Shown here: in pieces, positions 1 to 64,000 of the stretch
Layout: every line of letters begins with the position of its first letter
Numbering within the stretch: position 1 is the stretch's first letter
Notes under the pieces: model-generated
Databases searched by the model: none
What the model was told of the DNA's origin: nothing
The model's input: only the letters and a program-made list of their open reading frames with translations
Translations under genes and position numbers: made by a program
Assembly: GCF_900112205.1 (NCBI RefSeq)
Contig: NZ_FOKW01000002.1
Coordinates: forward strand, 434,001 to 498,000
Reading direction: 5' to 3'
Length of the DNA: 64,000 bases
Origin: Natronobacterium haloterrestre
Lineage (GTDB): Archaea; Halobacteriota; Halobacteria; Halobacteriales; Natrialbaceae

Positions 1-1530
1 CGGCATCCCGATCCCCATGACGATGCAGACACCCATCCCCAGGATCGCGGCGATCAACAGCACGCCGCCCGAGATGTCCATCAGCATCAGGGCGATTTTC
101 GAGGGGACGCCGGTCGTCATCAGGAGGTCGACCACGCCGTTGACCGCGGCGAGGATGATCGCGATCGGCGCGAGGATCACCGCCCCACGCCGGAAGCCGC
201 CGATCGTGTTGCCGATTTCCCCGATCAGCGTGTCGACGACCGCGTGACGACGTACCGGTCTGAGCGGCGACCGGAGGCCGCTTTCCCACGACTCGCCGAG
301 CTCGACGTGGCTCGGGCGCTTGCCGGTGGCAGTCGCGTAGACCGACTGGAGTACGGGCGTCGTGATACCGAGCGTGACCATCACGGCGACGGTCCAGAGG
401 GCGGCCGTCGGAACCGTCCACTGGTAGACTCCCAGAGTGACGATCAACACGACGAACGGCACTCCGAAGCGGGTCCCTTCGACGATCTTGTCCGCTCGAG
501 TCAATTCCTCGTCGAAGAAGTCCTCGAAGTGCATCTCCTGGCTGCTGACCTCCTTGATCGAGGTGTAGTGGACGGCTACGATGATGCTCAGGACGAGGAT
601 CGCGGCGGGCAACAGCCCCGCGATAATGATGTTGATGTACTCCGTCTGGAGGAACGAGGCCATGACGAACGCCGAGGCACCCATGACCGGCGGGAGCACC
701 TGGCCGGACGTCGAAGCAGTGCCTTCGATCGCGGCCGCGGTCCGCGGTCGGAGGCCGCTGTCCATCATCGTCGGGATGGTGAACGAGCCGGTCATGCCGG
801 CGTTGGCGGCGTAACTCCCGTTGATCGAGCCGATGATCGCGCTCGACAGCACCGCAGTCTGGGCGACGCCGGACTCGATGTACCTCGCGCTGACGATCGC
901 CAGCCGGAGGATGAGATCGAACGCGCCGTAGGCGAACAGGAGCCCCGCATACAGCAGGAACGGCGCGATCCACGCCGCCGTCAGCCCGGTCAGCGAGCCG
1001 TAGAAGCCGGCCAGGTCGGTGATCAGCATCTGCAACATGTAGTTGGTCCCGATCCCCGCGTGGCTGAAGATCCCGGGAACCATGAAGCCGTACAGCGCGT
1101 ACAGCATCGCGCCGCCGACGAGTGCGAGGAACACCTTGCCGTAGGAGCGCCAGGTGAGATAGAGGATCACCGCGACGACCATCCACGCCAGGTGATACTC
1201 GTGCTCGAGGGCCCAGCCCTGGCGCTGGATGTACATATCCTCGAAGTTCGCGAAGATGTAGACGGTCGCGACGGCCATTACCACCCCACAGGCGGCCAAC
1301 AGGAGGAGGTCGACGTAATCCTCCGCTGCCATCGACTCGACGGCCTCGTTGAGCAGATAGACGATGAGGATCCCGCCGAGAAACAGGATCGCGTACTGCG
1401 TTCGTCCGACCCAGCGCGTGGAGGCCCAGACGAGGACGAGCGCCCACAGCAACAGCGCTCCCACGGTCACGGCGTTGTCGAGTAACCGCGTTCTAAATCC
1501 TTGCAAATCGGTTGCCGATCGTGTACTCAT
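1..1530 (-). CDS. TRAP transporter fused permease (4TM/12TM), C-terminus beyond window
   Basis: Translating the minus strand from the ATG at 1530 gives 510 codons open to the window edge, so the C-terminus is missing. The product is a polytopic membrane protein with the features of TRAP permeases in which small and large subunits are fused. It has an N-terminal helix block, then a DctM-like core with the motif SINGSYAANAGMTGSFTIP and a following STSGQVLPPVMGASAFVMA segment. It would import an organic acid using a cation gradient together with the TAXI binding protein encoded 49 bp upstream (1580-2629), with which it forms an operon. Full-length family members are about 620-680 residues, so roughly 110-170 residues lie outside. 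The substrate cannot be read from the sequence; neighbouring genes suggest a hydroxy or sugar acid. Confidence 0.9.
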   Translation of the reverse strand, partial: MSTRSATDLQGFRTRLLDNAVTVGALLLWALVLVWASTRWVGRTQYAILFLGGILIVYLLNEAVESMAAEDYVDLLLLAACGVVMAVATVYIFANFEDMYIQRQGWALEHEYHLAWMVVAVILYLTWRSYGKVFLALVGGAMLYALYGFMVPGIFSHAGIGTNYMLQMLITDLAGFYGSLTGLTAAWIAPFLLYAGLLFAYGAFDLILRLAIVSARYIESGVAQTAVLSSAIIGSINGSYAANAGMTGSFTIPTMMDSGLRPRTAAAIEGTASTSGQVLPPVMGASAFVMASFLQTEYINIIIAGLLPAAILVLSIIVAVHYTSIKEVSSQEMHFEDFFDEELTRADKIVEGTRFGVPFVVLIVTLGVYQWTVPTAALWTVAVMVTLGITTPVLQSVYATATGKRPSHVELGESWESGLRSPLRPVRRHAVVDTLIGEIGNTIGGFRRGAVILAPIAIILAAVNGVVDLLMTTGVPSKIALMLMDISGGVLLIAAILGMGVCIVMGIGMP

Positions 1531-1579
1531 TTTTTAACTCCGTAGATATCTCTAAAAACCCGCGTCGGGGTTCGGTTCG

Positions 1580-2629
1580 TTAGTTGTACTCGCCCGCTTC
1601 GTCGGGGTCACCGATGACCCAGTCGTCGTTCCAGGCACCCTCGTCCTGGTAGTACTCGGCTGCGCCGGGGTGGAACGGGTAATCCGCGATCGCCGAGGAC
1701 GTGAGATCCTCGAGCGTGTCGGGTGTGAACCGCGGTTCGGCGTCGCGAACGGTGTCGCCGTGTTCGTGGGCGATTCTGGTGAGTTCGTAGACGTCGTCCT
1801 TGGGGGCGTCGTGGTGGAACGTGAACGTGACCTCGAGGTCCCAGGCGACGATTCCGTCGGTGCCGATGTCCTGCTGCCAGCCGAAGTCGTCGCCGACGTC
1901 GTCGTACTCGGTGTAGCCCGCACCGCCGTACTCCTGGATGGCCTCGACGAGTTCGTCGGTATGCTCGACGTACCGGACGTCGGTACGGGCGTCGTACTCG
2001 ACGACCCAGCCCGTGTTCCCGACGCCGGGCGTCCCGTAGGCGATCGCCGCGTCGATTTCCCCCTCCTCCATCAGGCCCGGTGCGTCGCCGACTTCGGCGT
2101 CGACGATGTCCATCTCCTCGTAGACGTCCTCGACCTGGGGCATCGACCAGACGTCGAGCGTCGTCGCACGGGTGGAGAAGCCGGGTTCGGCCGGATAGAC
2201 GCTCGCACCGGCGAGGTCGTCGAACGTCTCGATGTCCGTGTCCTCGCGGGCGACGATGTAGATACTGTACGGGAACCCGAGGAAGCCCTGCCACGGGAGC
2301 GTATCGATCGGGTCGTCGGCGAACATGTCTTCGCCGTTCATCGCCTTGGCCATCGTGTTGGTATCGACGATCCCGCCGTCCATCTCGCCCGCGTCCAGGC
2401 GACGAGCGGTTCCGACGTAGCCTGGACTCTCGATCGTGGAGTACTCGACGTCCTCGCTGTGTTCGGAGACGGCCTGTTCGAACGCGAGGCCGACGTCCAT
2501 CGTTCCGCCCGTGGAGGTGCCCATACGGAACGGGCCCTCTTCGTTGCCAGTACATCCCGCCAACCCGAGCGCCCCGAGGGCTGCACCGCTCTGGAGCACA
2601 CGGCGTCGGCTGATGTTATCAGCAGCCAT
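1580..2629 (-). CDS. TAXI-family TRAP transporter solute-binding lipoprotein
   Basis: This 349-residue protein starts with a twin-arginine signal (SRRRVLQSGAALGALGLAGC) ending in a lipobox Cys, so it is probably exported by Tat and lipid-anchored outside the membrane. The mature part has the TAXI hallmark near its start (MGTSTGGTMDVGLAFEQAV) and the NTNTMAKAMNG and PAEPGFSTRATTL segments that line the ligand cleft. It delivers the ligand to the fused TRAP permease directly downstream. Its own promoter (TATA about 2655-2663) lies 26-34 bases ahead of the ATG, implying an almost leaderless transcript separate from the CoA-transferase gene upstream. The assignment as TAXI rather than DctP type is firm; the ligand is unknown. 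Confidence 0.92.
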   Translation of the reverse strand: MAADNISRRRVLQSGAALGALGLAGCTGNEEGPFRMGTSTGGTMDVGLAFEQAVSEHSEDVEYSTIESPGYVGTARRLDAGEMDGGIVDTNTMAKAMNGEDMFADDPIDTLPWQGFLGFPYSIYIVAREDTDIETFDDLAGASVYPAEPGFSTRATTLDVWSMPQVEDVYEEMDIVDAEVGDAPGLMEEGEIDAAIAYGTPGVGNTGWVVEYDARTDVRYVEHTDELVEAIQEYGGAGYTEYDDVGDDFGWQQDIGTDGIVAWDLEVTFTFHHDAPKDDVYELTRIAHEHGDTVRDAEPRFTPDTLEDLTSSAIADYPFHPGAAEYYQDEGAWNDDWVIGDPDEAGEYN

Positions 2630-2651
2630 GGTAGACTCACCAATGAACTTT

Positions 2652-2664
2652 TACTATATATACT
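2652..2664 (-). promoter_or_regulatory. TATA box of the TAXI-TRAP operon
   Basis: On the minus strand AGTATATATAGTAAAA lies about 30 bases ahead of the ATG at 2629, in a locally AT-rich patch. The spacing predicts a transcription start at or within a few bases of the start codon, as is common for haloarchaeal leaderless genes. Further upstream (2743-2750) TTCCGTTC matches one arm plus flank of the proposed IclR operator, but only as a half-site. Confidence 0.7.
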
Positions 2665-2857
2665 CTTTGGAGATGATGAATATCAGGTGAATGAACTTAC
2701 TCGTGTGAGGGTTTCGGACGTGTATTCGGTGGTATCGGTGATTTCCGTTCGACACTCAAAATCCCGTTCGTGAGTCTTACCTTATACGTTCGCTCTCCCC
2801 GCGGTATCGGGTTCCCCCACCAGCGAATTCACCGTTCCCGTCCCGACCCCGCGACGC

Positions 2858-4048
2858 TCACTCGCCCTCGAGAACCCGCAAGAGAGCGTCCTCGGGCAGT
2901 ACTTCCCCGAGGACGTCCTCGGTGTGTTCCCCGAGGCGGGGCGGTTCGTGGCCCGACCGCGTCCCGGCGGCGGAGAAGTCGATCGGGCAAACCGGGAACG
3001 GCAACTCGACGCCGTCGATCGTGAGGTCCTCGAGCGTGCCGCTCTCCCGGAGGTGCTCGTCCTCGAAGACCTCGACCGTGTCCTGGACGGGCGCGCCCGG
3101 GATTCCGTGTTCGCGGAACAGGTCGAACCACTCCTCGTTCGTCCGTCGCTCGAGGATCGGCACGAGTTCGCCCGCCAGCGCGTCCCGGTTGGCGACCCGG
3201 TCGTCGTTCCGGGCGAAGCGTTCGTCGTCGGCGAGGTCGGGTCGATCGATGGCCTCGCAGAAGCCTTGCCAGGTGTCCTCGCTCCCGATGGCGACGGCGA
3301 ACCAGCCGTCGGCGGTTTCGAACGCGCGATACGGGGCGAGCGAGGGGTGGACGGTCCCCTGCCGGGGATAGGGCTCCTCGGTGACGAACGTCCGCCCGGC
3401 GCGTTCGGTGAGCCAGGAGACCAGCCCCTCGAACATCGGCACGTCGATGTACTGCCCTTCGTCGGCGTACAGCGCCGTCGTGATCCCGATGACGGCGTAC
3501 ATCCCGGCGCAGATGTCCCCGATGGGGATCCCCGGCCGGGCCGGCGGGCCGTCGGCCTGCCCGGTGATACTCATGCTGCCGCCCAGTGCCTGGACGACCA
3601 TGTCGAACGCCGGCAGGTCGCGGTAGGGTCCCTCGAGGAATCCGGAGATCGAACAGTAGACGAGGTCCTCGTTGACCGCCCGGAGGTCCTCGTCCCCCAG
3701 CCCCCACTTCTCCATCGTTCCGGGGCGGTAGTTCTCGACGAGTACGTCTGCGGTCTCGACCAGCCTCTCGAGCGCGGCGGCCCCGTCCTCGGTGGACATG
3801 TCGAGTTCGACGCTGCGTTTGCCGCGGTTCAGCGACGCGAAGTAGGCGGTAAGCCCCGAGTCGCCGATCTCGGGGCCGACGCTCCGGGTGATGTCGCCCC
3901 GGTCCGGTCGCTCGATCTTGACGATCTCGGCGCCGAGGTCGGCGAGCAACTGCGTCGCGAACGGGCCGGAGAGCATCTGCGTGCAGTCGATCACCCGGAC
4001 GCCCGAGAGCGGCGTCGAGGCGGCGGCAGTCGATCCGGTCGGTGTCAT
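2858..4048 (-). CDS. CaiB/BaiF (family III) CoA-transferase
   Basis: This 396-residue protein is a full-length family III acyl-CoA transferase, which moves CoA between carboxylic acids. It shows the N-terminal LSGVRVIDCTQMLSGPFATQLLADLGAEIVKIE segment (shown here in outline; residues about 14-46), the RGKRSVELDM motif, VENYRPGTMEKWGLG, and the segment AFDMVVQALGGSMSITG that carries a conserved Asp typical of the active site. It is on the same strand as the TAXI-TRAP genes (228 bp from their start) and the enolase-superfamily genes, so it may activate the imported acid or a breakdown product. The donor and acceptor acids cannot be told from the sequence. The start at 4048 puts the conserved N-terminus at a usual distance. 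Confidence 0.9.
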   Translation of the reverse strand: MTPTGSTAAASTPLSGVRVIDCTQMLSGPFATQLLADLGAEIVKIERPDRGDITRSVGPEIGDSGLTAYFASLNRGKRSVELDMSTEDGAAALERLVETADVLVENYRPGTMEKWGLGDEDLRAVNEDLVYCSISGFLEGPYRDLPAFDMVVQALGGSMSITGQADGPPARPGIPIGDICAGMYAVIGITTALYADEGQYIDVPMFEGLVSWLTERAGRTFVTEEPYPRQGTVHPSLAPYRAFETADGWFAVAIGSEDTWQGFCEAIDRPDLADDERFARNDDRVANRDALAGELVPILERRTNEEWFDLFREHGIPGAPVQDTVEVFEDEHLRESGTLEDLTIDGVELPFPVCPIDFSAAGTRSGHEPPRLGEHTEDVLGEVLPEDALLRVLEGE

Positions 4049-4130
4049 CGTACGGGCACTCTCGGCTGCGGGAACCTAAAACCGCTAGTCGAGGATGGTC
4101 ACAAACCGCACTCGAGAGCTGTCCGCCCGG

Positions 4131-4325
4131 TTACAGGTACAGGACGAACCAGTACGCCGTCATCGCGAAAAGGGCTACGGCGAGTACCGCTTCGGCCGCC
4201 TTGACGACCCGTGGCGTGTACGCCCCGACGGTTCCCGCTGCTCGATTGTACCGCTGGTGGACGCGCTCGAGCGTCTCGATGAGTCGCCGTCCGAACGTTC
4301 GTTCTTCCGAGGACATACGTGACAT
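4131..4325 (-). CDS. Small single-helix membrane protein, unknown function
   Basis: This 64-residue ORF has a charged N-terminal half and one strong C-terminal transmembrane helix (about residues 44-63, AEAVLAVALFAMTAYWFVLY). It starts with ATG at 4325, with an AT-rich stretch (CTATTTAACG on the minus strand) about 20 bases upstream, and lies 82 bp ahead of the CoA-transferase on the same strand. I do not recognise the family. Coding is supported by helix architecture, an acidic/basic balance like haloarchaeal small membrane proteins, and its fit between two same-strand genes. An internal ATG at 4316 is an alternative start. Confidence 0.6.
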   Translation of the reverse strand: MSRMSSEERTFGRRLIETLERVHQRYNRAAGTVGAYTPRVVKAAEAVLAVALFAMTAYWFVLYL

Positions 4326-4471
4326 ATCGTGGCAAGGTCGTTAAATAGCTTCGTCTTCTCGAGTCCGGTCGCGTTCGCTCGGTCGACGACCTCGAGCACT
4401 ACGTAGCGCCGGTGGTCGGCCGAATCACGGCGCTATCGGGACTGGCGGTGCCGGAGACGAAGGAACGGATA

Positions 4472-5689
4472 TCAGAACCCGGACGTTCCCTCGAGTCGGT
4501 GCTCTTCGGCGACGCTCTCGTCGAGTTCGACCCCGATGCCCGGCTGCTCGGGGACCTCGATGTAGCCGTCCTGGATCAGCGGTTCGTCGCGCTCGACCAG
4601 GTCGTCCCACCAGTCGACCTCGAGCGCGTGGTACTCGAGGACGTCGAAGTTCGGGATGGCGGCTCCCAGATGGACGCAGGCCATCGTCCCGATCGGGCTA
4701 CAGACGTTGTGCGGCGAGATCGGCATGTAGTTCTCCTCGGCGCGGTCGGCGATGCGCATCGTCTCCTTGAGACCGCCGACGGTCGTCGGATCGGGGGTGA
4801 CGATGTCGACGCCGTGGTCGTAGATCAGGTCGGAGAGTTCGTGGACGCGGAACCGGTTCTCGCCGGTGGCGACGGGCGTCTTCGTCGCCGAGGTGACCTC
4901 CTTCTGGGCGTCCATATTCTCCGGGGGGATCAGATCCTCGAGCCACATCAGGTCGTACTCCCGGAGTTCGTGGGCCAGGCGCTTCGCGCTCTCGACGGTG
5001 TAGTCCCAGTGGCAGTCGAACGCGAGGTCGACGTCGTAGCCGATTTCGTCGCGAACCGCTTCGACGATCTCGCGTTTGTACCGGACGGCCTCGTTGCTCA
5101 GCCGACCGTTGAACGGGTCGGGGTCGTTGTCCATCTCGAGGTCGAGGTCGAACTTGAGCGCGGTAAAGCCCATGTCGACGACGCGACGGGCTTCGTTGGC
5201 GTAGGCCTCGGGCGAGTAGGCCTCGGCGTCGGCGTACTCGGTATACCCGTCGTCGACGGCGTAGGCCTCGCCGGCGTGGCAGTCGCAGTAGATGCGGACC
5301 TCGTCGCGGAACTTGCCACCTAGCAACTGGTAGACGGGGACGTCGAGGATCTTCCCGGCGGCGTCCCAGAGCGCGATCTCGATGCCGGAGGCGGCGGTAA
5401 CGACCTTGCCGGTCGTCCCGCCGTGGCCGGACATCTCCTGGATGATCCGGCGGAACAGGCGTTCGACGTCTAGCGGGTTCTCGCCGATCAGGAAACGCTC
5501 GGTGTACTCGACGAGTTCGGGGACACCGCCGCCCCGGTAGGACTCGCCGATCCCGGTGACGCCGGCGTCCGTCTCGATCTTGATCAGGTTCCACTCGAAG
5601 TTCCCGTCGACCACGCAGGTCTCGATGTCGGTTATTTCGACGTCTCGATGCTCGCCTCGGTTCGTGATCTGGTTGGAGAAGTCCTTCAT
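4472..5689 (-). CDS. Enolase-superfamily dehydratase (MR/MLE type), copy 2
   Basis: Of the longer open frame, the ATG at 5689 (MKDFSNQITNRG) is the sensible start: 405 residues, beginning 28 bp after the first MR/MLE gene stops. Metal-ligand segments are visible: LAFDCHWDY, MWLEDLIPPEN and VATGENRF. The C-terminal base region has TPDPTTVGG and SPHNVCSP (His-Asp dyad). The KFDLD segment and the His after the first metal Asp are like sugar-acid dehydratases (galactonate, gluconate or mannonate type) rather than muconate cycloisomerases. The enzyme probably removes water from an aldonate to give a 2-keto-3-deoxy acid. It belongs to the minus-strand catabolic set. Exact substrate and stereochemistry are not readable. 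Confidence 0.87.
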   Translation of the reverse strand: MKDFSNQITNRGEHRDVEITDIETCVVDGNFEWNLIKIETDAGVTGIGESYRGGGVPELVEYTERFLIGENPLDVERLFRRIIQEMSGHGGTTGKVVTAASGIEIALWDAAGKILDVPVYQLLGGKFRDEVRIYCDCHAGEAYAVDDGYTEYADAEAYSPEAYANEARRVVDMGFTALKFDLDLEMDNDPDPFNGRLSNEAVRYKREIVEAVRDEIGYDVDLAFDCHWDYTVESAKRLAHELREYDLMWLEDLIPPENMDAQKEVTSATKTPVATGENRFRVHELSDLIYDHGVDIVTPDPTTVGGLKETMRIADRAEENYMPISPHNVCSPIGTMACVHLGAAIPNFDVLEYHALEVDWWDDLVERDEPLIQDGYIEVPEQPGIGVELDESVAEEHRLEGTSGF

Positions 5690-5717
5690 GATTGTGTGGG
5701 TGGTAGTTTCGTGCCCG

Positions 5718-6830
5718 TTAGTTCTCGATCGCGAACTCCTGTACCGCGTCCTCGTCCAGTTCGACGCCGTGGCCCGGCTCGTCGGGCAGCGGAATCCGGC
5801 CGTCGTCGCCCGGCACGAGCGGATCCGCGACGACGTCGTCGAAGACCTTGACGTCCATATCGCGGTAGAAGTACTCGACCCAGAGGGCGTTCTCGATCGA
5901 GCCCACCAGCGACGCGTGGAGGTTCCAGTTGTAGTGCGGTGCGATCTGGACGTCCAGCGCGGCCGCGTGGTGGGCGATCTTGAGCCACTCCGTAATCCCG
6001 CCACAGACGGTCGCGTCCGGCTGCAAAACCGTCGCCGCCCCGTCGCTGTAGAGCCGCTCGAAGTCGTAGCGCGGCCCCTCGAGTTCGCCGGTCGCGACCG
6101 GGTACGGGATGGCCTCGTTGACCTCGCGCATCGCCTCGACGCTGTCGATCATGACGGGTTCCTCGATGAAGTACGGGTCGTAGGGTTCGAACGCGCGACA
6201 GGCTCTGATCGCCTCGGTCCCGCTGTCCCACGCGCCGTTGGCGTCGAGCAGCAGGGTACGCTCGTCCCCGATCTCGTCGCGGACGGCGGCGACGCGCTCG
6301 ACCTCCTCCTCGACCGGCAGTCGGCCGACCTTCATCTTGACCACGTCGTGGCCTTCCTCGAGGTAGCGACTCATCTCGCCCCGCAGGGCCTCGTGGCCCT
6401 TGTCGTCGCGGTAGTAGCCCCCGCTCGCGTAGGCCGGGACCTCCTCGGCGTAGCCGCCGAGCAACTTGTACAGCGGCTGGTCGGCGGCTTTCGCCTTGAG
6501 GTCCCACAGCGCGATATCGACGGACGAAATCGCCCGCAGGAGTAGGCCGGAGCGGCCGATCTGGACCGTTCCGTCGAACATCTCGCGCCACAGCCGTTCG
6601 GTGTCGCGGGGGTCTTCGCCGACGAGCATCGGCTCGAGCAGCGACTCGACGGCCTCGGAGATCAACTCCGCGCCCTCGTAGCCCAGCGAGTAGCCGACAC
6701 CCTCGTGCCCGTCCGACGTTCGGACGTAGGTGATCGCGTGATCGCGGTACGTCAGGGTTCGGTTCGAGAACGAGACCGGTTCCTCCAGGGGAATCGCTAT
6801 CGGCACGCTCTCGATGGCTGTGATCTCCAC
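5718..6830 (-). CDS. Enolase-superfamily enzyme (MR/MLE type), copy 1
   Basis: This 370-residue mandelate racemase/muconate lactonizing enzyme-like protein starts at a GTG (6830). It carries the KxK motif (VVKMKVG), metal ligands in LLLDANGAW, YFIEEPV and ATGELEG, and a His-Asp pair in LQPDATVCGG and APHYNWNLH. This is the classic mandelate-racemase active-site set, which in this subgroup often serves acid-sugar dehydration or epimerisation. A T-rich minus-strand element (CCTTTTTACTG, about 6852-6860) is placed for a leaderless GTG transcript. The gene is divergent from the LarA-like gene and 28 bp ahead of a second MR/MLE gene whose active-site segments differ, so the pair are not simple duplicates. 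Confidence 0.88.
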   Translation of the reverse strand: MEITAIESVPIAIPLEEPVSFSNRTLTYRDHAITYVRTSDGHEGVGYSLGYEGAELISEAVESLLEPMLVGEDPRDTERLWREMFDGTVQIGRSGLLLRAISSVDIALWDLKAKAADQPLYKLLGGYAEEVPAYASGGYYRDDKGHEALRGEMSRYLEEGHDVVKMKVGRLPVEEEVERVAAVRDEIGDERTLLLDANGAWDSGTEAIRACRAFEPYDPYFIEEPVMIDSVEAMREVNEAIPYPVATGELEGPRYDFERLYSDGAATVLQPDATVCGGITEWLKIAHHAAALDVQIAPHYNWNLHASLVGSIENALWVEYFYRDMDVKVFDDVVADPLVPGDDGRIPLPDEPGHGVELDEDAVQEFAIEN

Positions 6831-6891
6831 AGCGCTACCACGACGAACGACAGTAAAAAGGGTTCACTACGGGGCAATATCCCCCGGACGA

Positions 6892-6907
6892 GTCCCCGCC
6901 GGGGGAC
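6892..6907. repeat. GC-rich inverted repeat between divergent catabolic genes
   Basis: GTCCCC and GGGGAC flank a 4-base spacer (GCCG), giving a 16-base perfect-arm palindrome in the 154-bp space between the MR/MLE gene (starting 6830) and the LarA-like gene (starting 6985). It may be an operator; GC richness makes chance more likely than for the AT-rich palindrome at 6952-6968. Confidence 0.35.
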
Positions 6908-6951
6908 CGCTGTCCGGTGGCCGGTGAGTCGAGACGATCCCTGGAACGCGA

Positions 6952-6968
6952 CCCTATATATGATAGGG
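6952..6968 (+). promoter_or_regulatory. Palindromic TATA/operator ahead of the LarA-like gene
   Basis: CCCTAT and ATAGGG are perfect 6-base arms around ATATG, and the TATA box (TATATATGA) lies inside this 17-base palindrome. Its centre is 25 bases before the ATG at 6985, which predicts a leaderless mRNA. A regulator bound here would directly block TBP/TFB. Which regulator is unknown; the site does not resemble the IclR-linked palindromes at 9121 and 9428. Confidence 0.6.
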
Positions 6969-6984
6969 CTCGGTACACACGTCC

Positions 6985-8289
6985 ATGCACTTTCCCGACC
7001 GAACCGAGGTCGAGGATCTCATCGGGCCCCAGCCGGCCCCCACGTTCGCGCGCGTCGAGTACGACCCGCCGACCGAAACGCTGGCCGATCCCCTGGCGGA
7101 GACGCGATCCGAACTGGACGCCCTCCCGCTCGAGGAACTCGACGAGGGGGCTACCGTCGCCGTCGGCGTCGGCAGCCGCGGCATCCACATGATCGACGAG
7201 ATCACGGCCGAGGCGGTCGCCGCGCTCGAGGACCGTGGGTTCGAACCGGTGCTGGTCCCGGCGATGGGGAGCCACGGCGGGGCGACCCCCGAGGGGCAAC
7301 TCGAGATCCTCGAAGCGCTCGGTATCACCGAGGAGCGGATGGGCGCGCCGATCGAGGCGACGATGGACGTCGAGCGACTGGACGAGGTCGAGATCGGCGG
7401 GACGGAGACGCCGGTCTACTTCTCGGCGGCCGCGCTCGAGGCCGACGCCGTGCTGGTGATCAACCGGGTCAAGCCCCACACGAACTTCTCTGGACGGCTC
7501 GAGAGCGGGCTCTGCAAGATGCTCACCGTCGGCCTGGGCAAACAGCGTGGCGCGCAGGCGTTCCACTCGACGGCGCTCAAGGAGGGATACGTCCCCACCA
7601 TCGAGTCGTTGACCGAGGTCATCCGCGAGTCGACGCCGCTTCTGGGCGGGATCGCCCTCGTCGAGAACTTCCACGAGGAGATCGGCCACCTCGAGGCGAT
7701 CCCCGCCGACGACCTCGAGGAACGGGAACCCCCACTGCTCGAGCGGGCCTACGACGAGATGGCGACGTTGCCGACCGACGAACTCGACCTGCTGGTCGTC
7801 GACGAGATCGGCAAGGAGATCTCCGGTGCGGGGATGGACACCAACGTCATCGGCCGGTATCGGGTCGTCAACGCGCCGGATCCGGAGACCCCCGAGGTCA
7901 AGCTCATCTACGTCCGTGGACTCACGAAGAAGACGAAGGGCAACGGCAACGGGATCGGACTGGCCGACGTCACTCGCCGGGCGGCAGTCGAGCAACTCGA
8001 CCTGCAGAAGGTGTACGCCAACGCCCTCACGAGCGGCTCGCTCGCCAAGGCGAAGCTCCCGCCGGTCGCGCCCGACGACGAACTCGCCATGCGGGTCGCG
8101 CTGAACGGCCTCGGTGGCTACGACCCCGAAACCGTCCGGATCGCCTGGATCGAAAACACCGAGCAACTCGAGGAGTTCCGGATCTCCGAGGCGTTGCTCG
8201 AGGAACTGGACGACGTCGTCACGGTCCTCGAGCGGGAAGAACTCGTTTACGAGGACGGCACCGCGCGGTTCGAACCGGTCTCGGAGTAG
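6985..8289 (+). CDS. LarA-like nickel-pincer-nucleotide isomerase/racemase (DUF2088)
   Basis: This 434-residue protein has the LarA (lactate racemase) N-terminal fold signature: VAVGVGSRGIHMIDE, the PAMGSHGGATPEGQLEIL segment, and NRVKPHTNFSGRLESGLCKM followed by GLGKQRGAQAFH. His and Lys residues in these segments correspond to those that bind the Ni-pincer cofactor or act in catalysis in LarA, though I aligned them only from memory. It probably racemises or epimerises a 2-hydroxy acid. The LarB/LarC/LarE cofactor-making proteins are not in the window. Divergent to the MR/MLE pair and followed by the IclR regulator, it fits a pathway handling hydroxy acids. Confidence 0.82.
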   Translation: MHFPDRTEVEDLIGPQPAPTFARVEYDPPTETLADPLAETRSELDALPLEELDEGATVAVGVGSRGIHMIDEITAEAVAALEDRGFEPVLVPAMGSHGGATPEGQLEILEALGITEERMGAPIEATMDVERLDEVEIGGTETPVYFSAAALEADAVLVINRVKPHTNFSGRLESGLCKMLTVGLGKQRGAQAFHSTALKEGYVPTIESLTEVIRESTPLLGGIALVENFHEEIGHLEAIPADDLEEREPPLLERAYDEMATLPTDELDLLVVDEIGKEISGAGMDTNVIGRYRVVNAPDPETPEVKLIYVRGLTKKTKGNGNGIGLADVTRRAAVEQLDLQKVYANALTSGSLAKAKLPPVAPDDELAMRVALNGLGGYDPETVRIAWIENTEQLEEFRISEALLEELDDVVTVLEREELVYEDGTARFEPVSE

Positions 8290-8293
8290 TCCG

Positions 8294-9088
8294 TTACTCC
8301 ACGATGTGGTCGTCGGCGCTCTCCGGGGTGGCGTAGGTCACGTTCAACTCGAGTTCGTTGGCGGCCGCGAGCATCATGTCCGGCACCTCCTGTTCGAACT
8401 GGTCGCCGGTCAGCCGGTGAGACGGGCCGGCGACCGCCAGTGCCCCGAGCACGTCGCCGTCGCGTCTGACGGGGACGGCGGTGCCGTTGATCCCGTCGAC
8501 GTGTTCCTTGCGGTTGAACGCGACGCCGCGTTCCCGGACCGCCTCGAGTTCGTCGTAGAGTTCCTCGCGGTCGGTGATCGTGTGGTCGGTCAGGGCCGGC
8601 AGCCCCCACCGGTCGATGATCTCGTCGACGCGCTCTCGTGGATAGTTCGCGAGGATGGCTTTCCCCGCGGAGGAACTGTGCAGGTGGATCTGTCGCCCGA
8701 CGCCGAAGCCGGCCCGGACGGCCCGGCTACCGGTCTCGACGTGGACGTAGATGCCGAGTCCGTGGTCCTCGACGACGAACTGGGCCCGTTCGCCCGTTTC
8801 CTCGGCCAACTCCTGGACGTGGGACTGAGTCATCTCGTAGGCGGGATCCCTGGTTCGGGCGGCCCGGCCAAGTCGGGTAAACCGGAGTCCGAGCTGATAC
8901 CGGTCCCCGTCCCGCGAGACGTACCGGAGGTCCCGCAGCGTCTGGAGGTGGCGGTGGGTGGTGCTCTCGGCCATGTCGAGTCGGTCCGCGATCTCCGAGA
9001 GTCGGGCGGGACCGATCTCCTGGAGCGTATGGACCACCTCGAGGCTCGTTTTCGTGGTCTGGATCGTCTCGTCGTTCGGTTCCCCCAT
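8294..9088 (-). CDS. IclR-family transcriptional regulator
   Basis: This 264-residue protein has the two IclR parts. An N-terminal winged helix (about residues 10-75, IQTTKTSLEVVHTLQEIGPA then LSEIADRLDMAESTTHRHLQTL) is followed by an effector-binding domain with GRQIHLHSSSAGKAILA, ERGVAFNRKEHVDGINGTAVPV and a late LTGDQFEQEV segment. It converges with the LarA-like gene (4 bp apart) and diverges from the SDR-cupin-FAH operon, so it is the likely local controller of the island. The ATG at 9088 sits 24-30 bases after a TATA element, and a 15-bp palindrome abuts that element, suggesting autoregulation. Confidence 0.93.
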   Translation of the reverse strand: MGEPNDETIQTTKTSLEVVHTLQEIGPARLSEIADRLDMAESTTHRHLQTLRDLRYVSRDGDRYQLGLRFTRLGRAARTRDPAYEMTQSHVQELAEETGERAQFVVEDHGLGIYVHVETGSRAVRAGFGVGRQIHLHSSSAGKAILANYPRERVDEIIDRWGLPALTDHTITDREELYDELEAVRERGVAFNRKEHVDGINGTAVPVRRDGDVLGALAVAGPSHRLTGDQFEQEVPDMMLAAANELELNVTYATPESADDHIVE

Positions 9089-9110
9089 ACGCGCCTTCTC
9101 GAACGCACCC

Positions 9111-9118
9111 TACTTATG
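9111..9118 (-). promoter_or_regulatory. TATA element of the IclR gene
   Basis: Minus-strand CATAAGTA lies 23-30 bases ahead of the ATG at 9088, spacing that predicts a leaderless transcript. The palindrome at 9121-9135 begins 2 bases upstream and would cover the BRE. Confidence 0.6.
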
Positions 9119-9120
9119 GA

Positions 9121-9135
9121 TTCCGTTCTGCGGAA
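9121..9135. promoter_or_regulatory. Probable IclR operator, site 1
   Basis: TTCCGTTCTGCGGAA has perfect 5-base arms around a 5-base spacer. Its reverse complement, TTCCGCAGAACGGAA, differs by one base from the site at 9428-9442. Its position across the BRE of the IclR promoter fits autorepression. A second overlapping palindrome (GAACA-AC-TGTTC, 9133-9144) adjoins it. Confidence 0.6.
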
Positions 9136-9312
9136 CAACTGTTCGCGCAGTTCTTTCCGTTTTTTCGCCCGGTAGAACCTCCTATGACCGTCGGCGGGTG
9201 GCCCACACGTGATTCAGTCGAATTTCGGACCCGAATTGGTAACCGATTCCATTCCACTCGCTGGAACTCGAGTCGTCGATGGAGAGTCGAATCGCATAGC
9301 TGTTCCCGTCGT

Positions 9313-9334
9313 ATTACAGAAGTACTGCTGTAAT
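9313..9334. promoter_or_regulatory. 22-base near-perfect palindrome
   Basis: Arms ATTACAG (9313-9319) and CTGTAAT (9328-9334) surround an AGTACT core (9321-9326) on the same centre of symmetry; only the pair 9320/9327 (A/G) breaks it, so 20 of 22 bases are symmetric. It lies midway between the divergent IclR and SDR genes, 211 bases ahead of the SDR start. It is an operator candidate for a dimeric regulator different from, or in addition to, IclR. Confidence 0.5.
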
Positions 9335-9427
9335 TTGATGGGCCCTGTATTCGCTTCGAACGCGGAGAGAGGCCCGTGATGGGCTGTACGCAGGGAGCAA
9401 TCGATCCGGAGACGAGCGCGGGGCTGA

Positions 9428-9442
9428 TTCCGCACAACGGAA
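9428..9442. promoter_or_regulatory. Probable IclR operator, site 2
   Basis: TTCCGCACAACGGAA has the same arms as site 1 and matches its reverse complement at 14 of 15 positions, including the spacer. It lies 104-118 bases before the SDR start, where it could control the SDR-cupin-FAH operon. Confidence 0.6.
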
Positions 9443-9545
9443 CGAAACCGGTCTCTCGACCGCGGGCCGAGTCCGGCGTCGAGTTTCACACAACCTTACC
9501 GGTACGGCAACCTTTTTCGTCCTTACCTCTGGGCATACGAACGAT

Positions 9546-10334
9546 ATGGATCTCCAGATCGAAGGCAACACCGCGGTGGTAACGGCTTCATCGAGCGGTC
9601 TCGGCAAGGCGTCGGCGAAGGCGCTCGCTCGGGAGGGCGCGGACGTCGTCATCAACGGTCGGGACGAGGACCGACTCGAGGAGACACGCGACGAACTCGA
9701 GGAGGTCGGCCCCGGAAGCGTCCTCGCACAGCAGGGCGACCTCACGGAGAAAGAGGACATCGAGGCGCTGATCGAGGCGACCGTCGACGAGTTCGGCGGC
9801 ATCGACCACCTCGTGACCAGCGCGGGCGGCCCGCCGTCCGGCCCGTTCCTCGAGACCGACGACGAGGACTGGTACGAGGCCTACGATCTGCTCGTCATGA
9901 GCGTCGTCCGACTCGCCCGCGAAGCGGAACCGTACCTCACCGAGAGCGACCACGGGACGATCGTCAACATCACCTCCCGCAGCGTCAAGGAGGCCATCGA
10001 CTCGCTGGTGCTGTCGAACTCCGTCCGGATGAGCGTCATCGGCCTCGAGAAGACGCTCTCGAAGGAGTTCGCGCCCGACGTCCGCGCGAACGCCGTCCTG
10101 CCCGGCCCCCACGAGACCGAGCGCATCGAGAACCTGGTGAACCAGGCCATCGACCGCGGCGACTACGACTCCTACGAGGAGGGCCTCGCCGACTGGGCGA
10201 ACAACCCCCTCGAGCGCGTCGGCGACCCGATGGAGCTTGGGAACACGGTCGCGTTCCTCTCCTCGCCGCTGTCGGGGTACATCAACGGCGAGAGCATCCT
10301 CATCGACGGCGGATCCACGGGTGCGAACCTATGA
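9546..10334 (+). CDS. SDR-family protein with altered catalytic motif
   Basis: This 262-residue Rossmann-fold protein is clearly a short-chain dehydrogenase/reductase: TASSSGLG cofactor loop near residue 14, TSAGGPP in place of NNAG, NITSRS with the catalytic Ser region, and a C-terminal YINGESILIDGG. However, the YxxxK catalytic motif is replaced by LSNSV (residues about 156-160), so both Tyr and Lys are missing. Proteins with this LSNxxR variant form a known divergent SDR group. In a diketo-hydrolase pathway this position would oxidise a 2-keto-3-deoxy acid, but the altered motif makes that uncertain. It is the first gene of an operon; its stop overlaps the cupin start by 4 bases. Confidence 0.88.
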   Translation: MDLQIEGNTAVVTASSSGLGKASAKALAREGADVVINGRDEDRLEETRDELEEVGPGSVLAQQGDLTEKEDIEALIEATVDEFGGIDHLVTSAGGPPSGPFLETDDEDWYEAYDLLVMSVVRLAREAEPYLTESDHGTIVNITSRSVKEAIDSLVLSNSVRMSVIGLEKTLSKEFAPDVRANAVLPGPHETERIENLVNQAIDRGDYDSYEEGLADWANNPLERVGDPMELGNTVAFLSSPLSGYINGESILIDGGSTGANL

Positions 10335-10681
10335 AGCCGGTCGAGTTCGACGACGCCGAGACGTACGAGCCCGACGAGGGCTGGCAGCGCCGCGCGCTGG
10401 CCGGCAGCGACGAGTTCAGCTTCGAGTGGTTCGAGAAGCCGCCGGGCCACAGTTCGCCGATGCACCACCACGAGAACGAGCAGGTCTGTCTCTGCCTCGA
10501 GGGCGAGTTGACCGTCACCACCGAGGACGGCGACGCCGTCACCCTCGAGCAGTACGACTCGGTGTGGCTCGAGTCCGACGAACCGCACAAGGTCGAGAAC
10601 ACCGGCGACGAGCGCGCGGTCGGCCTCGACGTGTTCGCCCCCGGGCGCTCGTTCGACTTCTGGACCGATCGGGAGGACTGA
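10331..10681 (+). CDS. Cupin-domain protein
   Basis: This 116-residue single-domain cupin has both metal-binding motifs: motif 1 in SPMHHHENEQVCLCLEGELTV (shown partly; His-His-Glu region at residues about 41-45) and motif 2 in LESDEPHKVENTGDERAV. Such small cupins act as sugar or keto-acid isomerases, lyases or metal-binding accessory proteins. The ATGA overlap with the SDR gene and the 1-base gap to the FAH gene place it firmly in the operon. The reaction is not identifiable. Confidence 0.88.
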   Translation: MKPVEFDDAETYEPDEGWQRRALAGSDEFSFEWFEKPPGHSSPMHHHENEQVCLCLEGELTVTTEDGDAVTLEQYDSVWLESDEPHKVENTGDERAVGLDVFAPGRSFDFWTDRED

Positions 10682-10682
10682 G

Positions 10683-11510
10683 ATGCAGTACCTCGCACGC
10701 ACCGCCGACGGCCGGGCGCTGCTGGGCGACGACGAGGGATACGTTCCGCTCTCGGCGGCCGCACCGAACCTCGAGACGGTCGCGGACGCGCTCCCGCTCG
10801 CCGCGGCCCGCGACCTCCCCGACGTCGCCGACGCGCCCGCAGAGCGGATCGACCCCGACCACGTCCGGTTCGGCCCGCCGCTTGCCGAGTTCGGTACGCT
10901 CTGGGGGATCGGGCTGAACTACGAGGACCACGCCGGCGACCTGGGCGAGGACCGCCCCGAGGAGCCGGCCAGTTTCATGAAACCCTCGACCGCGGTGACC
11001 GGCCCCGGCGGGCCGATCCGGCTCCCGCCGGCCGACCGGACCGACCGCGTCACGGCCGAGGCCGAACTCGCGGTGGTCGTCGGCCGCGAGTGCACCGATC
11101 TCGAGGACGGCTCCGAGGCGGTCGACGACGTCATCGCGGGCTACCTGCCGGTCATCGACATGACCGCGGAGGACATCCTCCAGCGCAACCCGCGGTTCCT
11201 GACGCGGGCCAAGAGCTTCGACTCGTTCCTCGTCGTCGGGCCGGCGATCGCCGTCCCCGAGGAGCCGCTCGACCTCGAGGAGTTGACGGTCCGGACGGTC
11301 GTCGACGACGAGGTCGCGGCCGAAAACGAGATCCGGAACATGCTGTTCCCACCCCGCGAAATCGTCTCGTTCCACTCCCGCGTGAAGACACTCGAGCCGG
11401 GCGACCTGTTCAGCACGGGGACGCCCGGCGCGGAGCCGATCGATCCGGGCGATCACGTCCGGGCCGAGGTCGAGGGGATCGGGTCGGTCGACGCGCCGGT
11501 CGTTCGCTGA
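10683..11510 (+). CDS. Fumarylacetoacetate hydrolase (FAH) family protein
   Basis: This 275-residue protein has an N-terminal 70-residue lead domain followed by the FAH catalytic fold. It shows GIGLNYEDHAGDL, FMKPSTAVTGPGGPIRLP, VTAEAELAVVVGREC (the Glu-x-Glu metal ligands) and DLFSTGTPGA near the end. Family members hydrolyse or decarboxylate 2,4-diketo acids and acylpyruvates. Behind MR/MLE dehydratase and SDR genes this suggests a 2,4-diketo-3-deoxy-sugar-acid hydrolase releasing pyruvate, as in the diketo-hydrolase pathways for rhamnose or fucose. That specificity is inference. It is the last gene of the operon. Confidence 0.9.
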   Translation: MQYLARTADGRALLGDDEGYVPLSAAAPNLETVADALPLAAARDLPDVADAPAERIDPDHVRFGPPLAEFGTLWGIGLNYEDHAGDLGEDRPEEPASFMKPSTAVTGPGGPIRLPPADRTDRVTAEAELAVVVGRECTDLEDGSEAVDDVIAGYLPVIDMTAEDILQRNPRFLTRAKSFDSFLVVGPAIAVPEEPLDLEELTVRTVVDDEVAAENEIRNMLFPPREIVSFHSRVKTLEPGDLFSTGTPGAEPIDPGDHVRAEVEGIGSVDAPVVR

Positions 11511-11572
11511 CCGAAGAAACCGTTCCCCTCGAGCGGGTACACTAAACTACCTGGAACCGGTAGTAGTGCCGT

Positions 11573-11794
11573 ATGACCGCGAACGGTGGCGACCGAACCG
11601 GGGTCGGGCTCGAGGGCCGGGGGAAGGAAAACTGGTTCCGGTTCGGGATCTACCTCGCGTTCCTGTACGCCACCTTCACGCTCGCGATCGTCTATCTGCT
11701 GCGACTCGATCAGACGTTCGGGCTCGTCGCCGCCGTCGTCGGCGGTATCGCCTTCGGGCTCGCCATCATGATCTACGTGTTCTATTTCACCTGA
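11573..11794 (+). CDS. Small two-helix membrane protein, unknown function
   Basis: This 73-residue protein has a soluble, Gly-rich N-terminus (about 22 residues) and two transmembrane helices (FGIYLAFLYATFTLAIVYLL and LVAAVVGGIAFGLAIMIYVFYF). It is of a type common in haloarchaeal genomes, but I cannot name the family. It lies 62 bp beyond the FAH gene and is convergent with the UspA gene at 11839, so it may be independently expressed. Confidence 0.7.
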   Translation: MTANGGDRTGVGLEGRGKENWFRFGIYLAFLYATFTLAIVYLLRLDQTFGLVAAVVGGIAFGLAIMIYVFYFT

Positions 11795-11838
11795 TCGCGC
11801 GACGCCGCGTCGACCGCGCGAGCGGGCGTCCGAGGACG

Positions 11839-12261
11839 TCAGTCGATCGCCGACACGACCGGACAGTCCGCCGAGAGCAACACCGACTGCATCACGCTCC
11901 CGAACAGCGCCTTCCCGGTCGGACTCCGCTCGCGGCCGCTCATGACGATGAAATCGGCGTCGATCTCGTCGGCCACCTCGAGGATCGTCTCGGCGGGGTC
12001 GCCGTGTTCGCGTCGCTTCTCTACGGTCGTCCCCTCGGCCTCGAGGTCGGCGAGGATCGCCTCGGCGCTTTCCGGGAACTCGCGTTTCTCGAAGACCTCG
12101 TCGGAACTGAATTCGCCCTCGCCGGTTACGTCGAACTCCCTGACGACGTCCAGGGCGACGACCTCGAGGTCGGCCGGATCGCCGGGAAGCGACGAGACGA
12201 CCTCGGCCGCCCGTTCCGTTCGCTGTTCGTCCAGCCCGACTGGAAGCAGTATACGGGACAT
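11839..12261 (-). CDS. Universal stress protein (UspA domain)
   Basis: This is a 140-residue single UspA domain. The open frame extends upstream to 12369, but MSRILLPVG at 12261 is the natural start: it begins the first beta strand and sits 28 bases after a TATA element. The ATP-binding-type segment is present near the end (MSGRERSPTGKALFGSVMQSVL). It resembles the second UspA at 16554, sharing RSP-GKALFGSV-QSV. These proteins bind nucleotides and act in stress survival; the exact role is not predictable. Confidence 0.92.
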   Translation of the reverse strand: MSRILLPVGLDEQRTERAAEVVSSLPGDPADLEVVALDVVREFDVTGEGEFSSDEVFEKREFPESAEAILADLEAEGTTVEKRREHGDPAETILEVADEIDADFIVMSGRERSPTGKALFGSVMQSVLLSADCPVVSAID

Positions 12262-12289
12262 TCTCGTTTCCCTATCGCTCGCCACACTA

Positions 12290-12297
12290 CTTAATAC
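12290..12297 (-). promoter_or_regulatory. TATA element of the UspA gene
   Basis: Minus-strand GTATTAAG is centred about 32 bases before the ATG at 12261, supporting that start codon and a nearly leaderless mRNA. Confidence 0.6.
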
Positions 12298-12373
12298 GTC
12301 CGTCCGTTCGGGGCGACGAGCGGACCGGTCGTATCGCCAAAGGTTTTGCCGCTCCGACGAGACGAGCACGCCA

Positions 12374-13609
12374 ATGAACCGACGGCTGCGCTGTTACGGC
12401 TGTGGGCGGACGTACTCGATCGTGGAGTGGAAGCGCTGTGAGTGTGGGGAACCGCTGTGGTTCGACACGCTCGGCGAAACCGGCGCGGACGACGGCGAAG
12501 ACACGAACGGCTTCGAATTCGACTGGCCCGACGAGGACTGGACCCCCGGCATGTGGCGATACGCGGACGCCCTCCCGGTTTCCGCGTCGGCCTCGAGCGG
12601 GCCGATCCCGGGGACGACGCCTCTGTTCCGCGCCGAGGGCCTCGACGAGTTCGCCGGCTGTCGCCTCTCGCTGAAGCCCGAGGGGCAGAACCCCACCGGG
12701 AGCTTCAAGGATCGCGGGACGGCCGTCGGCGTCAGGTACGCCGCGGCGGCCGGCCACGACTGGATCGGGACCGTCTCTCACGGGAATATGGCCCTGAGCA
12801 CGAGCGCCTACGCCGCGGCGGCCGGCCTCGAGTGTGCCGTCTTCGTCCCGGCGGACACCCCGCCCGAACGCCTCGAGTTGATCGCGCGCCACGACCCGCA
12901 CGTCTTCCGGGTCGAGGGGGACTACGGCCGGCTCTACCACGACACGCTCGCCATAGAGCGCGAGAGCGACCTCGACGTGACGTTCGTCAACTCCGACACC
13001 CCGCTGCGGGTCGCGGGCCAGAAGACGGTGGCGTACGAAATCGTCGAGCAGTACGGCCCCGACGGGCCGGACGCGATCGTCCTCCCGATCAGCAGCGGCG
13101 GGCACGCCAGCGGCGTCTGGAAAGCCGTCCGCGAACTCGAGGCGGCGGGGCTCCTCGAGACCGTGCCCCGGCTCTACTTCGTCCAGGCCGGCCCCTGCGA
13201 TCCGGTCGCGACGGCCTACCGGGAGGGCCGGGACGCGGTGACCGCGATCGACCCCGGGGAGACGATTGCCGTCTCGATCGCCAACAGCGATCCGCCGAGC
13301 GGTACCCGCGCGCTGCGGGCGGCCCGCGAAACCGGCGGCGCGGTCGTCTCGGTTCCCGACGACGCGACCCGCGAGGCGATGGCGCGGCTGGCCGAGACCG
13401 CGGGCGTCTCCGTCGAACCCTCGAGCGCGGTCGCAGTGGCCGGCGTCCGTCGGCTCTCTGAATCGGGCGAGCTGGCTCCCGACGACGACGTGGTCACCGT
13501 GCTGACCGGTTCCGGATACAAGGAACGATACGACGTCGACGTCGACTCTCGCGCACGAACGATCGCTCTCGAGGACCTCGAGGACGAACTCGCGGCGATC
13601 ACCGACTAA
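12374..13609 (+). CDS. Threonine synthase-like PLP-dependent enzyme
   Basis: This 411-residue protein begins with a short zinc-ribbon-like segment (CYGCG, then CECG) typical of archaeal threonine synthases. It continues with a fold-type II PLP domain: PGTTPLF, the PLP-lysine motif PTGSFKDRGTAVG, the VSHGNMALSTSAYAAAAGL phosphate/substrate region and PISSGGHASG for PLP phosphate. It either makes threonine from O-phosphohomoserine or is one of the paralogues of that enzyme with another amino-acid substrate; haloarchaea often have several. The start is the ATG at 12374; the longer frame upstream overlaps the divergent UspA gene. Confidence 0.87.
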   Translation: MNRRLRCYGCGRTYSIVEWKRCECGEPLWFDTLGETGADDGEDTNGFEFDWPDEDWTPGMWRYADALPVSASASSGPIPGTTPLFRAEGLDEFAGCRLSLKPEGQNPTGSFKDRGTAVGVRYAAAAGHDWIGTVSHGNMALSTSAYAAAAGLECAVFVPADTPPERLELIARHDPHVFRVEGDYGRLYHDTLAIERESDLDVTFVNSDTPLRVAGQKTVAYEIVEQYGPDGPDAIVLPISSGGHASGVWKAVRELEAAGLLETVPRLYFVQAGPCDPVATAYREGRDAVTAIDPGETIAVSIANSDPPSGTRALRAARETGGAVVSVPDDATREAMARLAETAGVSVEPSSAVAVAGVRRLSESGELAPDDDVVTVLTGSGYKERYDVDVDSRARTIALEDLEDELAAITD

Positions 13610-14105
13610 CCGCCGTCCGTCGCTGCAGACGGGTTCGTCGACTGCCGCCGTTCTCGCCCCCCTCGAGGTTCGTCGCCGGATAGCCGAGTCTGGATGTATT
13701 ATCAAGATGACTTTACTGACGAATCATAGTCGAGTCGACACAACAGAGGGAGCACCCCAGAAGAACGACTGTTTCCCGTCCAAAGGGCTCGAAAAGCATG
13801 ATGAAGGCGCTCGAGAATAATAGGTGACTGCTGGCGAGGCTATCGAGTATAATTGGGAATTACGTGAGAAAATAGCCTCTTACGGGAGGGGATCTGTTCG
13901 AGGGTCGATCGATCCCGAGAAAACACAATATCTAGGCTACACTATAGGTGTGCTGTCATATGGGTGGGGGCCAGGACCACTCGGGATCGGTAGCACGGGC
14001 TCCCCTCGAGCGGAACGCCGTCGGCCGCTCCCTGCTTACGCATTCCGGGCGAGCGACGAAGTGTGGGGAGGGAGAACGCGGACGCGAGAGCGACCGGAGA
14101 CCACA
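13610..14105. other. Gene-poor interval with a lower-GC stretch
   Basis: There is no convincing gene in about 495 bases. From about 13690 to 13970 the DNA is clearly more AT-rich than its surroundings, with many A-runs, unlike the coding sequence on either side. A frame from a GTG at 13824 runs in phase into the oxidoreductase gene, but its translation has no family resemblance. This may be a decayed gene or a scar of lost DNA. Confidence 0.4.
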
Positions 14106-15068
14106 ATGACGGAAATCGGCTACCACGCATCCCACGAACAGTTCGCGCCATCCGAACTGCTGGACCTGGTCGAACTCGCCGAGCAGAGCGGCTTCGACCA
14201 CGCACTGGCGTCGGACCACTTCCATCCCTGGAGCGAGCGCCAGGGCGAGTCCGGATTCGTCTGGTCGTGGCTCGGCTCGGCGATGGAACGGACCTCGCTG
14301 TCTTTCGGCACGGTCAACGCGCCGGGCTACCGGTACCACCCAGCGATCGTCGCCCAGGCGGCCGCGACGCTGCGGGAGAGCTACCCCGGTCGCTTCTGGC
14401 TGGCGATCGGCAGCGGCCAGTTGCTCAACGAGGGGATCACGGGCACCGACTGGCCCGTCAAGGACGAGCGGAACGCCCGTCTCGAGGAGTCGGCCGAGGT
14501 CATGCGCCGGCTCTGGGACGGCGAGGAGGTCACCCACCACGGGCGGATCACCGTCGAACGTGCGCGACTCCACACCCGACCCGAGACGGCCCCGCCGCTG
14601 ATCGGCGCGGCGCTGTCCGAGGAGACCGCCCGCTGGCTCGGCCGCCGCGGGTGGACCGACGGCCTGATTACCATCGGGACGCCCGACCGGGAGGCACTCG
14701 AGGATCGCATCGAGGCGTTCCGGGAGGGATCCCCGGACGGCGACGTCTACCTGAAGGTGCAACTCTCCTACGACGCCGACGAGGAGGCCGCGCTCGAGGG
14801 TGCCTACGACCAGTGGCGGACCAACTGCGTGCCGGGGCCGGTCACCCAGGAACTGCGGGCGCCCGCGGAGTTCGACGAACTCGGCGAGGAGATCAGCCGA
14901 GAGCAGGTGGCGGACAACGTCCGCGTCTCCGCGGACCTCGAGGAGCACCGCCGGTGGCTCGAGCGGGACCTCGAACTCGGGGTGGATCGCCTCCTGTTGC
15001 ACAACGTCAACCGGGAGCAACGGCGGTTCGTCGAGGACTTCGGTGAGTCGGTGCTTCCGGAACTGTAG
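14106..15068 (+). CDS. LLM-class (luciferase-like) oxidoreductase
   Basis: This 320-residue TIM-barrel oxidoreductase of the luciferase-like monooxygenase class uses FMN or F420. It starts with MTEIGYHASHEQFAPSELLDL, then has HALASDHFHPW, VNAPGYRYHPAIVAQAAATL and FWLAIGSGQLLNEGITG, the usual LLM landmarks. The close relation of SHEQF and FVWSWLGSAMERT to the family TIGR03885/TIGR03557-like group is from memory. Upstream in-frame extension to 13824 is not conserved-looking, so the ATG at 14106 is preferred. The substrate is unknown. It is separated by about 70 bp from the gamma-carbonic anhydrase gene. Confidence 0.88.
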   Translation: MTEIGYHASHEQFAPSELLDLVELAEQSGFDHALASDHFHPWSERQGESGFVWSWLGSAMERTSLSFGTVNAPGYRYHPAIVAQAAATLRESYPGRFWLAIGSGQLLNEGITGTDWPVKDERNARLEESAEVMRRLWDGEEVTHHGRITVERARLHTRPETAPPLIGAALSEETARWLGRRGWTDGLITIGTPDREALEDRIEAFREGSPDGDVYLKVQLSYDADEEAALEGAYDQWRTNCVPGPVTQELRAPAEFDELGEEISREQVADNVRVSADLEEHRRWLERDLELGVDRLLLHNVNREQRRFVEDFGESVLPEL

Positions 15069-15137
15069 CGATCGGCGGTCGACGACGGCGACGAACGGCG
15101 ACCGAGACTTATTAGGCTGATCGTGGTTCGTTCTGAC

Positions 15138-15713
15138 ATGGTCGACAGCAGAACCTACGCGTTCGAGGAATCGAGGCCCGAGATCCACGCGGATGCGTCG
15201 GTCAGTCGCGACGCGGTCGTCGTCGGCGACGTCACGGTCGCGGCGGACGCGAGCGTCTGGCCCGGCGTCGTGCTCCGGGGCGACGTCGAACCCGTCCGGA
15301 TCGGTCGGGGAACCCACGTCGGCGACAACGCGACCCTGCACGCGAGCGCCGTCGCGGATCGGGTGATGATCGGCCACGGCGCGGTACTCAACGAGGCGAC
15401 CGTCGAGGAGGGTGCACTCGTGGGATTCAACGCGACGGTAAACGCGGACGCCACGATCGGCGCGGGTAGCATCGTCGCCGCGGGTACCGTCGTCCCCGAC
15501 GGCTACGAGGTCCCGCCGGAGTCGTTCGTCCGGGGGGTCCCGGCGGAAGTCACGCCGCTCGAGGAGACCGGCATCGACCCCGAGACGGTGTTCGAGGAGT
15601 ACTCCTCGGGGGAGTACACGAACCTGGCGCAGCGACACGGCGAACTGTTCGACGGCGAGGGTGGGAGAAGCGGCGACGGGAGCAGTCGGGAGACCGGCGG
15701 TCGACACGACTGA
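15138..15713 (+). CDS. Gamma-class carbonic anhydrase-like hexapeptide-repeat protein
   Basis: This 191-residue left-handed beta-helix protein has repeating hexapeptides (ADASVWPGVVLRGDVEPV, IGRGTHVGDNATLHA, IGHGAVLNEATVEEGALVGFNATV). His residues in THVGDN/TLHA and IGHGA are at the positions of the trimer-interface metal site of gamma carbonic anhydrases. Activity as a carbonic anhydrase is plausible but many such proteins are acyl- or metal-binding homologues. The ATG at 15138 is preferred over the GTG at 15123. Its TGA stop falls at the very edge of repeat copy A. Confidence 0.9.
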   Translation: MVDSRTYAFEESRPEIHADASVSRDAVVVGDVTVAADASVWPGVVLRGDVEPVRIGRGTHVGDNATLHASAVADRVMIGHGAVLNEATVEEGALVGFNATVNADATIGAGSIVAAGTVVPDGYEVPPESFVRGVPAEVTPLEETGIDPETVFEEYSSGEYTNLAQRHGELFDGEGGRSGDGSSRETGGRHD

Positions 15714-15793
15714 TACGGTTACTGGAAGTCATTTCCGGCGCAACCGCGACCCGGGCGGCGGTTGCGCCGGTAAATCGGTACAGCAATCCGTAT
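15713..15793. repeat. Dispersed hairpin repeat, copy A (81 bp)
   Basis: The outer ends are ATACGG and CCGTAT, and the inner arms CCGGCGCAACCGC and GCGGTTGCGCCGG are perfectly complementary. The right end TACAGCAATCCGTAT is shared exactly with copy C. It lies in the 92-bp space between the convergent genes ending at 15713 and 15806, and TGATACGG makes the upstream stop codon overlap the repeat. It could act as a two-way terminator. Confidence 0.85.
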
Positions 15794-15805
15794 GAGGAGC
15801 GGCTC

Positions 15806-16309
15806 TTAGCGGGTCTGCTCCGCGGACGCGCCGATCTCGAAGATCTCCTCGTACAGCGTCGCCGCGAGTCGATCCACGTTCTCCTCGGCCTCGTCGGCGT
15901 CCATCGTGTCGCCGACGCCCTGCCACTCGACGGAGAGACGCGCCATCGGCACGAGCGGGATCCCACCGACGGTCACGTCGCCGTCGGGGGTGTGGACGAT
16001 CCACTCCGTTCGCATCCCGTCACCCGTCCGGGTGACGCCCTCCACCGTTCCGCCGGCCGCAGTCCAGCGCTCGACCAGTCCGTGTGTGAGTCGCCGTAGC
16101 TTGCGTTCGCCCAGCAGGTGGACACCGATCCCGCCGGCGGTCAGTACCGCGAACGCGACCGCGGCCATCGAAACCCCGCCGTAGGGTACGTTCACCGACG
16201 CGGCGAGCGCGGCCGTCGCGAGGACGAGTCCGATTACCCTGGCGTCGAACGCCGTCGGAACCGTCCCGCTCCAGTCGCGCGCCCGTTCGGCGGACTCCTC
16301 GAGTTGCAT
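15806..16309 (-). CDS. Two-helix membrane protein, unknown function
   Basis: This 167-residue protein (ATG at 16309; an in-phase GTG at 16321 would add four residues) has two transmembrane helices near the N-terminus (VIGLVLATAALAASVNVPYG and SMAAVAFAVLTAGGIGVHLLG). These are followed by a soluble acidic domain with a beta-rich segment (TEWIVHTPDGDVTVGGIPLVPMARL). I do not recognise the family. It converges with the gamma-carbonic anhydrase gene across repeat copy A. Confidence 0.72.
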   Translation of the reverse strand: MQLEESAERARDWSGTVPTAFDARVIGLVLATAALAASVNVPYGGVSMAAVAFAVLTAGGIGVHLLGERKLRRLTHGLVERWTAAGGTVEGVTRTGDGMRTEWIVHTPDGDVTVGGIPLVPMARLSVEWQGVGDTMDADEAEENVDRLAATLYEEIFEIGASAEQTR

Positions 16310-16520
16310 CTCGACGGTCACTCGCTACGACGGAGGGATAGTGGTTGGCCTGTCCGAGTGTACGCTTTATACGCTCGTCGTACTATTCACTCGAGACCGG
16401 GTTTCCGATCCGAGCCGTTCCCCAGACGCGTTCGAGGGGCGGGCCCGGATCGACCCGGTGCCGGACCCGCCACCGTCGGGGCCGGAGAGCGAACGCGCGA
16501 TACCGGCGAAACCGGGAGTC

Positions 16521-16530
16521 GATTTTATTG
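16521..16530 (+). promoter_or_regulatory. TATA element of the second UspA gene
   Basis: GATTTTATTG is centred 28 bases before the ATG at 16554, which decides in favour of that start over the in-frame upstream GTG codons and predicts a leaderless mRNA. Confidence 0.6.
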
Positions 16531-16553
16531 TCACGCTACGCGAACTGTCGGAC

Positions 16554-16976
16554 ATGTATCGCGTACTGATACCGATCGACACCAGCGAAGAACGGGCCCT
16601 CGCCCAGGCCGACTACGTCGCGTCGCTTCCCGACGCCGCCGAGCGCGTCGAGGCGTACCTGCTTTTCGTCTTCGACGAGGAGACCGGCGACGTCCCCGAC
16701 GAGTTCGACGCGCCCAAGTCGGTCGACCGGATCGGCTCGATCCGGACCGCGCGGGACCGCCTCGAGGAGGCCGACGTCGAGACGACGCTGTTCGAGGACA
16801 GCGGGGATGCCGCTTCGGACATTTTGGACGCGGCCGAGGCCCACGACGTCGATTCGATCGTCCTCGGCGGTCGGAAACGGTCGCCGGTCGGGAAGGCGCT
16901 GTTCGGCAGCGTCACGCAGTCGGTCGTGCTAAACACCGACCGACCAGTGGTCGTCACCGGGAGCGAGGCGGAGTGA
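16554..16976 (+). CDS. Universal stress protein (UspA domain)
   Basis: This 140-residue UspA protein starts MYRVLIPIDTSEERA and ends with the nucleotide-binding-type segment LGGRKRSPVGKALFGSVTQSVVLNTDRPVVV. It is a paralogue of the gene at 11839-12261 with the same length. The open frame extends upstream to 16341 but the TATA element at 16521-16530 and the strand-forming N-terminus support 16554. Confidence 0.92.
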   Translation: MYRVLIPIDTSEERALAQADYVASLPDAAERVEAYLLFVFDEETGDVPDEFDAPKSVDRIGSIRTARDRLEEADVETTLFEDSGDAASDILDAAEAHDVDSIVLGGRKRSPVGKALFGSVTQSVVLNTDRPVVVTGSEAE

Positions 16977-17060
16977 GGCGGCGGGTTCGCGCCGGGGCTT
17001 AAAGCGATCACGCGTGAAGTCCGGCTCACTTCCGCAGTGAGGCCGAACGACGCGACCAGC

Positions 17061-17276
17061 ATGGCTCGACGCTACGCCGGCGACGTCCGGTGGGGGTGGA
17101 CCTGTCCGCGCTGTAACGCCGAGACGACCGTCACGCGGGACCCGTCTTCGGAGACGTTCCGCTGGGAGTGCGACCGCGAGGACTGCGAGACGCTCGGCTT
17201 CGGCTTCCGCTCGAGGCGCGCGGCCAGAATCGGGCTCCGGGAGTTCGCCGAAGAGTACCGGGACGTCTACCGCTAG
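17061..17276 (+). CDS. Small zinc-ribbon-like protein
   Basis: This 71-residue protein (start ATG 17061; a GTG at 17037 is in phase) has two Cys pairs, CPRC and C-x4-C (ECDREDC), forming a likely zinc ribbon, followed by a basic C-terminal helix (FRSRRAARIGLREFAEEYRDVYR). It resembles many haloarchaeal small zinc proteins of unknown role, possibly nucleic-acid binding. Its stop overlaps the convergent spermidine-synthase-like gene by 4 bases. Confidence 0.78.
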   Translation: MARRYAGDVRWGWTCPRCNAETTVTRDPSSETFRWECDREDCETLGFGFRSRRAARIGLREFAEEYRDVYR

Positions 17277-18934
17277 GCTCGGTCGCCGGCCGCGCTCGAT
17301 CGCTCGATTTCGGCCGGTACGGCGGCCACGGCGGGTTCACCCGGGCGGACTGGCTCGATGCGCTCGCGTTGCTCGCCCGGCCCGCCGGACTCGCTCGACT
17401 CCTCGATGACGTACCGCTGGCCCAGCATCGGGTCCAGCAGGCCCTCGACGCCGCCGCGGTCGTCGCGCAACACCGGCGCATCGGCCGTCTCCGGCTCCGG
17501 CAGACGGTTGGCGACCGCGTCCTCGAGGTCGACGCCGAGATCGCGCCGCTGCTCACGCTGCTCGAGTTCCGCCGTCGAGACGGCCCCCTCCCCGTTCGTT
17601 GCTACCAGCTGGACGTTCTGTATGGCGTCCGTGTCGGAAGTGCGGAACGCGTACGTCTCCGGGAAGACCTCCGCCATGGTCTTGTGCTGGGCGCGGTAGA
17701 ACGCAGAGCCCGCGCCGCTGGGCGAGGCGATGACGTTCGCGTGGAAGATTCCGTCGTCGGCAAGCCGGTCGGAGACGAGTTCCATGAACTCGACCGTCGT
17801 CAGGTGGAACGGGACCTGCTCTTGCTTGTAGGCGTCCAGTACGATCACGTCGTAGGTCTCGTCTGTCCGCTGGAGGTACTGCCGGCCATCCCCCGTGTGG
17901 ACCTCGAGGTCGTCGTTCGTCTCGTGCTCGAGGCCGAAGTACTCGCTCGCGGCGTCGGTCACGTCGGGATCGATCTCGACGACGTCGACGGTGACGTCGT
18001 ACCGCTCCTCGAAGTCCTGTGGGCCGGTGTAGCCCCCGCCGCCGATAAACAGCACCCTGTCCACGTCGTCGGGATCGTCGGCAAGCAACATCGGCAGATG
18101 GAAGTACCGCGTGTAGGTGAAGACGTGCCGGTCGGGGTCGTTCAGGTCCATCGCGCTGTGTCTCGCGCCGTCGAGGTACATCGTCCGGACGTCGCCGTCG
18201 TCGACGATCTCGAGGTGCTGGTAGGGCGTCTCCGTCTCGTGGACGACGTCGCCGCGGTAGTCGTAGACGGCCGGGCCGCCGACGGCGGCGACGAGCAACA
18301 CGGAGACGGCACCGATCGCGGCTAGGGTCCGGCGCGAGGGACGCGGGAGCGAAATCGCGAGCGCGGTGGCGACGAGGGCCAGCCCGAACAGGACACCGAT
18401 CCGGTCGACGGTCAGGGCGGGAATGAGGACGAACGTGGTTGCGGCCGAGCCGACGATGCTCCCGATAGTGCCGAGCGCGTAGACGTGGCCCGACGCCTCG
18501 CCGGTGCCGACCTTCGCCGAGAGTTCGGCGGCGTAGGGGCTGATGAACCCGAGCAGGTAGGTCGGCGGGCCGAAGAGGAGAATCACTGAAGGTAGGGAGG
18601 CGTACCGCGGCGGGAGCGCGAGCGTCGACGTGTAGGTCAACAGGAGGTCGCTGGCGTAGACCACGACAGCGACGTAGACCGCGGTCCCGAGCAGGATCCA
18701 GGCCATCTCGCGATTGGTCGCCGTCGCCGCCCGCTTGCCACCCTGCCAGTACCCAAGGCTCAACGCGACGAGGAAGACCGTCAGAATGCCCCCGACGGTG
18801 TAGATGTGGCTGCCGAACTGGGGAGCGACGATCCGGACGGCCAGGATCTCCAGTCCCATGCTGGCGACGCCGGAGACGAAGACCGCCAGTTCGGGTTTGC
18901 TCGGCCGATACGATCGGATCGTTCGCCCGTCCAT
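17273..18934 (-). CDS. Spermidine synthase-like protein with membrane domain
   Basis: This 553-residue protein consists of an N-terminal half with about seven transmembrane helices (residues 15-225) and a C-terminal Rossmann methyltransferase-like domain of the spermidine synthase family. The latter shows RVLFIGGGGYTGPQDF, VDVVEIDPDV, GDGRQYL and VIVLDAYKQEQVPFHLTT. The architecture is that of fused MFS/spermidine synthase proteins. Because the aminopropyl-transfer active site cannot be verified, polyamine synthesis is uncertain; some relatives have no such activity. The last approximately 70 residues are a low-complexity acidic tail. Confidence 0.85.
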   Translation of the reverse strand: MDGRTIRSYRPSKPELAVFVSGVASMGLEILAVRIVAPQFGSHIYTVGGILTVFLVALSLGYWQGGKRAATATNREMAWILLGTAVYVAVVVYASDLLLTYTSTLALPPRYASLPSVILLFGPPTYLLGFISPYAAELSAKVGTGEASGHVYALGTIGSIVGSAATTFVLIPALTVDRIGVLFGLALVATALAISLPRPSRRTLAAIGAVSVLLVAAVGGPAVYDYRGDVVHETETPYQHLEIVDDGDVRTMYLDGARHSAMDLNDPDRHVFTYTRYFHLPMLLADDPDDVDRVLFIGGGGYTGPQDFEERYDVTVDVVEIDPDVTDAASEYFGLEHETNDDLEVHTGDGRQYLQRTDETYDVIVLDAYKQEQVPFHLTTVEFMELVSDRLADDGIFHANVIASPSGAGSAFYRAQHKTMAEVFPETYAFRTSDTDAIQNVQLVATNGEGAVSTAELEQREQRRDLGVDLEDAVANRLPEPETADAPVLRDDRGGVEGLLDPMLGQRYVIEESSESGGPGEQRERIEPVRPGEPAVAAVPAEIERSSAAGDRA

Positions 18935-19018
18935 CAGCGGAATCGACGGCGTCCGTCCGTGAGTACCTGTCGCCTCGCTTCCGTCTCCAGGTCCCGGGAT
19001 CGGGTCCGAGCCGGCGAG

Positions 19019-19261
19019 TCAGCTCTCGGCGACCACGAGCGCGAGCACGAACAGCCCGATGGCGACGACGGCCACGTTCCTCGTCGTCAGTGCAACCGCA
19101 CCGATCAGGTCGGCTGCCCAGACGAGCAGCCAGGCGAACGTCGCCGACAGTACTGCGTTGAGCACGAGCACGACCCGCGGATCGCCGCTCGAGGACTCGA
19201 GCCCCTCCCGGAACCCCTCCCGATCCTGGCGTCGATCTCCTCCACGGTCGGAGCCGGCCAT
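19019..19261 (-). CDS. Small two-helix membrane protein
   Basis: This 80-residue protein has a hydrophilic N-terminal 28 residues rich in Arg, Asp and Glu, then two transmembrane helices (VVLVLNAVLSATFAWLLVWAADL and NVAVVAIGLFVLALVV). The family is not recognised. It is on the same strand as the spermidine-synthase-like gene, 84 bp ahead of it, and could be cotranscribed. Confidence 0.68.
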   Translation of the reverse strand: MAGSDRGGDRRQDREGFREGLESSSGDPRVVLVLNAVLSATFAWLLVWAADLIGAVALTTRNVAVVAIGLFVLALVVAES

Positions 19262-19369
19262 GCGTCGATACGCGTGCGGTGAGCACTTAGGGATTTCCGT
19301 GGCCTCAGTTCCGTGCCCGTCGTGCCGGGTGTCCCCGATCTTTACGTCGAACCGCGCGAACGTGACGGT

Positions 19370-19831
19370 ATGCGGGAGGTTTCGGTATCACGGACGATCG
19401 ACGCGACCGAGCGGGAACTCCGGGCGTGGCTCGAGCCGGCCAGGATCGTCGAGGCCGAGGGGAGTTTCGACGTCGCGGCGGTGGAGCCGGCAGACGAGCG
19501 GGACGTGGATGGTGACGTGAACGCGATCGGGGAGGAAGACACGGACTCAACGATCGTCGTCGCCAGCGGCCCCGGAATGCAACTCCCGTTGCGCTTCGAG
19601 AACCGGAGCGGAACGATCTACTACACTCAGGAGGGCGAGCGCGGTCCGTTCGACCACATGGAGACGTGGATCGAACTCGAGCCGGCGGCGGACGGGAGAC
19701 GAACGGAACTGCGGATCCGCTCGTCGGTCTCGCTCGCCGCACCGCTGCCGTTCGGCGACCGCATCGCGGCTTGGAAGCGGAAAGGGGAGCTGAACCGTGC
19801 ACTCGGGGCGGCCGAAGAGGCGTTCTCGTAG
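19370..19831 (+). CDS. SRPBCC (START-like) domain protein
   Basis: This 153-residue protein (ATG 19370; a GTG at 19313 is in phase) has the layout of a polyketide-cyclase/START-like ligand-binding fold: VSRTIDATERELRAWLEP helix-grip start, beta strands in the middle (LPLRFENRSGTIYYTQ, HMETWIELEPAADGRRTELRIR) and a long C-terminal helix ending NRALGAAEEAFS. Such proteins bind hydrophobic ligands; the role is unknown. It converges with the CobW gene, 35 bp away. Confidence 0.75.
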   Translation: MREVSVSRTIDATERELRAWLEPARIVEAEGSFDVAAVEPADERDVDGDVNAIGEEDTDSTIVVASGPGMQLPLRFENRSGTIYYTQEGERGPFDHMETWIELEPAADGRRTELRIRSSVSLAAPLPFGDRIAAWKRKGELNRALGAAEEAFS

Positions 19832-19866
19832 CTGCCGGCGGTAGGACGAACACGGGACCGACGGCG

Positions 19867-21135
19867 CTACGGCGCCCTGATCGTCGCCTCCTCGCCCTCC
19901 TCGGTCGGGAACGGCTCGGCCTCGAGGTCGGTCGCGCGGCCCCACTCCTCGTCGGTGACCAGACACTCCTCCATGCGTTCCCGGAGCCGTTCCTCGTCGT
20001 ACTCGCCCCCGATGACGACGAATTCGGTCCGCCGGTCGCCGTGCTCGTCGTGCCACTCGAGGTCGGGTCGGTTCGACCGGTACAGTTCCCGGTCGAGTTC
20101 CGGAAGGGCCGCGATCCACGGGCCACGGACGGTCGCTCGCACGGAGGGGCCGGCCTGCGAGACGTCGACCCGCACGTCGCTGCCGGCGAGCCAGACGAGC
20201 CCTTTCGATCGGACGACGCCCGCGGGGAGGTCCCGGAGGAAGGCGGCGAACCGTCCGGGGTGGAAGGGACGGCGCCGCCGGAAGACGAAGGAGTCGACGC
20301 CGTAGACCTCGTCGGGGTGGCGGTGCTCGTGCTCGTGGTCGTGCTCGTGCTCGTGGTCGTGCTCGTGCTCGTGATCGTGTCCCCCACCGCCGTGATCGTG
20401 GTGACCGTCGTCGGCCTCGAGTTCCCGATGCCAGCCCGCCAACTCGCCCAGTCGATCCGGGTCGAACAGGTCCACGCCGAGGAGGTCGTCGGGATCGACC
20501 GCCGAAAACTCCGTTCGACGGATCTCCGCGGACGGCTGGAGCGCCTCGACCAGCGCCTCGGCCTCCTCGAGTTCCGCCTCGTCGCAGAGATCGGCCTTGT
20601 TCAGCAGGACGACGTTCGCGACCTCGACCTGTTCGATCCACAGGTCCGAGAGGGGACGGTCGGCCTCCCTTTCCCCCTCGCCGCGGCGTTCGGGCGTCCC
20701 CTCGCCCGCAAACGCGTCCAGGAACCGCCGGGTATCGAGGACTGTCACGAGGGCGTCGACCTCGTAGAGCGCGGCCACGCGCGAGGTCGTCGTGAACAGC
20801 CGGGCCACGGGCTCCGGCTCCGAGATGCCGGAGGACTCGACGATCAGGTGGTCGAACTCGCGGTCGCGGGCCAGTCGGACGACCGCCGTCTCGAGGTCTT
20901 CCTGGAGTTCACAGCAGATACAGCCGTTCGAGAGTTCGGCCACGCCCCCGTCGACCTCGAGGTCCGAGCCCTCGGCGACGAGTTCCGCGTCGACGTTGAC
21001 CGCGCCCATGTCGTTGACCAGGACGGCGATGTCCCGGTCCCCGGCGTTCGACAGCAGGTGGTTGAGCAGCGTCGTCTTGCCGGCTCCGAGCCCGCCCGAG
21101 AGGACGGTGACGGGGGTCGTGCTCGTCGGTGACAT
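19867..21135 (-). CDS. CobW/COG0523 GTP-binding metallochaperone with His-rich tract
   Basis: This 422-residue G3E-family GTPase has a P-loop SGGLGAGKTT (residues about 13-22), the metal-binding CxCC motif in NGCICCELQ, the switch ESSGISEP and the guanine-specificity motif LNKADL. Between the GTPase and the CobW C-terminal domain (about residues 236-270) is a tract of His-Asp-Glu repeats (HDHEHEH units) that probably holds zinc or another divalent metal. Family members deliver metal to client enzymes. The DNA coding the tract is a near-perfect tandem repeat (20326-20385). It is monocistronic by position. Confidence 0.93.
   Translation of the reverse strand: MSPTSTTPVTVLSGGLGAGKTTLLNHLLSNAGDRDIAVLVNDMGAVNVDAELVAEGSDLEVDGGVAELSNGCICCELQEDLETAVVRLARDREFDHLIVESSGISEPEPVARLFTTTSRVAALYEVDALVTVLDTRRFLDAFAGEGTPERRGEGEREADRPLSDLWIEQVEVANVVLLNKADLCDEAELEEAEALVEALQPSAEIRRTEFSAVDPDDLLGVDLFDPDRLGELAGWHRELEADDGHHDHGGGGHDHEHEHDHEHEHDHEHEHRHPDEVYGVDSFVFRRRRPFHPGRFAAFLRDLPAGVVRSKGLVWLAGSDVRVDVSQAGPSVRATVRGPWIAALPELDRELYRSNRPDLEWHDEHGDRRTEFVVIGGEYDEERLRERMEECLVTDEEWGRATDLEAEPFPTEEGEEATIRAP
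20326..20385 (-). repeat. Tandem repeat coding the CobW His-rich tract
   Basis: Minus-strand units of GAGCACGAGCACGACCAC recur about three times with single-base changes, coding alternating His, Glu and Asp. Slippage here would change the metal-binding tract length without shifting frame because the unit is a multiple of three. Confidence 0.7.
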
Positions 21136-21185
21136 ACCGAACGGGTTGTCGCTCGAGGGGTAAGAAGCGTTGCGTCGCGGCGAGG

Positions 21186-21953
21186 TCAGTCGGCCGGTTC
21201 GCCCGGGTCCGGGTTCCTGTTGGCGGTCCCGGGTTCGTCACCAGTCCCGCCACTTCCGCCGCCGAAGAACGGGAGCAGCGTCGTCGACGCCGCGGTCTTC
21301 TCGAGCGCGGCGACGTTCCGGAGCACGAGTCCGCCGAACCCGAGCAACAGCACCAGGTCGACGTACGTCGCGCCGATTTGCCCGACGAAACTGTCGGTCA
21401 GCGCGAGGTTCTGCTCCGAGACGATGCCGAGGACGATCAGCCCCGCCCAGGCGAGCAACACGAGGTACTCGAGTTTCCGGTAGAGCAGCGTCCGGCGCTC
21501 GTCGACGCTCGCGGCCGACCGCGCGACCGGGCCGACGAGCAGGGAAACGAGGCCGACGAACGAGGCGAGGATCACCAGCGAGGCGATCGACCCCGCCGTC
21601 CCGCTCAGGATCCAGCTCGCGAACGTCGCCCAGAGGGTGCCCATGCTACACGCGAAGACGGCGACCGTTCGTTTCGGCCCCGCGTCGGCGACGGCCCCGA
21701 GTACGTAGCTGATCCCCGCCCAGGCGACCGTGTAGCCGACGAACCTGACGACCGATTCTTCGTTCGTCGTGACGGTACCGATCTCCGCCCGCATGAGCAG
21801 GTAGGTCACGCTCATGGCCCCGCAGGCGAGCACGGTCGCGTAGCCGTACCGGCGGACCGACGGCTCGAGGCGTCGCGTCGCAACCAGCAGGCCGACCGCG
21901 CCCAGGCCGAGCAGTGCACTCGAGACGAGGTAGATCGTCGCGTGTGAGATCAC
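21186..21953 (-). CDS. Seven-helix opsin-family protein lacking the retinal lysine
   Basis: This 255-residue protein has seven predicted helices and matches bacteriorhodopsin (recalled sequence) along its length. Helix C aligns without gaps from VVRFVGYTVAW to VADA, with Arg70 at the place of R82 but Gly73 at D85 and Val84 at D96. Helix F keeps a Trp (W169 for W182) and a following SE pair (E180 for E194). Helix G has D199 for D212 and the GFGGLVLR match to GFGLILLR, but Leu203 where K216 binds retinal. So it should not form a Schiff base or pump protons. The GTG start overlaps the stop of a 40-residue ORF (GTGA), and an in-frame TGA three codons upstream fixes this start. It could be a sensor, scaffold or carotenoid/lipid-binding protein. 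Confidence 0.75.
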   Translation of the reverse strand: MISHATIYLVSSALLGLGAVGLLVATRRLEPSVRRYGYATVLACGAMSVTYLLMRAEIGTVTTNEESVVRFVGYTVAWAGISYVLGAVADAGPKRTVAVFACSMGTLWATFASWILSGTAGSIASLVILASFVGLVSLLVGPVARSAASVDERRTLLYRKLEYLVLLAWAGLIVLGIVSEQNLALTDSFVGQIGATYVDLVLLLGFGGLVLRNVAALEKTAASTTLLPFFGGGSGGTGDEPGTANRNPDPGEPAD

Positions 21954-22072
21954 TGTCCATCACCCCGGTCGGGGAGTTCGGCGCTCGCGCTGGCCGTCGA
22001 TCCCGGCCCCCGTCTCCGCGTCGTTCGATCGCCCGTCCGATGCAGCCGTTCGTGTCGCGGGTCGTCGATCAT
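21950..22072 (-). CDS. 40-residue ORF coupled to the opsin-like gene
   Basis: The ATG at 22072 is preceded by a strong Shine-Dalgarno sequence, GGAGG (22078-22082), 5 bases away, which is unusual in this mostly leaderless genome. The 40-residue product is Arg-rich in the first half and ends in SASAELPDRGDGQ. Its TGA overlaps the GTG start of the opsin-like gene as GTGA, implying translational coupling. Composition is basic, unlike most proteins here, so the peptide may matter less than its translation. A longer frame begins with a GTG at 22180, about 27 bases from an AT-rich element. No family recognised. Confidence 0.5.
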   Translation of the reverse strand: MIDDPRHERLHRTGDRTTRRRGPGSTASASAELPDRGDGQ

Positions 22073-22310
22073 CGTATCCTCCTGTCTCCCGAAAGCGATG
22101 CGGCGCGGCCGTTGGTCGCCGAGCCGTCCTGTCGACCCGGCTCCGCGGCGGTCGCGCTGCCCCCTTCGTATCTCTAGCACCCGAACGGCCGTACAAAACT
22201 ATTGTTGCCGACATTCCGGGAGCGCGGCCCGACGGCTCGTCGCCGCCCGCGACCGGGGTCGGCCGCGGGACGCGACATCTTTTTGTCCCCGCCGACGAGC
22301 ATGATGACTG

Positions 22311-22607
22311 ATGACACTTGCCGAGCGGATCGACGCGTTCCGCACCGCGCTCGAGGAGTGGCTCCGGGGGCTCTACCACGGGATGATCACCCATCCGGCC
22401 TACGAGAAGATCGAGTCGGAAGCCGAAGACCTCGAGGACGCGTTCATGCTCGCGTGTTTCCCCGACGCCTTCGGGGTTCCGTCGCCCGTCTCCTACTACA
22501 CGTCGGAACTGCTGCCGTACCTCGAGGACGAGTTCGAGGCCTGGGAGCGGCGGCTGTGGGACCGGAGCACGATCGTCGAGAGCAAGGGCCGCCAGTACCA
22601 CTTCTGA
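22311..22607 (+). CDS. Conserved haloarchaeal 98-residue protein linked to ArsA-like ATPase
   Basis: This 98-residue, mostly helical acidic protein (WLRGLYHGMITHPAYEKIE, FMLACFPDAFGVPSPVSYYT, LPYLEDEFEAWERRLWDRS) has no recognised domain name. Its stop (TGATGG) overlaps the ATG of the ArsA-like gene by one base, so the two are cotranscribed and translationally coupled and probably work together. I recall similar short proteins next to ArsA-type ATPases in other haloarchaea but cannot verify this. Confidence 0.82.
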   Translation: MTLAERIDAFRTALEEWLRGLYHGMITHPAYEKIESEAEDLEDAFMLACFPDAFGVPSPVSYYTSELLPYLEDEFEAWERRLWDRSTIVESKGRQYHF

Positions 22608-23569
22608 TGGACCGACACGTCTTCTTCGGGGGGAAAGGCGGCGTCGGCAAGACGACCGTCTCGGCGACGTACGCCTACAAGTGCGCGGAGTCGGGCCTCG
22701 AGACGCTCGTGGTGTCGACCGATCCGGCCCACTCCCTGAGCGACCTCTTCGACCAGTCGTTCGCCGACGAGCCCCGATCGGTGGCCGACGTCGAGGGCCT
22801 GTCGGCGATGGAGATCGATCCCGAGGAGGAGGTCTCGCGCCACCTCACCGACGTCAAACGGAAACTCTCGGACCAGGTGTCTGCGGCGATGGTCAACGAG
22901 GTCGACAGACAGATCGAGATGGCCCACGGCACGCCCGGCGCGTACGAGGCCGCGCTGTTCGACCGGTTCGTCGAGGTAATGCGCGAGAACGACGGGTACG
23001 ACCGGATCGTCTTCGACACCTCGCCGACCGGCGGCACCCTGCGACTGCTCTCGCTGCCGGACTACCTCGAGGGGTGGATCGACCGGCTGATGGCCAAGCG
23101 CCGCCAGAGCATCGACCTCTACGAGCGCGCCGCCCTCGGCGACCGGGAACCCCGACGGGTCCTCGAGGGCGACCCCGTCCTCGCCCACCTCCAGGAGCGC
23201 AAGGAGTTCTTCGAGTACGCCGGGGAGACGCTGCGCGAGGAGGCGTCGTTCTACCTGGTGTTCAACCCGGATTCGCTGTCGATCCGGGAGACCGGCCGCG
23301 CCATCGACCGACTGGCCGAACAGGACCTCGCGGTGCGGGGACTGGTCGCCAACCGGCTCACCCCGTCCCCCGACCCCGACGAGGAAGGCAGGGGTGCCCG
23401 ATACCTCCGTGCCCGCGTCGAGACCGAACGCGAGCGCCTCGAGACCGCGCGAACGGAACTCGACCCGCCCGTCGTCGCGGAAATCGAGAGCCGCGTCGAG
23501 GAAATCCGCGCGGATCGGCTGGACGAGGTCGCCGAGGACCTCGCCATCGAGGTCTCGGTGGAGGCGTAG
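22607..23569 (+). CDS. ArsA/Get3-family ATPase
   Basis: This 320-residue P-loop ATPase begins with the deviant Walker A FFGGKGGVGKTTVS, then STDPAHSLSDLFDQ (switch I) and FDTSPTGGTLRLLSLP (switch II, normally DTAPTGHTLR). The single domain and the length fit archaeal Get3/ArsA-like proteins, which target tail-anchored membrane proteins or belong to oxyanion resistance. No arsenite-binding cysteines or arsenic genes are seen, so targeting or a chaperone-like role is more likely. It is coupled to the 98-residue protein upstream. Confidence 0.88.
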   Translation: MDRHVFFGGKGGVGKTTVSATYAYKCAESGLETLVVSTDPAHSLSDLFDQSFADEPRSVADVEGLSAMEIDPEEEVSRHLTDVKRKLSDQVSAAMVNEVDRQIEMAHGTPGAYEAALFDRFVEVMRENDGYDRIVFDTSPTGGTLRLLSLPDYLEGWIDRLMAKRRQSIDLYERAALGDREPRRVLEGDPVLAHLQERKEFFEYAGETLREEASFYLVFNPDSLSIRETGRAIDRLAEQDLAVRGLVANRLTPSPDPDEEGRGARYLRARVETERERLETARTELDPPVVAEIESRVEEIRADRLDEVAEDLAIEVSVEA

Positions 23570-23652
23570 CCGGGCCGACCCCGATCCCGTCCTCGTATTT
23601 GCTCGCCGCGTTACACCTTCTGGGGCGTGTTGGTCGGCCACATCCCACATGA

Positions 23653-23660
23653 TTTATATA
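23653..23660 (+). promoter_or_regulatory. TATA box of cstA
   Basis: TTTATATA is centred about 35 bases before the ATG at 23691, giving a predicted leader of fewer than 10 bases. Confidence 0.7.
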
Positions 23661-23690
23661 CCTATACGCTGATCCCCCGAGTGGGAATCC

Positions 23691-25535
23691 ATGACAGGGG
23701 TAATATGGATCGTGGTCCTTGTGGTCGGGTTGTTCTCCGCCGGGTACGTCGGGTACGGACGATACCTCTCACAGTTCGTCGAACTCGACGACTCGCGGGA
23801 CACGCCGGCGCACAAGTATCAAGACGGGCAGGAGTACGTACCGGCGAAGAAACCGGTGTTGTTGGGGCATCACTTCTCGAGTATCGCGGGCGGCGCGCCG
23901 ATCGCCGGCCCGATCACGGCGGCGTTCATCTGGGGCTGGGTCCCGGCGGTGCTGTGGGTCGCCATCGGTAACCCGCTGATGGGTGCCGTCCACGACTTCA
24001 TGGCGCTGTCCTCGAGCGTGCGTCACGAGGGCAAGTCGATCGGGTTCATCATCGGGGAGTACATCGGCAGGCGGGGGAAGAACATGTTCCTCCTGTTTGC
24101 CTTCCTCGTGATCATCCTCGTGGTGGCGGTGTTCGCCCTGCTGGTGGCGATAATTCTGGACGCCTACCCCCAGGCGGCGACCGCGAGCCTGATCTACATC
24201 GGGCTGGCGGTGGTCTTCGGGGTCTGGCTCTACCAACTGGACCTACCGCTCTCGGTCGGGACCCTCCTCTTCGTCGCCGGCATCTTCGGTAGCGTCTGGG
24301 CGGGCCTGCAGTTCCCCGTGGCGCTGTACGAGCCGAGCGGCTTCGCCGACGAGGCGTTCGTGTTGCTGTCGGGCAGCGGCGAGTGGGTGCCGGGCGCGGG
24401 CCTGTTCGGCGCGAACACGGCGATGTGGATCATCGTGTCGCTCGTCTACGCCGCGCTCGCGAGCGTCCTCCCGGTGTGGGTGTTGCTCCAGCCCCGGGAC
24501 TACCTCTCGTCGTTCCTCCTCTACACGGGGGTCGGCGGGACCCTGCTCGCGATCGTCGTCGGCACGATCCTGGGGACGACCGAGGGCGGCGCGAGCGCAC
24601 TCCAGATCGAGGTGCCCGCCTACACGAGCTTCATGGGCGGCCCGCTGATCGACGTCGCGATGCCGCTTTTCCCGCTGCTTTTCATCACGATCGCCTGCGG
24701 GACGATCAGCGGCTTCCACTCGCTGGTCTCCTCCGGGACGACCGCGAAACAGCTCAACAAGGAAAGCGACGCACGGACGATCGGCTACGGCGGGATGCTC
24801 GCCGAGGGCCTGCTCGCGGCGACCGCGCTCTCTGCCGTTTCGGTGATCGCGGTCACCGAAAGCGGCGTCAGCGGCATCGGTGCGGCACTGCCGAACTTCG
24901 CGGAGGGTGGCGGCCTCATCCTCACGAGCTTCGGAATCCCGCTGCTCACCGGGGAGGTGTTCATGGCGCTGGTGTTCGTCAGCTTCCTGCTGACGAGTCT
25001 CGACACTGCCCTGCGACTGGGGCGGTACATGGTCGAGGAACTGGTCGGGACGCCCGAAACCCCAGTCGAGGAGACCGCTGCGAACAAGTACGTCAACACC
25101 GGTATCGCGACGCTCGCGGCGTTCCTACTGGTCTCGAGCGGACAGTGGGAACAGCTGTGGCCCCTGTTCGGTGCTTCGAACCAGCTACTGGCCGCGCTGG
25201 CCCTGCTGGCTGCGACGGTCTGGCTGGCCAACTGGAAGGACACCAAGCAGCTACTGACTACGGGCGTGCCGGTCATCGTGATGACGTTCATCACCATCTG
25301 TGGCCTGCTGTGGCTGGCGTTCGTCGAGAACCTCCAGCGGACGTTCCTCAGCAGCGAGTGGATGGCCGAGGCCACGGCCCTCGAGATGGGCTCGAGCGCG
25401 ATGCGACTGGTGCTGGCGCTGGTGCTTGTCTGGCTCGCGCTGTCGATCATCAAGATGGGCTACGACAACGTCCAGTCGGCGCGCGATAACCTGCTGAGGA
25501 CCGACGAACCGGCGGTCGGAACGGACGACGACTGA
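23691..25535 (+). CDS. cstA: Carbon starvation protein CstA (peptide/pyruvate transporter)
   Basis: This 614-residue polytopic protein has about 16-18 helices. It shows the CstA signature GHHFSSIAGGAPIAGPITAA near residue 63, GNPLMGAVHDFMALSSSVRHEGKSIG, and the later CGTISGFHSLVSSGTTAKQL segment. CstA family proteins import peptides or pyruvate when carbon is scarce. Its own TATA box gives it a separate promoter. It converges with the gene at 25572 over a short hairpin with a T-run. Confidence 0.94.
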   Translation: MTGVIWIVVLVVGLFSAGYVGYGRYLSQFVELDDSRDTPAHKYQDGQEYVPAKKPVLLGHHFSSIAGGAPIAGPITAAFIWGWVPAVLWVAIGNPLMGAVHDFMALSSSVRHEGKSIGFIIGEYIGRRGKNMFLLFAFLVIILVVAVFALLVAIILDAYPQAATASLIYIGLAVVFGVWLYQLDLPLSVGTLLFVAGIFGSVWAGLQFPVALYEPSGFADEAFVLLSGSGEWVPGAGLFGANTAMWIIVSLVYAALASVLPVWVLLQPRDYLSSFLLYTGVGGTLLAIVVGTILGTTEGGASALQIEVPAYTSFMGGPLIDVAMPLFPLLFITIACGTISGFHSLVSSGTTAKQLNKESDARTIGYGGMLAEGLLAATALSAVSVIAVTESGVSGIGAALPNFAEGGGLILTSFGIPLLTGEVFMALVFVSFLLTSLDTALRLGRYMVEELVGTPETPVEETAANKYVNTGIATLAAFLLVSSGQWEQLWPLFGASNQLLAALALLAATVWLANWKDTKQLLTTGVPVIVMTFITICGLLWLAFVENLQRTFLSSEWMAEATALEMGSSAMRLVLALVLVWLALSIIKMGYDNVQSARDNLLRTDEPAVGTDDD

Positions 25536-25540
25536 CAGCG

Positions 25541-25559
25541 CCGACCCGATTCGGTTTTT
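25541..25559 (+). terminator. Possible terminator after cstA
   Basis: A weak CCGA/TCGG hairpin is followed by TTTTT (25555-25559), 6 bases after the cstA stop and ahead of the convergent gene at 25572. T-runs are the main archaeal termination signal; the hairpin itself is short. Confidence 0.4.
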
Positions 25560-25571
25560 CCCCGCGTTACG

Positions 25572-26339
25572 CTACAACGAGACGAGCCCGCGAACGCGGG
25601 CGAGCAGCCCGCCGTCACCGTCTTCGAGGTCCTCCCACAGGGCGAACGCCCCGTCGATCTCGGTCCGGTCGCTCGCGACGATCTCCTCGCGGTCCGGCGC
25701 GACGACACAACAGTGGATCTCGTAGTGGCCGTGGAAGCCAAAGCGGAGCAGGGTCCGTTCTTTGAAGCCGTCGACGAACGAGCGGACGTCCGCGGGTATC
25801 TCGGGGACGACGAGCACGAAGGTGAACTCGGTCGCCCGGTGCTCGTCGTTCGGTTCGACCCGCTGGTCGGCCAGTTCGTGGCCCAGTTCGACCAGTTCCT
25901 CGATGTCGGCGACCGAGACGCTCGCCCGGCGGTCGGCGTAGAGGAACTCCCGCATGTGGTGGTTCGCGTACTGGACCGACGGGTGGAACATGTGTTTGCT
26001 GCTCTCGACGCGGAGTTCGCCGCGCATGGCGAACCGGTCCTCGTGCCGGGGTCCACGGCCACGGGGGCCGGCTCCGCCGACCGCGGGATCCACGCGGACG
26101 TCCTTCTCGAGGTCGTACGCGTGCATGAGTCGGTCGGCGACTCGGTCGAAGTACTCGTCGTCCCAGTCGGGGACGGCCTCCCGAACCTCGGGCGGGAGGT
26201 CGGGGAGGTCGTCCCCGCGGTCTCCGCCGTCCCCGCCATCACCGGTTCGATCGCCGCCCGGCCGGGTCGCCGTCCCGGTCGCGTCGTTCGTGCTCCCTGT
26301 CGCCTCCCCGGTGTCGATCTCGTCGTTCCCGTGTGCCAT
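25572..26339 (-). CDS. Conserved hypothetical soluble protein
   Basis: This 255-residue protein (ATG 26339; the frame is open further upstream without coding character) has a disordered Gly/Asp/Thr-rich N-terminal 50 residues. An ordered domain follows with DDEYFDRVADRLMHAYDLEKDVRVDP, SKHMFHPSVQYANHHMREFLYADRR and FTFVLVVPEIPADVRSFVDGFKERTLLRFGFHGHYEIHCCVVAPD. I do not recognise the family; the pattern of strands and helices and conserved His/Phe residues suggests a real globular fold. It is monocistronic. Confidence 0.72.
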   Translation of the reverse strand: MAHGNDEIDTGEATGSTNDATGTATRPGGDRTGDGGDGGDRGDDLPDLPPEVREAVPDWDDEYFDRVADRLMHAYDLEKDVRVDPAVGGAGPRGRGPRHEDRFAMRGELRVESSKHMFHPSVQYANHHMREFLYADRRASVSVADIEELVELGHELADQRVEPNDEHRATEFTFVLVVPEIPADVRSFVDGFKERTLLRFGFHGHYEIHCCVVAPDREEIVASDRTEIDGAFALWEDLEDGDGGLLARVRGLVSL

Positions 26340-26521
26340 AGTCTCGAGTTTTCGTCCGTTCCGATGGGAGCGGTCGTCCCGTCTCCCCGTCCTCGCGCTC
26401 GCTTGTGTGGATGAATACCACGGCCAGACCAAAAGTCCGTCGGGCGGCCCCGCTCGGGGTCGGGCGGACACCCCCTGACCCCGACCGCCGGCACACCTTG
26501 CCCGTCTCGGAGCGGCCTCCC

Positions 26522-27169
26522 TCAGCCGAAAGCAGCGACGAGCGTTCCGTTCTCGAGCGGATCGGGGGCGGTCGATTCGAACTCGTCCCGGTTCCTCCGA
26601 TCCGCTTCGGGGAGGGGGACTCGAGCGACCCCGGTCTCGTCGACCGCGTACACGACACCGCCGGGCGCAACGTCCGATTGCCAGACGGTTCCGGTCCCGT
26701 CGCTTCCCGTGGTCGCTGCGCCGATCCGGAGGAGAAAGACGGAGACGATGTCGTCGTCCCGATCGAACGTCTCGCGTTCCAGCACGCTGTAGGAGATATC
26801 GAAAACGTGTCCGGACCCGTCGGGACCGCACAACGCGTCCTTCCGTACGTATGCCTCTTCGAACGCCTGGACGTAGGCGAGGATTTCGTCGCGAGCGAAC
26901 GCGGTGGGTCGATCCGGGTACGGGACGGTTTCTGCGGTCTCGAACACTTCGGTGTCACCGCTTCTCTCGATTTCGACCGGTTTCGACCTTTTCGTACAAT
27001 CCGGTCTGGTGACTCCGGTGGCAACGTGCTCAACAACCGTCCTTTCGTCGGTACCTTTCGTTTTCGAACTGGTATCGTCCTGCTCCGAACTGATGGCGGG
27101 GGAGGCCACACATCCTGCAGTCGCGACCGGGACCGTTCCGACGGCACCGAGTAACGTTCTCCGTTTCAT
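26522..27169 (-). CDS. Hypothetical lipoprotein
   Basis: This 215-residue protein starts MKRRTLLGAVGTVPVATAGC, a signal peptide with lipobox Cys20; the RR pair near the start may be a Tat signal. The mature part is polar, with DEILAYVQAFEEAYVRKDALC and a beta-rich end, as seen in many haloarchaeal lipoproteins with a cystatin- or NTF2-like fold, but I cannot assign a family. A minus-strand TATA element (about 27195-27202) lies 27-33 bases upstream. Confidence 0.75.
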   Translation of the reverse strand: MKRRTLLGAVGTVPVATAGCVASPAISSEQDDTSSKTKGTDERTVVEHVATGVTRPDCTKRSKPVEIERSGDTEVFETAETVPYPDRPTAFARDEILAYVQAFEEAYVRKDALCGPDGSGHVFDISYSVLERETFDRDDDIVSVFLLRIGAATTGSDGTGTVWQSDVAPGGVVYAVDETGVARVPLPEADRRNRDEFESTAPDPLENGTLVAAFG

Positions 27170-27267
27170 CGCCTGAATCGAGTATTCGGACCGTCATAAA
27201 GCGCAGTGCAAGGTGAAATCACTCTTTGGATGGCAGCTCCAACCCCCGCGTCTCGGATCGAGGAGTG

Positions 27268-27346
27268 ATACGGGTTACTGTCCGTCAGTTCCGGCGCACC
27301 CGCTCTCGGGTCGCGGTTGCGCCGGTACAGGACAGCAATCCGTAAT
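27268..27346. repeat. Dispersed hairpin repeat, copy B (79 bp)
   Basis: It begins ATACGGG and ends CAGCAATCCGTAAT, with central CCGGCGCA and GCGGTTGCGCCGG arms. The left inner arm is diverged (CCCGC in place of ACCGC) and it lacks two bases relative to copies A and C. Unlike them, it lies between divergent genes. Confidence 0.78.
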
Positions 27347-27373
27347 CCGTGCGAGGCGATCTCACGAATCAAC

Positions 27374-27397
27374 ACATATATAACTGATCCATCAGTT
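27374..27397 (+). promoter_or_regulatory. TATA box and operator palindrome for the MFS operon
   Basis: The TATA box ACATATATAA (27374-27383) overlaps a perfect palindrome: AACTGAT (27382-27388), CC, ATCAGTT (27391-27397). A protein bound here would block initiation, as expected for a drug-responsive repressor controlling an efflux pump. The predicted transcription start is near 27405. Confidence 0.6.
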
Positions 27398-27556
27398 TGT
27401 ACTGACGAGTGGTTCTATGATCTGCCGGATTACGGTTCGTCCGGTGTTCGATCCCCGTTCGCCGCCGGCGGCCGAGCGGGCCCGATAGCAGCAGCATTCG
27501 GGTCCGTTTCGCTACCTCCTCGGTAGCTGCAGTTCCTCTCGACAACGCACACGCAC

Positions 27557-27709
27557 ATGCCGACATTCGCCGAGTCTCCGGTGTATCGCCGGGGCTCGTA
27601 CGACCACGACCACGACTACGATCGCGTACTCGCACTCGAATCGAAACCGAACCACTCGCAGGCACCACTCGAGAATTCGGCGGCGCTCGACGGGGGTGAG
27701 CCGCGGTGA
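27557..27709 (+). CDS. 50-residue protein coupled to the MFS transporter
   Basis: This short ORF (ATG 27557, TGA 27707-27709) codes for 50 residues, with a His/Asp/Tyr cluster (SYDHDHDYDRV, residues 14-24) that might bind metal. Its stop overlaps the GTG start of the MFS gene as GTGA, a typical sign of translational coupling. The first half of the mRNA leader contains another tiny ORF (27417-27488). No family is recognised; coding status rests on the overlap. Confidence 0.5.
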   Translation: MPTFAESPVYRRGSYDHDHDYDRVLALESKPNHSQAPLENSAALDGGEPR

Positions 27710-28998
27710 TCGCCGGCGAGCGCTCGCTGTGGCGTAATCGTAAGTTCCGGCGGTTCTTCGCCGGGCAGTTCGTCACGAACGCCGGCGATAGCCTCTATAC
27801 GGTCGCCGTCCTCTGGCTCGCGTTCGAACTGAGCGGCTCGAGTCTCGTCACGGGGGCGTTGAACGCGATACTGCTGCTTCCGTGGCTGTTGCAGATACTC
27901 GCCGGGCCGCTCGTCGATCGGCTGCCGCTCAGGTCCATCCTCGTCGGATCGCAGGTGGTCCAGGGCCTCGTCGTGCTCGCCCTGCCGCTTACAGCAGCGA
28001 CTGGACACCTGAGCCTCGGTGTACTGTTCGCCGTCGCACCGGTCCTCATGCTCGCGACGCTGCTGATGTCGCCGATGGAGTCCGCCCTCCTCCCGCGGAT
28101 CGTCGCCGAGGAACGGCTTTCCGACGCCAATTCGGCCCTGGCGACGGTGACGCTCGGACTGGACATGGTGTTCGATGCCCTCGGGGGCGTCTTCATCGCC
28201 CTGTTCGGGGCGACGACGCTGTTCCTGGCCGACTCGATCACGTTCGCCGTCGCTGCACTGCTGTTCGCCGGCATCACGATCGGGACCCCCGCCGACCGGG
28301 ACGCCGTCGACGTCGACGACGCTGCACCGTCGATCGAATCGGTACTCCGGTCGTATCGATCGGATCTCCGGGCTGGTATCGACGTCCTCCGGGGAACCGC
28401 CTTCATCGAGTTGATGCTGACGACCGCCGTCGCGAACTTCACGACCGGCGTGACGCTGGCGATTCTCCCTGCGTTCGGCGATGGTCTGGGCGGACCCGCT
28501 GCCTACGGCCTGCTACTCGGGGCGCTCGGTATCGGTCGCCTCGTCGGTTCGATCGTCGGTCCGTACGTCGAAGGCGTCCCCTACGGAACGGTCCTCGCCT
28601 CGCAGGCGGTGGGCGCGGGGTGCTGGGTCGCAGCGGTCGTTGCCCCCTCCCCAGCGGCCACGATCGTTCTGTTCGGTCTCGCGTGGGTGCCCTCCGGCGC
28701 ATCGGGCGTGCTTTCGGCGACGCTGAACCAGCGCGTGTTCCCACCCGACCTGCTCGGTCGAGTCTCCGCGACGAAGGGAACGGCGTCCGGAGCGACGCTT
28801 CCGCTGGGCTCGCTCGTCGGCGGCGTCATCGCCGAGTCGCTGGGGACGACGACGACCATGGCGCTGGCCGCGAGCGGCTTCGGCTTTACGGCCGTCTACG
28901 TCCTGTTCCGTCCGCGACTTCGACGGCTTCCCCCCGTCGACGCGGCTACGCCGAGCGACTTCGGTCTGGAACTCGAGACGGACGAACCGACGGAGTAG
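27706..28998 (+). CDS. MFS transporter (MFS_3/EntS-like exporter)
   Basis: This 430-residue protein with about 12 transmembrane helices starts at a GTG. The N-terminus MIAGERSLWRNRKFRRFFAGQFVTNAGDSLYTVAVLWL is typical of the MFS_3 group (shown here beyond the key part only in outline: the RNRKFRRFFAGQF motif before helix 1). A central cytoplasmic loop after helix 6 is acidic. Relatives export siderophores or drugs; substrate unknown. It is controlled with the 50-residue ORF from a palindromic promoter. Confidence 0.88.
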   Translation: MIAGERSLWRNRKFRRFFAGQFVTNAGDSLYTVAVLWLAFELSGSSLVTGALNAILLLPWLLQILAGPLVDRLPLRSILVGSQVVQGLVVLALPLTAATGHLSLGVLFAVAPVLMLATLLMSPMESALLPRIVAEERLSDANSALATVTLGLDMVFDALGGVFIALFGATTLFLADSITFAVAALLFAGITIGTPADRDAVDVDDAAPSIESVLRSYRSDLRAGIDVLRGTAFIELMLTTAVANFTTGVTLAILPAFGDGLGGPAAYGLLLGALGIGRLVGSIVGPYVEGVPYGTVLASQAVGAGCWVAAVVAPSPAATIVLFGLAWVPSGASGVLSATLNQRVFPPDLLGRVSATKGTASGATLPLGSLVGGVIAESLGTTTTMALAASGFGFTAVYVLFRPRLRRLPPVDAATPSDFGLELETDEPTE

Positions 28999-29121
28999 CA
29001 GGGGGAGCTTCCGGTACTCGGAGAGCCGGTACCGCCTCCGATCGCCTGCTCCACCCCTTCGGCGCACTCGACCCGTCGAACCGGTCGGCGGGAGCGTTAA
29101 GGGGATCGGCTCCGTACCTCT

Positions 29122-29355
29122 ATGCGAGAAACCACCATGGGTGAGAAACGGGAAGCCTGCGGTCGCTGTTCCATGTCGACGGCGGTCGACGTGGCACGCT
29201 CCGGCCACGAGGATGACGAAGAACCGGATCCGTTCGGCGAAGCCCGCATCGAAGTCGACGCCGACGAACTTCGGACGGTCGCGCCCGGCGCGTGGTTGTC
29301 GGGGGTCTCGAGTCGGCTCAACGACGCCATCGACCGGTTCACCTGGGACCGATAG
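29122..29355 (+). CDS. Small acidic protein with one CxxC motif
   Basis: This 77-residue protein (ATG 29122, or 29137) has CGRC near the N-terminus, an acidic middle (GHEDDEEPDPFGEARIEVDADELR) and an amphipathic C-terminal helix. The acidic composition is typical of a soluble haloarchaeal protein. The family is unknown. It stands alone between the MFS gene and ychF. Confidence 0.6.
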   Translation: MRETTMGEKREACGRCSMSTAVDVARSGHEDDEEPDPFGEARIEVDADELRTVAPGAWLSGVSSRLNDAIDRFTWDR

Positions 29356-29416
29356 CGATCCGGCGTCCCGCTCGAGCATCGAACGGCGACGACTGCCCGC
29401 TCGAGCCGTCGCGTTC

Positions 29417-30613
29417 TCAGTTCGTCGTGACGACTTCGATCACGTCCCGGGGTTCGACCGTGTAGTCTTTTCCGAGCTGGCGGTTCGTCCGACAGTCGAT
29501 CGCGTGAAGGAAGCCGTCGCCGATGTCCGAGTGGAGGCTGTACGCGAAGTCCTCCGCGGTCGACTCCGGCGGGATCAGGTAACAGTCGGGCAACACCTCG
29601 CCGCGTTCGTTGCCTAGGCCGTTCGCACCGCCCGGGAAGACGGGCGTGACGCCAAGCACGTCGAACAGCGCGGTCTCGAGCGCCGCCTGGACGCCGGTCG
29701 CGCCGTACTCGCCCAGAAACTCGCGGATCTGTTCCAGCCCCTGCTGCTGGTCGTCCGAGACGTCGCCGACGATCTCGAAGTCGGCGTCGCCGGGCCGGTA
29801 GTCCACGACGCCGGCCTTGTCGGCGGATTTGAGCGCCTTCTCGGCGTGGGCGCTACAGGGGACGAACGTGAGGTGATCGTAGTCGGGATCGGCCGTGATC
29901 TCCTCGTAGTTGTCCTGGGCCTCGGGGAGGTCCATCTTGTTCGCCGCGATGACGATCGGCTTGGTCTCCTTGCGGATCTCGCGGGCGAGTTCGAGTTCGT
30001 CCTCGTCGTCCCACTCGCCGGGGTCGAAGCCGACGTCGACCCGGCGGATCAGGCGCTTGATCTCGTCTTCGTTCGTCCGGAACGCGCTCATCTGCTCGGC
30101 GAGTTCCTCCTCGATGTCGTCGTCCTCGGTCGTGTAGCCCGACTCGTAGCGCTCGATCCCCTTCTCCAAGACGTCGAGGTACCACTGGTCGAGTTCCTCC
30201 TCGAGGAAGTCGATGTCCTCGCGGGGGTCGTGGCCCTCGGTCGGTTCGCCCTCGAGGTCGGTCTCCCCCGAGAAGTCGACGACGTGGACGAGTACGTCCG
30301 TCTCGTTCAGGTCGGTCAGGAACTGGTTGCCCAGGCCTGCGCCCTCGTGTGCGCCCGGGATGAGGCCGGCCACGTCGACGAGTTTGGTCGGGACGAACCG
30401 GGTCCCGTCGTCGCAGTAGCCGACCGACGGGGTACACTCCTCGTCGAACTCGGGGGCCGCACAGTCGACGCGGACGTAGGCTTCGCCCACGCTGGGGTCG
30501 ATGGTCGTGAACGGGTAGGCCCCTTCGGGCACGTCGTTCATCGTCGCCGCGTTGAAGAAGGAGGACTTGCCGACGGAGGGTTTGCCGACGAGTCCGATCC
30601 GGTACGTACTCAT
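29417..30613 (-). CDS. ychF: YchF/OBG-family GTPase-ATPase
   Basis: This 398-residue P-loop protein starts at MSTYRIGLVGKPSVGKSSFF (30613). G1 is GKPSVGKSS, G3 DVAGLIPGAHEGAGLGN, and the NKMD motif is kept (AANKMDLPEA). The C-terminal TGS domain ends DVIEVVTTN. YchF-type proteins bind the ribosome and respond to redox stress in bacteria; archaeal members are of similar layout with an inserted acidic helical segment. The frame is open to 30670 but the conserved N-terminus fixes the start. Confidence 0.93.
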   Translation of the reverse strand: MSTYRIGLVGKPSVGKSSFFNAATMNDVPEGAYPFTTIDPSVGEAYVRVDCAAPEFDEECTPSVGYCDDGTRFVPTKLVDVAGLIPGAHEGAGLGNQFLTDLNETDVLVHVVDFSGETDLEGEPTEGHDPREDIDFLEEELDQWYLDVLEKGIERYESGYTTEDDDIEEELAEQMSAFRTNEDEIKRLIRRVDVGFDPGEWDDEDELELAREIRKETKPIVIAANKMDLPEAQDNYEEITADPDYDHLTFVPCSAHAEKALKSADKAGVVDYRPGDADFEIVGDVSDDQQQGLEQIREFLGEYGATGVQAALETALFDVLGVTPVFPGGANGLGNERGEVLPDCYLIPPESTAEDFAYSLHSDIGDGFLHAIDCRTNRQLGKDYTVEPRDVIEVVTTN

Positions 30614-30844
30614 TGGTCGTTGCAGGTGAGATCGGATTAAACCGGTTTCCTTCCCGGGCCGGAGTGGCATGAGAAAACGTATCGCGACGGATCGAGGCGT
30701 CGTTACGGTACTGTGAGCGATCGATCGTCGCCGAAAACTCCGCCGAGGACCCGTGTCGACGTGCTCGAGGCGCCCTCTCCGACGGCGAGCGAACGGTTGT
30801 CACACCGAAACATATCAACGAGGGGTACTAACCGATCGCCTATC

Positions 30845-31615
30845 ATGTCCGACAACCGGCGGGAGAACCGACGGCTGTGGAACGAGTGGAGCGACGATTT
30901 CCAGGCCCGGTGGAACGCCAACACGGCCGACGGGGAGTTGCCGCCGGCCCCGTCCCCGTTCGCCCCCGACGCCCCGGGTGGCCCACAGCCCGAGGTTCTC
31001 GAGACCGTCGAGGGGAAAGACTACGTCGAACTGGGGTGTGGCGGCGGGCAGGGCAGCGTCGGAACCGCCGACCTCGGGGCCGAGACCGTCGTCGGCGTCG
31101 ATTTCTCCGGCGAACAACTGCGACACGCGAGGCAGTTACGGGCGTTCTACGGCGTCGACGCGCAGTTCGTCCAGGGGGACGTCACGAACCTGCCGCTACC
31201 TGACGACCGCTTCGACGTTGCCTCCTCCGAAGCGGTCTTCCAGATGATGGCGGACCTCGAGGAGGCGCTCCGCGAGGCGCGTCGCGTCCTGTGCGAAGGC
31301 GGCGTCCTCGTGCTCAGCGTCCCTCACCCGCTCCACGAAATCCTCGATCCCGAGGCGGCCACCCTCGAGCGGAGCTACTTCGATACCGGCCGCCGGGAGA
31401 TCGCGATCGACGAGGAGTACGAGTCGGACCTGGTCGTCTTCGACCGCACCGTCGCCGACCTCCACAACGCCCTCGTCGACGCCGGGTTCGACGTTCGGCG
31501 ACTCGTCGAACATCGCCATCAAAAGTTCGAGGCGAACGATCCAGAGGACCTGGACCTTCCGGAAATCCTGTGGAAGGTACCACAGAGCGTTCGCTTCTGG
31601 GCGGTCGTGCGATAA
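30845..31615 (+). CDS. Class I SAM-dependent methyltransferase
   Basis: This 256-residue protein has SAM-binding motif I VELGCGGGQGSVGTADLG, post-I VVGVDFSGEQL, and the motif FDVASSEAVFQMMADLEEALREARRVL, all of class I methyltransferases (Methyltransf_11 type). The substrate is unknown. ATG 30845 (MSDNRRENRRLWNEWSDDFQ) is preferred over the GTG at 30713, since ACATATCAA about 35 bases upstream can serve as the TATA box. It diverges from ychF. Confidence 0.88.
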   Translation: MSDNRRENRRLWNEWSDDFQARWNANTADGELPPAPSPFAPDAPGGPQPEVLETVEGKDYVELGCGGGQGSVGTADLGAETVVGVDFSGEQLRHARQLRAFYGVDAQFVQGDVTNLPLPDDRFDVASSEAVFQMMADLEEALREARRVLCEGGVLVLSVPHPLHEILDPEAATLERSYFDTGRREIAIDEEYESDLVVFDRTVADLHNALVDAGFDVRRLVEHRHQKFEANDPEDLDLPEILWKVPQSVRFWAVVR

Positions 31616-31781
31616 GAAGGGGATCCGAAGGTCGGCCCCCTCGGTCGAGTATCGAGCCAGTCAGTACGGCTGAGTTCCGCTACCCAGGCGTTCACTCAGT
31701 TAATCACAACAACAGTAGCGCGTGAAAACCTCGCCTCTTTAATCGTGTTGCTATCCAAATAGGACTATCGGAGGATGACAG

Positions 31782-32063
31782 ATGAATGAAAAGGCATTCG
31801 ATGCGTTAGCTCACGGACAGAGACGCAAAATACTGTTTTCACTGCTGGATCACAACCCGCAGGATCCATCGAATCTGTCCAACGTCCCGTGGGACATCCC
31901 CGAAAGGGACGAAGCGATGATCGAGAAACGCCACGTTCATCTCCCCAAACTGGTCGATTACGGTTACATCGAGTGGGATCGAGAGGCCGCGGTCATCACG
32001 AAGGGTCCGGAGTTCGACGAGATCCGGCCGCTCCTCGAGTTTTTGAACGAACGCGACGATTGA
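31782..32063 (+). CDS. Winged-helix DNA-binding protein (DUF7344 type)
   Basis: This 93-residue winged helix starts MNEKAFDALAHGQRRKILFSLL, the usual opening of the DUF7344/ArsR-like haloarchaeal proteins. It continues with HVHLPKLVDYGYIEWDREAAVITKGPEFDEIRPLLEFL, which ends with the wing and dimer helix. It has a good Shine-Dalgarno-like GGAGG 8-12 bases before the ATG. Neighbouring TrmB and methyltransferase genes do not reveal its target. Confidence 0.85.
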   Translation: MNEKAFDALAHGQRRKILFSLLDHNPQDPSNLSNVPWDIPERDEAMIEKRHVHLPKLVDYGYIEWDREAAVITKGPEFDEIRPLLEFLNERDD

Positions 32064-32371
32064 CAGCGGTCCGGTCCGGCGGAGAGAGTTCCTTTCCGGG
32101 TTCGTGCCGACGAAGAGCGATCCAGTTCTACAGTATCGACGCCGCTTCGTCGTCGGAGAGAATGGTATGCCCCATCGTGGTTGGGCCGTAACGGGGCACA
32201 CCACTCTGACGGATCCGTCCCAGCCTCAAGTAGTTTGTGTGATAATCCGAGTGAAAACTCTCTACGGGCTGAACCCGGCGAATTCAATCCATCGAAACCG
32301 GAAAACAGGAACCTTTTCCCCTCCAGGGGCGATAGCTGGCACGTTCGGATCGCCGGACACGTGGTTGGGCC
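32064..32371. other. Intergenic interval upstream of the TrmB gene
   Basis: No gene is seen in these 308 bases. They contain a 12-base direct repeat CGTGGTTGGGCC at 32176-32187 and 32360-32371, the second abutting the TrmB start codon. A short CCCCT-CC-AGGGG hairpin (32328-32339) also lies here. Confidence 0.5.
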
Positions 32372-33190
32372 ATGACACAGGATACGACTACCAGCGAGGC
32401 GGTGAGTCTGTTGCAAGAACTCGGACTACAGGAGTACGAAGCACGATGTTTTCTGGCGTTGACGCAGCTTTCGAGCGGAACGGCCAAGGAGGTTCACGAG
32501 ATCTCCGAAGTGCCACGGACGCGGGTGTACGACGCCATTCGGGTCCTGGAATCGCAGGGGCTCGTCGAAGTCCAGCACTCGAGTCCCCAGCAGTACCGTG
32601 CGGTCAGTATCGCCGAGGCTACCCGGACCCTTCGTCAGAAATACTCCGACCGGATCGAAACGCTCGAGACGTATCTCGAGACGATCGAGCACCGCGAATC
32701 CGAGTCGGACAACGACCAGGTCCAGGAAGTGTGGTCGCTGGCGGGCAACGACGCGATCGATTCTCGAACGCTCGATCTCATCGACGACGCGGAGTCCGAG
32801 GTCGCACTGCTCGTCGTGGACGAAGCGCTCCTGTCGGACGCGCTCTTCGACCGACTCCACGACGCGGTGGAAGACGAGATCTCGATCGTACTCGGCGGGG
32901 AGACCGAAGAGATCACGTCGCGACTGGGGGCGGAACTCCCGAACGTCACCACGTTCGAGACCGGACTGGACTGGCTCACCGGGCCGTGGGCCGACCACGA
33001 AGTAGCGATCAGCCGGATCCTGCTCGTCGACCGGGAAACGCTGCTGATCGGCTCGTACTATCCGAAGAGTGCCGACGGCGCGGAGAGCGAGCAGGCAGTC
33101 TATGCCACCGGGCTCGAGAACGGAGTCGTCGTCCTTCTCCGTCGACTGATCTCGTCCGGATTGCCGGCGACCGGTGATCCGACGAAGTGA
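32372..33190 (+). CDS. TrmB-family transcriptional regulator
   Basis: This 272-residue protein has an N-terminal TrmB winged helix (LGLQEYEARCFLALTQLSSGTAKEV, then VPRTRVYDAIRVLESQGLVEVQ; residues about 15-75), a linking coiled coil and a C-terminal TrmB-like sensor region with WSLAGNDAI and LLVVDEALLSDALFDRL. TrmB proteins in haloarchaea respond to sugars or metabolites; this one has no adjacent sugar genes. The ATG at 32372 follows directly after a 12-base direct repeat. Confidence 0.9.
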   Translation: MTQDTTTSEAVSLLQELGLQEYEARCFLALTQLSSGTAKEVHEISEVPRTRVYDAIRVLESQGLVEVQHSSPQQYRAVSIAEATRTLRQKYSDRIETLETYLETIEHRESESDNDQVQEVWSLAGNDAIDSRTLDLIDDAESEVALLVVDEALLSDALFDRLHDAVEDEISIVLGGETEEITSRLGAELPNVTTFETGLDWLTGPWADHEVAISRILLVDRETLLIGSYYPKSADGAESEQAVYATGLENGVVVLLRRLISSGLPATGDPTK

Positions 33191-33404
33191 TACTGTCGGA
33201 CAGATGTCAATACGAAGTCGATGGTGAATTCGGCGTCGCCAACGGTGACGACGCCAGGGGAACGATCGGCTTCACGTAGTTCCGTCCAACAGTACGCGGG
33301 GAGTGGCGGACGTCTGCGATACGCAGTACGATCCACGGATCGAAGAAACGGTCCCCGGTCGTTCGAATCGCCGGACCGGGTCCGACGGCGGGACGACGGA
33401 ACGG

Positions 33405-33692
33405 TTACTGATTCGACTTCGAGATCCCGGTCCAGCTCCAGCCCGCGAGCGCGACCCAGATCAACACCAGCACGCCGAAGGCCGCCCACTGCTGGGTTTC
33501 GCTCTCGGCGACCGGCGCGAACACGCCGACGAGGCCGGTGGCCTGCAACATCGCGACGACGAGCAACACCAGCCCGAGGATGGAGACGGCGGCGATGCCG
33601 AGCCAGTTGCGTCCCATCCATTTGTTCCCTCGTTCCGCCTCCGTTCTGTCGGTCGTCGGCTTCTGCGTCGGTTCCTCGTCGGGACTGGACAT
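33405..33692 (-). CDS. Small two-helix membrane protein
   Basis: This 95-residue protein (ATG 33692) has a polar N-terminal 28 residues and two transmembrane helices (LGIAAVSILGLVLLVVAMLQ and WAAFGVLVLIWVALAGWSW). The longer open frame upstream is the shadow of the aminotransferase gene. Family unknown. It is 91 bp after the aminotransferase stop on the same strand. Confidence 0.7.
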   Translation of the reverse strand: MSSPDEEPTQKPTTDRTEAERGNKWMGRNWLGIAAVSILGLVLLVVAMLQATGLVGVFAPVAESETQQWAAFGVLVLIWVALAGWSWTGISKSNQ

Positions 33693-33783
33693 ACCCACAG
33701 GTATCGCCGTCGCGGGGGAAACGGTTCCACCTGCAGGTTCCGGCCGCGGCCGGGCACGGCCTCGGCGGTCACGTCTCCCCCGG

Positions 33784-34905
33784 TTACGCGAGGACGTCGG
33801 CGAGCACGTCCATCGTCCGTTCGACGCGATCGACACGTGCGTTGTGGCCCATGTGCCCGATCCGGAGGACGTCGTCCTCGAGGTCGCCCAGCCCCGTCGC
33901 GAGGACGACGTCGTGTTCCTCGCGCAGCGTTTCCTGTAGCTCGCGGGCGTTCCCGTCGACCTCGAGGGCGGTGACCGTCGGCGAGCAGTCGGCCTCGCTC
34001 TCGGGGTAGGTCTCGAGGCCCAGTTCGGCGGCGCGCTCCCGACAGACCCGGGCGGCCTCCTCGTGGCGGTCGAAGACCGAATCGAGCCCCTCCTCGAGCA
34101 GCAGATCGAGGGCGGCATCGAGCCCGTAGAGGTTCGCGGTCGCGTGCGAGTAGGGGAACCACTCGTCGTCGACCGCGGTCCGCCAGGGCTCGAGGTCCAG
34201 GTAGTACTCCGGGGTTTCGACGGCCTCGATGCGCTCCCAGGCCCGGTCGCTGATCGCACAGGTCGTCAGCCCCGGCGGCGCGCTGAAACACTTCTGGCTC
34301 GCGCCGAGGCAGACGTCGATCCGGTCGGTCGGCACGGGCGTCCCGCCGAGCGAGGAGACGGCGTCGACGACCGAGACGATGTCGTACTCGTCGAGCAGGT
34401 CCAGGATCGGCTCGAGGTCGTTGAGCGTTCCCGTCGGCGTCTCGCAGTGGACCATCGTCGCGACGTCGAACTCGATGCCCGCGTCGGCCGCGCGCTCGAT
34501 CGCGGTCGCGACCGCGTCCCGGTCGAGCGTCTCCCGCCACGGCCCCTCGCAGGTGACCGGCTCGCCCCCGTGGGCGTCGACGAAGTCGGCGAACCCGTCG
34601 CCGTAGAGCCCGTTCGAGAGACAGAGCACCGCATCGCCCTCCTCGACGAGCGAGGCGACCGCGGCCTCGAGGCCGAGGATGCCCTCGCCGGCCAGGACGG
34701 CCGCGTCCGACTCGACTCGGCCGTCGGCACCGTTCCGGCCCGCGCCGTAGACGGTCTCGAGTTTCTCGGTCAACTCGCGGTAGAAGTCGACGAACTCCGG
34801 TTCGACGTCGGGGTTCGGCATCGGTTCGGCCATCCGCTCGCGGACGGCGTCGGGGACCTCGGTCGGACCGGGGGTCATCCGGAATCGGTCGCGGTAGTCG
34901 CTCAT
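33784..34905 (-). CDS. Class V aminotransferase (alanine-glyoxylate/serine-pyruvate type)
   Basis: This 373-residue PLP enzyme starts MSDYRDRFRMTPGPTEVPDAVRERM (residues 10-15 MTPGPT motif). It has EGILGLEAAVASL, the GGEPVTCE region, an SVVDAVSSLGG motif with the PLP-ring Asp and the Schiff-base lysine in CLGASQKCFSAPPGL. The family transfers amino groups from alanine or serine to glyoxylate or pyruvate; haloarchaeal members are often named alanine-glyoxylate aminotransferase. Specificity cannot be set. The ATG at 34905 is preferred over 34932. Confidence 0.9.
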   Translation of the reverse strand: MSDYRDRFRMTPGPTEVPDAVRERMAEPMPNPDVEPEFVDFYRELTEKLETVYGAGRNGADGRVESDAAVLAGEGILGLEAAVASLVEEGDAVLCLSNGLYGDGFADFVDAHGGEPVTCEGPWRETLDRDAVATAIERAADAGIEFDVATMVHCETPTGTLNDLEPILDLLDEYDIVSVVDAVSSLGGTPVPTDRIDVCLGASQKCFSAPPGLTTCAISDRAWERIEAVETPEYYLDLEPWRTAVDDEWFPYSHATANLYGLDAALDLLLEEGLDSVFDRHEEAARVCRERAAELGLETYPESEADCSPTVTALEVDGNARELQETLREEHDVVLATGLGDLEDDVLRIGHMGHNARVDRVERTMDVLADVLA

Positions 34906-34971
34906 AGCGGTATCCGGGTTCCGTGGCGGCATAAATCCACGACACCGGCGGCCCCGTCGTCCGTACTTCCC

Positions 34972-35748
34972 CTACCGGATGGTGTCCGGGATCCGGTCGA
35001 TGACGTCCGTCGCGACGACGCCCGGCCCGTACTCGGCCGTCGCGAGTTCGCCGCTCTTGCCGAGGATCCAGGCCCCCAGCTCCGCCGCTTCCTCGCGGTC
35101 CATCCCCTGGCCCAGCAGGGAGGCGGTGATTCCCGCGAGCGTATCGCCCGTCCCCGCGACGGTCAGCGCCGACGTTCCCGTCGCGTTGTGCTGGCGGTCC
35201 CCGTCCGCGATGATCTCGTCCACGTCGCCGGTCAGCGTGATGACCGCGCCCGTCTCCTCCGTAACGGCCTCGAGCGAGCCGTAGGTTTCTTCGAGCGGAT
35301 CGTCCTCCGAGCCGCTTGGCGTGAGGACGGCGTTCGAGAGGTCGGCCTCGAGGGCGGGTTCGATCGCGAGCGCGTCGACGACGACGGGGAGGTCGACCGC
35401 GTCGATCGTCTCGCAGACAGCATCGGGTTCGGCGTCGACCAGCCCCGGCCCGATGACCAGCGCGTCGGCCCACGCGGCGACCTCGCGGGTGCGCTCGTGG
35501 GCCTCCGAGCCGAACCGCTCGCCGGGGTAGTAACTCGCCAGCAGGTTCGGCGAGTGGCCCGCGACGACGTCGTAGATCGGTTCCGCGACGAGCGTCCGGA
35601 CGTGATCCGAACCGGTACGAAGCGCGGCCCGGCCGACGAGCGCGGGCTGGTTCGGATAGTCGATGCTGCCGCCGACGACGGCAACGCGGCCGCTGTCGGC
35701 CCCCGAATCGTCGGACACGTTCGACAGCGTTCGCTGGAGGCGTCCCAT
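34972..35748 (-). CDS. nnrD: ADP/ATP-dependent NAD(P)H-hydrate dehydratase, stand-alone
   Basis: This 258-residue ribokinase-fold protein belongs to the YjeF C-terminal/carbohydrate-kinase family: GRVAVVGGSIDYPNQPALVGRAALRTG, ADALVIGPGL, VDALAIEP, LTPSGSEDD and the catalytic/nucleotide motif TVAGTGDTLAGITASLLGQG. It repairs hydrated NAD(P)H. Most archaeal homologues are fused to the epimerase domain; here only the dehydratase part is present. ATG 35748 (MGRLQRTLS) gives the expected N-terminus. It lies 66 bp ahead of the aminotransferase on the same strand. Confidence 0.85.
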   Translation of the reverse strand: MGRLQRTLSNVSDDSGADSGRVAVVGGSIDYPNQPALVGRAALRTGSDHVRTLVAEPIYDVVAGHSPNLLASYYPGERFGSEAHERTREVAAWADALVIGPGLVDAEPDAVCETIDAVDLPVVVDALAIEPALEADLSNAVLTPSGSEDDPLEETYGSLEAVTEETGAVITLTGDVDEIIADGDRQHNATGTSALTVAGTGDTLAGITASLLGQGMDREEAAELGAWILGKSGELATAEYGPGVVATDVIDRIPDTIR

Positions 35749-35856
35749 ACGTCCCGTCCAGAGGCGGGCCGTGTAGGGGTTCGGCAGGCGTGTTCCGGCG
35801 ACCGTACCGTCGCATGCCACGACAAAACATAGTACGTGGCCGTCGTAGGAACGCCC

Positions 35857-36492
35857 ATGACTGCCTTCGACGACAGAACCGACGCCGGCGAACGGCTCGC
35901 AGCGGAACTCGAGCGCCAGGGACTCGAGGCGGACGTCGTTCTCGGCATTCCCCGCGGGGCGTTACCCGTGGCGCGGCCCGTCGCGGACGCGCTCGGGGCC
36001 GACCTGGACGTCGTGGTCGCCCGGAAGATGGGCGCGCCGAACAACCCCGAACTCGCCCTCGGGGCCGTCGCCAGCGACGGCAGCGTCTGGTACAACGACG
36101 GTCTCGTCGATCGGCTGGACGTCTCCGAGACGTACCTCGAGGAGATCCGCGAGGAGGAGGCCGAGAACGCCCGCAAAAAGGCGGACCGGTACCGCGACAG
36201 GGAGGAGCTGCCGGACCTCGAGGGCGAGCGCGTGGTGGTCGTCGACGACGGGGTCGCGACCGGGGCGACGGCGAACGCCTGCCTTCGGCAGGTCCGGGAA
36301 GCGGATGCCGCGTTCGTCGCGCTGGCGGTCCCCGTCGGATCGCCGCGTTCGATCGCCGAACTCGAGGACGAAGCGGACGAGGTGATCGCGCTCAGGACGC
36401 CGGAGAACTTCCGGGCCGTCGGCCAGTTCTACCGGGACTTCGGCCAGGTGACCGACCAGGAGGCGATCGAGTACCTCGAGGGCGACGGCTAG
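35857..36492 (+). CDS. Phosphoribosyltransferase-domain protein
   Basis: This 211-residue type I PRTase fold shows VVLGIPRGALPVARPVADAL, a mid-protein DVVVARKMGAPNNPELALGAV and the PRPP loop VVVVDDGVATGATANACL. This pattern is that of the putative phosphoribosyltransferases common in archaea and actinobacteria, whose substrate is unknown; it is not a recognised purine or pyrimidine salvage enzyme. The start at 35857 is chosen over 35836 because the conserved DRTDAGERLAAELE opening begins near it. Confidence 0.87.
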   Translation: MTAFDDRTDAGERLAAELERQGLEADVVLGIPRGALPVARPVADALGADLDVVVARKMGAPNNPELALGAVASDGSVWYNDGLVDRLDVSETYLEEIREEEAENARKKADRYRDREELPDLEGERVVVVDDGVATGATANACLRQVREADAAFVALAVPVGSPRSIAELEDEADEVIALRTPENFRAVGQFYRDFGQVTDQEAIEYLEGDG

Positions 36493-36588
36493 CACCGCCG
36501 CTCGAGCGGTCGGAGAGGAGGAGGAGGGGGAGACGCGATGGTCGCCGAGGCGGGCGTCGGACGCGAACGGACCCGCACGGGACCGCGG

Positions 36589-36729
36589 TTATTCGATCGG
36601 TGTACCGCGGTTCCGCATTTCCGTTCCGCAATCCGGGCACTCTCCCGGCGCGACCGCGGTGACGACTGTGCCGCAGTTGAAACACTCGTAGGTCGATTCC
36701 TCGGTCGGATCGAGTTGCACGTCTTTCAT
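36589..36729 (-). CDS. Rubrerythrin-like zinc-ribbon miniprotein
   Basis: This 46-residue protein has CFNCG and CPDCG (MKDVQLDPTEESTYECF start; ends MRNRGTPIE), a rubredoxin-like metal site. Nearly identical short proteins are annotated rubrerythrin-like in many haloarchaea. An AT-rich stretch at 36750-36800 supplies the promoter (CTAAAT about 30 bases upstream). The longer frame to 36831 is unlikely. It could bind iron or zinc; role unknown. Confidence 0.85.
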   Translation of the reverse strand: MKDVQLDPTEESTYECFNCGTVVTAVAPGECPDCGTEMRNRGTPIE

Positions 36730-36830
36730 AGTGGATCGGGGGGCCGGCGACGGACGATTTAGGAATAATAGGGATATTAAGAATAGCGTGTTCGTCACAT
36801 AACTAGCCCCAGCGGAGGGAGCGGGGTTCA

Positions 36831-39728
36831 CTATTCAACCCCTCGTGCCGTCGCGGGAACGCCGAGTTCCTCGAACAGCATCGAGAAGAGCTTCCGCTGG
36901 ACGGTCCGGTTGTGGCGGTAAAACGCCGCCGGGGAGATGTCGAGCGCGTCCGCGATCTCCTCGCCGGACCGCTCGCGCGGCGACTCGAAGTAGCCGCCGT
37001 AGTAGGCGAGCTGGACGACCTCGAGTTGTCGGTCGGTCAGGCGCTCGAGCAGTTCCGACCGCAGGTCCCGTGGCGTCGACCGGTCGACGGTCCGCTTCGA
37101 TCGCAACTCGACGTCGTCGAACGCCGACGAGACGACGTCTGCGCTCCCCTTCGCGTCGACGCTGTCGGGGACGTCGACGACGACGTGGGCGCTGTCGGGG
37201 GTCGCCTCGACGCGGCGCAACACGGCTCCGTGATCGGCCAGTTGCAAGGCGAGAAACGGCGGGGAGAGTTCGAGGAGGACCGTTCCGCCGTCGCCCGCCT
37301 CGTCGGCCCCATCGCCGATCACCTGCACTCGGTCGACGGCGACGAGGTCCGCAGCGACCGTCGCCACCGCTTCGGCGGACGCGCCCTCGACGGTCGCAAA
37401 GACCGCGACCCCGTTCTCCCGCTGTCGGAGCCCACCGTCGAACGACAGCGTACAGTCCGCCTGTCGGGCGAGTCGCAGGAGGACGAAGCTCTCGTCGCGG
37501 ACGTCGAACTCGAGGCGGGTGCTCGCGTTCGACAGCAGCGCCCGCTTGCGTTCGACGGCCGCGATGGCGGAGGCGATGGTCTCGCCGAGTTCCTCGAGGA
37601 CGGTCCGGGTGACGTCGTCGAACGCGTCGGGCCGGTCGGCGTAGACGGTCAACACGCCGTAGGCGAACTCGTCGTAGGCGATCGGGACGCCGACGGCCGA
37701 CTGGTAGTCCCGCGTCAGCGCCTCGGAGCGCCAGGGGTGGTCCCGCAGGTCGTCGGCGACGTTGGGGACGACGGACACCTCGCCCGTCCGGGCCGTCCGC
37801 ACGGCCGGTTCGGTCGTCCCGTCGGACGGCGACAGCGAGACGCTGTCCAGGTAATCCCGGCCCCGGTCGGTACCCCCGTGAGCGCGGGCCTCGAGCGGGT
37901 CGCCGTCCGTGGCCGCGATCCAGGCGAACGAGAAGCGGTCGGCGGCCGTGAGCCGCTCGCAGACGGCGCGTTCGATCTCCTCGCGGGTCTCGGCCTCGAC
38001 CAGCGCGGCGTCGATCTCGCGGATGATCTCGTTGATCCGGTTGATCCGGCTGAGCTGGCGGTTCCGCCGCTTGAGCTCCCGGTCGCGCTCCCGCAGGGTC
38101 CGCTCGCGTTCGACGCGGTCGAGCGCGGCCTCGGCGGTCGCGGCCAGCAGGTCGGTCAGTTCCCGCGAGACGGGGTCGAACGCGCCGACGGCCGACGAGC
38201 CCGCGAGGAAGACGCCGTGATCGCCCAGCGGGACGAAGGCGGCGCTACGGAGGCCCGTCGTCGGGTCCGAGAGTTCGGACGCCTCGTGGAGGTCGTCGTA
38301 GAACCGGCTCTCGCCCTCGAGGAAGACCGCGCCCGCGACGCTGTCGTCGGTCGCCCGCCGGGTCGGCAGCGGGCCGTGCAGCGACTCGAGGGCCGGCGAA
38401 CCGGCGACCGGCTGCAGGCGGTTCTCGTCCGTGTCGAAGAGGTAGGCTCCCGTCGCCTCGCAGTCGAGGACGTCCGTCGCGTCCTCGACGACGACGTTCG
38501 CGATCTCGCGTTCGGTCTCGGCGTACAGCAGTTCCCGCGCGGTCCGGTGTAACGCGGTGAGCGCCTCCTCGCGGCGCTTACGCTCGGTGACGTCGCGACA
38601 GCTGTAGAGGGTCGTTCCGCCCTGGATCGAGACCTCGCGGACGTTGACCAGCAGCGTGTGCTCGCGACCGGCCCTGTCGGTCGCGGTACACTCGATGTTC
38701 GTGAGCACCCCCTCCTCGGCGAGTTCCTCGCGGTCGAAGAGGTCGGGGCCGAGCAGTTCCTCGATCGTCCCCATCTCGTAGATCTCCTCGTCGGTGTAGC
38801 CGAAGATGAAGTTGACGTTGGGGCAGACGTAGGTGAACGCCCCGTCGTCGTCCGTGATGAGGACGGTGTCGGTCATGTTGTTCAGCGTCACCCGGTGGAG
38901 CTCCTCGGACTCGCGCAACTCCGCCTCGAGTCGGGCGCGTTCGGTGACGTCGGTCGCTCGCGCGAGCAGTGAGGTGACCGTTCCCGACGCGTCACGGACG
39001 GGCCGGATCGTGATCTCGAGCCGCTGCGGGCCGCCGTCGGCCGCTTCAAGCGTCAGTTCGCGCGTTACGACCTCGCCAGCGGCGGCACGCTCGACGGCGT
39101 TTTCGACCGCGACCGAGCCGTCCTCGACGGGTTGCCACCGTTCGAGGTCGCGGAAGCGCCGCCCGCATACGCCGTCAGCACGCTCCGCCGACGCGAGGGC
39201 GGCCTCGTTGGCGCGTCGAACCCGACCGTCGGGCTCGAGGAGCCAGGCGGCGGTGTCGGGGTCGTCGAACACCGCCCGGAACCCGCGGGCGTCCTCGGTT
39301 CGTCGCCGCCGTTCGCGGGCGGTATCGATCGCGCGCTCGAGGGCCGCACGCAGCACCTCGCGGTCCCCGTCACCGTCCCTGTCACCGTCTCCGTCGCCGC
39401 TCCGGGGGACGTACTCCTCGACGCCGGCGGCGATCGCCGCGCTCGCGAGCGCCTCGTCGCCGTCCTCGGGCGCGAGGACGACCGGACAGTCCCGATCCGC
39501 GTCGCGGATCCGGTCGAGCAGGGCGAGCCCGCTCGCGTCCGGCAGTTCCTGAGGAGTCACCACGCACTCGACACGACGTTCGGCGACGGCCTCGAGCGCC
39601 TCGTCGGCCGTCCGAGCCACGAGCGGTTCGCCCGGTACGTCGTCCGCGGTGCCGAACTCCGCGGGGAACGCGCTCGCGCCCTCGGGATCGACGACCACCA
39701 CGACGTCGTCCGATCGTTCGCCAGCCAT
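36831..39728 (-). CDS. HTH-10 sensor-regulator with pseudo-receiver, PAS and GAF domains (Bat-like)
   Basis: This 965-residue protein has a receiver-like domain (1-110), two PAS domains (about 145-255 and 265-385), two GAF-type domains (about 390-540 and 570-725), a Bat-type beta-rich domain and a C-terminal HTH-10 motif with LTDRQLEVVQLAYYGGYFESPRERSGEEIADAL. The receiver lacks its phospho-Asp (CVVTPQELPD has Pro at the expected place), so it is probably not phosphorylated. The Gly/Asp repeat after it is a linker. It resembles bacterio-opsin activator relatives that sense light, oxygen or redox. It is transcribed separately from the rubrerythrin-like gene. Confidence 0.9.
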   Translation of the reverse strand: MAGERSDDVVVVVDPEGASAFPAEFGTADDVPGEPLVARTADEALEAVAERRVECVVTPQELPDASGLALLDRIRDADRDCPVVLAPEDGDEALASAAIAAGVEEYVPRSGDGDGDRDGDGDREVLRAALERAIDTARERRRRTEDARGFRAVFDDPDTAAWLLEPDGRVRRANEAALASAERADGVCGRRFRDLERWQPVEDGSVAVENAVERAAAGEVVTRELTLEAADGGPQRLEITIRPVRDASGTVTSLLARATDVTERARLEAELRESEELHRVTLNNMTDTVLITDDDGAFTYVCPNVNFIFGYTDEEIYEMGTIEELLGPDLFDREELAEEGVLTNIECTATDRAGREHTLLVNVREVSIQGGTTLYSCRDVTERKRREEALTALHRTARELLYAETEREIANVVVEDATDVLDCEATGAYLFDTDENRLQPVAGSPALESLHGPLPTRRATDDSVAGAVFLEGESRFYDDLHEASELSDPTTGLRSAAFVPLGDHGVFLAGSSAVGAFDPVSRELTDLLAATAEAALDRVERERTLRERDRELKRRNRQLSRINRINEIIREIDAALVEAETREEIERAVCERLTAADRFSFAWIAATDGDPLEARAHGGTDRGRDYLDSVSLSPSDGTTEPAVRTARTGEVSVVPNVADDLRDHPWRSEALTRDYQSAVGVPIAYDEFAYGVLTVYADRPDAFDDVTRTVLEELGETIASAIAAVERKRALLSNASTRLEFDVRDESFVLLRLARQADCTLSFDGGLRQRENGVAVFATVEGASAEAVATVAADLVAVDRVQVIGDGADEAGDGGTVLLELSPPFLALQLADHGAVLRRVEATPDSAHVVVDVPDSVDAKGSADVVSSAFDDVELRSKRTVDRSTPRDLRSELLERLTDRQLEVVQLAYYGGYFESPRERSGEEIADALDISPAAFYRHNRTVQRKLFSMLFEELGVPATARGVE

Positions 39729-39825
39729 TCGTTCCCAATACTATCCCGCGGTGATAGAACCCATCGGTTCGCCCCCCGACGACCGACACCCGTACTTCGC
39801 TCGAGGCCGTACCCCCGTCGAACGC

Positions 39826-40482
39826 ATGCGTGTCGCCACCACCGTCGACGACCGCGAACCCGCGGGCGTCGCAGCCGCGGTCCGCGACCACCCCGACGTG
39901 ACCGAGGTCGCCGTCGATCGGCTCTCGGCCGGCGACCTCGTGATCGGCTCCGTCGGCGTCGAGCGCAAGACCCCGCGCGACTACGTCTCGACGGCGATGG
40001 GGCGGTCCGGCCCCGCCCTCGAGGATCAGGTCGAACGGCTCGCCGCCGCCTACGATCACGCCTACGTCCTGGTGGAGGGCGAGTTCCGCGACTTCGAGAC
40101 GCTGCGAACGGGCGTCTCGCCCGCGTCGATCCGGGGGTCGATGGCCTCGATCACGGCCCGCCACGGAGTCCCGGTCGTCCCCTGTGGCGATCTGGACGGC
40201 CTCGTCGACTTCGCGGTTCGGCTCGGCCGCAAGCACGTGGAGGACCCCTCGAGTCGTCCCTTGCCGACTGGGGCCATCGCGAGCAGCCGCGAGCCGACGA
40301 CGAAACGAATGTACGGCTGCATCGAGGGGATCGGCCCACAGCTCGCGGCGACGCTGTACGAGCGGTATCCGACCGTCGAGGCGCTGCTCGAGGCCGATCT
40401 CGCCGAGCTCACGGAGATCGAGGGGATCGGCGAGACGCGGGCGCGGACGATCTACGCGGCGGTTCGCGACGACAGTACGTGA
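39826..40482 (+). CDS. ERCC4-type nuclease with helix-hairpin-helix domain
   Basis: This 218-residue protein joins an XPF/ERCC4 nuclease domain (TVDDREP start, VGVERKTPRDYV with the ERKxxxD catalytic motif, YVLVEGEF) to a C-terminal helix-hairpin-helix pair (CIEGIGPQLAATLYERYPTVEALL and IEGIGETRARTIYAAV). This is the nuclease half of archaeal Hef/XPF without the helicase. It probably cuts branched DNA near single-strand/double-strand junctions. The ATG at 39826 is chosen; the longer frame overlaps the divergent HTH-10 gene. Confidence 0.88.
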   Translation: MRVATTVDDREPAGVAAAVRDHPDVTEVAVDRLSAGDLVIGSVGVERKTPRDYVSTAMGRSGPALEDQVERLAAAYDHAYVLVEGEFRDFETLRTGVSPASIRGSMASITARHGVPVVPCGDLDGLVDFAVRLGRKHVEDPSSRPLPTGAIASSREPTTKRMYGCIEGIGPQLAATLYERYPTVEALLEADLAELTEIEGIGETRARTIYAAVRDDST

Positions 40483-40637
40483 TGGGAGTCGCGTCGGAGG
40501 TTGCTGCCCGCGTTTCGGAAACCGGCCACGGATCGTCGGATGGCTCGTGGCTCCCGTTCAGTACCGGGTCGATCCACGTCGGGACGTCCACGCGACCTCG
40601 AGCGGGACTTTACAGTCGGACGTCTAATCGGTAGACG

Positions 40638-41540
40638 ATGACGACAGGAGAGATCGACGAGCGGGTGGTCGACGCCCTCGCGTCGCTCGGTAATCGACAA
40701 CGGCTCGAAATACTGCTCGTGCTGGCCGAGCGCGAACGCAAACCCCGGAGTCAGGGGAATCACATGTCGTTTACGGAGCTGTACAACGCGGTCGATATCG
40801 GGAGTTCCTCGCAGTTCTCGTATCATCTCGAGCGACTCGTCGGCCAGTTCGTCGCGGAGGACGACGACGGCTACCGACTCACGTACGGCGGCGACAAGAT
40901 CGTTCGTGCGGTGCTTTCGGGGCTCTACGAGGGGACCACCGAGTTCGAGGACGAACCGGTCTCCGGTGCGTGCGTCTTCTGCGAGGAATCGGCCCTTCTC
41001 GCGACGCTCGAGGACGAACGGTTCGTCGTCCGCTGTGAGGCCTGTGAATCGCGGCTTCTGACCGACTTCTTCCCGCGGAGTCAGGCCAGGGAGCGGACGC
41101 CGCCCGAGATCGTCTCGAGTTTCGGCAGTCGAATATGGGGGTCGTACGTCATGATTCGGCGCAACGTCTGTCCCGAGTGTTACGGGCTGGTAGACACCGG
41201 CGTCGAGACCCACAGCCACGACGACCGTACGTACCATCTATCCGTCAGTACGTGTCGCGAATGCAACCTCGTACTCTCGTTCCCGGTCGAGGTACCCGCC
41301 GCGTTCCATCCCGAGACCGTCGGATACCTGTGGCGACACGGCGTGGAGTTGTTCGACCTGCCGCTGTGGGAGTTCTTCGAGTACGTCGTCTCGGGCCGCG
41401 TGACGAGCGAAATAGTCTCGCTCGAGCCGTTCGAGGGAATCGTCACGTTCGCGATGGGGGACGAGACGCTTCGGCTCGAGGTCGGCGGGACGGGCTCCGT
41501 CACGCCGGTAGAGCGAACTGGCTCAATGGAATTTGAGTAA
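40638..41540 (+). CDS. ArsR-like winged-helix regulator with zinc-binding domain
   Basis: This 300-residue protein begins with an ArsR-type winged helix (ALASLGNRQRLEILLVLAE, then FSYHLERLVGQFVAEDDDGYRLT; residues about 12-95). It continues with three Cys pairs (CVFCEE, CEACES, CPECYG) plus CREC, probably forming zinc ribbons, and a C-terminal beta-rich domain. The Cys-rich architecture is that of haloarchaeal DUF7351-like transcription factors. No target is visible, although the ABC transporter follows 115 bp later. Confidence 0.85.
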   Translation: MTTGEIDERVVDALASLGNRQRLEILLVLAERERKPRSQGNHMSFTELYNAVDIGSSSQFSYHLERLVGQFVAEDDDGYRLTYGGDKIVRAVLSGLYEGTTEFEDEPVSGACVFCEESALLATLEDERFVVRCEACESRLLTDFFPRSQARERTPPEIVSSFGSRIWGSYVMIRRNVCPECYGLVDTGVETHSHDDRTYHLSVSTCRECNLVLSFPVEVPAAFHPETVGYLWRHGVELFDLPLWEFFEYVVSGRVTSEIVSLEPFEGIVTFAMGDETLRLEVGGTGSVTPVERTGSMEFE

Positions 41541-41559
41541 CGACGCTGTCAATATGTAA

Positions 41560-41568
41560 TTTATATAA
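41560..41568 (+). promoter_or_regulatory. TATA box of the ABC transporter operon
   Basis: TTTATATAA lies 88-96 bases before the ABC ATPase ATG (41656) in a low-GC stretch. The predicted transcript start near 41590 gives a leader containing a 21-codon ORF (41604-41669) that overlaps the ATPase start, and a GGAGG just ahead of it. Confidence 0.6.
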
Positions 41569-41655
41569 CAATACTTATCGTGGATCGTGATCTAAAGGAA
41601 TCCATGTTCCGCGTACCGAAGCCACGGGAAACCGCGAAGCCACGGAGGGGCGACG

Positions 41656-42588
41656 ATGGCGGCGATTGAGATCGACGGGCTGACCAAGCGGTTCGGCGAC
41701 GTACTCGCCGTCGACGACCTCGACCTCGTCGTCGAGGAGGGGGAGATCTTCGGCTTTCTCGGCCCGAACGGCGCGGGCAAGTCGACGACGATCGACGTCC
41801 TGCTCGATTTCATCCGGCCGACCGACGGGACCGTGACCGTGCTGGGCCACGACGCCCAGCGGGAGGGCGAGGCCGTCCGCCGTCGGACCGGCGTCCTCCC
41901 GGACGCGTTCCACGTCTACGACCGGCTCACCGGCCGGCAACACCTCGAGTTCGCCATCGAGATGAAAGGCGCCGACGACGATCCGACGGCGCTGCTCGAG
42001 CGGGTCCGGATCGCCGACGCCGCCGACCGCAAGGCCGGCGGCTACTCGAAGGGGATGACCCAGCGGCTCGTCCTCGCGATGGCGCTGGTCGGCGAACCGG
42101 ACCTGCTGATCCTCGACGAACCCTCCACGGGCCTGGATCCGAACGGGGCCCGCGAGATGCGCGAGATCATCCGCGAGGAGAACGCCCGCGGCACGACCGT
42201 CTTCTTCTCGAGCCACGTCATGGAACAGGTCGAGGCCGTCTGCGACCGCGTCGCCATCATCGACGACGGCCGGCTCGTCGCCGTCGATACGATCGACGGG
42301 CTTCGGGACGCCTCCGAGACGGGCGAGACGCTGTACGTCTACACTCGGTCGCTCGACGAGGGGGTCGTCGAGGAGGTTGCCGGGCTCGAGGGCGTCGGAA
42401 CGGCCTCGATCGACGAGGATCGACTCCGGGTGACCGTCGACGGGGTCTCCAAGTTCGCCGTTCTCCATGCGATCGACGCCGACGTGGTCCCGGTACAGGA
42501 CTTCTCGGTGGTCGAGTCCTCGCTCGAGGACCTGTTCGTCCGATACACGAACGAGCCCCGGGAACGGGAGCAGGAGGTGGAGGCATGA
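41656..42588 (+). CDS. ABC-2 type transporter ATP-binding protein
   Basis: This 310-residue ABC ATPase has Walker A GPNGAGKST, signature YSKGMTQRL (a G/S variant of LSGGQ), Walker B LLILDEPSTGLDP and H-switch SSHVMEQ. The C-terminal 80 residues form the accessory domain of the CcmA/NatA type. With the permease that overlaps its stop (ATGA, 42585-42588) it makes an exporter of unknown substrate. Good GGAGGGG Shine-Dalgarno about 8 bases ahead of the ATG. Confidence 0.93.
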   Translation: MAAIEIDGLTKRFGDVLAVDDLDLVVEEGEIFGFLGPNGAGKSTTIDVLLDFIRPTDGTVTVLGHDAQREGEAVRRRTGVLPDAFHVYDRLTGRQHLEFAIEMKGADDDPTALLERVRIADAADRKAGGYSKGMTQRLVLAMALVGEPDLLILDEPSTGLDPNGAREMREIIREENARGTTVFFSSHVMEQVEAVCDRVAIIDDGRLVAVDTIDGLRDASETGETLYVYTRSLDEGVVEEVAGLEGVGTASIDEDRLRVTVDGVSKFAVLHAIDADVVPVQDFSVVESSLEDLFVRYTNEPREREQEVEA

Positions 42589-43457
42589 CCTGGTCGACCA
42601 TCGCGAAGAAGGATTTCCGGGACGCCGTCCAGTCGCGGGCACTGTGGGCGCTGGTCACAGTGTTCGTGCTGGCCTCGGTGCTCTCGACGTACGCCTACGT
42701 CGAGGCCCCCGAACTGCTCGGTTCCCCGGAGGGGGCGACCCTCGGCGGACTGATCTTCTTCACGATCGGACTCGTCGGACTGTTCGTCCCGCTGGCGGCG
42801 ATCGTCGTGTGCTACAAATCGCTCGCCGGCGAGCGGGAACTCGGTAGCATCAAGCTCCTGCTATCGCTGCCGACGACGCGCCTGGACGTCTTCGTCGGGA
42901 AAGTCGTCGGCCGTGCGGCAGTCCTCGCGTTCGGGCTGGCGATCGGGCTCGTGGTCGGACTCGGCGTCGGAGCGGCCCTGCTCGGCGAGGTCGACGTCCC
43001 GGCGCTGTCGACGTTCGTGGTCGCGACGCTGGCGTTCGCCGCGATCTACGCGAGCATCGTGGTCGGTATCTCGGGGACGACGGGGTCGACGTCCCGGGCG
43101 ACGACGTACGCGCTCGGTTTCTTCGTCGTCTTCGAGTTACTGTGGGACGCCATTCCGATGGGGATCCTCTACGTTCTCGAGGGGTTCTCGATCCCGGAGA
43201 CGATTCCCGACTGGCTCTTCCCGCTCATGCAGGTGTCGCCGTCGTCGGCGTACTTCACGACGGTCGTCGCCCTCCTGCCGGATCTGGCCGACGCCGCGAA
43301 CGCGGACCCCGGGGGTGCCGGCGTCGGCGTCGAGGCGGACCCCGCGGCGGCCGAGCCGCTCTACGCGTCGCCCGAAATCGGCATCGTCGTCCTCGCGCTC
43401 TGGCTGGTGGTCCCGTTTCTCGTCGGCTACTACCGCTTCGGGGACGCCGACCTCTGA
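42585..43457 (+). CDS. ABC-2 type transporter permease
   Basis: This 290-residue membrane protein has six transmembrane segments and a YKSLAGERELGSIKLLLSLPTTR cytosolic motif after helix 2, as in ABC-2 permeases. It overlaps the ATPase gene by 4 bases. The large loop between helices 5 and 6 is acidic and Gly/Ala-rich (NADPGGAGVGVEADPAAAEP). Its TGA stop overlaps the first base of repeat copy C. Confidence 0.92.
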   Translation: MTWSTIAKKDFRDAVQSRALWALVTVFVLASVLSTYAYVEAPELLGSPEGATLGGLIFFTIGLVGLFVPLAAIVVCYKSLAGERELGSIKLLLSLPTTRLDVFVGKVVGRAAVLAFGLAIGLVVGLGVGAALLGEVDVPALSTFVVATLAFAAIYASIVVGISGTTGSTSRATTYALGFFVVFELLWDAIPMGILYVLEGFSIPETIPDWLFPLMQVSPSSAYFTTVVALLPDLADAANADPGGAGVGVEADPAAAEPLYASPEIGIVVLALWLVVPFLVGYYRFGDADL

Positions 43458-43537
43458 TACGGACTGCTGTAAGTCAGTACCGGCGTAACCGCGACCGTCC
43501 TGCGGTTGCACCGGTAAACAGTTACAGCAATCCGTAT
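43457..43537. repeat. Dispersed hairpin repeat, copy C (81 bp)
   Basis: It has the same length and end sequences as copy A (ATACGG ... ACAGCAATCCGTAT). The inner arms CCGGCGTAACCGC and GCGGTTGCACCGG pair with one mismatch and one G-U. It lies between the convergent genes ending at 43457 and 43557, and TGATACGG again provides the upstream stop codon. Confidence 0.85.
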
Positions 43538-43556
43538 GAGCCGCGTCAGGTCGACG

Positions 43557-44423
43557 TCACGCGTACTTCGACCACGCCTCCCGCATCGGCACCCACTCGT
43601 CCTCGGGCTCGACGCGGCCGGCCAGCACGGCATTGAGGACGGCCCCCAGCAGGAGACAGAGGCCACCCAGGTAGACCCAGGTCAGGATCAGCAGGACGGC
43701 CCCGGCGATCCCGAACAGGGCGACGGTCTCGGAGGCTGTGACGTAGAGCCGGAACCCGAGCGCGAGCGCGGTCCACGAACCCGCGGCGAAGACCGTCCCC
43801 GGCAGTACCTCCCCGACCGAGACGTCCGGCACGGGAAAGAGGTAGTACATCGGGAGGAAAAGCGCAACGAGCAGTCCGAACAGGGTAACGCTGGTGAGGG
43901 CCGTCGCCGCGAACCCGCCGACGATCACGGAGACGCTTACGCCGAGGACGCCCACGAGCGTGACCCCGACGGCGACCGTCGCCGCGAGGAGGACGGCGTT
44001 CAGCGCCGTTACGAGCGTCACCCTCGCCGCGTTGTCCACGTAGGATGCCTTTTTCCGCGAGCCGTAGACGTCGGTGAAGGCGCTGTTGACCGCCTGGAAC
44101 AGCCGCGCGGCGCTCCAGACCAGGACCACGAACGCGAGCAGCCCCGCCCGTAACCGGGCGACGTCGGCTCCCGCCACCTCGCCGACCTCGCCGTCGGTCA
44201 CCGCACCCTCGAGCCCCGTCGCCCTCTCGAGCAGGTCGACCAGCGGCTCGAGGGCGTCGACGAGGCTGACCCCAACGAGTACCAGGATGACAAGCGGGAC
44301 GAGGGTGTTGAACGCGTGGTAGGCGAGGCCGGCGGATTTGACGCTGATCCCCCGCTCGCGGGCGACGGCGGTGACGTCACGCAGGAGGGTCCGGAGACGC
44401 GGGCTCGAGTCCGGCGCGGACAT
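43557..44423 (-). CDS. YihY/BrkB-family membrane protein
   Basis: This 288-residue integral membrane protein with six helices starts MSAPDSSPRLRTLLRDVTAVARERGISVKSAGLAYHAF; the signature SAGLAYHAFNTLVPLVIL and later RLFQAVNSAFTDVYG match the YihY/BrkB family (formerly annotated ribonuclease BN). Its function is unsettled; related proteins are suspected transporters. It converges with the ABC permease. Confidence 0.9.
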   Translation of the reverse strand: MSAPDSSPRLRTLLRDVTAVARERGISVKSAGLAYHAFNTLVPLVILVLVGVSLVDALEPLVDLLERATGLEGAVTDGEVGEVAGADVARLRAGLLAFVVLVWSAARLFQAVNSAFTDVYGSRKKASYVDNAARVTLVTALNAVLLAATVAVGVTLVGVLGVSVSVIVGGFAATALTSVTLFGLLVALFLPMYYLFPVPDVSVGEVLPGTVFAAGSWTALALGFRLYVTASETVALFGIAGAVLLILTWVYLGGLCLLLGAVLNAVLAGRVEPEDEWVPMREAWSKYA

Positions 44424-44502
44424 CGCGTATGACGTCCTCGACAACGCGAAGGAAGTAGCTTTGGCCGGCAGCGGCGGTCCGACTCGGCGCGAAAAGGAGG
44501 TC

Positions 44503-44709
44503 CTACTCCTCGTGAACGATCGACTGGACGTGGCCGACGACGCCGTTTTTCAGTTCGACCTCGGGCCCCTCGGGCGTGTCCTCGTAGACCGTCCCGACCT
44601 CGCCGACGACGGGTTCGCGGTCCTCGGACTCGACGTCCTGGTCGCCCTGGACGACCTCGACGGTGATCCCCTGGCGTAGCTCCTCGGCGGTCGGTCGTTC
44701 GTTGGACAT
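44503..44709 (-). CDS. YwbE-family (DUF2196) protein
   Basis: This 68-residue protein reads ELRQGITVEVVQGDQ... GTVYEDTPEGPEVELKNGVVGHVQSI, a small beta-barrel of the YwbE/DUF2196 family with unknown function, probably RNA- or nucleotide-binding by its SH3-like fold. It is on the same strand as msrB, 66 bp downstream, and may be cotranscribed. Confidence 0.83.
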   Translation of the reverse strand: MSNERPTAEELRQGITVEVVQGDQDVESEDREPVVGEVGTVYEDTPEGPEVELKNGVVGHVQSIVHEE

Positions 44710-44775
44710 GTCCGGCGGTCCGCCGGTAGCGTCGAAAAGCGTGGTGCCTGCAGTCGCGTCCCGGCTCCGGCGGGC

Positions 44776-45207
44776 CTACTCGTCTTCGAACTCGAGGGCG
44801 ACCGAGTTGATGCAGTAGCGCTTGCCCGTCGGTTCGGGGCCGTCCTCGAAGACGTGGCCGAGGTGGCCGCCGCACTCGGCACAGAGGACCTCGGTCCGGC
44901 GCATGCCGTGGCTGGTGTCGAGGCGGGTCTCGATGCGGTCGTCGTCGGCGTCGTAGAAACTGGGCCACCCACAGCCGGAGTCGAACTTCGTCTCCGAGTC
45001 GAACAGTTCCGCGCCACAGCCGGCGCAGGCGTAGCTCCCGTCGTCCTTGTGATCGACGTACTCGCCGCTGAAGGGCTGTTCGGTGCCGGCCTCCCGGAGA
45101 ACGCGGTACTCCTCCTCGCTGAGTTCCTCGCGCCACTCGGCGTCGCTTTCGGGGAGGTCGTCGTCCCGGCCGCCGGTGCGGCCGGTCTCGGACGTGTCTC
45201 GATCCAT
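44776..45207 (-). CDS. msrB: Peptide-methionine (R)-S-oxide reductase MsrB
   Basis: This 143-residue protein has zinc ligands CAGCG and [12 protein letters not shown], the segment [12 protein letters not shown] and the catalytic Cys in [11 protein letters not shown]. It repairs methionine-R-sulfoxide in proteins. The ATG at 45207 (MDRDTSETG) is likelier than 45228. The zinc-binding and catalytic Cys are all present, so it should be active. Confidence 0.95.
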
Positions 45208-45357
45208 GATACCGGCTACGGGCGACACGCTAAAGAGTCTGTCCGCGCTCGAGTCGACGGAGGATCGATCTGGAGGGCGGTTACTGTCGCTCGAAAACGA
45301 AGCATCCGAACCTCGGCGGCGCGGCGCTCGTCCGCGATCGGCGGTCGGACCGACGCC

Positions 45358-45525
45358 TCAGCGTCCCGTGATGACGTCGGTACTCTCGCACTTGGGACAC
45401 TGGGTCATCCGTCCCAGTTTCGGGACCTCGAGGCGGAGCCACTCGTCGTCCCCGCTGGGCGCCTCGAACCCGCAGTTGCGACAGCGCGATCGCGTCCGCT
45501 TGACGTGAGCTGGTTCGTTGGCCAT
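45358..45525 (-). CDS. Small zinc-finger protein
   Basis: This 55-residue protein (ATG 45525) has two Cys pairs, CRNCG and CPKC, in a zinc ribbon-like fold (FEAPSGDDEWLRLEVPKLGRMTQCP). It starts 21-32 bases after a TATA element at 45546-45557, so leaderless. Family unknown; many haloarchaea have similar 50-60 residue zinc proteins, some of which affect biofilm or bacterioruberin, but no link is shown here. Confidence 0.8.
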   Translation of the reverse strand: MANEPAHVKRTRSRCRNCGFEAPSGDDEWLRLEVPKLGRMTQCPKCESTDVITGR

Positions 45526-45545
45526 ACGTGACGTTATGCCATTGA

Positions 45546-45557
45546 CTATCATATAGG
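45546..45557 (-). promoter_or_regulatory. TATA box of the small zinc-finger gene
   Basis: Minus-strand CCTATATGATAG is centred about 26 bases before the ATG at 45525. It resembles the LarA-like promoter core (TATATATGATAGGG at 6955-6968). Confidence 0.6.
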
Positions 45558-45643
45558 TTGGTCCCGGTTCCCGTCTCCCGGGGAGCGGGTACGGGCGGCC
45601 GCGAGTCGCGGCCGTCCGACAACGACGAGCGTGTGACAGGGTC

Positions 45644-46276
45644 TTATCGTCGGCCGGACGAGGACGGCTCGAGTTGCCGATCGACCGATCCGTCGCCGTC
45701 CGGCGGTCGCTCGGAGATCGATCCGTCGGTCTCGGCCGCCGCGTTCGTCGCCGCATCGTCGTACCGTAGCACCGAGTCGTCCGGATCCGCGTCCGTCTCG
45801 CCGGTGGCCTCGAGCGCCTCGAGACGATCGAATACGTCGATCGTTCGCCGGCCGTCCGTACAGGGGGCGACGTGGATCAGATCGCCGTCCACGAACTCGG
45901 CGAGCGCGATCGTCGGCAGTCGCCAGACTTCCCGGGACTCTCCGGTGATCGTCGATTCGACGGTTCGAGGCCGGAAGAACGGCTTTAGCCGCCGATCGGT
46001 CCGGTTTGCCCACTCCTCGAACGCATCGAGCCGTCGATCGATACGCTCGAGTTGCGGGATGCGGACGCCATCGGTTCCGGGGCCGGCACTGGTCTCGGGA
46101 CCGCGCTCGATCTCTTTCCCCCAGACGCGAACGGCCGTCTCGATCTCACGGTCGGAATCCCGTTCGATCGCGTCGACGCGCTCGATCGCACGTTCCTGCG
46201 TGGGACCGGTCGAAACCGGCGCGAACGAACGGATCCACAACTCGACGGTCGTCGGACCGGATCTGGGTGGTGCCAC
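45644..46276 (-). CDS. Conserved hypothetical protein
   Basis: This 210-residue protein starts at a GTG (MAPPRSGPTTVELWIRSF). It reads STGPTQERAIERVDAIERDSDREI, VRIPQLERIDRRLDAFEEWANRTDRRLKPFF, TGESREVWRLPTIALAEFVDGDLIHVAPCTDGRRTIDVFDRLEAL and an acidic disordered tail of about 45 residues. It has the look of the conserved HVO_-type hypothetical proteins, with an alpha/beta core; no domain name can be given. An AT-rich AATACTTTTG (about 46310-46320) is 35-45 bases upstream. Confidence 0.75.
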   Translation of the reverse strand: MAPPRSGPTTVELWIRSFAPVSTGPTQERAIERVDAIERDSDREIETAVRVWGKEIERGPETSAGPGTDGVRIPQLERIDRRLDAFEEWANRTDRRLKPFFRPRTVESTITGESREVWRLPTIALAEFVDGDLIHVAPCTDGRRTIDVFDRLEALEATGETDADPDDSVLRYDDAATNAAAETDGSISERPPDGDGSVDRQLEPSSSGRR

Positions 46277-46510
46277 GGCTGATCTCCGTGGAGGGAGTCA
46301 ACGACCCCGCACAAAAGTATTGTCCAGCGTATCAGTCCACGGAGGTGAAACGTGTCCCTGTGCCCGCTTGCGGTTCCGCCGTTCCGGTGGCGGGAGGAAT
46401 CCGGTAAGGAATGCCGATACCGCCGGCCGAACCCGCGAGGCTCCCGGCGCGGGTGACGGGCCGGGATCGAGACGCACACATTGACGGTCCCCCGTCGCCA
46501 ACGACGATCA

Positions 46511-47743
46511 ATGACAGTTGCGCGTACCGTCGAACTCGAGGGACACATCATCGACTCGGGAACGATGGGGACCAGTTTCGGGATCGTAATGGACATGGGC
46601 GGCGAGTTCGAGGTCGAGGAGTTCGAGGTCGGCCGCCGCAAACACGACGAGAGCTACTGCCGGATGCGGGTGATGGCCGAGAACGAGGCCGACCTGAAGG
46701 CGATCCTCCACGAACTCAATCAGAACGGCGCGACCGTCGCGGACCCGCGGGACGCGACGCTCGAGGCCGCGCCGGCCGACGGGGTCGTCCCGCCGGGATT
46801 CTACTCGACGACGAACCACCCGACCTACGTCCGGGTCGACGGCGAGTGGCTCGCGGTCGAGGACCCGGAGATGGACTGTGCACTGGTCGTCGAGGGACCG
46901 GCCGACGACCCCCGCGTCCGGACCGTCGTCCTCAACGCCGTCGAGGAGGGCGACCTCGTCGTCACCGGTGACACCGGGATCAGGGTCGAACCGCCAGAGC
47001 GCCCCCGCGACGGCGGCGGCTCGTTCGGGTTCATGCAGGGCGGCATCTCGAGCGAGCGTCCCTCCGAGTCGCTCATCGAGGAGATCGCCGACGAGATGCG
47101 CTCGGTCCGCGAGGACGGCGGCAACGTGCTCGCGGTCTGTGGCCCGGCGATCGTTCACTCGGGCGGCCGTGATGCGCTCGCGGAACTGGTCCGGGAAGGG
47201 TACGTCGACGGCATCAGCGCGGGGAACGGCTTCGCCGTCCACGACCTGGAGCGGGACCTCTACGGCACCTCGCTGGGTGTCGACACCGAGAGCCTGGAAC
47301 ACCCCCGCGAGGGACACAAACACCACATCTACACGATCAGCGAGATCGTCCGCGCCGGCGGCATCGAGGAGGCCGTCGCGGAGGGGATCGTCGACGAGGG
47401 CGTGATGTACGAGTGTGTCGACAACGACGTCCCGTTCGTGCTGGCGGGGTCGATCCGCGACGACGGCCCGCTGCCCGACACGATCACCGACGCGATCGAG
47501 GCCCAGAACGCGATCCGCGAGCAGGCCCACGAGGCCGACCTCGTGTTGATGCTCTCGACGCTGTTGCACTCCGTGGCGGTCGGGAACTGCCTCCCGTCGA
47601 CGACCAAGACCGTCTGCGTCGACATCAACCCCGCGACCGTCACCCAGTTGATCGACCGGGGCAGCGCACAGGCGATCGGAATGGTCACCGACATCGGCGC
47701 GTTCATCCCGATGCTGCGCGACGAACTGCTCGAGTCCGAATAG
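46511..47743 (+). CDS. Archaeal ornithine cyclodeaminase (TIGR00300/LOR-SDH family)
   Basis: This 410-residue protein has an N-terminal LOR/SDH-like domain (VELEGHIIDSGTMGTSFGIVMDMGGEFEVEEFEVG in outline) and a C-terminal NAD-binding Rossmann domain: VCGPAIVHSGGRDALAELVREGYVDG, SAGNGFAVHDLERDLYGTSLG, EGHKHHIYTISEIVRAGG and VCVDINPATVTQL. Family members convert L-ornithine to proline and ammonia with NAD. The ATG at 46511 is preferred over the upstream frame. It diverges from the hypothetical gene at 46276 and converges with the SDR at 47789. Confidence 0.85.
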   Translation: MTVARTVELEGHIIDSGTMGTSFGIVMDMGGEFEVEEFEVGRRKHDESYCRMRVMAENEADLKAILHELNQNGATVADPRDATLEAAPADGVVPPGFYSTTNHPTYVRVDGEWLAVEDPEMDCALVVEGPADDPRVRTVVLNAVEEGDLVVTGDTGIRVEPPERPRDGGGSFGFMQGGISSERPSESLIEEIADEMRSVREDGGNVLAVCGPAIVHSGGRDALAELVREGYVDGISAGNGFAVHDLERDLYGTSLGVDTESLEHPREGHKHHIYTISEIVRAGGIEEAVAEGIVDEGVMYECVDNDVPFVLAGSIRDDGPLPDTITDAIEAQNAIREQAHEADLVLMLSTLLHSVAVGNCLPSTTKTVCVDINPATVTQLIDRGSAQAIGMVTDIGAFIPMLRDELLESE

Positions 47744-47788
47744 TCGGAGAAACGATCGACCTGACGGGGGCTCGAGCCCCCTGGGCGG

Positions 47789-48547
47789 TCACTGGACGGA
47801 GAAGCCGCCGTCGACGACCAGTGATTCGCCGGTGACGAACGAGGCGTCGTCGGAACACAGCCACGCGACCGCGCCGGCGATCTCCTCGGGCTGGCCCAGC
47901 CGGTCCATCGGCGTCGCGGCGATCGTTTGCTCCATGCTCTCCGGGTTTTCCTCCTGTGAACGCTCGACCATCGGCGTCTCGATGACGCCCGGACACACCG
48001 CGTTCACCCGGAGGTCCTCGGCGCCGAACTCGATCGCTGCCGTCTTCGTCAGCCCGACGACCCCGTGCTTGCTCGCGACGTACGGAGTGAGGTTCGGGAA
48101 CCCGAGGATGCCGGCGATCGACGCCGTGTTGACGATCGCGCCGCCCCCGTCCTCGAGCATCGCCGGGATCTCCTCACGGAGCCCGTGAAAGACGCCGGAG
48201 AGGTTGATCTCTATCACACGATTCCAGTTCGACAGCGACTGTTCGCTCGAGGGGGCGCTTTCGCCTTCGATGCCGGCGTTGTTGAACGCGAAGTCGAGGC
48301 CGCCGTAGCTGTCGACGGCCGTCTCGACCGCGGCGGCGACCTCGTCGCCGTCCGTCACGTCGCACTCGACGAACGTCGCCTCGCCGCCGTCGGCTTCGAT
48401 ACGGGAGACGGTCTCTTCGCCTCCCTCCACGTCGACGTCGGCGACGACGACGCTCGTTCCCTCGGTTGCGAATCGTGCTGCCGTTGCCCGTCCGATACCG
48501 GAGCCGCCGCCGGTGACGATGGCGACTCCGTCGTTGAGTCCGTTCAT
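47789..48547 (-). CDS. Short-chain dehydrogenase/reductase
   Basis: This 252-residue classical SDR has TGGGSGIGRATAARFA (cofactor loop), NNAGIEGE, NTASIAGILGF, the intact catalytic YVASK and C-terminal VTGESLVVDGGFSVQ. The Asp after strand 2 (VVADVDVEGG) suggests NAD preference. Substrate unknown. ATG 48547 (MNGLNDGVAIVTGG) is the natural start. It is divergent from the Bat-like regulator. Confidence 0.92.
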   Translation of the reverse strand: MNGLNDGVAIVTGGGSGIGRATAARFATEGTSVVVADVDVEGGEETVSRIEADGGEATFVECDVTDGDEVAAAVETAVDSYGGLDFAFNNAGIEGESAPSSEQSLSNWNRVIEINLSGVFHGLREEIPAMLEDGGGAIVNTASIAGILGFPNLTPYVASKHGVVGLTKTAAIEFGAEDLRVNAVCPGVIETPMVERSQEENPESMEQTIAATPMDRLGQPEEIAGAVAWLCSDDASFVTGESLVVDGGFSVQ

Positions 48548-48770
48548 GCTGGTAATCCTAATCCTCCGCGAGCGGTCCGCTCGCGAGTGACCTCCCGACG
48601 CGAGCGATGCGATACGGGCGGCCGTCTCGGAACACGGGTCGTGACACCAAGAAACACGCATCGATTCTCAGCAACAGAGGACGGCAGCGCCCGTCGGTCG
48701 GCGGCGGACGGCGGATAGTTGGCACCCGGACGTCCCTACCTGTTATTGTCGTCTACGTTCTACGGGTCGA

Positions 48771-50408
48771 ATGATGGGAACCCGGGACGACCTCGCCGAA
48801 GCTACGCTCGAGACGCTCCCGCTCACGGTGGCCGTCCTCGACTCGACGGGCCGAATCCTGTTGACGAACCAGTCGTGGCGGGAGTTCAACCCCGACGACG
48901 ACAACCACGTCGGCGTCAATTACGTCGCGACCGCCGAGATGGGCGACGAGGAGGGGGACGACGAACACGCCCGCCGGGCAGTCGAGGGGCTCGAAGCGGT
49001 TCTGGAGGGCGAACGGGAGACGTTCTCCATGGAGTACCCCTGCCACACGCCCGAGGAGAAACAGTGGTTCCTGATGCGAGCCAGCCGGTTCACCGTCGAC
49101 GGCGACGTGCGGGTCTCGGTCGTCCACCTCGACATCACCGACCGAAAACTCGCGGAACTCGACGCCGAGGCGGCCCTCGAGCGCCTGCGCGAGCAACAGC
49201 GCAACCTCGAGCACGTCCTCGAGCGAATCGACGGCCTCGTCCGCGACGTCACCGACGCCGCCGTGGGCGCGGAGAGTCGCAGTGAGATCGAACACGGCGT
49301 CTGTCGGGAACTCGCGGACACCGATCCGTACGTGCTCGCCTGGATCGGCCGCGTCGACGTCACCACCAGGCGCGTCTCGCCCCGCGAGTGGGCCGGCCAC
49401 AGGGAGGTGCCACTGGAGAACGACGAACTCGTCCTCTCCTCCGACGAGAGCCATCCCGCGGTGCAGGCGCTCAGGGAGGGCGAACCGCGGGCCATCCAGG
49501 ACGTCGCCGAGTTCGATCACGCCGATCACTGGTGGCCGACCGGCGCGGGCGATCTGTTCCGATCGGTCGCCGCGATCCCGCTCGAGTACGGCGACGTCAC
49601 CTACGGCGTGCTCGTAGTGTTCGCCGAGGACGCCGACGCCTTCGACGAGCGGGAACTGCTCGTCCTCGAGTCGCTTGCCGGGACCGTCTCGACGGCGATG
49701 AACGCGATCGAGGCCCGGCGGATGCTCACTACCGAGACGATCGTCGAACTCGAGGCGACAATCGAGGATCCGTCGCTGTTCGTGACGGCGCTTGCGACCG
49801 AACTCGGGGCGTCGGTGACCTACCGCGGACTGACCTACGACAAGGAGGGAACCGCGCTCGCGGTCTTCTACGTCGACTGTACCGGAGGGGTCGAAGCGGT
49901 CGCTGCCGACCTGGACGGGATCGAGGACGCGACGATCCTCTCGGAGTACGAGGACGGCACCCTGCTGGAACTGGCGCTGTCCGACGGTGTCGTCACCGCG
50001 CTCGCCGATCACGGGGGCGTGATCCAGCGGTTCGATGCCGCACCCGACGACAGGGTCGCCGACCTGGCGCTGCAACTGCCCAACGGCCAGTCGGCCCGGT
50101 CGGTCTACGACCTCCTCGAAGAGCGGTACGAGCGGACGGAACTGATCAGCTACCGTGAATCGGATCGCCCGACGCGGACGCTACGGGACGTCGCGGCCGA
50201 ACTCGACTCGAAACTCACCGATCGCCAGGAGATGGCCCTCAGAAAGGCCTTCTACGCCGACTATTTCGAGTGGCCACGGGGGGTCTCGGGCGAAGAACTG
50301 GCGGAATCCATGGGTGTTTCCCGGTCGACGTATCACCAGCACCTCCGCGCCGCACAGCGAAAATTGCTCGAGGAACTGTTCGCCGTGGACCCCACTAGTG
50401 AGGGCTAG
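48771..50408 (+). CDS. Bat-like regulator (PAS-GAF-BAT-HTH-10) upstream of crtB
   Basis: This 545-residue protein has a PAS domain (about 10-125, ending LDITDRKLAELDAEAAL), a coiled-coil link, a GAF domain (about 155-310), a Bat-specific beta domain and an HTH-10 motif with LTDRQEMALRKAFYADYFEWPRGVSGEELAESMGV. The architecture matches the Halobacterium bacterio-opsin activator Bat, with PAS and GAF modules proposed to sense redox and light. It lies 63 bp ahead of crtB, and its last codons contain a Bat-type upstream activator sequence, so crtB is a probable target. An alternative is a paralogue with another regulon. Confidence 0.88.
   Translation: MMGTRDDLAEATLETLPLTVAVLDSTGRILLTNQSWREFNPDDDNHVGVNYVATAEMGDEEGDDEHARRAVEGLEAVLEGERETFSMEYPCHTPEEKQWFLMRASRFTVDGDVRVSVVHLDITDRKLAELDAEAALERLREQQRNLEHVLERIDGLVRDVTDAAVGAESRSEIEHGVCRELADTDPYVLAWIGRVDVTTRRVSPREWAGHREVPLENDELVLSSDESHPAVQALREGEPRAIQDVAEFDHADHWWPTGAGDLFRSVAAIPLEYGDVTYGVLVVFAEDADAFDERELLVLESLAGTVSTAMNAIEARRMLTTETIVELEATIEDPSLFVTALATELGASVTYRGLTYDKEGTALAVFYVDCTGGVEAVAADLDGIEDATILSEYEDGTLLELALSDGVVTALADHGGVIQRFDAAPDDRVADLALQLPNGQSARSVYDLLEERYERTELISYRESDRPTRTLRDVAAELDSKLTDRQEMALRKAFYADYFEWPRGVSGEELAESMGVSRSTYHQHLRAAQRKLLEELFAVDPTSEG
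50389..50404 (+). promoter_or_regulatory. Bat-type upstream activator sequence of crtB
   Basis: ACCCCACTAGTGAGGG matches the Halobacterium bop/crtB1 upstream activator consensus as I recall it (ACcnnactagTTnGG), with one mismatch (the second T of TT is G). It lies inside the final codons of the Bat-like gene (GAC CCC ACT AGT GAG) and ends 7 bases before the TATA box, the same spacing as in bop. Confidence 0.55.
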
Positions 50409-50410
50409 GT

Positions 50411-50419
50411 ATTTTATAC
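50411..50419 (+). promoter_or_regulatory. TATA box of crtB
   Basis: ATTTTATAC lies 3-11 bases after the Bat-like gene stop and about 57 bases before the crtB ATG, so crtB has its own promoter with a leader of about 25-30 bases. Confidence 0.7.
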
Positions 50420-50471
50420 GTTCCTGTCGTACAGAAAACACCACGCAGTCACCGGACGCTACCAATCATAA

Positions 50472-51434
50472 ATGAGACAGGAACACATCGAGAGAGGGAA
50501 GGCGATACAGAGACGGACCGGAAAAACGTTCTACCTCGCGACGCGGTTCCTCCCCGAGCGCGTTCGTCACTCGACTCACGTTCTCTACGCGTTTTTCCGG
50601 ATCGCGGACGAGGTCGTCGACGACGCCGCGGATACCCCTCGGGAAGAGCAACGGGCGGAACTCGAGAAGTTGCGCGCCCAGGCGCTGGGCGAGGAGCCAG
50701 CGGACGATCCGGTTCTGGAAGCCTTCTGTGAACTCCGGGAGCGCCACGACATCGCCGACGAGGAGGTCGAGGAGTTCGTCGACGCGATGGTCACCGACAT
50801 CACCCGGAGCCGATACGAGACCTACGACGACCTCGAGGCGTACATGCGGGGGTCGGCCGCGGCGGTCGGCGTGATGATGACCGCGATCATGGACCTCGAC
50901 CCCGAGATGGAGGAGGCTGCGCTCCCTCACGCGATCAAACTCGGCGAGGCCTTCCAGCTGACCAACTTCCTCCGGGACGTCCGGGAGGACATCGTCGAAC
51001 GCGACCGCATCTACCTCCCCCTCGAGACGCTTCGCGAGCACGGGGTATCTCCCGAGGAGATCGAGAACTTCGAGTACTCCCCGGCGTTCGCGGCGGCGAT
51101 GGAGGACGAACTCGAGCGGACTGAGGAACTGTACCGCGAGGGCGTCGCCGGGATCCGGTATCTCCCCGAGGACTGCCAGCTACCGGTGTTGCTGGCGGCG
51201 GTGTTGTACGCCGAGCACCACTCGCTCATCCGGGCACAGGACTACGACGTCCTTACCGAAGAACCGTCGCTGTCGACGGCCCGGAAGCTGTGGTGTCTCG
51301 CGAAGACCCGCTGGCACTGGCACTGGAACCGCGATCCGGAGGCGGTGTTCCAGCGGGTATCCGCGGTGCCGACGGCCGACCCCGGACCCGACCACCGCGG
51401 TCCGGAGCCCGGGGACGGGGTCCCGACGCGGTAG
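50472..51434 (+). CDS. crtB: Phytoene synthase
   Basis: This 320-residue trans-prenyltransferase-like protein joins two geranylgeranyl diphosphates into phytoene, the first committed carotenoid step. Both Asp-rich motifs are visible: RIADEVVDDAAD (about residues 41-52) and QLTNFLRDVREDIVERDRIYLP (around 160-180, shown in part). It is the entry enzyme to the bacterioruberin operon opposite (crtD-lyeJ-cruF) and is convergent with cruF. Confidence 0.95.
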   Translation: MRQEHIERGKAIQRRTGKTFYLATRFLPERVRHSTHVLYAFFRIADEVVDDAADTPREEQRAELEKLRAQALGEEPADDPVLEAFCELRERHDIADEEVEEFVDAMVTDITRSRYETYDDLEAYMRGSAAAVGVMMTAIMDLDPEMEEAALPHAIKLGEAFQLTNFLRDVREDIVERDRIYLPLETLREHGVSPEEIENFEYSPAFAAAMEDELERTEELYREGVAGIRYLPEDCQLPVLLAAVLYAEHHSLIRAQDYDVLTEEPSLSTARKLWCLAKTRWHWHWNRDPEAVFQRVSAVPTADPGPDHRGPEPGDGVPTR

Positions 51435-51488
51435 CGTCGCTTCGTCGAGCGCCACACTCGAGTCCGTCGTCGACGTTGACCGCCTTTT

Positions 51489-52433
51489 TCAGGTGCCGTA
51501 CCGGGACGGAAGCGCCGCCAGCACCATCTCCCGGTCGTACCGGTCGGTCCTGAACAGGCCGAGACAGAACAGGCCGGCGACCCCTGCAGCGATCCAGTTG
51601 CCGTAGAGGAGATTGATCGACCCCCAGAGCAACACGAAGCTCACCAGGTCGTCCAGCATGAACTCGCACTCGCGAACCCGGGCGAGCAGCGCCGTCCGGT
51701 CGAACGCGAGGTCGACGAGCGCGACGGCGACGGTACCCGAGAGCACCCAGCCCCCGTAGTTCGAGAGCGGGACGCCGTAGAAGCCGCCGGACTCGAAACT
51801 CCAGAACCCGATCGCGACGGCGGCCGGATCGAGGACGACGTCGATGGCGACGACGGCGAGGATCGCGGCCGGGATCCGCACGAGGGGGGTTCCGCTCCAG
51901 TCGCCGAGCACCAGCAGCGCCAGCAGGTAGCCGTTCAAAACGAGCGGGATGAAAAACAGCGGGAGCGCGACCGGGACCGTATCGAACAGCATCGGTCCCA
52001 GCTGGATCGCGTACTCGAATGCCCCGTACGGCCAGTCGGTCGCCACGCCGACGATCTCGATCGCGTACGTGTACGCCGTCAGGAGGCCGAGTGCGGCCAG
52101 CGCGCGGCGATCGATCCGCGGCAGGATCCCGACCAGCAGCGGCGAGCGCATGACGGCGGTGCCGAACAGTAACAACAGCGGGTTGTACGCCAGCGGCTCG
52201 GGCAGAAGGCCCTCGGCGCTCGCGACGAGCGACAGCGCGCCGACGACGGGGAAGACGACCGCGATCGTGAACCGGTTCTCGCGGATGAGCGCCTCGAGGC
52301 GTCGCTGAACGGTTGCGCGTCGGTCCGTCCGCTCCTGTTCCTGTTCCCGCTCCCGTTTCCGTTCACGTTCACGTTCACGTTCGCGGTCCCGGCTCCCCTC
52401 GTACTCTCGAGTGCGGGCGTTCGACCTATCCAT
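51489..52433 (-). CDS. cruF: Bisanhydrobacterioruberin hydratase CruF
   Basis: This 314-residue membrane protein with about eight helices adds water to the end groups in the last step of bacterioruberin synthesis. It shows YAIEIVGVATDWPYGAFEY and DPAAVAIGFWSFESGGFYGVPLSNYGGW, typical of CruF. The N-terminus carries an odd RERERERERKREREQEQER tract coded by a simple repeat. Its ATG overlaps the end of lyeJ by 8 bases, so it is last in the crtD-lyeJ-cruF operon. Confidence 0.93.
   Translation of the reverse strand: MDRSNARTREYEGSRDRERERERERKREREQEQERTDRRATVQRRLEALIRENRFTIAVVFPVVGALSLVASAEGLLPEPLAYNPLLLLFGTAVMRSPLLVGILPRIDRRALAALGLLTAYTYAIEIVGVATDWPYGAFEYAIQLGPMLFDTVPVALPLFFIPLVLNGYLLALLVLGDWSGTPLVRIPAAILAVVAIDVVLDPAAVAIGFWSFESGGFYGVPLSNYGGWVLSGTVAVALVDLAFDRTALLARVRECEFMLDDLVSFVLLWGSINLLYGNWIAAGVAGLFCLGLFRTDRYDREMVLAALPSRYGT
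52345..52390 (-). repeat. Simple-sequence repeat coding the Arg/Glu tract of CruF
   Basis: Minus-strand hexamer CGTGAA/CGTGAA-like units recur, coding alternating Arg and Glu (with Lys and Gln further on). The hexamer keeps frame if it slips. Length polymorphism between strains is expected. Confidence 0.7.
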
Positions 52434-53346
52434 TGACGAGCCTCCAGAGGGCACCCATCGTCAAGGCAGTGCCGACGACGGTGTTGATCGCCGGAAACCA
52501 CCAGTAGGCCCGATCGACGGGGACGCTCGAGCCGGCCAGCACGGCGACGAGTGCGGGGTAGACGACCATGACGGCTCCCAGTCGGTAGTCGATCGCGCCG
52601 AACGCGAGGGCGCTTGCCAGCCAGCACGCGCCGCAGTAGGCGTACGTGCGACGTTCGCCGAGCATCGTGGCCGTCGTTCGAATCCCGGCCGCACGGTCGG
52701 GCTCGATGTCGGGAATCGCCGAGAACGTGTGCATCCCCATGGCCCACAGCCAGCCGCCGACGACGGCGAGTGCGGGCGGCTGGGTGCCGGCGACGGCCGC
52801 GTAGGCCGCCGCGCCGGGCGCGATGTAGAGCCCGTTCGAGACCGAGTCGAGCAGCGGCGTCGTCTTGAACCGGACCGGCGGCGCGCTGTAGGCCGCACCC
52901 AGGGCGAGGAAGACGACGATCCAGGGCCAGGCTGGCGCCGGAACGACGGGAACGAACAGCAACGGCAGGGCGGCACAGAGGCCGACCGCGGCGGGGACGT
53001 ACCCCTGTCCCCGGTACCGGGCCTCCTTGTCCTCCTTTTTCGGGTTCTCCGTGTCGATCTCGCGGTCGTAGACGTCGTTGATCCCGTAGAGGAAGACGTT
53101 CGCCGGGAGCAGGAAGTACGCGAACAGGACGACCGCCGCCGGCGCGAACAGGTCGGCGCGTGCCTCGGCCGCGTAGGCGACCCCGACCAGTACGGGACCG
53201 GCGAGGTAGAGCCAGAATCGCGGCCGCGAGAGGACCAGCAGGTAACGGAGTCGGTGGGCGAGCCCGTCCCGCTGGTCGGACTTGCCCTCGGCTCCGGCTC
53301 CGGTTCCGTCTCCATCGCCCCCTCGCGTCGACGCGTTCTCGCCCAT
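52426..53346 (-). CDS. lyeJ: Lycopene elongase/hydratase (UbiA family) LyeJ
   Basis: This 306-residue UbiA-type prenyltransferase has the Asp-rich motif YGINDVYDREIDTENPKK and the second motif SAIPDIEPDRAAGIRTTATMLG, with about nine helices. In haloarchaea LyeJ adds C5 units and water to lycopene, making C50 carotenoid intermediates. It is 14 bp after crtD and overlaps cruF by 8 bases. ATG 53346 (MGENAST) is preferred over the GTG-type start at 53415, which overlaps crtD. Confidence 0.93.
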   Translation of the reverse strand: MGENASTRGGDGDGTGAGAEGKSDQRDGLAHRLRYLLVLSRPRFWLYLAGPVLVGVAYAAEARADLFAPAAVVLFAYFLLPANVFLYGINDVYDREIDTENPKKEDKEARYRGQGYVPAAVGLCAALPLLFVPVVPAPAWPWIVVFLALGAAYSAPPVRFKTTPLLDSVSNGLYIAPGAAAYAAVAGTQPPALAVVGGWLWAMGMHTFSAIPDIEPDRAAGIRTTATMLGERRTYAYCGACWLASALAFGAIDYRLGAVMVVYPALVAVLAGSSVPVDRAYWWFPAINTVVGTALTMGALWRLVNG

Positions 53347-53360
53347 TGCTAGTACCGTTG

Positions 53361-54896
53361 TCACCCCCGATCCTCGAGAATCTTTTCCGCTGTCAGTTCG
53401 CCGCTGATGAGACACATCGGAACGCCGATCCCCGGCGTCGTGTCACCGCCGACGAAGTAGAGCCCGTCGACCTCCTTCGAGCGGTGTGGCGGCCGGAACA
53501 GTGCCGTCTGGCGGAGCGTATGAGCCAGCCCGAGCGCCGTCCCGTCGTAGCTGTTGTACCGGCTGGCGAAGTCGTCGATACAGAACCGCTCCTCGACGAC
53601 GATCCGGTCGCGGATGTCCGTCCCGGTGTGTTCCGCGATGTCGGCGAGAATCTCGTCTCGATACTGGTCGCGGATCTCGGGGGTGTCCTCGAGGCCCGGC
53701 GCGATCGGGACGAGGACGAACAGGTTGCTGTGGCCCTCCGGGGCGACGTCGTCGTCGGTTTCCGAGGGGACACAGAGGTAGTAAGCCGGATCGTCGGGCC
53801 AGGCGGGTTCCTCGAAGATGCTGTCGAAGTGGTCCTCCCAGTCGGTCGGGAGCACGAGCGTGTGGTGAGCCAGTTCGTCGACGTCCCCCTCGACGCCGAG
53901 ATACAGCAGGAACGCCGACGGCGCGTACGTCCGGGACTCCCAGTAGTCGGCATCGTAGCCGCGCTGTTCGGGTTTGAGCAGGTCCTGTTCGGTGTGGGCG
54001 TAGTCGGTGTTGCTGACGACCAGGTCCGGGCGGAGCTGTCCCTCGGGGGTCTCGACGAGGAACGCCCCCTCGCGGCCCTTGATGGCCGTCGCCGGCCGGC
54101 CGGTGTCGTACTCGACGCCCAGTTCCCGGCCGAGGTCGGCGATGCCGTCGACGACGCTTTTCATCCCGCCCTCGGGGTACCAGACGCCGAGGTTGAAGTC
54201 GACGTGGCTCATCAGGTTGTACAGCGCCGGCGTGTTCTTCGGCGACCCACCGAGGAACACCAGCGTGTACTGCATGATCTGCTGGAGCTTCGGGTGGTCG
54301 AAGTAGTTCTCGACGTGGTCCTGCATCGACCCCAGCAGCGTGAGCCCGCGGGCCTGCCGGGCCACGTCGAGGTCGAGGTAGTCCCGGAGCCGGGACCGGT
54401 CCTCGTAGACGAAGTGTTTCATCCCCACCTCGTAGTTCTCCCTGGACTTCTCGAGGTACCGCTCTAACGTCTCTCCCGCTCCGTCCTCGTACTCCTCGAA
54501 GATCTCCTTCGTCCGCTCGAGGTCCGGCGTCACGTCGACCCGATCCCCGTGTGCTCGCGAGCCTGGCTCGCTCGTATCGTCCGCGGAACCCCGTTCCGCG
54601 CTATCCTTGAAGAAGATCCGGTAGTGGGGATCCAGTTGGGTGAGCCGGTAGTAGTCCGACGGCGTTCGATCGAAGTCCCCGAAGAACCGCTCGAACACGT
54701 CGGGCATCAGGTACCACGAGGGGCCCATATCGAACCGGAACCCCTCGATCTCGAGTCGGCTCGCCCGCCCGCCGAGTTGCTCGTTCTTTTCGATGACGCG
54801 CACGTCGGCACCCGCGTCGGCGAGGTAACAGGCGGTCGAGAGTCCCCCGATCCCGCCGCCGATCACGACGACTGATTCACCGGCCAGCGCTTGCAT
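53361..54896 (-). CDS. crtD: Carotenoid 3,4-desaturase (CrtD/CrtI family)
   Basis: This 511-residue FAD-dependent desaturase has VVVIGGGIGGLSTACYLADAGADVRVIEK, the GGRASRLEIEGFRFDMGPSWYL lead (in outline), YPEGGMKSVVDG, and the C-terminal YFVGGDTTPGIGVPMCLISG. Adjacent lyeJ and cruF suggest it is CrtD, acting on C50 intermediates, not the phytoene desaturase CrtI; the sequence alone does not separate them. A divergent TATA element (about 54922-54930) lies 26-34 bases ahead of the ATG at 54896. Confidence 0.9.
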   Translation of the reverse strand: MQALAGESVVVIGGGIGGLSTACYLADAGADVRVIEKNEQLGGRASRLEIEGFRFDMGPSWYLMPDVFERFFGDFDRTPSDYYRLTQLDPHYRIFFKDSAERGSADDTSEPGSRAHGDRVDVTPDLERTKEIFEEYEDGAGETLERYLEKSRENYEVGMKHFVYEDRSRLRDYLDLDVARQARGLTLLGSMQDHVENYFDHPKLQQIMQYTLVFLGGSPKNTPALYNLMSHVDFNLGVWYPEGGMKSVVDGIADLGRELGVEYDTGRPATAIKGREGAFLVETPEGQLRPDLVVSNTDYAHTEQDLLKPEQRGYDADYWESRTYAPSAFLLYLGVEGDVDELAHHTLVLPTDWEDHFDSIFEEPAWPDDPAYYLCVPSETDDDVAPEGHSNLFVLVPIAPGLEDTPEIRDQYRDEILADIAEHTGTDIRDRIVVEERFCIDDFASRYNSYDGTALGLAHTLRQTALFRPPHRSKEVDGLYFVGGDTTPGIGVPMCLISGELTAEKILEDRG

Positions 54897-55065
54897 GTCT
54901 CGTCGTGACTGTCGGCGTAGGGATAAACGTACGGCATATTTGCGTAGGGATCGACGCTCTGCGGATCGGGAGACGGTAGCAAGGGCAGGGCCAAGACAGA
55001 AGGCGACGCTCGTACGCATCTACTCGAGGGAGTACGCCGAGGAATCGACCGACGAAGATACCAAA

Positions 55066-55101
55066 CCATTAGTTCGTCTACTGACTGTACCCCACTAATG
55101 G
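55066..55101. repeat. Inverted repeat around the FNT start codon
   Basis: CCATTAG (55066-55072) and CTAATGG (55095-55101) are perfect 7-base arms with a 22-base loop; the second arm contains the ATG at 55098. In RNA this could form a hairpin that hides the start codon if the mRNA starts before 55066; in DNA it could bind a regulator. The region lies between the divergent crtD and FNT genes. Confidence 0.5.
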
Positions 55102-56972
55102 CCAATCCCGAATCCGAAGAGCGAGAGCGGATACGCGACTCGGGGCCGCCCGCGGAACGCCCCGGGAAGCCGGAGCCGAGCGACGAGACGGAAGAGGTCC
55201 GTGATGCGGTCGAGCGGTCCCGTAGTGGCGCGCCCGCAGTCGGATCGGTCGTTCGCGACCGGTTCTCCTCCGACGAGGTCTTCCAGCGGATCGTCGCGGC
55301 GGCCGACGAGGAGGTCACCTCCGGCAACCGCGAACTCTTCTTCAGCGGCCTCGCCGCCGGGTTCGCGATCACGATCACGTTCCTGCTGTACGCGTCGATG
55401 TACGGCGCGACCGACGGCGATCCGATCGTCAGTTCGCTGCTTTACCCGCTCGGGTTCATCTACATCATCATCGGCGGGTACCAGCTCTACACGGAGAATA
55501 CGCTTCCGCCCGTCGCGCTGACGATCGAGCGACTGGCCAGTCTGCCGGCGCTGCTTCGTCACTGGGTTATCGTCCTTACCGGTAACTTCGCCGGCGGTGC
55601 CTTCGGTGCGGCCGCGCTGACCTGGGGCGGCGTGTTCGACGACGACGCCGCGGCCGCGGCGATGAGCATCGCCCAGCACGGCATCGAGACACCCTGGTGG
55701 GACCTGTTCTTCAAGGCCGCCTTCGCCGGCCTGATCGTCGCCGGCGTCGTCTGGGTCACCTTCGCCTCCCGGGACACGATCTCCCGGCTCGTCGTGGTCT
55801 ACCTCGCGTTCCTCGCGATTCCACTTGGCAACCTGTTCCACGTCGTCGTCTCGTTCACCGAGATGCTCTATCTGGTCTTCGCGGGCGAACTCGCCTTCCT
55901 CGTCGGGATGACTGATTTCGTCCTCCCGGTTCTACTGGGGAACACGCTCGGCGGTATCGTGCTCGTCACGATCGTCAACTACTACCAGACAAGCGAGCAG
56001 CGACTCGAGTCCGCCCGGTTCGAGGGGATCGAGCGCCGGCTCTCGGTCCGCGAGTGGGCCTTCGGCGGGTGGGCCGGACGGTCGTACGTCCCGGTGATCG
56101 ACACCGCCGAAGAGCGGGCGGAGGACGAGGAGACGTACCGAATCATGGTCCCCATCGCGAACCCGCGGACCGAAGGGAAACTCGTCGAACTCGCCTCGAT
56201 GTTCGCGGCGTCCCACGAGTCCGCGACGGTCCACCTGGTCCACGTCGTCCAGACGCCGGACAAACCGTCCGCGACGGGCACCGACAGACAGCGCGCCCGC
56301 ATCGTCTCCGAATCGGAGCGCCGACTCGAGGATCTCACGGAGTCGTTCGCCTACACCGACATCGACTACGACACGTCGACGATCGTCACCCACCGCTCGG
56401 TCGAGGAGATCTTCGACACGGCAAAGCGACAACACGCGGACCTCGTCCTGATGGGCTGGGGGTCCGAGACGCCGTGGGACAGCGCACGTCTCGACCGGCC
56501 GCTCAGCGAACTGACCAAGGAGTTCCCAAGCGACCTGCTCGTGTTCAAGGATCGTGGGACCGACATCTCGCGGGTTCTCCTGCCGACCGCGGGCGGCCCG
56601 GACTCCGATCTCAGCGCCGAAGTCGCGCGGACGCTCACCGAGACCATCGGCACCGAGGTCTCGCTGTTGCACGTCGTCGGCGACCCCACGGCCCGCGAGA
56701 GGGGCGAAGAGTTCATCGAGGAGTGGGCCGCCGAACACGATCTGCACGGGGCGAACCTGATCGTCGACGATTCCGGCAACGTCGAAGAGGCGATCTGTCG
56801 CGAGGCCGACGACGAGACCCTGATCCTGATCGGCGCGACCGAGCGGGGACTGCTCTCGCGACTCGTCACCAGTTCGCTGCACTTCGACGTCATCAACGAC
56901 GTCGACTGCTCGGTGATGCTCGCGGAGCGACCGACGGGCCGCAGCATCATCAGGCGATTGTTCGGCCGATAA
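55098..56972 (+). CDS. FNT channel fused to two universal stress domains
   Basis: This 624-residue protein joins a formate/nitrite transporter domain to two UspA domains. Acidic N-terminal 55 residues come first, then six helices with the FNT segments AAADEEVTSGNRELFFSGLAAGFAI, GGYQLYTENTLPPV, NFAGGAFGAA and LLGNTLGGI. Residues about 345-480 and 485-610 are Usp domains (YRIMVPIANPRTEGKL; SRVLLPTAGGPDSD, then LIGATERGLLSRLV). FNT channels move formate, nitrite or hydrosulfide; the Usp domains may gate it by nucleotide. The fusion is unusual but the frame is continuous. Confidence 0.92.
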   Translation: MANPESEERERIRDSGPPAERPGKPEPSDETEEVRDAVERSRSGAPAVGSVVRDRFSSDEVFQRIVAAADEEVTSGNRELFFSGLAAGFAITITFLLYASMYGATDGDPIVSSLLYPLGFIYIIIGGYQLYTENTLPPVALTIERLASLPALLRHWVIVLTGNFAGGAFGAAALTWGGVFDDDAAAAAMSIAQHGIETPWWDLFFKAAFAGLIVAGVVWVTFASRDTISRLVVVYLAFLAIPLGNLFHVVVSFTEMLYLVFAGELAFLVGMTDFVLPVLLGNTLGGIVLVTIVNYYQTSEQRLESARFEGIERRLSVREWAFGGWAGRSYVPVIDTAEERAEDEETYRIMVPIANPRTEGKLVELASMFAASHESATVHLVHVVQTPDKPSATGTDRQRARIVSESERRLEDLTESFAYTDIDYDTSTIVTHRSVEEIFDTAKRQHADLVLMGWGSETPWDSARLDRPLSELTKEFPSDLLVFKDRGTDISRVLLPTAGGPDSDLSAEVARTLTETIGTEVSLLHVVGDPTARERGEEFIEEWAAEHDLHGANLIVDDSGNVEEAICREADDETLILIGATERGLLSRLVTSSLHFDVINDVDCSVMLAERPTGRSIIRRLFGR

Positions 56973-57112
56973 CGGCGTTTCCGGTTTTCGACGCCCCCTC
57001 CCTCGGTTTTCTCTCGATTCGTCGCGATCGATGGCTCCCTCTGTCGCTCGAGGCGGTCTCGACTCCGCGCTCGAGCCGATGCCTTCCTGTCGTTCGCCCG
57101 CGTAGGGGCTGT

Positions 57113-57838
57113 ATGGAACTGCAAGAAACGACGGCCGTCGTCACCGGCGGCACCCGCGGAATCGGCCGCGCCGTCGCCCTCGCGTTCGCCGAGGCGGGCG
57201 CGACGGTCGTGATCGGCGCTCGAGACGAATCCGACGTCTCCGAGACCGTTACGGCGCTCGAGGATCGACTGGAATCGGCCGACCGATCCGGCGCGGCCGC
57301 CGCGGGGCTCCGGACGGACGTCCGCGACGAGTACGACGTCGAGCGACTCGTCGAGACCGCCTCGCGGACGGGCGACTCGAGCGGGATCGACGTCGTGGTC
57401 GCCGCGGCGGGCGTCTACCACGGCGACGCGGGCGAGACGCCGACCGACGAGGAGTCGTACACCGCGCTCGACGACCACTGGCAGATCAACGGGCGCGGCG
57501 TGTTCGCGACGATCCGCGAGTCTCTGCCGCACTTGAACGACGGAGCACGGGTGCTCGTCCCGACGGGAGCGATCGCCCGCGACCCCAAGCCCGGATACGG
57601 TTCCTACGCGATCTCGAAGGCGACCGCGGAGGCGGTCGCCCGGGGGTTCGCCGCCGACACCCAGTACACGGTCGGCTGTCTGGACCCGGGACAGGTCGCG
57701 ACGGCCCTCTCGGGCGGTGGCGGCCGCGACCCCGAGGACGTCGCCGGGATGTTCGTCTGGGGGGCGACCGACGCGGACCGGGACGTCCTGGACGGGAACG
57801 TGCTCGGCCTCGCCGAGTGGAAACGCGCGACGCGGTGA
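57113..57838 (+). CDS. Short-chain dehydrogenase/reductase
   Basis: This 241-residue SDR has TGGTRGIGRAVALAFAEAGA, AAAGVYHG, PTGAIARDPKPGYGSYAISKATAEAV with the intact YxxxK (YAISK) and VGCLDPGQV. The short C-terminus (DGNVLGLAEWKRATR) and the acidic insert are haloarchaeal. Substrate unknown. ATG 57113 is the natural start; the open frame extends back into the FNT gene as a shadow. Confidence 0.9.
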   Translation: MELQETTAVVTGGTRGIGRAVALAFAEAGATVVIGARDESDVSETVTALEDRLESADRSGAAAAGLRTDVRDEYDVERLVETASRTGDSSGIDVVVAAAGVYHGDAGETPTDEESYTALDDHWQINGRGVFATIRESLPHLNDGARVLVPTGAIARDPKPGYGSYAISKATAEAVARGFAADTQYTVGCLDPGQVATALSGGGGRDPEDVAGMFVWGATDADRDVLDGNVLGLAEWKRATR

Positions 57839-57854
57839 CGGGGTCGCAAGTCGA

Positions 57855-59765
57855 TCAGTTCTCGTCGTCGCTTCCGCCGGGATCGCCCTCTGGGGTCGGC
57901 CCGTCGCTCCCGATCCCGAGGGCGTCGCTCACCGCGTTCGGCGTTACGCTCACGTCCGACCGGGACCGCGCGTAGGCGTAGGAGGCGATCAGCAGGACGA
58001 CTCCGAGGACGAGAAACGACAGCGTCCTGGCGACGGTATCCAGGTCTCGCGTGTCCAGCAGGAATACCTTCGTCGTAGCGAGGCCGAAGACGCCGATAGC
58101 CAGCGCCCGGAGGCCGCGAACCTCGAGCGCGAAGCCCGCGGCGAGCAGGGCCAGGCCCAGCAGGACCCAGGCGATCGACACTCCCACGCCGGAGAACTCG
58201 AGGGCGAGAACGACGGCGGCCAGTCCGGTGGCGACGGTCGCGTACACCCCCTCGAGCGGCGGGACGTATCGGCTGTCGTCTTCGACAGTCGGCCGGGACG
58301 CGACCCACCACGCCAGCCCGTAGAAGACCGCGACGGCGAGCGCGAACGCGACCGGGCGGCCGGTCAGCGTCGCGACCGGGTCGGCCGCGTCGAAGGCCGG
58401 CAACTCGTCCGCGTCGACGGCGAGCAGTTTGAGGACCGTCGCGCCGGCCACGACGTGGCTCCCGAACCGGAATCCGGGCTCCTCGAGCGTCTCCGCTGCT
58501 GTGATCCCGAGACAGACGAGCACGAGCGCGCCGACCGTCGTCGCGAACGTCTCCACCGCCATTGCGACGCCGAGCGCGAGGAAGACGACCGTTCCGGCCG
58601 CTGCGGTGCCGTCGGGTCGCACCGGTCGCCGGTCGGTGACGGCGTAGGTCCCCGCGAGCAGGACGGCGACGACGGCGGGGCCGAGTCCGGCGGCGTCGGC
58701 GTTCCAGTCGCGGACGGCGATCTCGAGCAACACGGCGCCGAAGCCCGCGGCGACGGCCGTGATCGCGACCAGTTGGGCCCGGTACCGTCGCGTCTCGAGG
58801 CGGTCGACGCTCGCGCCCCGGAGGACGTAGCTCCCGGCGAGATAGACGACGAGGGTCGCGACGGAGACGACCGCGATGGCAGCGGCCGGCGGATCGACAT
58901 CGGCGAGCCACAGCAGGAGGACGCCGTAGGAGGCGAACGTACTCGAGAGGACGGGACGACTCCAGCGGGTGACGCTCGCGACGGCGACCAGGCCGCCGGC
59001 GAGCAACAGGACGTACGCGGGCGTCGCAACGAGCGTCGCGGCGTCGGTGCTTATCGCCGCGGTGACGTACCCCAGCAGGAACGCCTCGCCGACGACCAGC
59101 GGCGCGCGGTCCCGGACCGACACGACGGCGGTCGCACCGACCAGCGCCGTCAGCGCGGCGAGGACGACCCACAGCGGCGTCCCGATCGCCTCGCGGTAGC
59201 TCTCGAAGCCGTACGACGCGTAGATGCTGAAGTATGCGACCGCGAGGCCAGCGCCGGCGGCGATCCGGCCCCACCGGACGTATCCCTTCCGGGTCGCGGC
59301 GTAGCGGCCGCCCGCGAACAGCGCGAGCCCGCCGGCCGCGCCGACGGCGACGCGGCCGAGCGGGCCGAGCAGTCCGATCTCGATCGCCAACTGGACGAAG
59401 AAGGCGACGCCGATCACGAGCGCCGCGGCGCCCGCGAGCCCGAGCCAGCGAACGCCGACGGCGAGTTCCCAGTCTCGAGTCGACGTCGAGTCGGCGGAAT
59501 CGGTCGTCGACTCCCGTCCCGACGGATCGGCGGGTTCCTCGCGCCCGCCTTCGCTTACGGCCGCCGACTCGGCGTCGGAGGGCGTGATCGCGTCGGACTC
59601 GACCGTTTCGTCCCGTTCGATCGAGCCGATCGGTTCACTCTCGCCCGACGAGTCGGTCGCGTCCCGCTCGACCGCCCGCTCGAGGGACTCGAGGCGGCGA
59701 CGCAGCGAGTCGACGTCCTCGCGGAGTCGGCGGACCTCGCGACGGAGGTCCTCGTCGTCGGCCAT
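57855..59765 (-). CDS. DUF2339 polytopic membrane protein
   Basis: This 636-residue protein has a coiled-coil N-terminus (LRREVRRLREDVDSLRRRLESLERAVERD), an acidic disordered linker (about 36-85) and about 18-20 transmembrane helices (ELAVGVRWLGLAGAAALVIGVAFFVQLA first). DUF2339 members have an unknown function, often linked to cell envelope. The last gene segment is again acidic (SDDEN). It converges with the SDR at 57838. Confidence 0.88.
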   Translation of the reverse strand: MADDEDLRREVRRLREDVDSLRRRLESLERAVERDATDSSGESEPIGSIERDETVESDAITPSDAESAAVSEGGREEPADPSGRESTTDSADSTSTRDWELAVGVRWLGLAGAAALVIGVAFFVQLAIEIGLLGPLGRVAVGAAGGLALFAGGRYAATRKGYVRWGRIAAGAGLAVAYFSIYASYGFESYREAIGTPLWVVLAALTALVGATAVVSVRDRAPLVVGEAFLLGYVTAAISTDAATLVATPAYVLLLAGGLVAVASVTRWSRPVLSSTFASYGVLLLWLADVDPPAAAIAVVSVATLVVYLAGSYVLRGASVDRLETRRYRAQLVAITAVAAGFGAVLLEIAVRDWNADAAGLGPAVVAVLLAGTYAVTDRRPVRPDGTAAAGTVVFLALGVAMAVETFATTVGALVLVCLGITAAETLEEPGFRFGSHVVAGATVLKLLAVDADELPAFDAADPVATLTGRPVAFALAVAVFYGLAWWVASRPTVEDDSRYVPPLEGVYATVATGLAAVVLALEFSGVGVSIAWVLLGLALLAAGFALEVRGLRALAIGVFGLATTKVFLLDTRDLDTVARTLSFLVLGVVLLIASYAYARSRSDVSVTPNAVSDALGIGSDGPTPEGDPGGSDDEN

Positions 59766-59922
59766 GCTGCGTGAGTCGTCTCACGCTCGTAACATAAATC
59801 AGGGGGTGCAGTTGCTCGCTCGGTAACGACTCGTCGGCGACGCCCGCGACTGCTTGCGCACGGACTGGCGTCTCCAGTCGAGGAAAGAACTCCCGCATCA
59901 ATCTACCGCGGGCTCGAGAATA

Positions 59923-60207
59923 TCAGTCGATGTGGCCTTCGCGGCGGAGCTGATCGGCGTCCTGGCTGGTGTAGCGCCACTCGATGGTGGCTTTCTCGTC
60001 CTGCCAGTCCCAGGGTTCGGCGACGACGATGTCGTCCTGCTCGATCCAGGTCCGGTATTTCATGCGCCCCGGAATGCGGCCGAGTCGTTCCTCGCCGTCT
60101 TCGCAGCGCAGTTGCACGTGGTTCCCGCCGAGGTGTTCGGTTACGACGGCGAATACTTCGTCGCTGTTGGGCATACGGAGGTTCCGTCGCCCGGAGTCTT
60201 CTGTCAC
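59923..60207 (-). CDS. Archaeal translation initiation factor eIF-1A
   Basis: This 94-residue S1/OB-fold protein starts at a [69 protein letters not shown] outlines the family (here stated by its key parts: [47 protein letters not shown]). It stimulates scanning and tRNA binding on the small ribosomal subunit. The GTG 60207 is chosen over ATG 60174, since haloarchaeal relatives carry the same approximately 11-residue extension. Confidence 0.94.
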
Positions 60208-60290
60208 AGTCTACCTACGAGCGGAGGACGTTTAAATGGTTGGAGAGCCGTGGTAGCACGACCCATTGGACGACGGCCGAGGGCCGCCGG

Positions 60291-60809
60291 TCACAGCTCG
60301 CGGTCCGAATCCGGGTTTTCCAGGTCCCAGAGGAGTTCCGGGAGGAACGCCTCGAGGTTGTCCACCACTTTCCGCTCGCTGACGTTCAGCCCGTCGCAGT
60401 GATCGTGGGCCGAGTCCCGAATGTCGACGTGGAGGTCGCCGTCCTCGCGCCAGACGGCGAGCGGGAAGACCGAACACCGCGTGGGTTTCCAGTCCTCCTC
60501 GAGGTGCAGCGAACAGAGCCCGTCCTCCCGCAGGAAGGCGCAGGCACAGCCGTCCTCGGCGACGTGGTCCTCGCGGTCCTTCGCCTCGCGGGTGACGAAC
60601 TTTTCGCCGCGGAAGTCGGTCGTGTTCTCGGCGAGGTTGGCCCGCTGGGCGAGTTCGAGGAGGTCCCGGTCGTACAGGAGGACGCCGTGGTGACAGCACC
60701 AGGTACAGTCGTCGACGCACTCGAAGGTGAGGTCCGGATCGAACTCGACGACGACCTCGCGGTCGGGGTAGACTTCGACGCGGTGGGGGACCTCGGTGCT
60801 CACGTCCAC
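60291..60809 (-). CDS. YkgJ-family cysteine-cluster protein
   Basis: This 172-residue protein has CVDDCTWCCHHGVLL and later CACAFLREDGLCSLHLEEDWKPTRCSVFPL, the Cys pattern of the YkgJ/Fe-S-cluster-type family, probably binding zinc or an Fe-S cluster. The start is a GTG at 60809, or 60803. Function unknown. It is on the strand of the eIF-1A gene, 83 bp upstream. Confidence 0.85.
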   Translation of the reverse strand: MDVSTEVPHRVEVYPDREVVVEFDPDLTFECVDDCTWCCHHGVLLYDRDLLELAQRANLAENTTDFRGEKFVTREAKDREDHVAEDGCACAFLREDGLCSLHLEEDWKPTRCSVFPLAVWREDGDLHVDIRDSAHDHCDGLNVSERKVVDNLEAFLPELLWDLENPDSDREL

Positions 60810-60885
60810 CGGAAAGCGCCGCGTCCGGAAGTGCCTTTCTCACCGGGACGGTCGCAGCCGAGTCCGGGCCTCCAGCGGGCCGCCG

Positions 60886-62160
60886 TCACCCGCAGTAACA
60901 GTTCGATTCGGGACAGTACGTCGCCTCCCGTCGCCCGAACTCGAGGCCGAGCGCGGCGAGCGAGGCCCGGAGTCGCGACTGGGGCGTCACCTCGGGGCGA
61001 ACCGTTCCGCCCACGGCTCCGGTCGGCGCTTCGCCGGCCTCGATCGTGGCCACGACCTCGCGGCGCTCGTGATCGACGACGGCGACCTGATTCGCCGTCT
61101 GGACCGGCACGTACAGTTTCTCCCGGAAGGGACCCCACGCACCCGATATCGCCTCGCCGCCGACGTCGAGTTCCCGGTCGACCGCCCGCTCCTCGAGGTC
61201 GATCACCGTCACGCTCCCGGCGTCGGGCGTGAACAGGTAGCCGGCCTCGCCGTCAGGAGCGATCTCGCTCGTGATCGGCATCGCCGGCAGACCGTCGGCA
61301 CGGGTGATCCGTGCGACCTCCTTCGGTTCGTCAGGCGTCGAAACGTCCCAGATACTCTCGGACCCCTCCCGGGGGACCTCCGGGTCGGAACCCAGGGTGC
61401 CCTCGCCGTTTTCGACCAGCAATACGTCGCCGGCGAACGACGCCGTACACATGAACGGCAGTACCTGTCCGTCGCCGACCGGATCGCCGACGTCGATTTC
61501 CGCGACGGTCTCGAACGGCTCCGTCCGGACCACCCGGAGGGTCTCGTCGGCGATCTCGGGAACGTAGGCGTACTCGCCCGACGGCTCGAGGGAGACGTCG
61601 CAGGGGCCGGTGTACCCGGTCTCGATCCGGCCGGTCACCTCGCCGAAGGTCTCGCTCTCGCGGTCTGCGTCGATCCGGAAGACCCCGTGGGTTTCGGGCT
61701 CGTCGGGGTCGGGCTCCGGATCGATCGACGTCGACCCGCCGGCGGCGACGATCAGGTGCTGCTCGTCAGGGGTCAGGTTGGGGTAGTTCGGTCCGGCCCC
61801 GGTCCCGACCGCGGCGACGTCCTCGAGCGAGCGGGCCTCGAGCGCCCGCACGCCGCCGGTGACGTTGAGCCAGAGCACGTCGTACCCCGACTCCGCGCTG
61901 GTGCCGTACTGGTTGGCCGGAAACGAGGCGGTCGTATCGATGTGGTGCGTGGCGACTGCCTCGTCTCGCTCGGCGTCGATCACGGTGATCGTCCGATCCC
62001 CGTTGTTGAAGACGTAGACCGTCGGTTCGCCGTCGCCGCCGCTGCCCTCCTCGGCGCCGAAACAGCCGGCAAGCGCGGTAGTCGAACCGACGGCGGCCGA
62101 CGAACGCACGAAGCGACGGCGGTTCAGGCCGTCCTCGAACGGGTTCCGGCGGGTCGGCAT
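60886..62160 (-). CDS. Tat-exported lipoprotein with YVTN-type beta-propeller
   Basis: This 424-residue protein (ATG 62160; an in-phase ATG at 62229 would add 23 residues) has a twin-arginine signal NRRRFVRSSAAVGSTTALAGC with lipobox Cys. The mature part has repeated blades of the YVTN/lactonase-like propeller: VYVFNNGDRTITVIDAERDEAVATH, GYLFTPDAGSVTVIDLEERAV and LYVPVQTANQVAVVDHERREVVATIEAGEAPTGAV (stated in part). The C-terminus ends CPESNCYCG. Extracellular binding or surface role is likely. Confidence 0.85.
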   Translation of the reverse strand: MPTRRNPFEDGLNRRRFVRSSAAVGSTTALAGCFGAEEGSGGDGEPTVYVFNNGDRTITVIDAERDEAVATHHIDTTASFPANQYGTSAESGYDVLWLNVTGGVRALEARSLEDVAAVGTGAGPNYPNLTPDEQHLIVAAGGSTSIDPEPDPDEPETHGVFRIDADRESETFGEVTGRIETGYTGPCDVSLEPSGEYAYVPEIADETLRVVRTEPFETVAEIDVGDPVGDGQVLPFMCTASFAGDVLLVENGEGTLGSDPEVPREGSESIWDVSTPDEPKEVARITRADGLPAMPITSEIAPDGEAGYLFTPDAGSVTVIDLEERAVDRELDVGGEAISGAWGPFREKLYVPVQTANQVAVVDHERREVVATIEAGEAPTGAVGGTVRPEVTPQSRLRASLAALGLEFGRREATYCPESNCYCG

Positions 62161-62229
62161 CTCGGGGCCGGTATCGTCGTCGCCCTCGGTCTCTCCGCAC
62201 GCCGCGTCCGCGAACCGTCGTCGATCCAT

Positions 62230-62941
62230 GCGGGACGACCGGTTTCCCGAACCACGTCCGCACACTAAAAGACCGACCACCGATCGTCTCCGAGGAGTTC
62301 CGGGGCCCTCGATTAGTATCCCGACTCGTCTCGAGAAGCTGTCAGCACTGCTGCCCGATTTCACTGCCTGCGGGCCAGTACCCTCCAGCGGTTCCTATTC
62401 TTCCTCCTCTATCCCTCGTTTCCAAACGTCAGTCGGTGCTTTTCCGTACGGCGGTGTGTGCGAAACGTCTTTCATCGTCCGTGTCATAGCCAACCTTGGT
62501 AACTACACTCATATATGCCTTTCCGGAAACTAGTCCTAGGTAGCTTTTAACATATAAGGAACGGTCGATGTCCGTTCGGCGTCGTGAGCGGTACGCTCGC
62601 CGTAGCGACGAATACGACGAACGACCGGGGCCCAAACGCTTCGAAACGTCGGATCTTCCGGCGTTCCTCATCCCGGGTGCGTCCTCCGACGACGTGACGA
62701 GTACGTGCTCGACGACGTTCGGCCACGAGGTCATCGACGCGAAGGTGGGAGACGACCGCTGGCCGATACCCTTCTCGAGTGGACTGTACCGGACGAAAAC
62801 CGGACGTCGAAGGCCCTGGTCTCCACTCACCTCTCTCGAAGTAGCGATTCCACCGCCGCATCCGTCGGTTCGTCTCGACTGAACAGTCCGGTACCGTAAC
62901 GTAAGGAAGAGGTATGTGTTAGCAAACAGCATGACAACACG
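62230..62941. other. Gene-poor region ahead of the GCS2-like gene
   Basis: About 710 bases hold no convincing gene. A 104-residue frame (62568-62882) is preceded by CATATAA (62551-62557) but its composition lacks haloarchaeal character. An AT-rich patch (62500-62560) includes CATATATG and a CTAGG-type palindrome. The last 60 bases show no clear TATA box for 62942. Confidence 0.4.
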
Positions 62942-64000
62942 ATGGACGCCGCAGACATCGTCCAGGCGACACGACGGACGAAAACTCACGAAACGTTCGA
63001 GCGGCGGGTCGCGGTCCAGGCGGCGTCGCTTCGCACGGCGTTCGCGAACGGTCGGTTCGAGGGGGAGTTCCGCGTCGGACTCGAGTTGGAGGGATACGCC
63101 GTCGACGAGGAGGGCCGACTCGCCGAGGCTCCAGAGTCGGCATTCGATGGCGTCTGTGAGCGCGAACTCGGACGACACAACGCCGAACTGAACACGCCAG
63201 CGACGAAATTCGACCCCGGTGGACTCGACGAACAGCGGGGGGCACTCAGGACGCAGTTAACCGAGGTACAGCGAGCCTTCGCGGAAGCCGAACAACGGTT
63301 CGTTACCGACGGTATGTGGACGATTCCGCCGCCCGATGGTGCGATTTCGTACCTGACGGCACGTATCGAAGACGGCGGCGTGGTGCGTCCGGCGAACATG
63401 GCCCCCAGGGCACGGTACTACGCGCTCGACGCCGACATCACCGAACACGGACCGGTCGAACTCGACGTTCCCGGCTGTCGGCGGGAGTTTCCGACGATCC
63501 TCGTCGAGTCGCTCGGCACCTCGATGCAGGTTCACCTCCAGGTCCCGACCGATGCGTTCCCACAGTATTTCAACGCCGCACTGCGAACGGCCGGCCCGGT
63601 CCTTGCGCTCTCGACGAACGCACCGTTCCTTCCGCCCGGACTCTACGACGACGTCGATGCCGAGACCGTTCTCGAGGGCCTCGAGGAATTACGGATTCCG
63701 GTCTTCGAGGCGATGAACGTCACCGAACCTGGGAAAGTTCGACTCCCCCGAGATATCGAACGGCCGGTCGACGTGATCGACCGGTTGGTCGCCGACCGGC
63801 GGTGTGCACCGTACCTCCGCGAGTGGACGGAAACCGGACCCCGTGACGGGTTCGTCGAGGAACACTGGGAACTGTTGCACAAGCAGGGGACCTGCTGGCG
63901 GTGGGTCCGCCCGATCCTGGGGTCCGAGGGACCGCGGATCGAATACCGTCCTCTGCCCGCACAACCCGCCGTCGCCGACGTGATCGGCTTGCATGCACTG
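62942..64000 (+). CDS. Glutamate-cysteine ligase-like (GCS2 family) protein, C-terminus beyond window
   Basis: Translation from the ATG at 62942 gives 353 codons open to the edge. It shows [69 protein letters not shown] and [17 protein letters not shown]. This fits the GCS2/YbdK-type carboxylate-amine ligase fold (Glu/His and Asn residues at the metal and substrate sites). It could make gamma-glutamylcysteine, the main haloarchaeal low-molecular-weight thiol, or another gamma-glutamyl compound. The length fits a 370-500 residue enzyme. Confidence 0.8.

Follow-up and report, generated by a model that had tools for sequence, protein, structure and literature searches.

The window, a stretch of 64,000 nucleotides of Natronobacterium haloterrestre DNA, contains a carotenoid gene cluster in which a regulator gene lies directly ahead of crtB (Table 1). 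The latter was assigned by its SQS_PSY domain together with its carotenoid gene neighborhood. A 16-base element, ACCCCACTAGTGAGGG, is contained in the last codons of the regulator gene (GAC CCC ACT AGT GAG GGC TAG, in frame D-P-T-S-E-G-stop). From this element to the TTTTATA of the crtB promoter there are 7 bases, and the crtB ATG lies 83 bases from its start. In the bop promoter of Halobacterium, the upstream activator sequence (UAS) spans positions -52 to -39 and the TATA box positions -30 to -25; the UAS consensus is reportedly ACCcnactagTTnG (Baliga and DasSarma, in 1999). A prior sequence-only reading of this DNA had placed a Bat-type UAS ahead of crtB, one mismatch from the Halobacterium consensus and 7 bases from the TATA box, and both counts were borne out. 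The prior reading did not mention a second conserved block, CTGTCGTA, which follows the TATA box ahead of the crtB start and for which we know of no factor.

Table 1. Features of the crtB locus and its promoter (positions in the window)
Feature	Position	Strand	Remarks
Bat-clade regulator gene	48771..50408	+	PAS_4, GAF, BAT (PF15915), HTH_10 (PF04967); 545 aa
UAS-type site ACCCCACTAGTGAGGG	50389..50404	+	Exact ACCNNACTNNTNNGG match; 6/8 palindrome pairs around CTAG
TATA-box-like element TATTTTATA of crtB	50410..50418	+	Conserved columns 21-29 of promoter alignment
Second conserved promoter block CTGTCGTA	50424..50431	+	Downstream of TATA; alignment columns 35-42
crtB, phytoene synthase family	50472..51434	+	PF00494 (SQS_PSY), E=3e-71; 320 aa
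Caroten_synth protein gene	51489-52454		Carotenoid cluster beside crtB
Desaturase gene, amine-oxidase type	53361-55019	-	Carotenoid cluster beside crtB

The regulator matches PF15915 (E=8e-36) and, at its C terminus, PF04967 (E=4e-20), the domains expected of the Bat clade. HTH_10/BAT genes are also found directly upstream of crtB in several other haloarchaeal families. In an IQ-TREE phylogeny of 37 rows, which included a sample of the HTH_10 paralogs from this genome, a clade of 21 rows (support of 98/98) united Halobacterium Bat with one paralog from this genome and with most of the regulators encoded beside crtB in several families. The other sampled paralogs fell outside this clade, as did the adjacent HTH_10 genes at loci L184 and L282. 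Within the tree, Halobacterium Bat is the nearest neighbor of the Natrialbaceae proteins with modest support (80/68), and Bat-clade members have in common a helix of the type ELAESM-xx-STxHQHLxAAxxKL. The window protein aligns with Halobacterium Bat at 32% over 415 aa, covering the GAF, BAT, and HTH parts but not the LOV-type PAS. While Halobacterium Bat carries the LOV motif as GANHRFLQG, the motif N-x-R-(F/L)-L-Q is absent from the PAS_4 domain of the window protein, which also gave no match to a receiver domain. Given the lack of a LOV-type PAS, we classed the protein as a Bat-clade regulator rather than as Bat itself, and light control, which the prior reading had suggested along with oxygen control as the alternative, is unsupported for this protein. 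Strong orthologs (E<1e-200) were retrieved from 35 of 74 genomes and lie directly upstream of crtB where both genes were listed, as judged by comparing coordinates by eye.

To gauge conservation, 47 crtB loci from Natrialbaceae records were combined with further genomes to give 94 distinct promoters. Three conserved blocks stand out in these: the UAS site, the TATA box, and CTGTCGTA, which begins about 5 bases past the TATA box and is conserved in Natrialbaceae loci L009-L055. In this alignment, anchored on a profile that includes the site and TATA box and thereby partly favors their columns, the GTGAGGG columns carry 1.1-1.9 bits and each of the 20 positions preceding the site about 0.01-0.3 bit; CTGTCGTA lies outside that profile. 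The distance from site to TATA box is near-fixed throughout the 94 promoters, with the 7-base spacing conserved across the family. Among unique Natrialbaceae promoters with the neighboring regulator gene, the core is present in exact or near form in 51 of 51, although Natrinema-like species have lost the left half of the site despite having the neighbor. The most conserved half, GTGAGGG, differs from the half most stressed in the Halobacterium consensus.

The motif by itself is no proof, since loose matches to it occur at chance level. Pattern ACCCNNCTAGTNNGGG has a single exact match in the window, the crtB site, and with up to 2 mismatches it was observed 5 times versus 5.0 expected. Such figures would suit a chance resemblance within a GC-rich coding end. 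This explanation has a negligible probability against the conservation across the family, the single perfect occurrence in the genome, and an enrichment over shuffled sequences outside the family; the promoter alignment and the shuffles rule it out, and we regard the conservation of the site as decisive against an origin by chance. Over the 4.5-Mb genome, ACTAGTGAGGG occurs exactly once, at crtB, and ACCCNACTAGTTNGG is found within 1 mismatch in only two places. None of the one-mismatch ACTAGTGAGGG sites in the genome has a TATA box at the correct distance (flanks read by eye), and among six exact ACCNNACTNGTNNGG sites a properly placed TATA box was read only in the flank of the crtB site. A regulon of several genes was accordingly rejected for this genome, as a TATA-linked site was found only at crtB; the element appears to be a one-target site here.

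The sequence-only reading had set the site within the end of the regulator gene. This is true of the present genome but is not a general rule. In 17 of the 51 unique promoters that have the neighbor, the regulator frame continues past the site start before reaching its stop codon, and in 15 of those 17 it runs through the entire site. Translation of 14 such tails gave 10 ending in PTSEG and close variants for the rest. In the remaining 34 of 51 promoters, the frame stops upstream of the site, yet the distance from site to TATA box is kept. Orthologs with an earlier stop lack a PTSEG-type tail and still have the DNA site in place, which indicates that it is the DNA itself that is conserved. We read the overlap between regulator gene and site as a secondary compaction in some species and not as a mechanism. 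An overlap of this kind could be taken to mean repression or feedback at the end of the regulator gene, for example by blocking read-through into crtB. We judge this highly unlikely in view of the 34 promoters without overlap and of the position of the site just upstream of the TATA box, which matches the placement of the activator site in bop.

Outside Natrialbaceae, 92 crtB promoters were searched for ACCNNACTNNTNNGG and compared with dinucleotide shuffles. Exact matches numbered 6 against 0.05 expected, and matches within 1 mismatch numbered 13 against 2.0 expected; 5 of the 13 adjoin a Bat-clade gene. Most crtB promoters of other haloarchaea are without the site, which is therefore not universal. 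The anticipated coincidence of motif and gene order, complete among the Natrialbaceae promoters with the neighbor, is mixed outside the family: of 12 promoters that adjoin an HTH_10 gene, 5 come within one mismatch of the pattern. Loci L273, L274 (genome G129), L276 (G191), and L267 (G080) have a Bat-clade gene, a ACCnnACTAGTnnGG-type site, and crtB in the same order; the L273 variant reads ACCAGT instead of the strict ACCnnACTAGTnnGG form, and the L274 site, ACCTGACTAGTCAGGT, is a perfect palindrome.

Halobacterium crtB (L263, G064) is among the 1-mismatch ACCNNACTNNTNNGG matches. We took the L263 gene to be crtB1 because it lies on a contig end that also carries bat. The bop promoters examined have a ACCnnACTnnTnnGG-type site shortly upstream of the start. 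The G064 bop gene, identical at 100% to Halobacterium salinarum bacterio-opsin, gave no UAS match in its promoter (L093), where only about 90 bases of contig precede the matched part; suspecting a broken or rearranged end, we left this promoter out as a control. In published work, a shared UAS mediates the control of bop, brp, bat, and crtB1 by Bat (PMC1502140, PMC1447603).

The regulator beside crtB is not the only Bat-clade gene of this genome. A second (G000:C15:275077-277047, equivalent to L304:7077-9047) carries the canonical LOV motif GRNCRLLQG and aligns with Halobacterium Bat at 36% over 573 aa. As such, the designation of the neighbor as regulator holds insofar as it belongs to the same clade as Halobacterium Bat but not insofar as it would be the sole candidate reader of the site. 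Of 25 sampled Natrialbaceae genomes lacking a close crtB neighbor, 23 gave matches to the LOV-type paralog at E<=1e-70; in two of these 23 (G200 and G371) the match is only 43-44% identical.

Each crtB promoter was scored for the neighbor, for the paralog (counted as present when an ortholog reached >=55% identity), and for the GTGAGGG core. Where the paralog is present without the neighbor, the core is kept in 19 of 20 promoters; where both genes are missing, the exact core occurs in 0 of 12, representing about four lineages. The association of core with paralog content has a Fisher p of 6e-8 with kinship ignored and with the 55% threshold and the definition of the core chosen after the data had been seen. 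Four of the 12 promoters belong to a second, un-neighbored type of crtB copy in genus g5, and five fall in g19/g22, a group that may never have had the site or may have another promoter altogether. In G200, one of the 12, the core is changed but the ACCNNACTNNTNNGG pattern is still matched in full. Outside g19/g22, 6 of 7 promoters lacking both genes retain CTGTCGTA within one mismatch, from which we conclude that the UAS was lost and not the whole promoter. At L180 and L181 (genus g5), a second crtB without a regulator gene has an eroded site and retains both the TATA box and the downstream block.

All four promoters with the neighbor and without the paralog keep a site that deviates from the UAS by at most one mismatch; in three, the core reads GTGTGGG. 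The site is full in genomes of this composition and in some of them more symmetric, as in G140 (ACCCTACTAGTGAGGG) and in G226 and G362 (ACCACACTAGTGTGGG). An independent-pairs test of neighbor against CTAG had only 2-4 pairs to draw on, too few to give it any power. Strict dependence of the site on the neighbor was rejected: promoters without the neighbor keep the core if the paralog is present, and the neighbor is thus not strictly required.

Two further explanations bear on these counts. In the first, the protein that actually reads the site is the LOV-type paralog, and the neighbor has another target or just a helper role. The 19 of 20 promoters that keep the core with the paralog alone speak for this, as do the LOV-type PAS that the paralog has in common with Halobacterium Bat and the alignment of the two proteins. 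We nevertheless find it unlikely, since G140, G226, and G362 keep a full site without the paralog and since neighbor and crtB remain together in the strong orthologs found. The second takes the site for a constitutive promoter element, or for the site of an unrelated factor, that resembles the Bat UAS by convergence. It draws on the constancy of GTGAGGG, which at its near-fixed TATA spacing is the most constant part even without the neighbor, and on the abundance of HTH_10 proteins, with 33 BAT-domain matches over the cutoff in this genome. Full ACCNNACTNNTNNGG sites before crtB in other families, including the close matches beside Bat-clade genes, and the absence of the core where both Bat-clade genes are missing, while the TATA box and downstream block mostly stay, make this a rather improbable explanation.

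In the interpretation that we favor as likely, the 16-base element is the UAS of the crtB promoter and is read by Bat-clade HTH_10 regulators. We base this on its conservation, on its near-fixed position before the TATA box, on its being of the same type as the Halobacterium crtB1 and bop sites, on the adjoining Bat-clade gene in several families, and on the absence of the exact core from the sampled promoters of genomes that have neither Bat-clade gene. The C-terminal HTH of the neighboring PAS_4-GAF-BAT-HTH_10 protein would contact the near-palindrome, with the protein probably bound as a dimer directly upstream of TBP/TFB. By analogy with Halobacterium, such a dimer would help TBP/TFB at the adjacent TATA box, and we infer that crtB would be activated rather than repressed. 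The GAF and PAS_4 parts of the neighbor are predicted to carry some signal. The LOV-type paralog probably can use the same crtB site, so that the promoter may receive a local signal together with a flavin-based light or redox signal. Such input through the paralog is possible because the LOV-like domain of a halobacterial BAT was shown to respond to the flavin redox state (PMC4682037). More tentatively, and with somewhat more doubt than confidence, we propose that the local PAS_4 sensor and the distant LOV sensor, with its photoactive Cys, share the one crtB site as an integration point, either of them being sufficient to maintain selection on it.

No bop gene had been seen near this crtB, and indeed no true opsin pump is nearby; however, four strong rhodopsin genes lie elsewhere in the genome, and a lysine-less opsin relative lies 28 kb from the crtB site. 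When aligned with two bacteriorhodopsin-type proteins, the latter (21186-21953, minus strand; Bac_rhodopsin, 29.5 bits) shows leucine where they have the retinal-binding lysine. Upstream of the genome's own bop-like genes, no sequence comes within 1 mismatch of the UAS. Neither bop nor brp was noticed beside crtB, and the locus does not qualify as a bop-regulon cluster.

Bacterioruberin is the red pigment of most haloarchaea, and little is understood of how its synthesis is controlled outside the bop cluster. The present analysis expands one experimentally known Halobacterium promoter site into a comparative system across dozens of species. It puts forward two regulators as candidates and, on the basis of gene content, predicts the species in which Bat-clade control of crtB should be gone. 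If two sensors do act on the site, the entry to carotenoid synthesis would be the point at which both are integrated. We found no description of the Natrialbaceae site in the openly accessible literature, a search beyond which most subscription journals lie.

Among known systems, DmsR shares the HTH_10 domain; the sampled HTH_10 paralogs of this genome, with one exception, fall outside the Bat clade, in a tree that did not include DmsR. The BAT-LOV* domain of a halobacterial Bat (PMC4682037) has its counterpart in the paralog, which likewise combines a LOV-type PAS, BAT, and HTH_10. The paralog keeps the adduct-forming Cys, however, where the studied domain has Pro and the Halobacterium Bat sequence read here has His, and the crtB neighbor differs in being without the LOV motif. 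Closest is the Bat/UAS system of H. salinarum at crtB1 and bop, with which the present locus shares the ACCnnACTnnTnnGG site type, the phytoene synthase step, and a regulator of the HTH_10/BAT clade. It differs in that the regulator gene immediately precedes crtB and lies outside any bop cluster, in having PAS_4 in place of the LOV-type PAS, no receiver match, and a single target site found in the genome, and in the limited similarity of the two proteins (32% over 415 aa). Judged by its sequence, the crtB site is a variant of the already known Bat/UAS control of crtB1.
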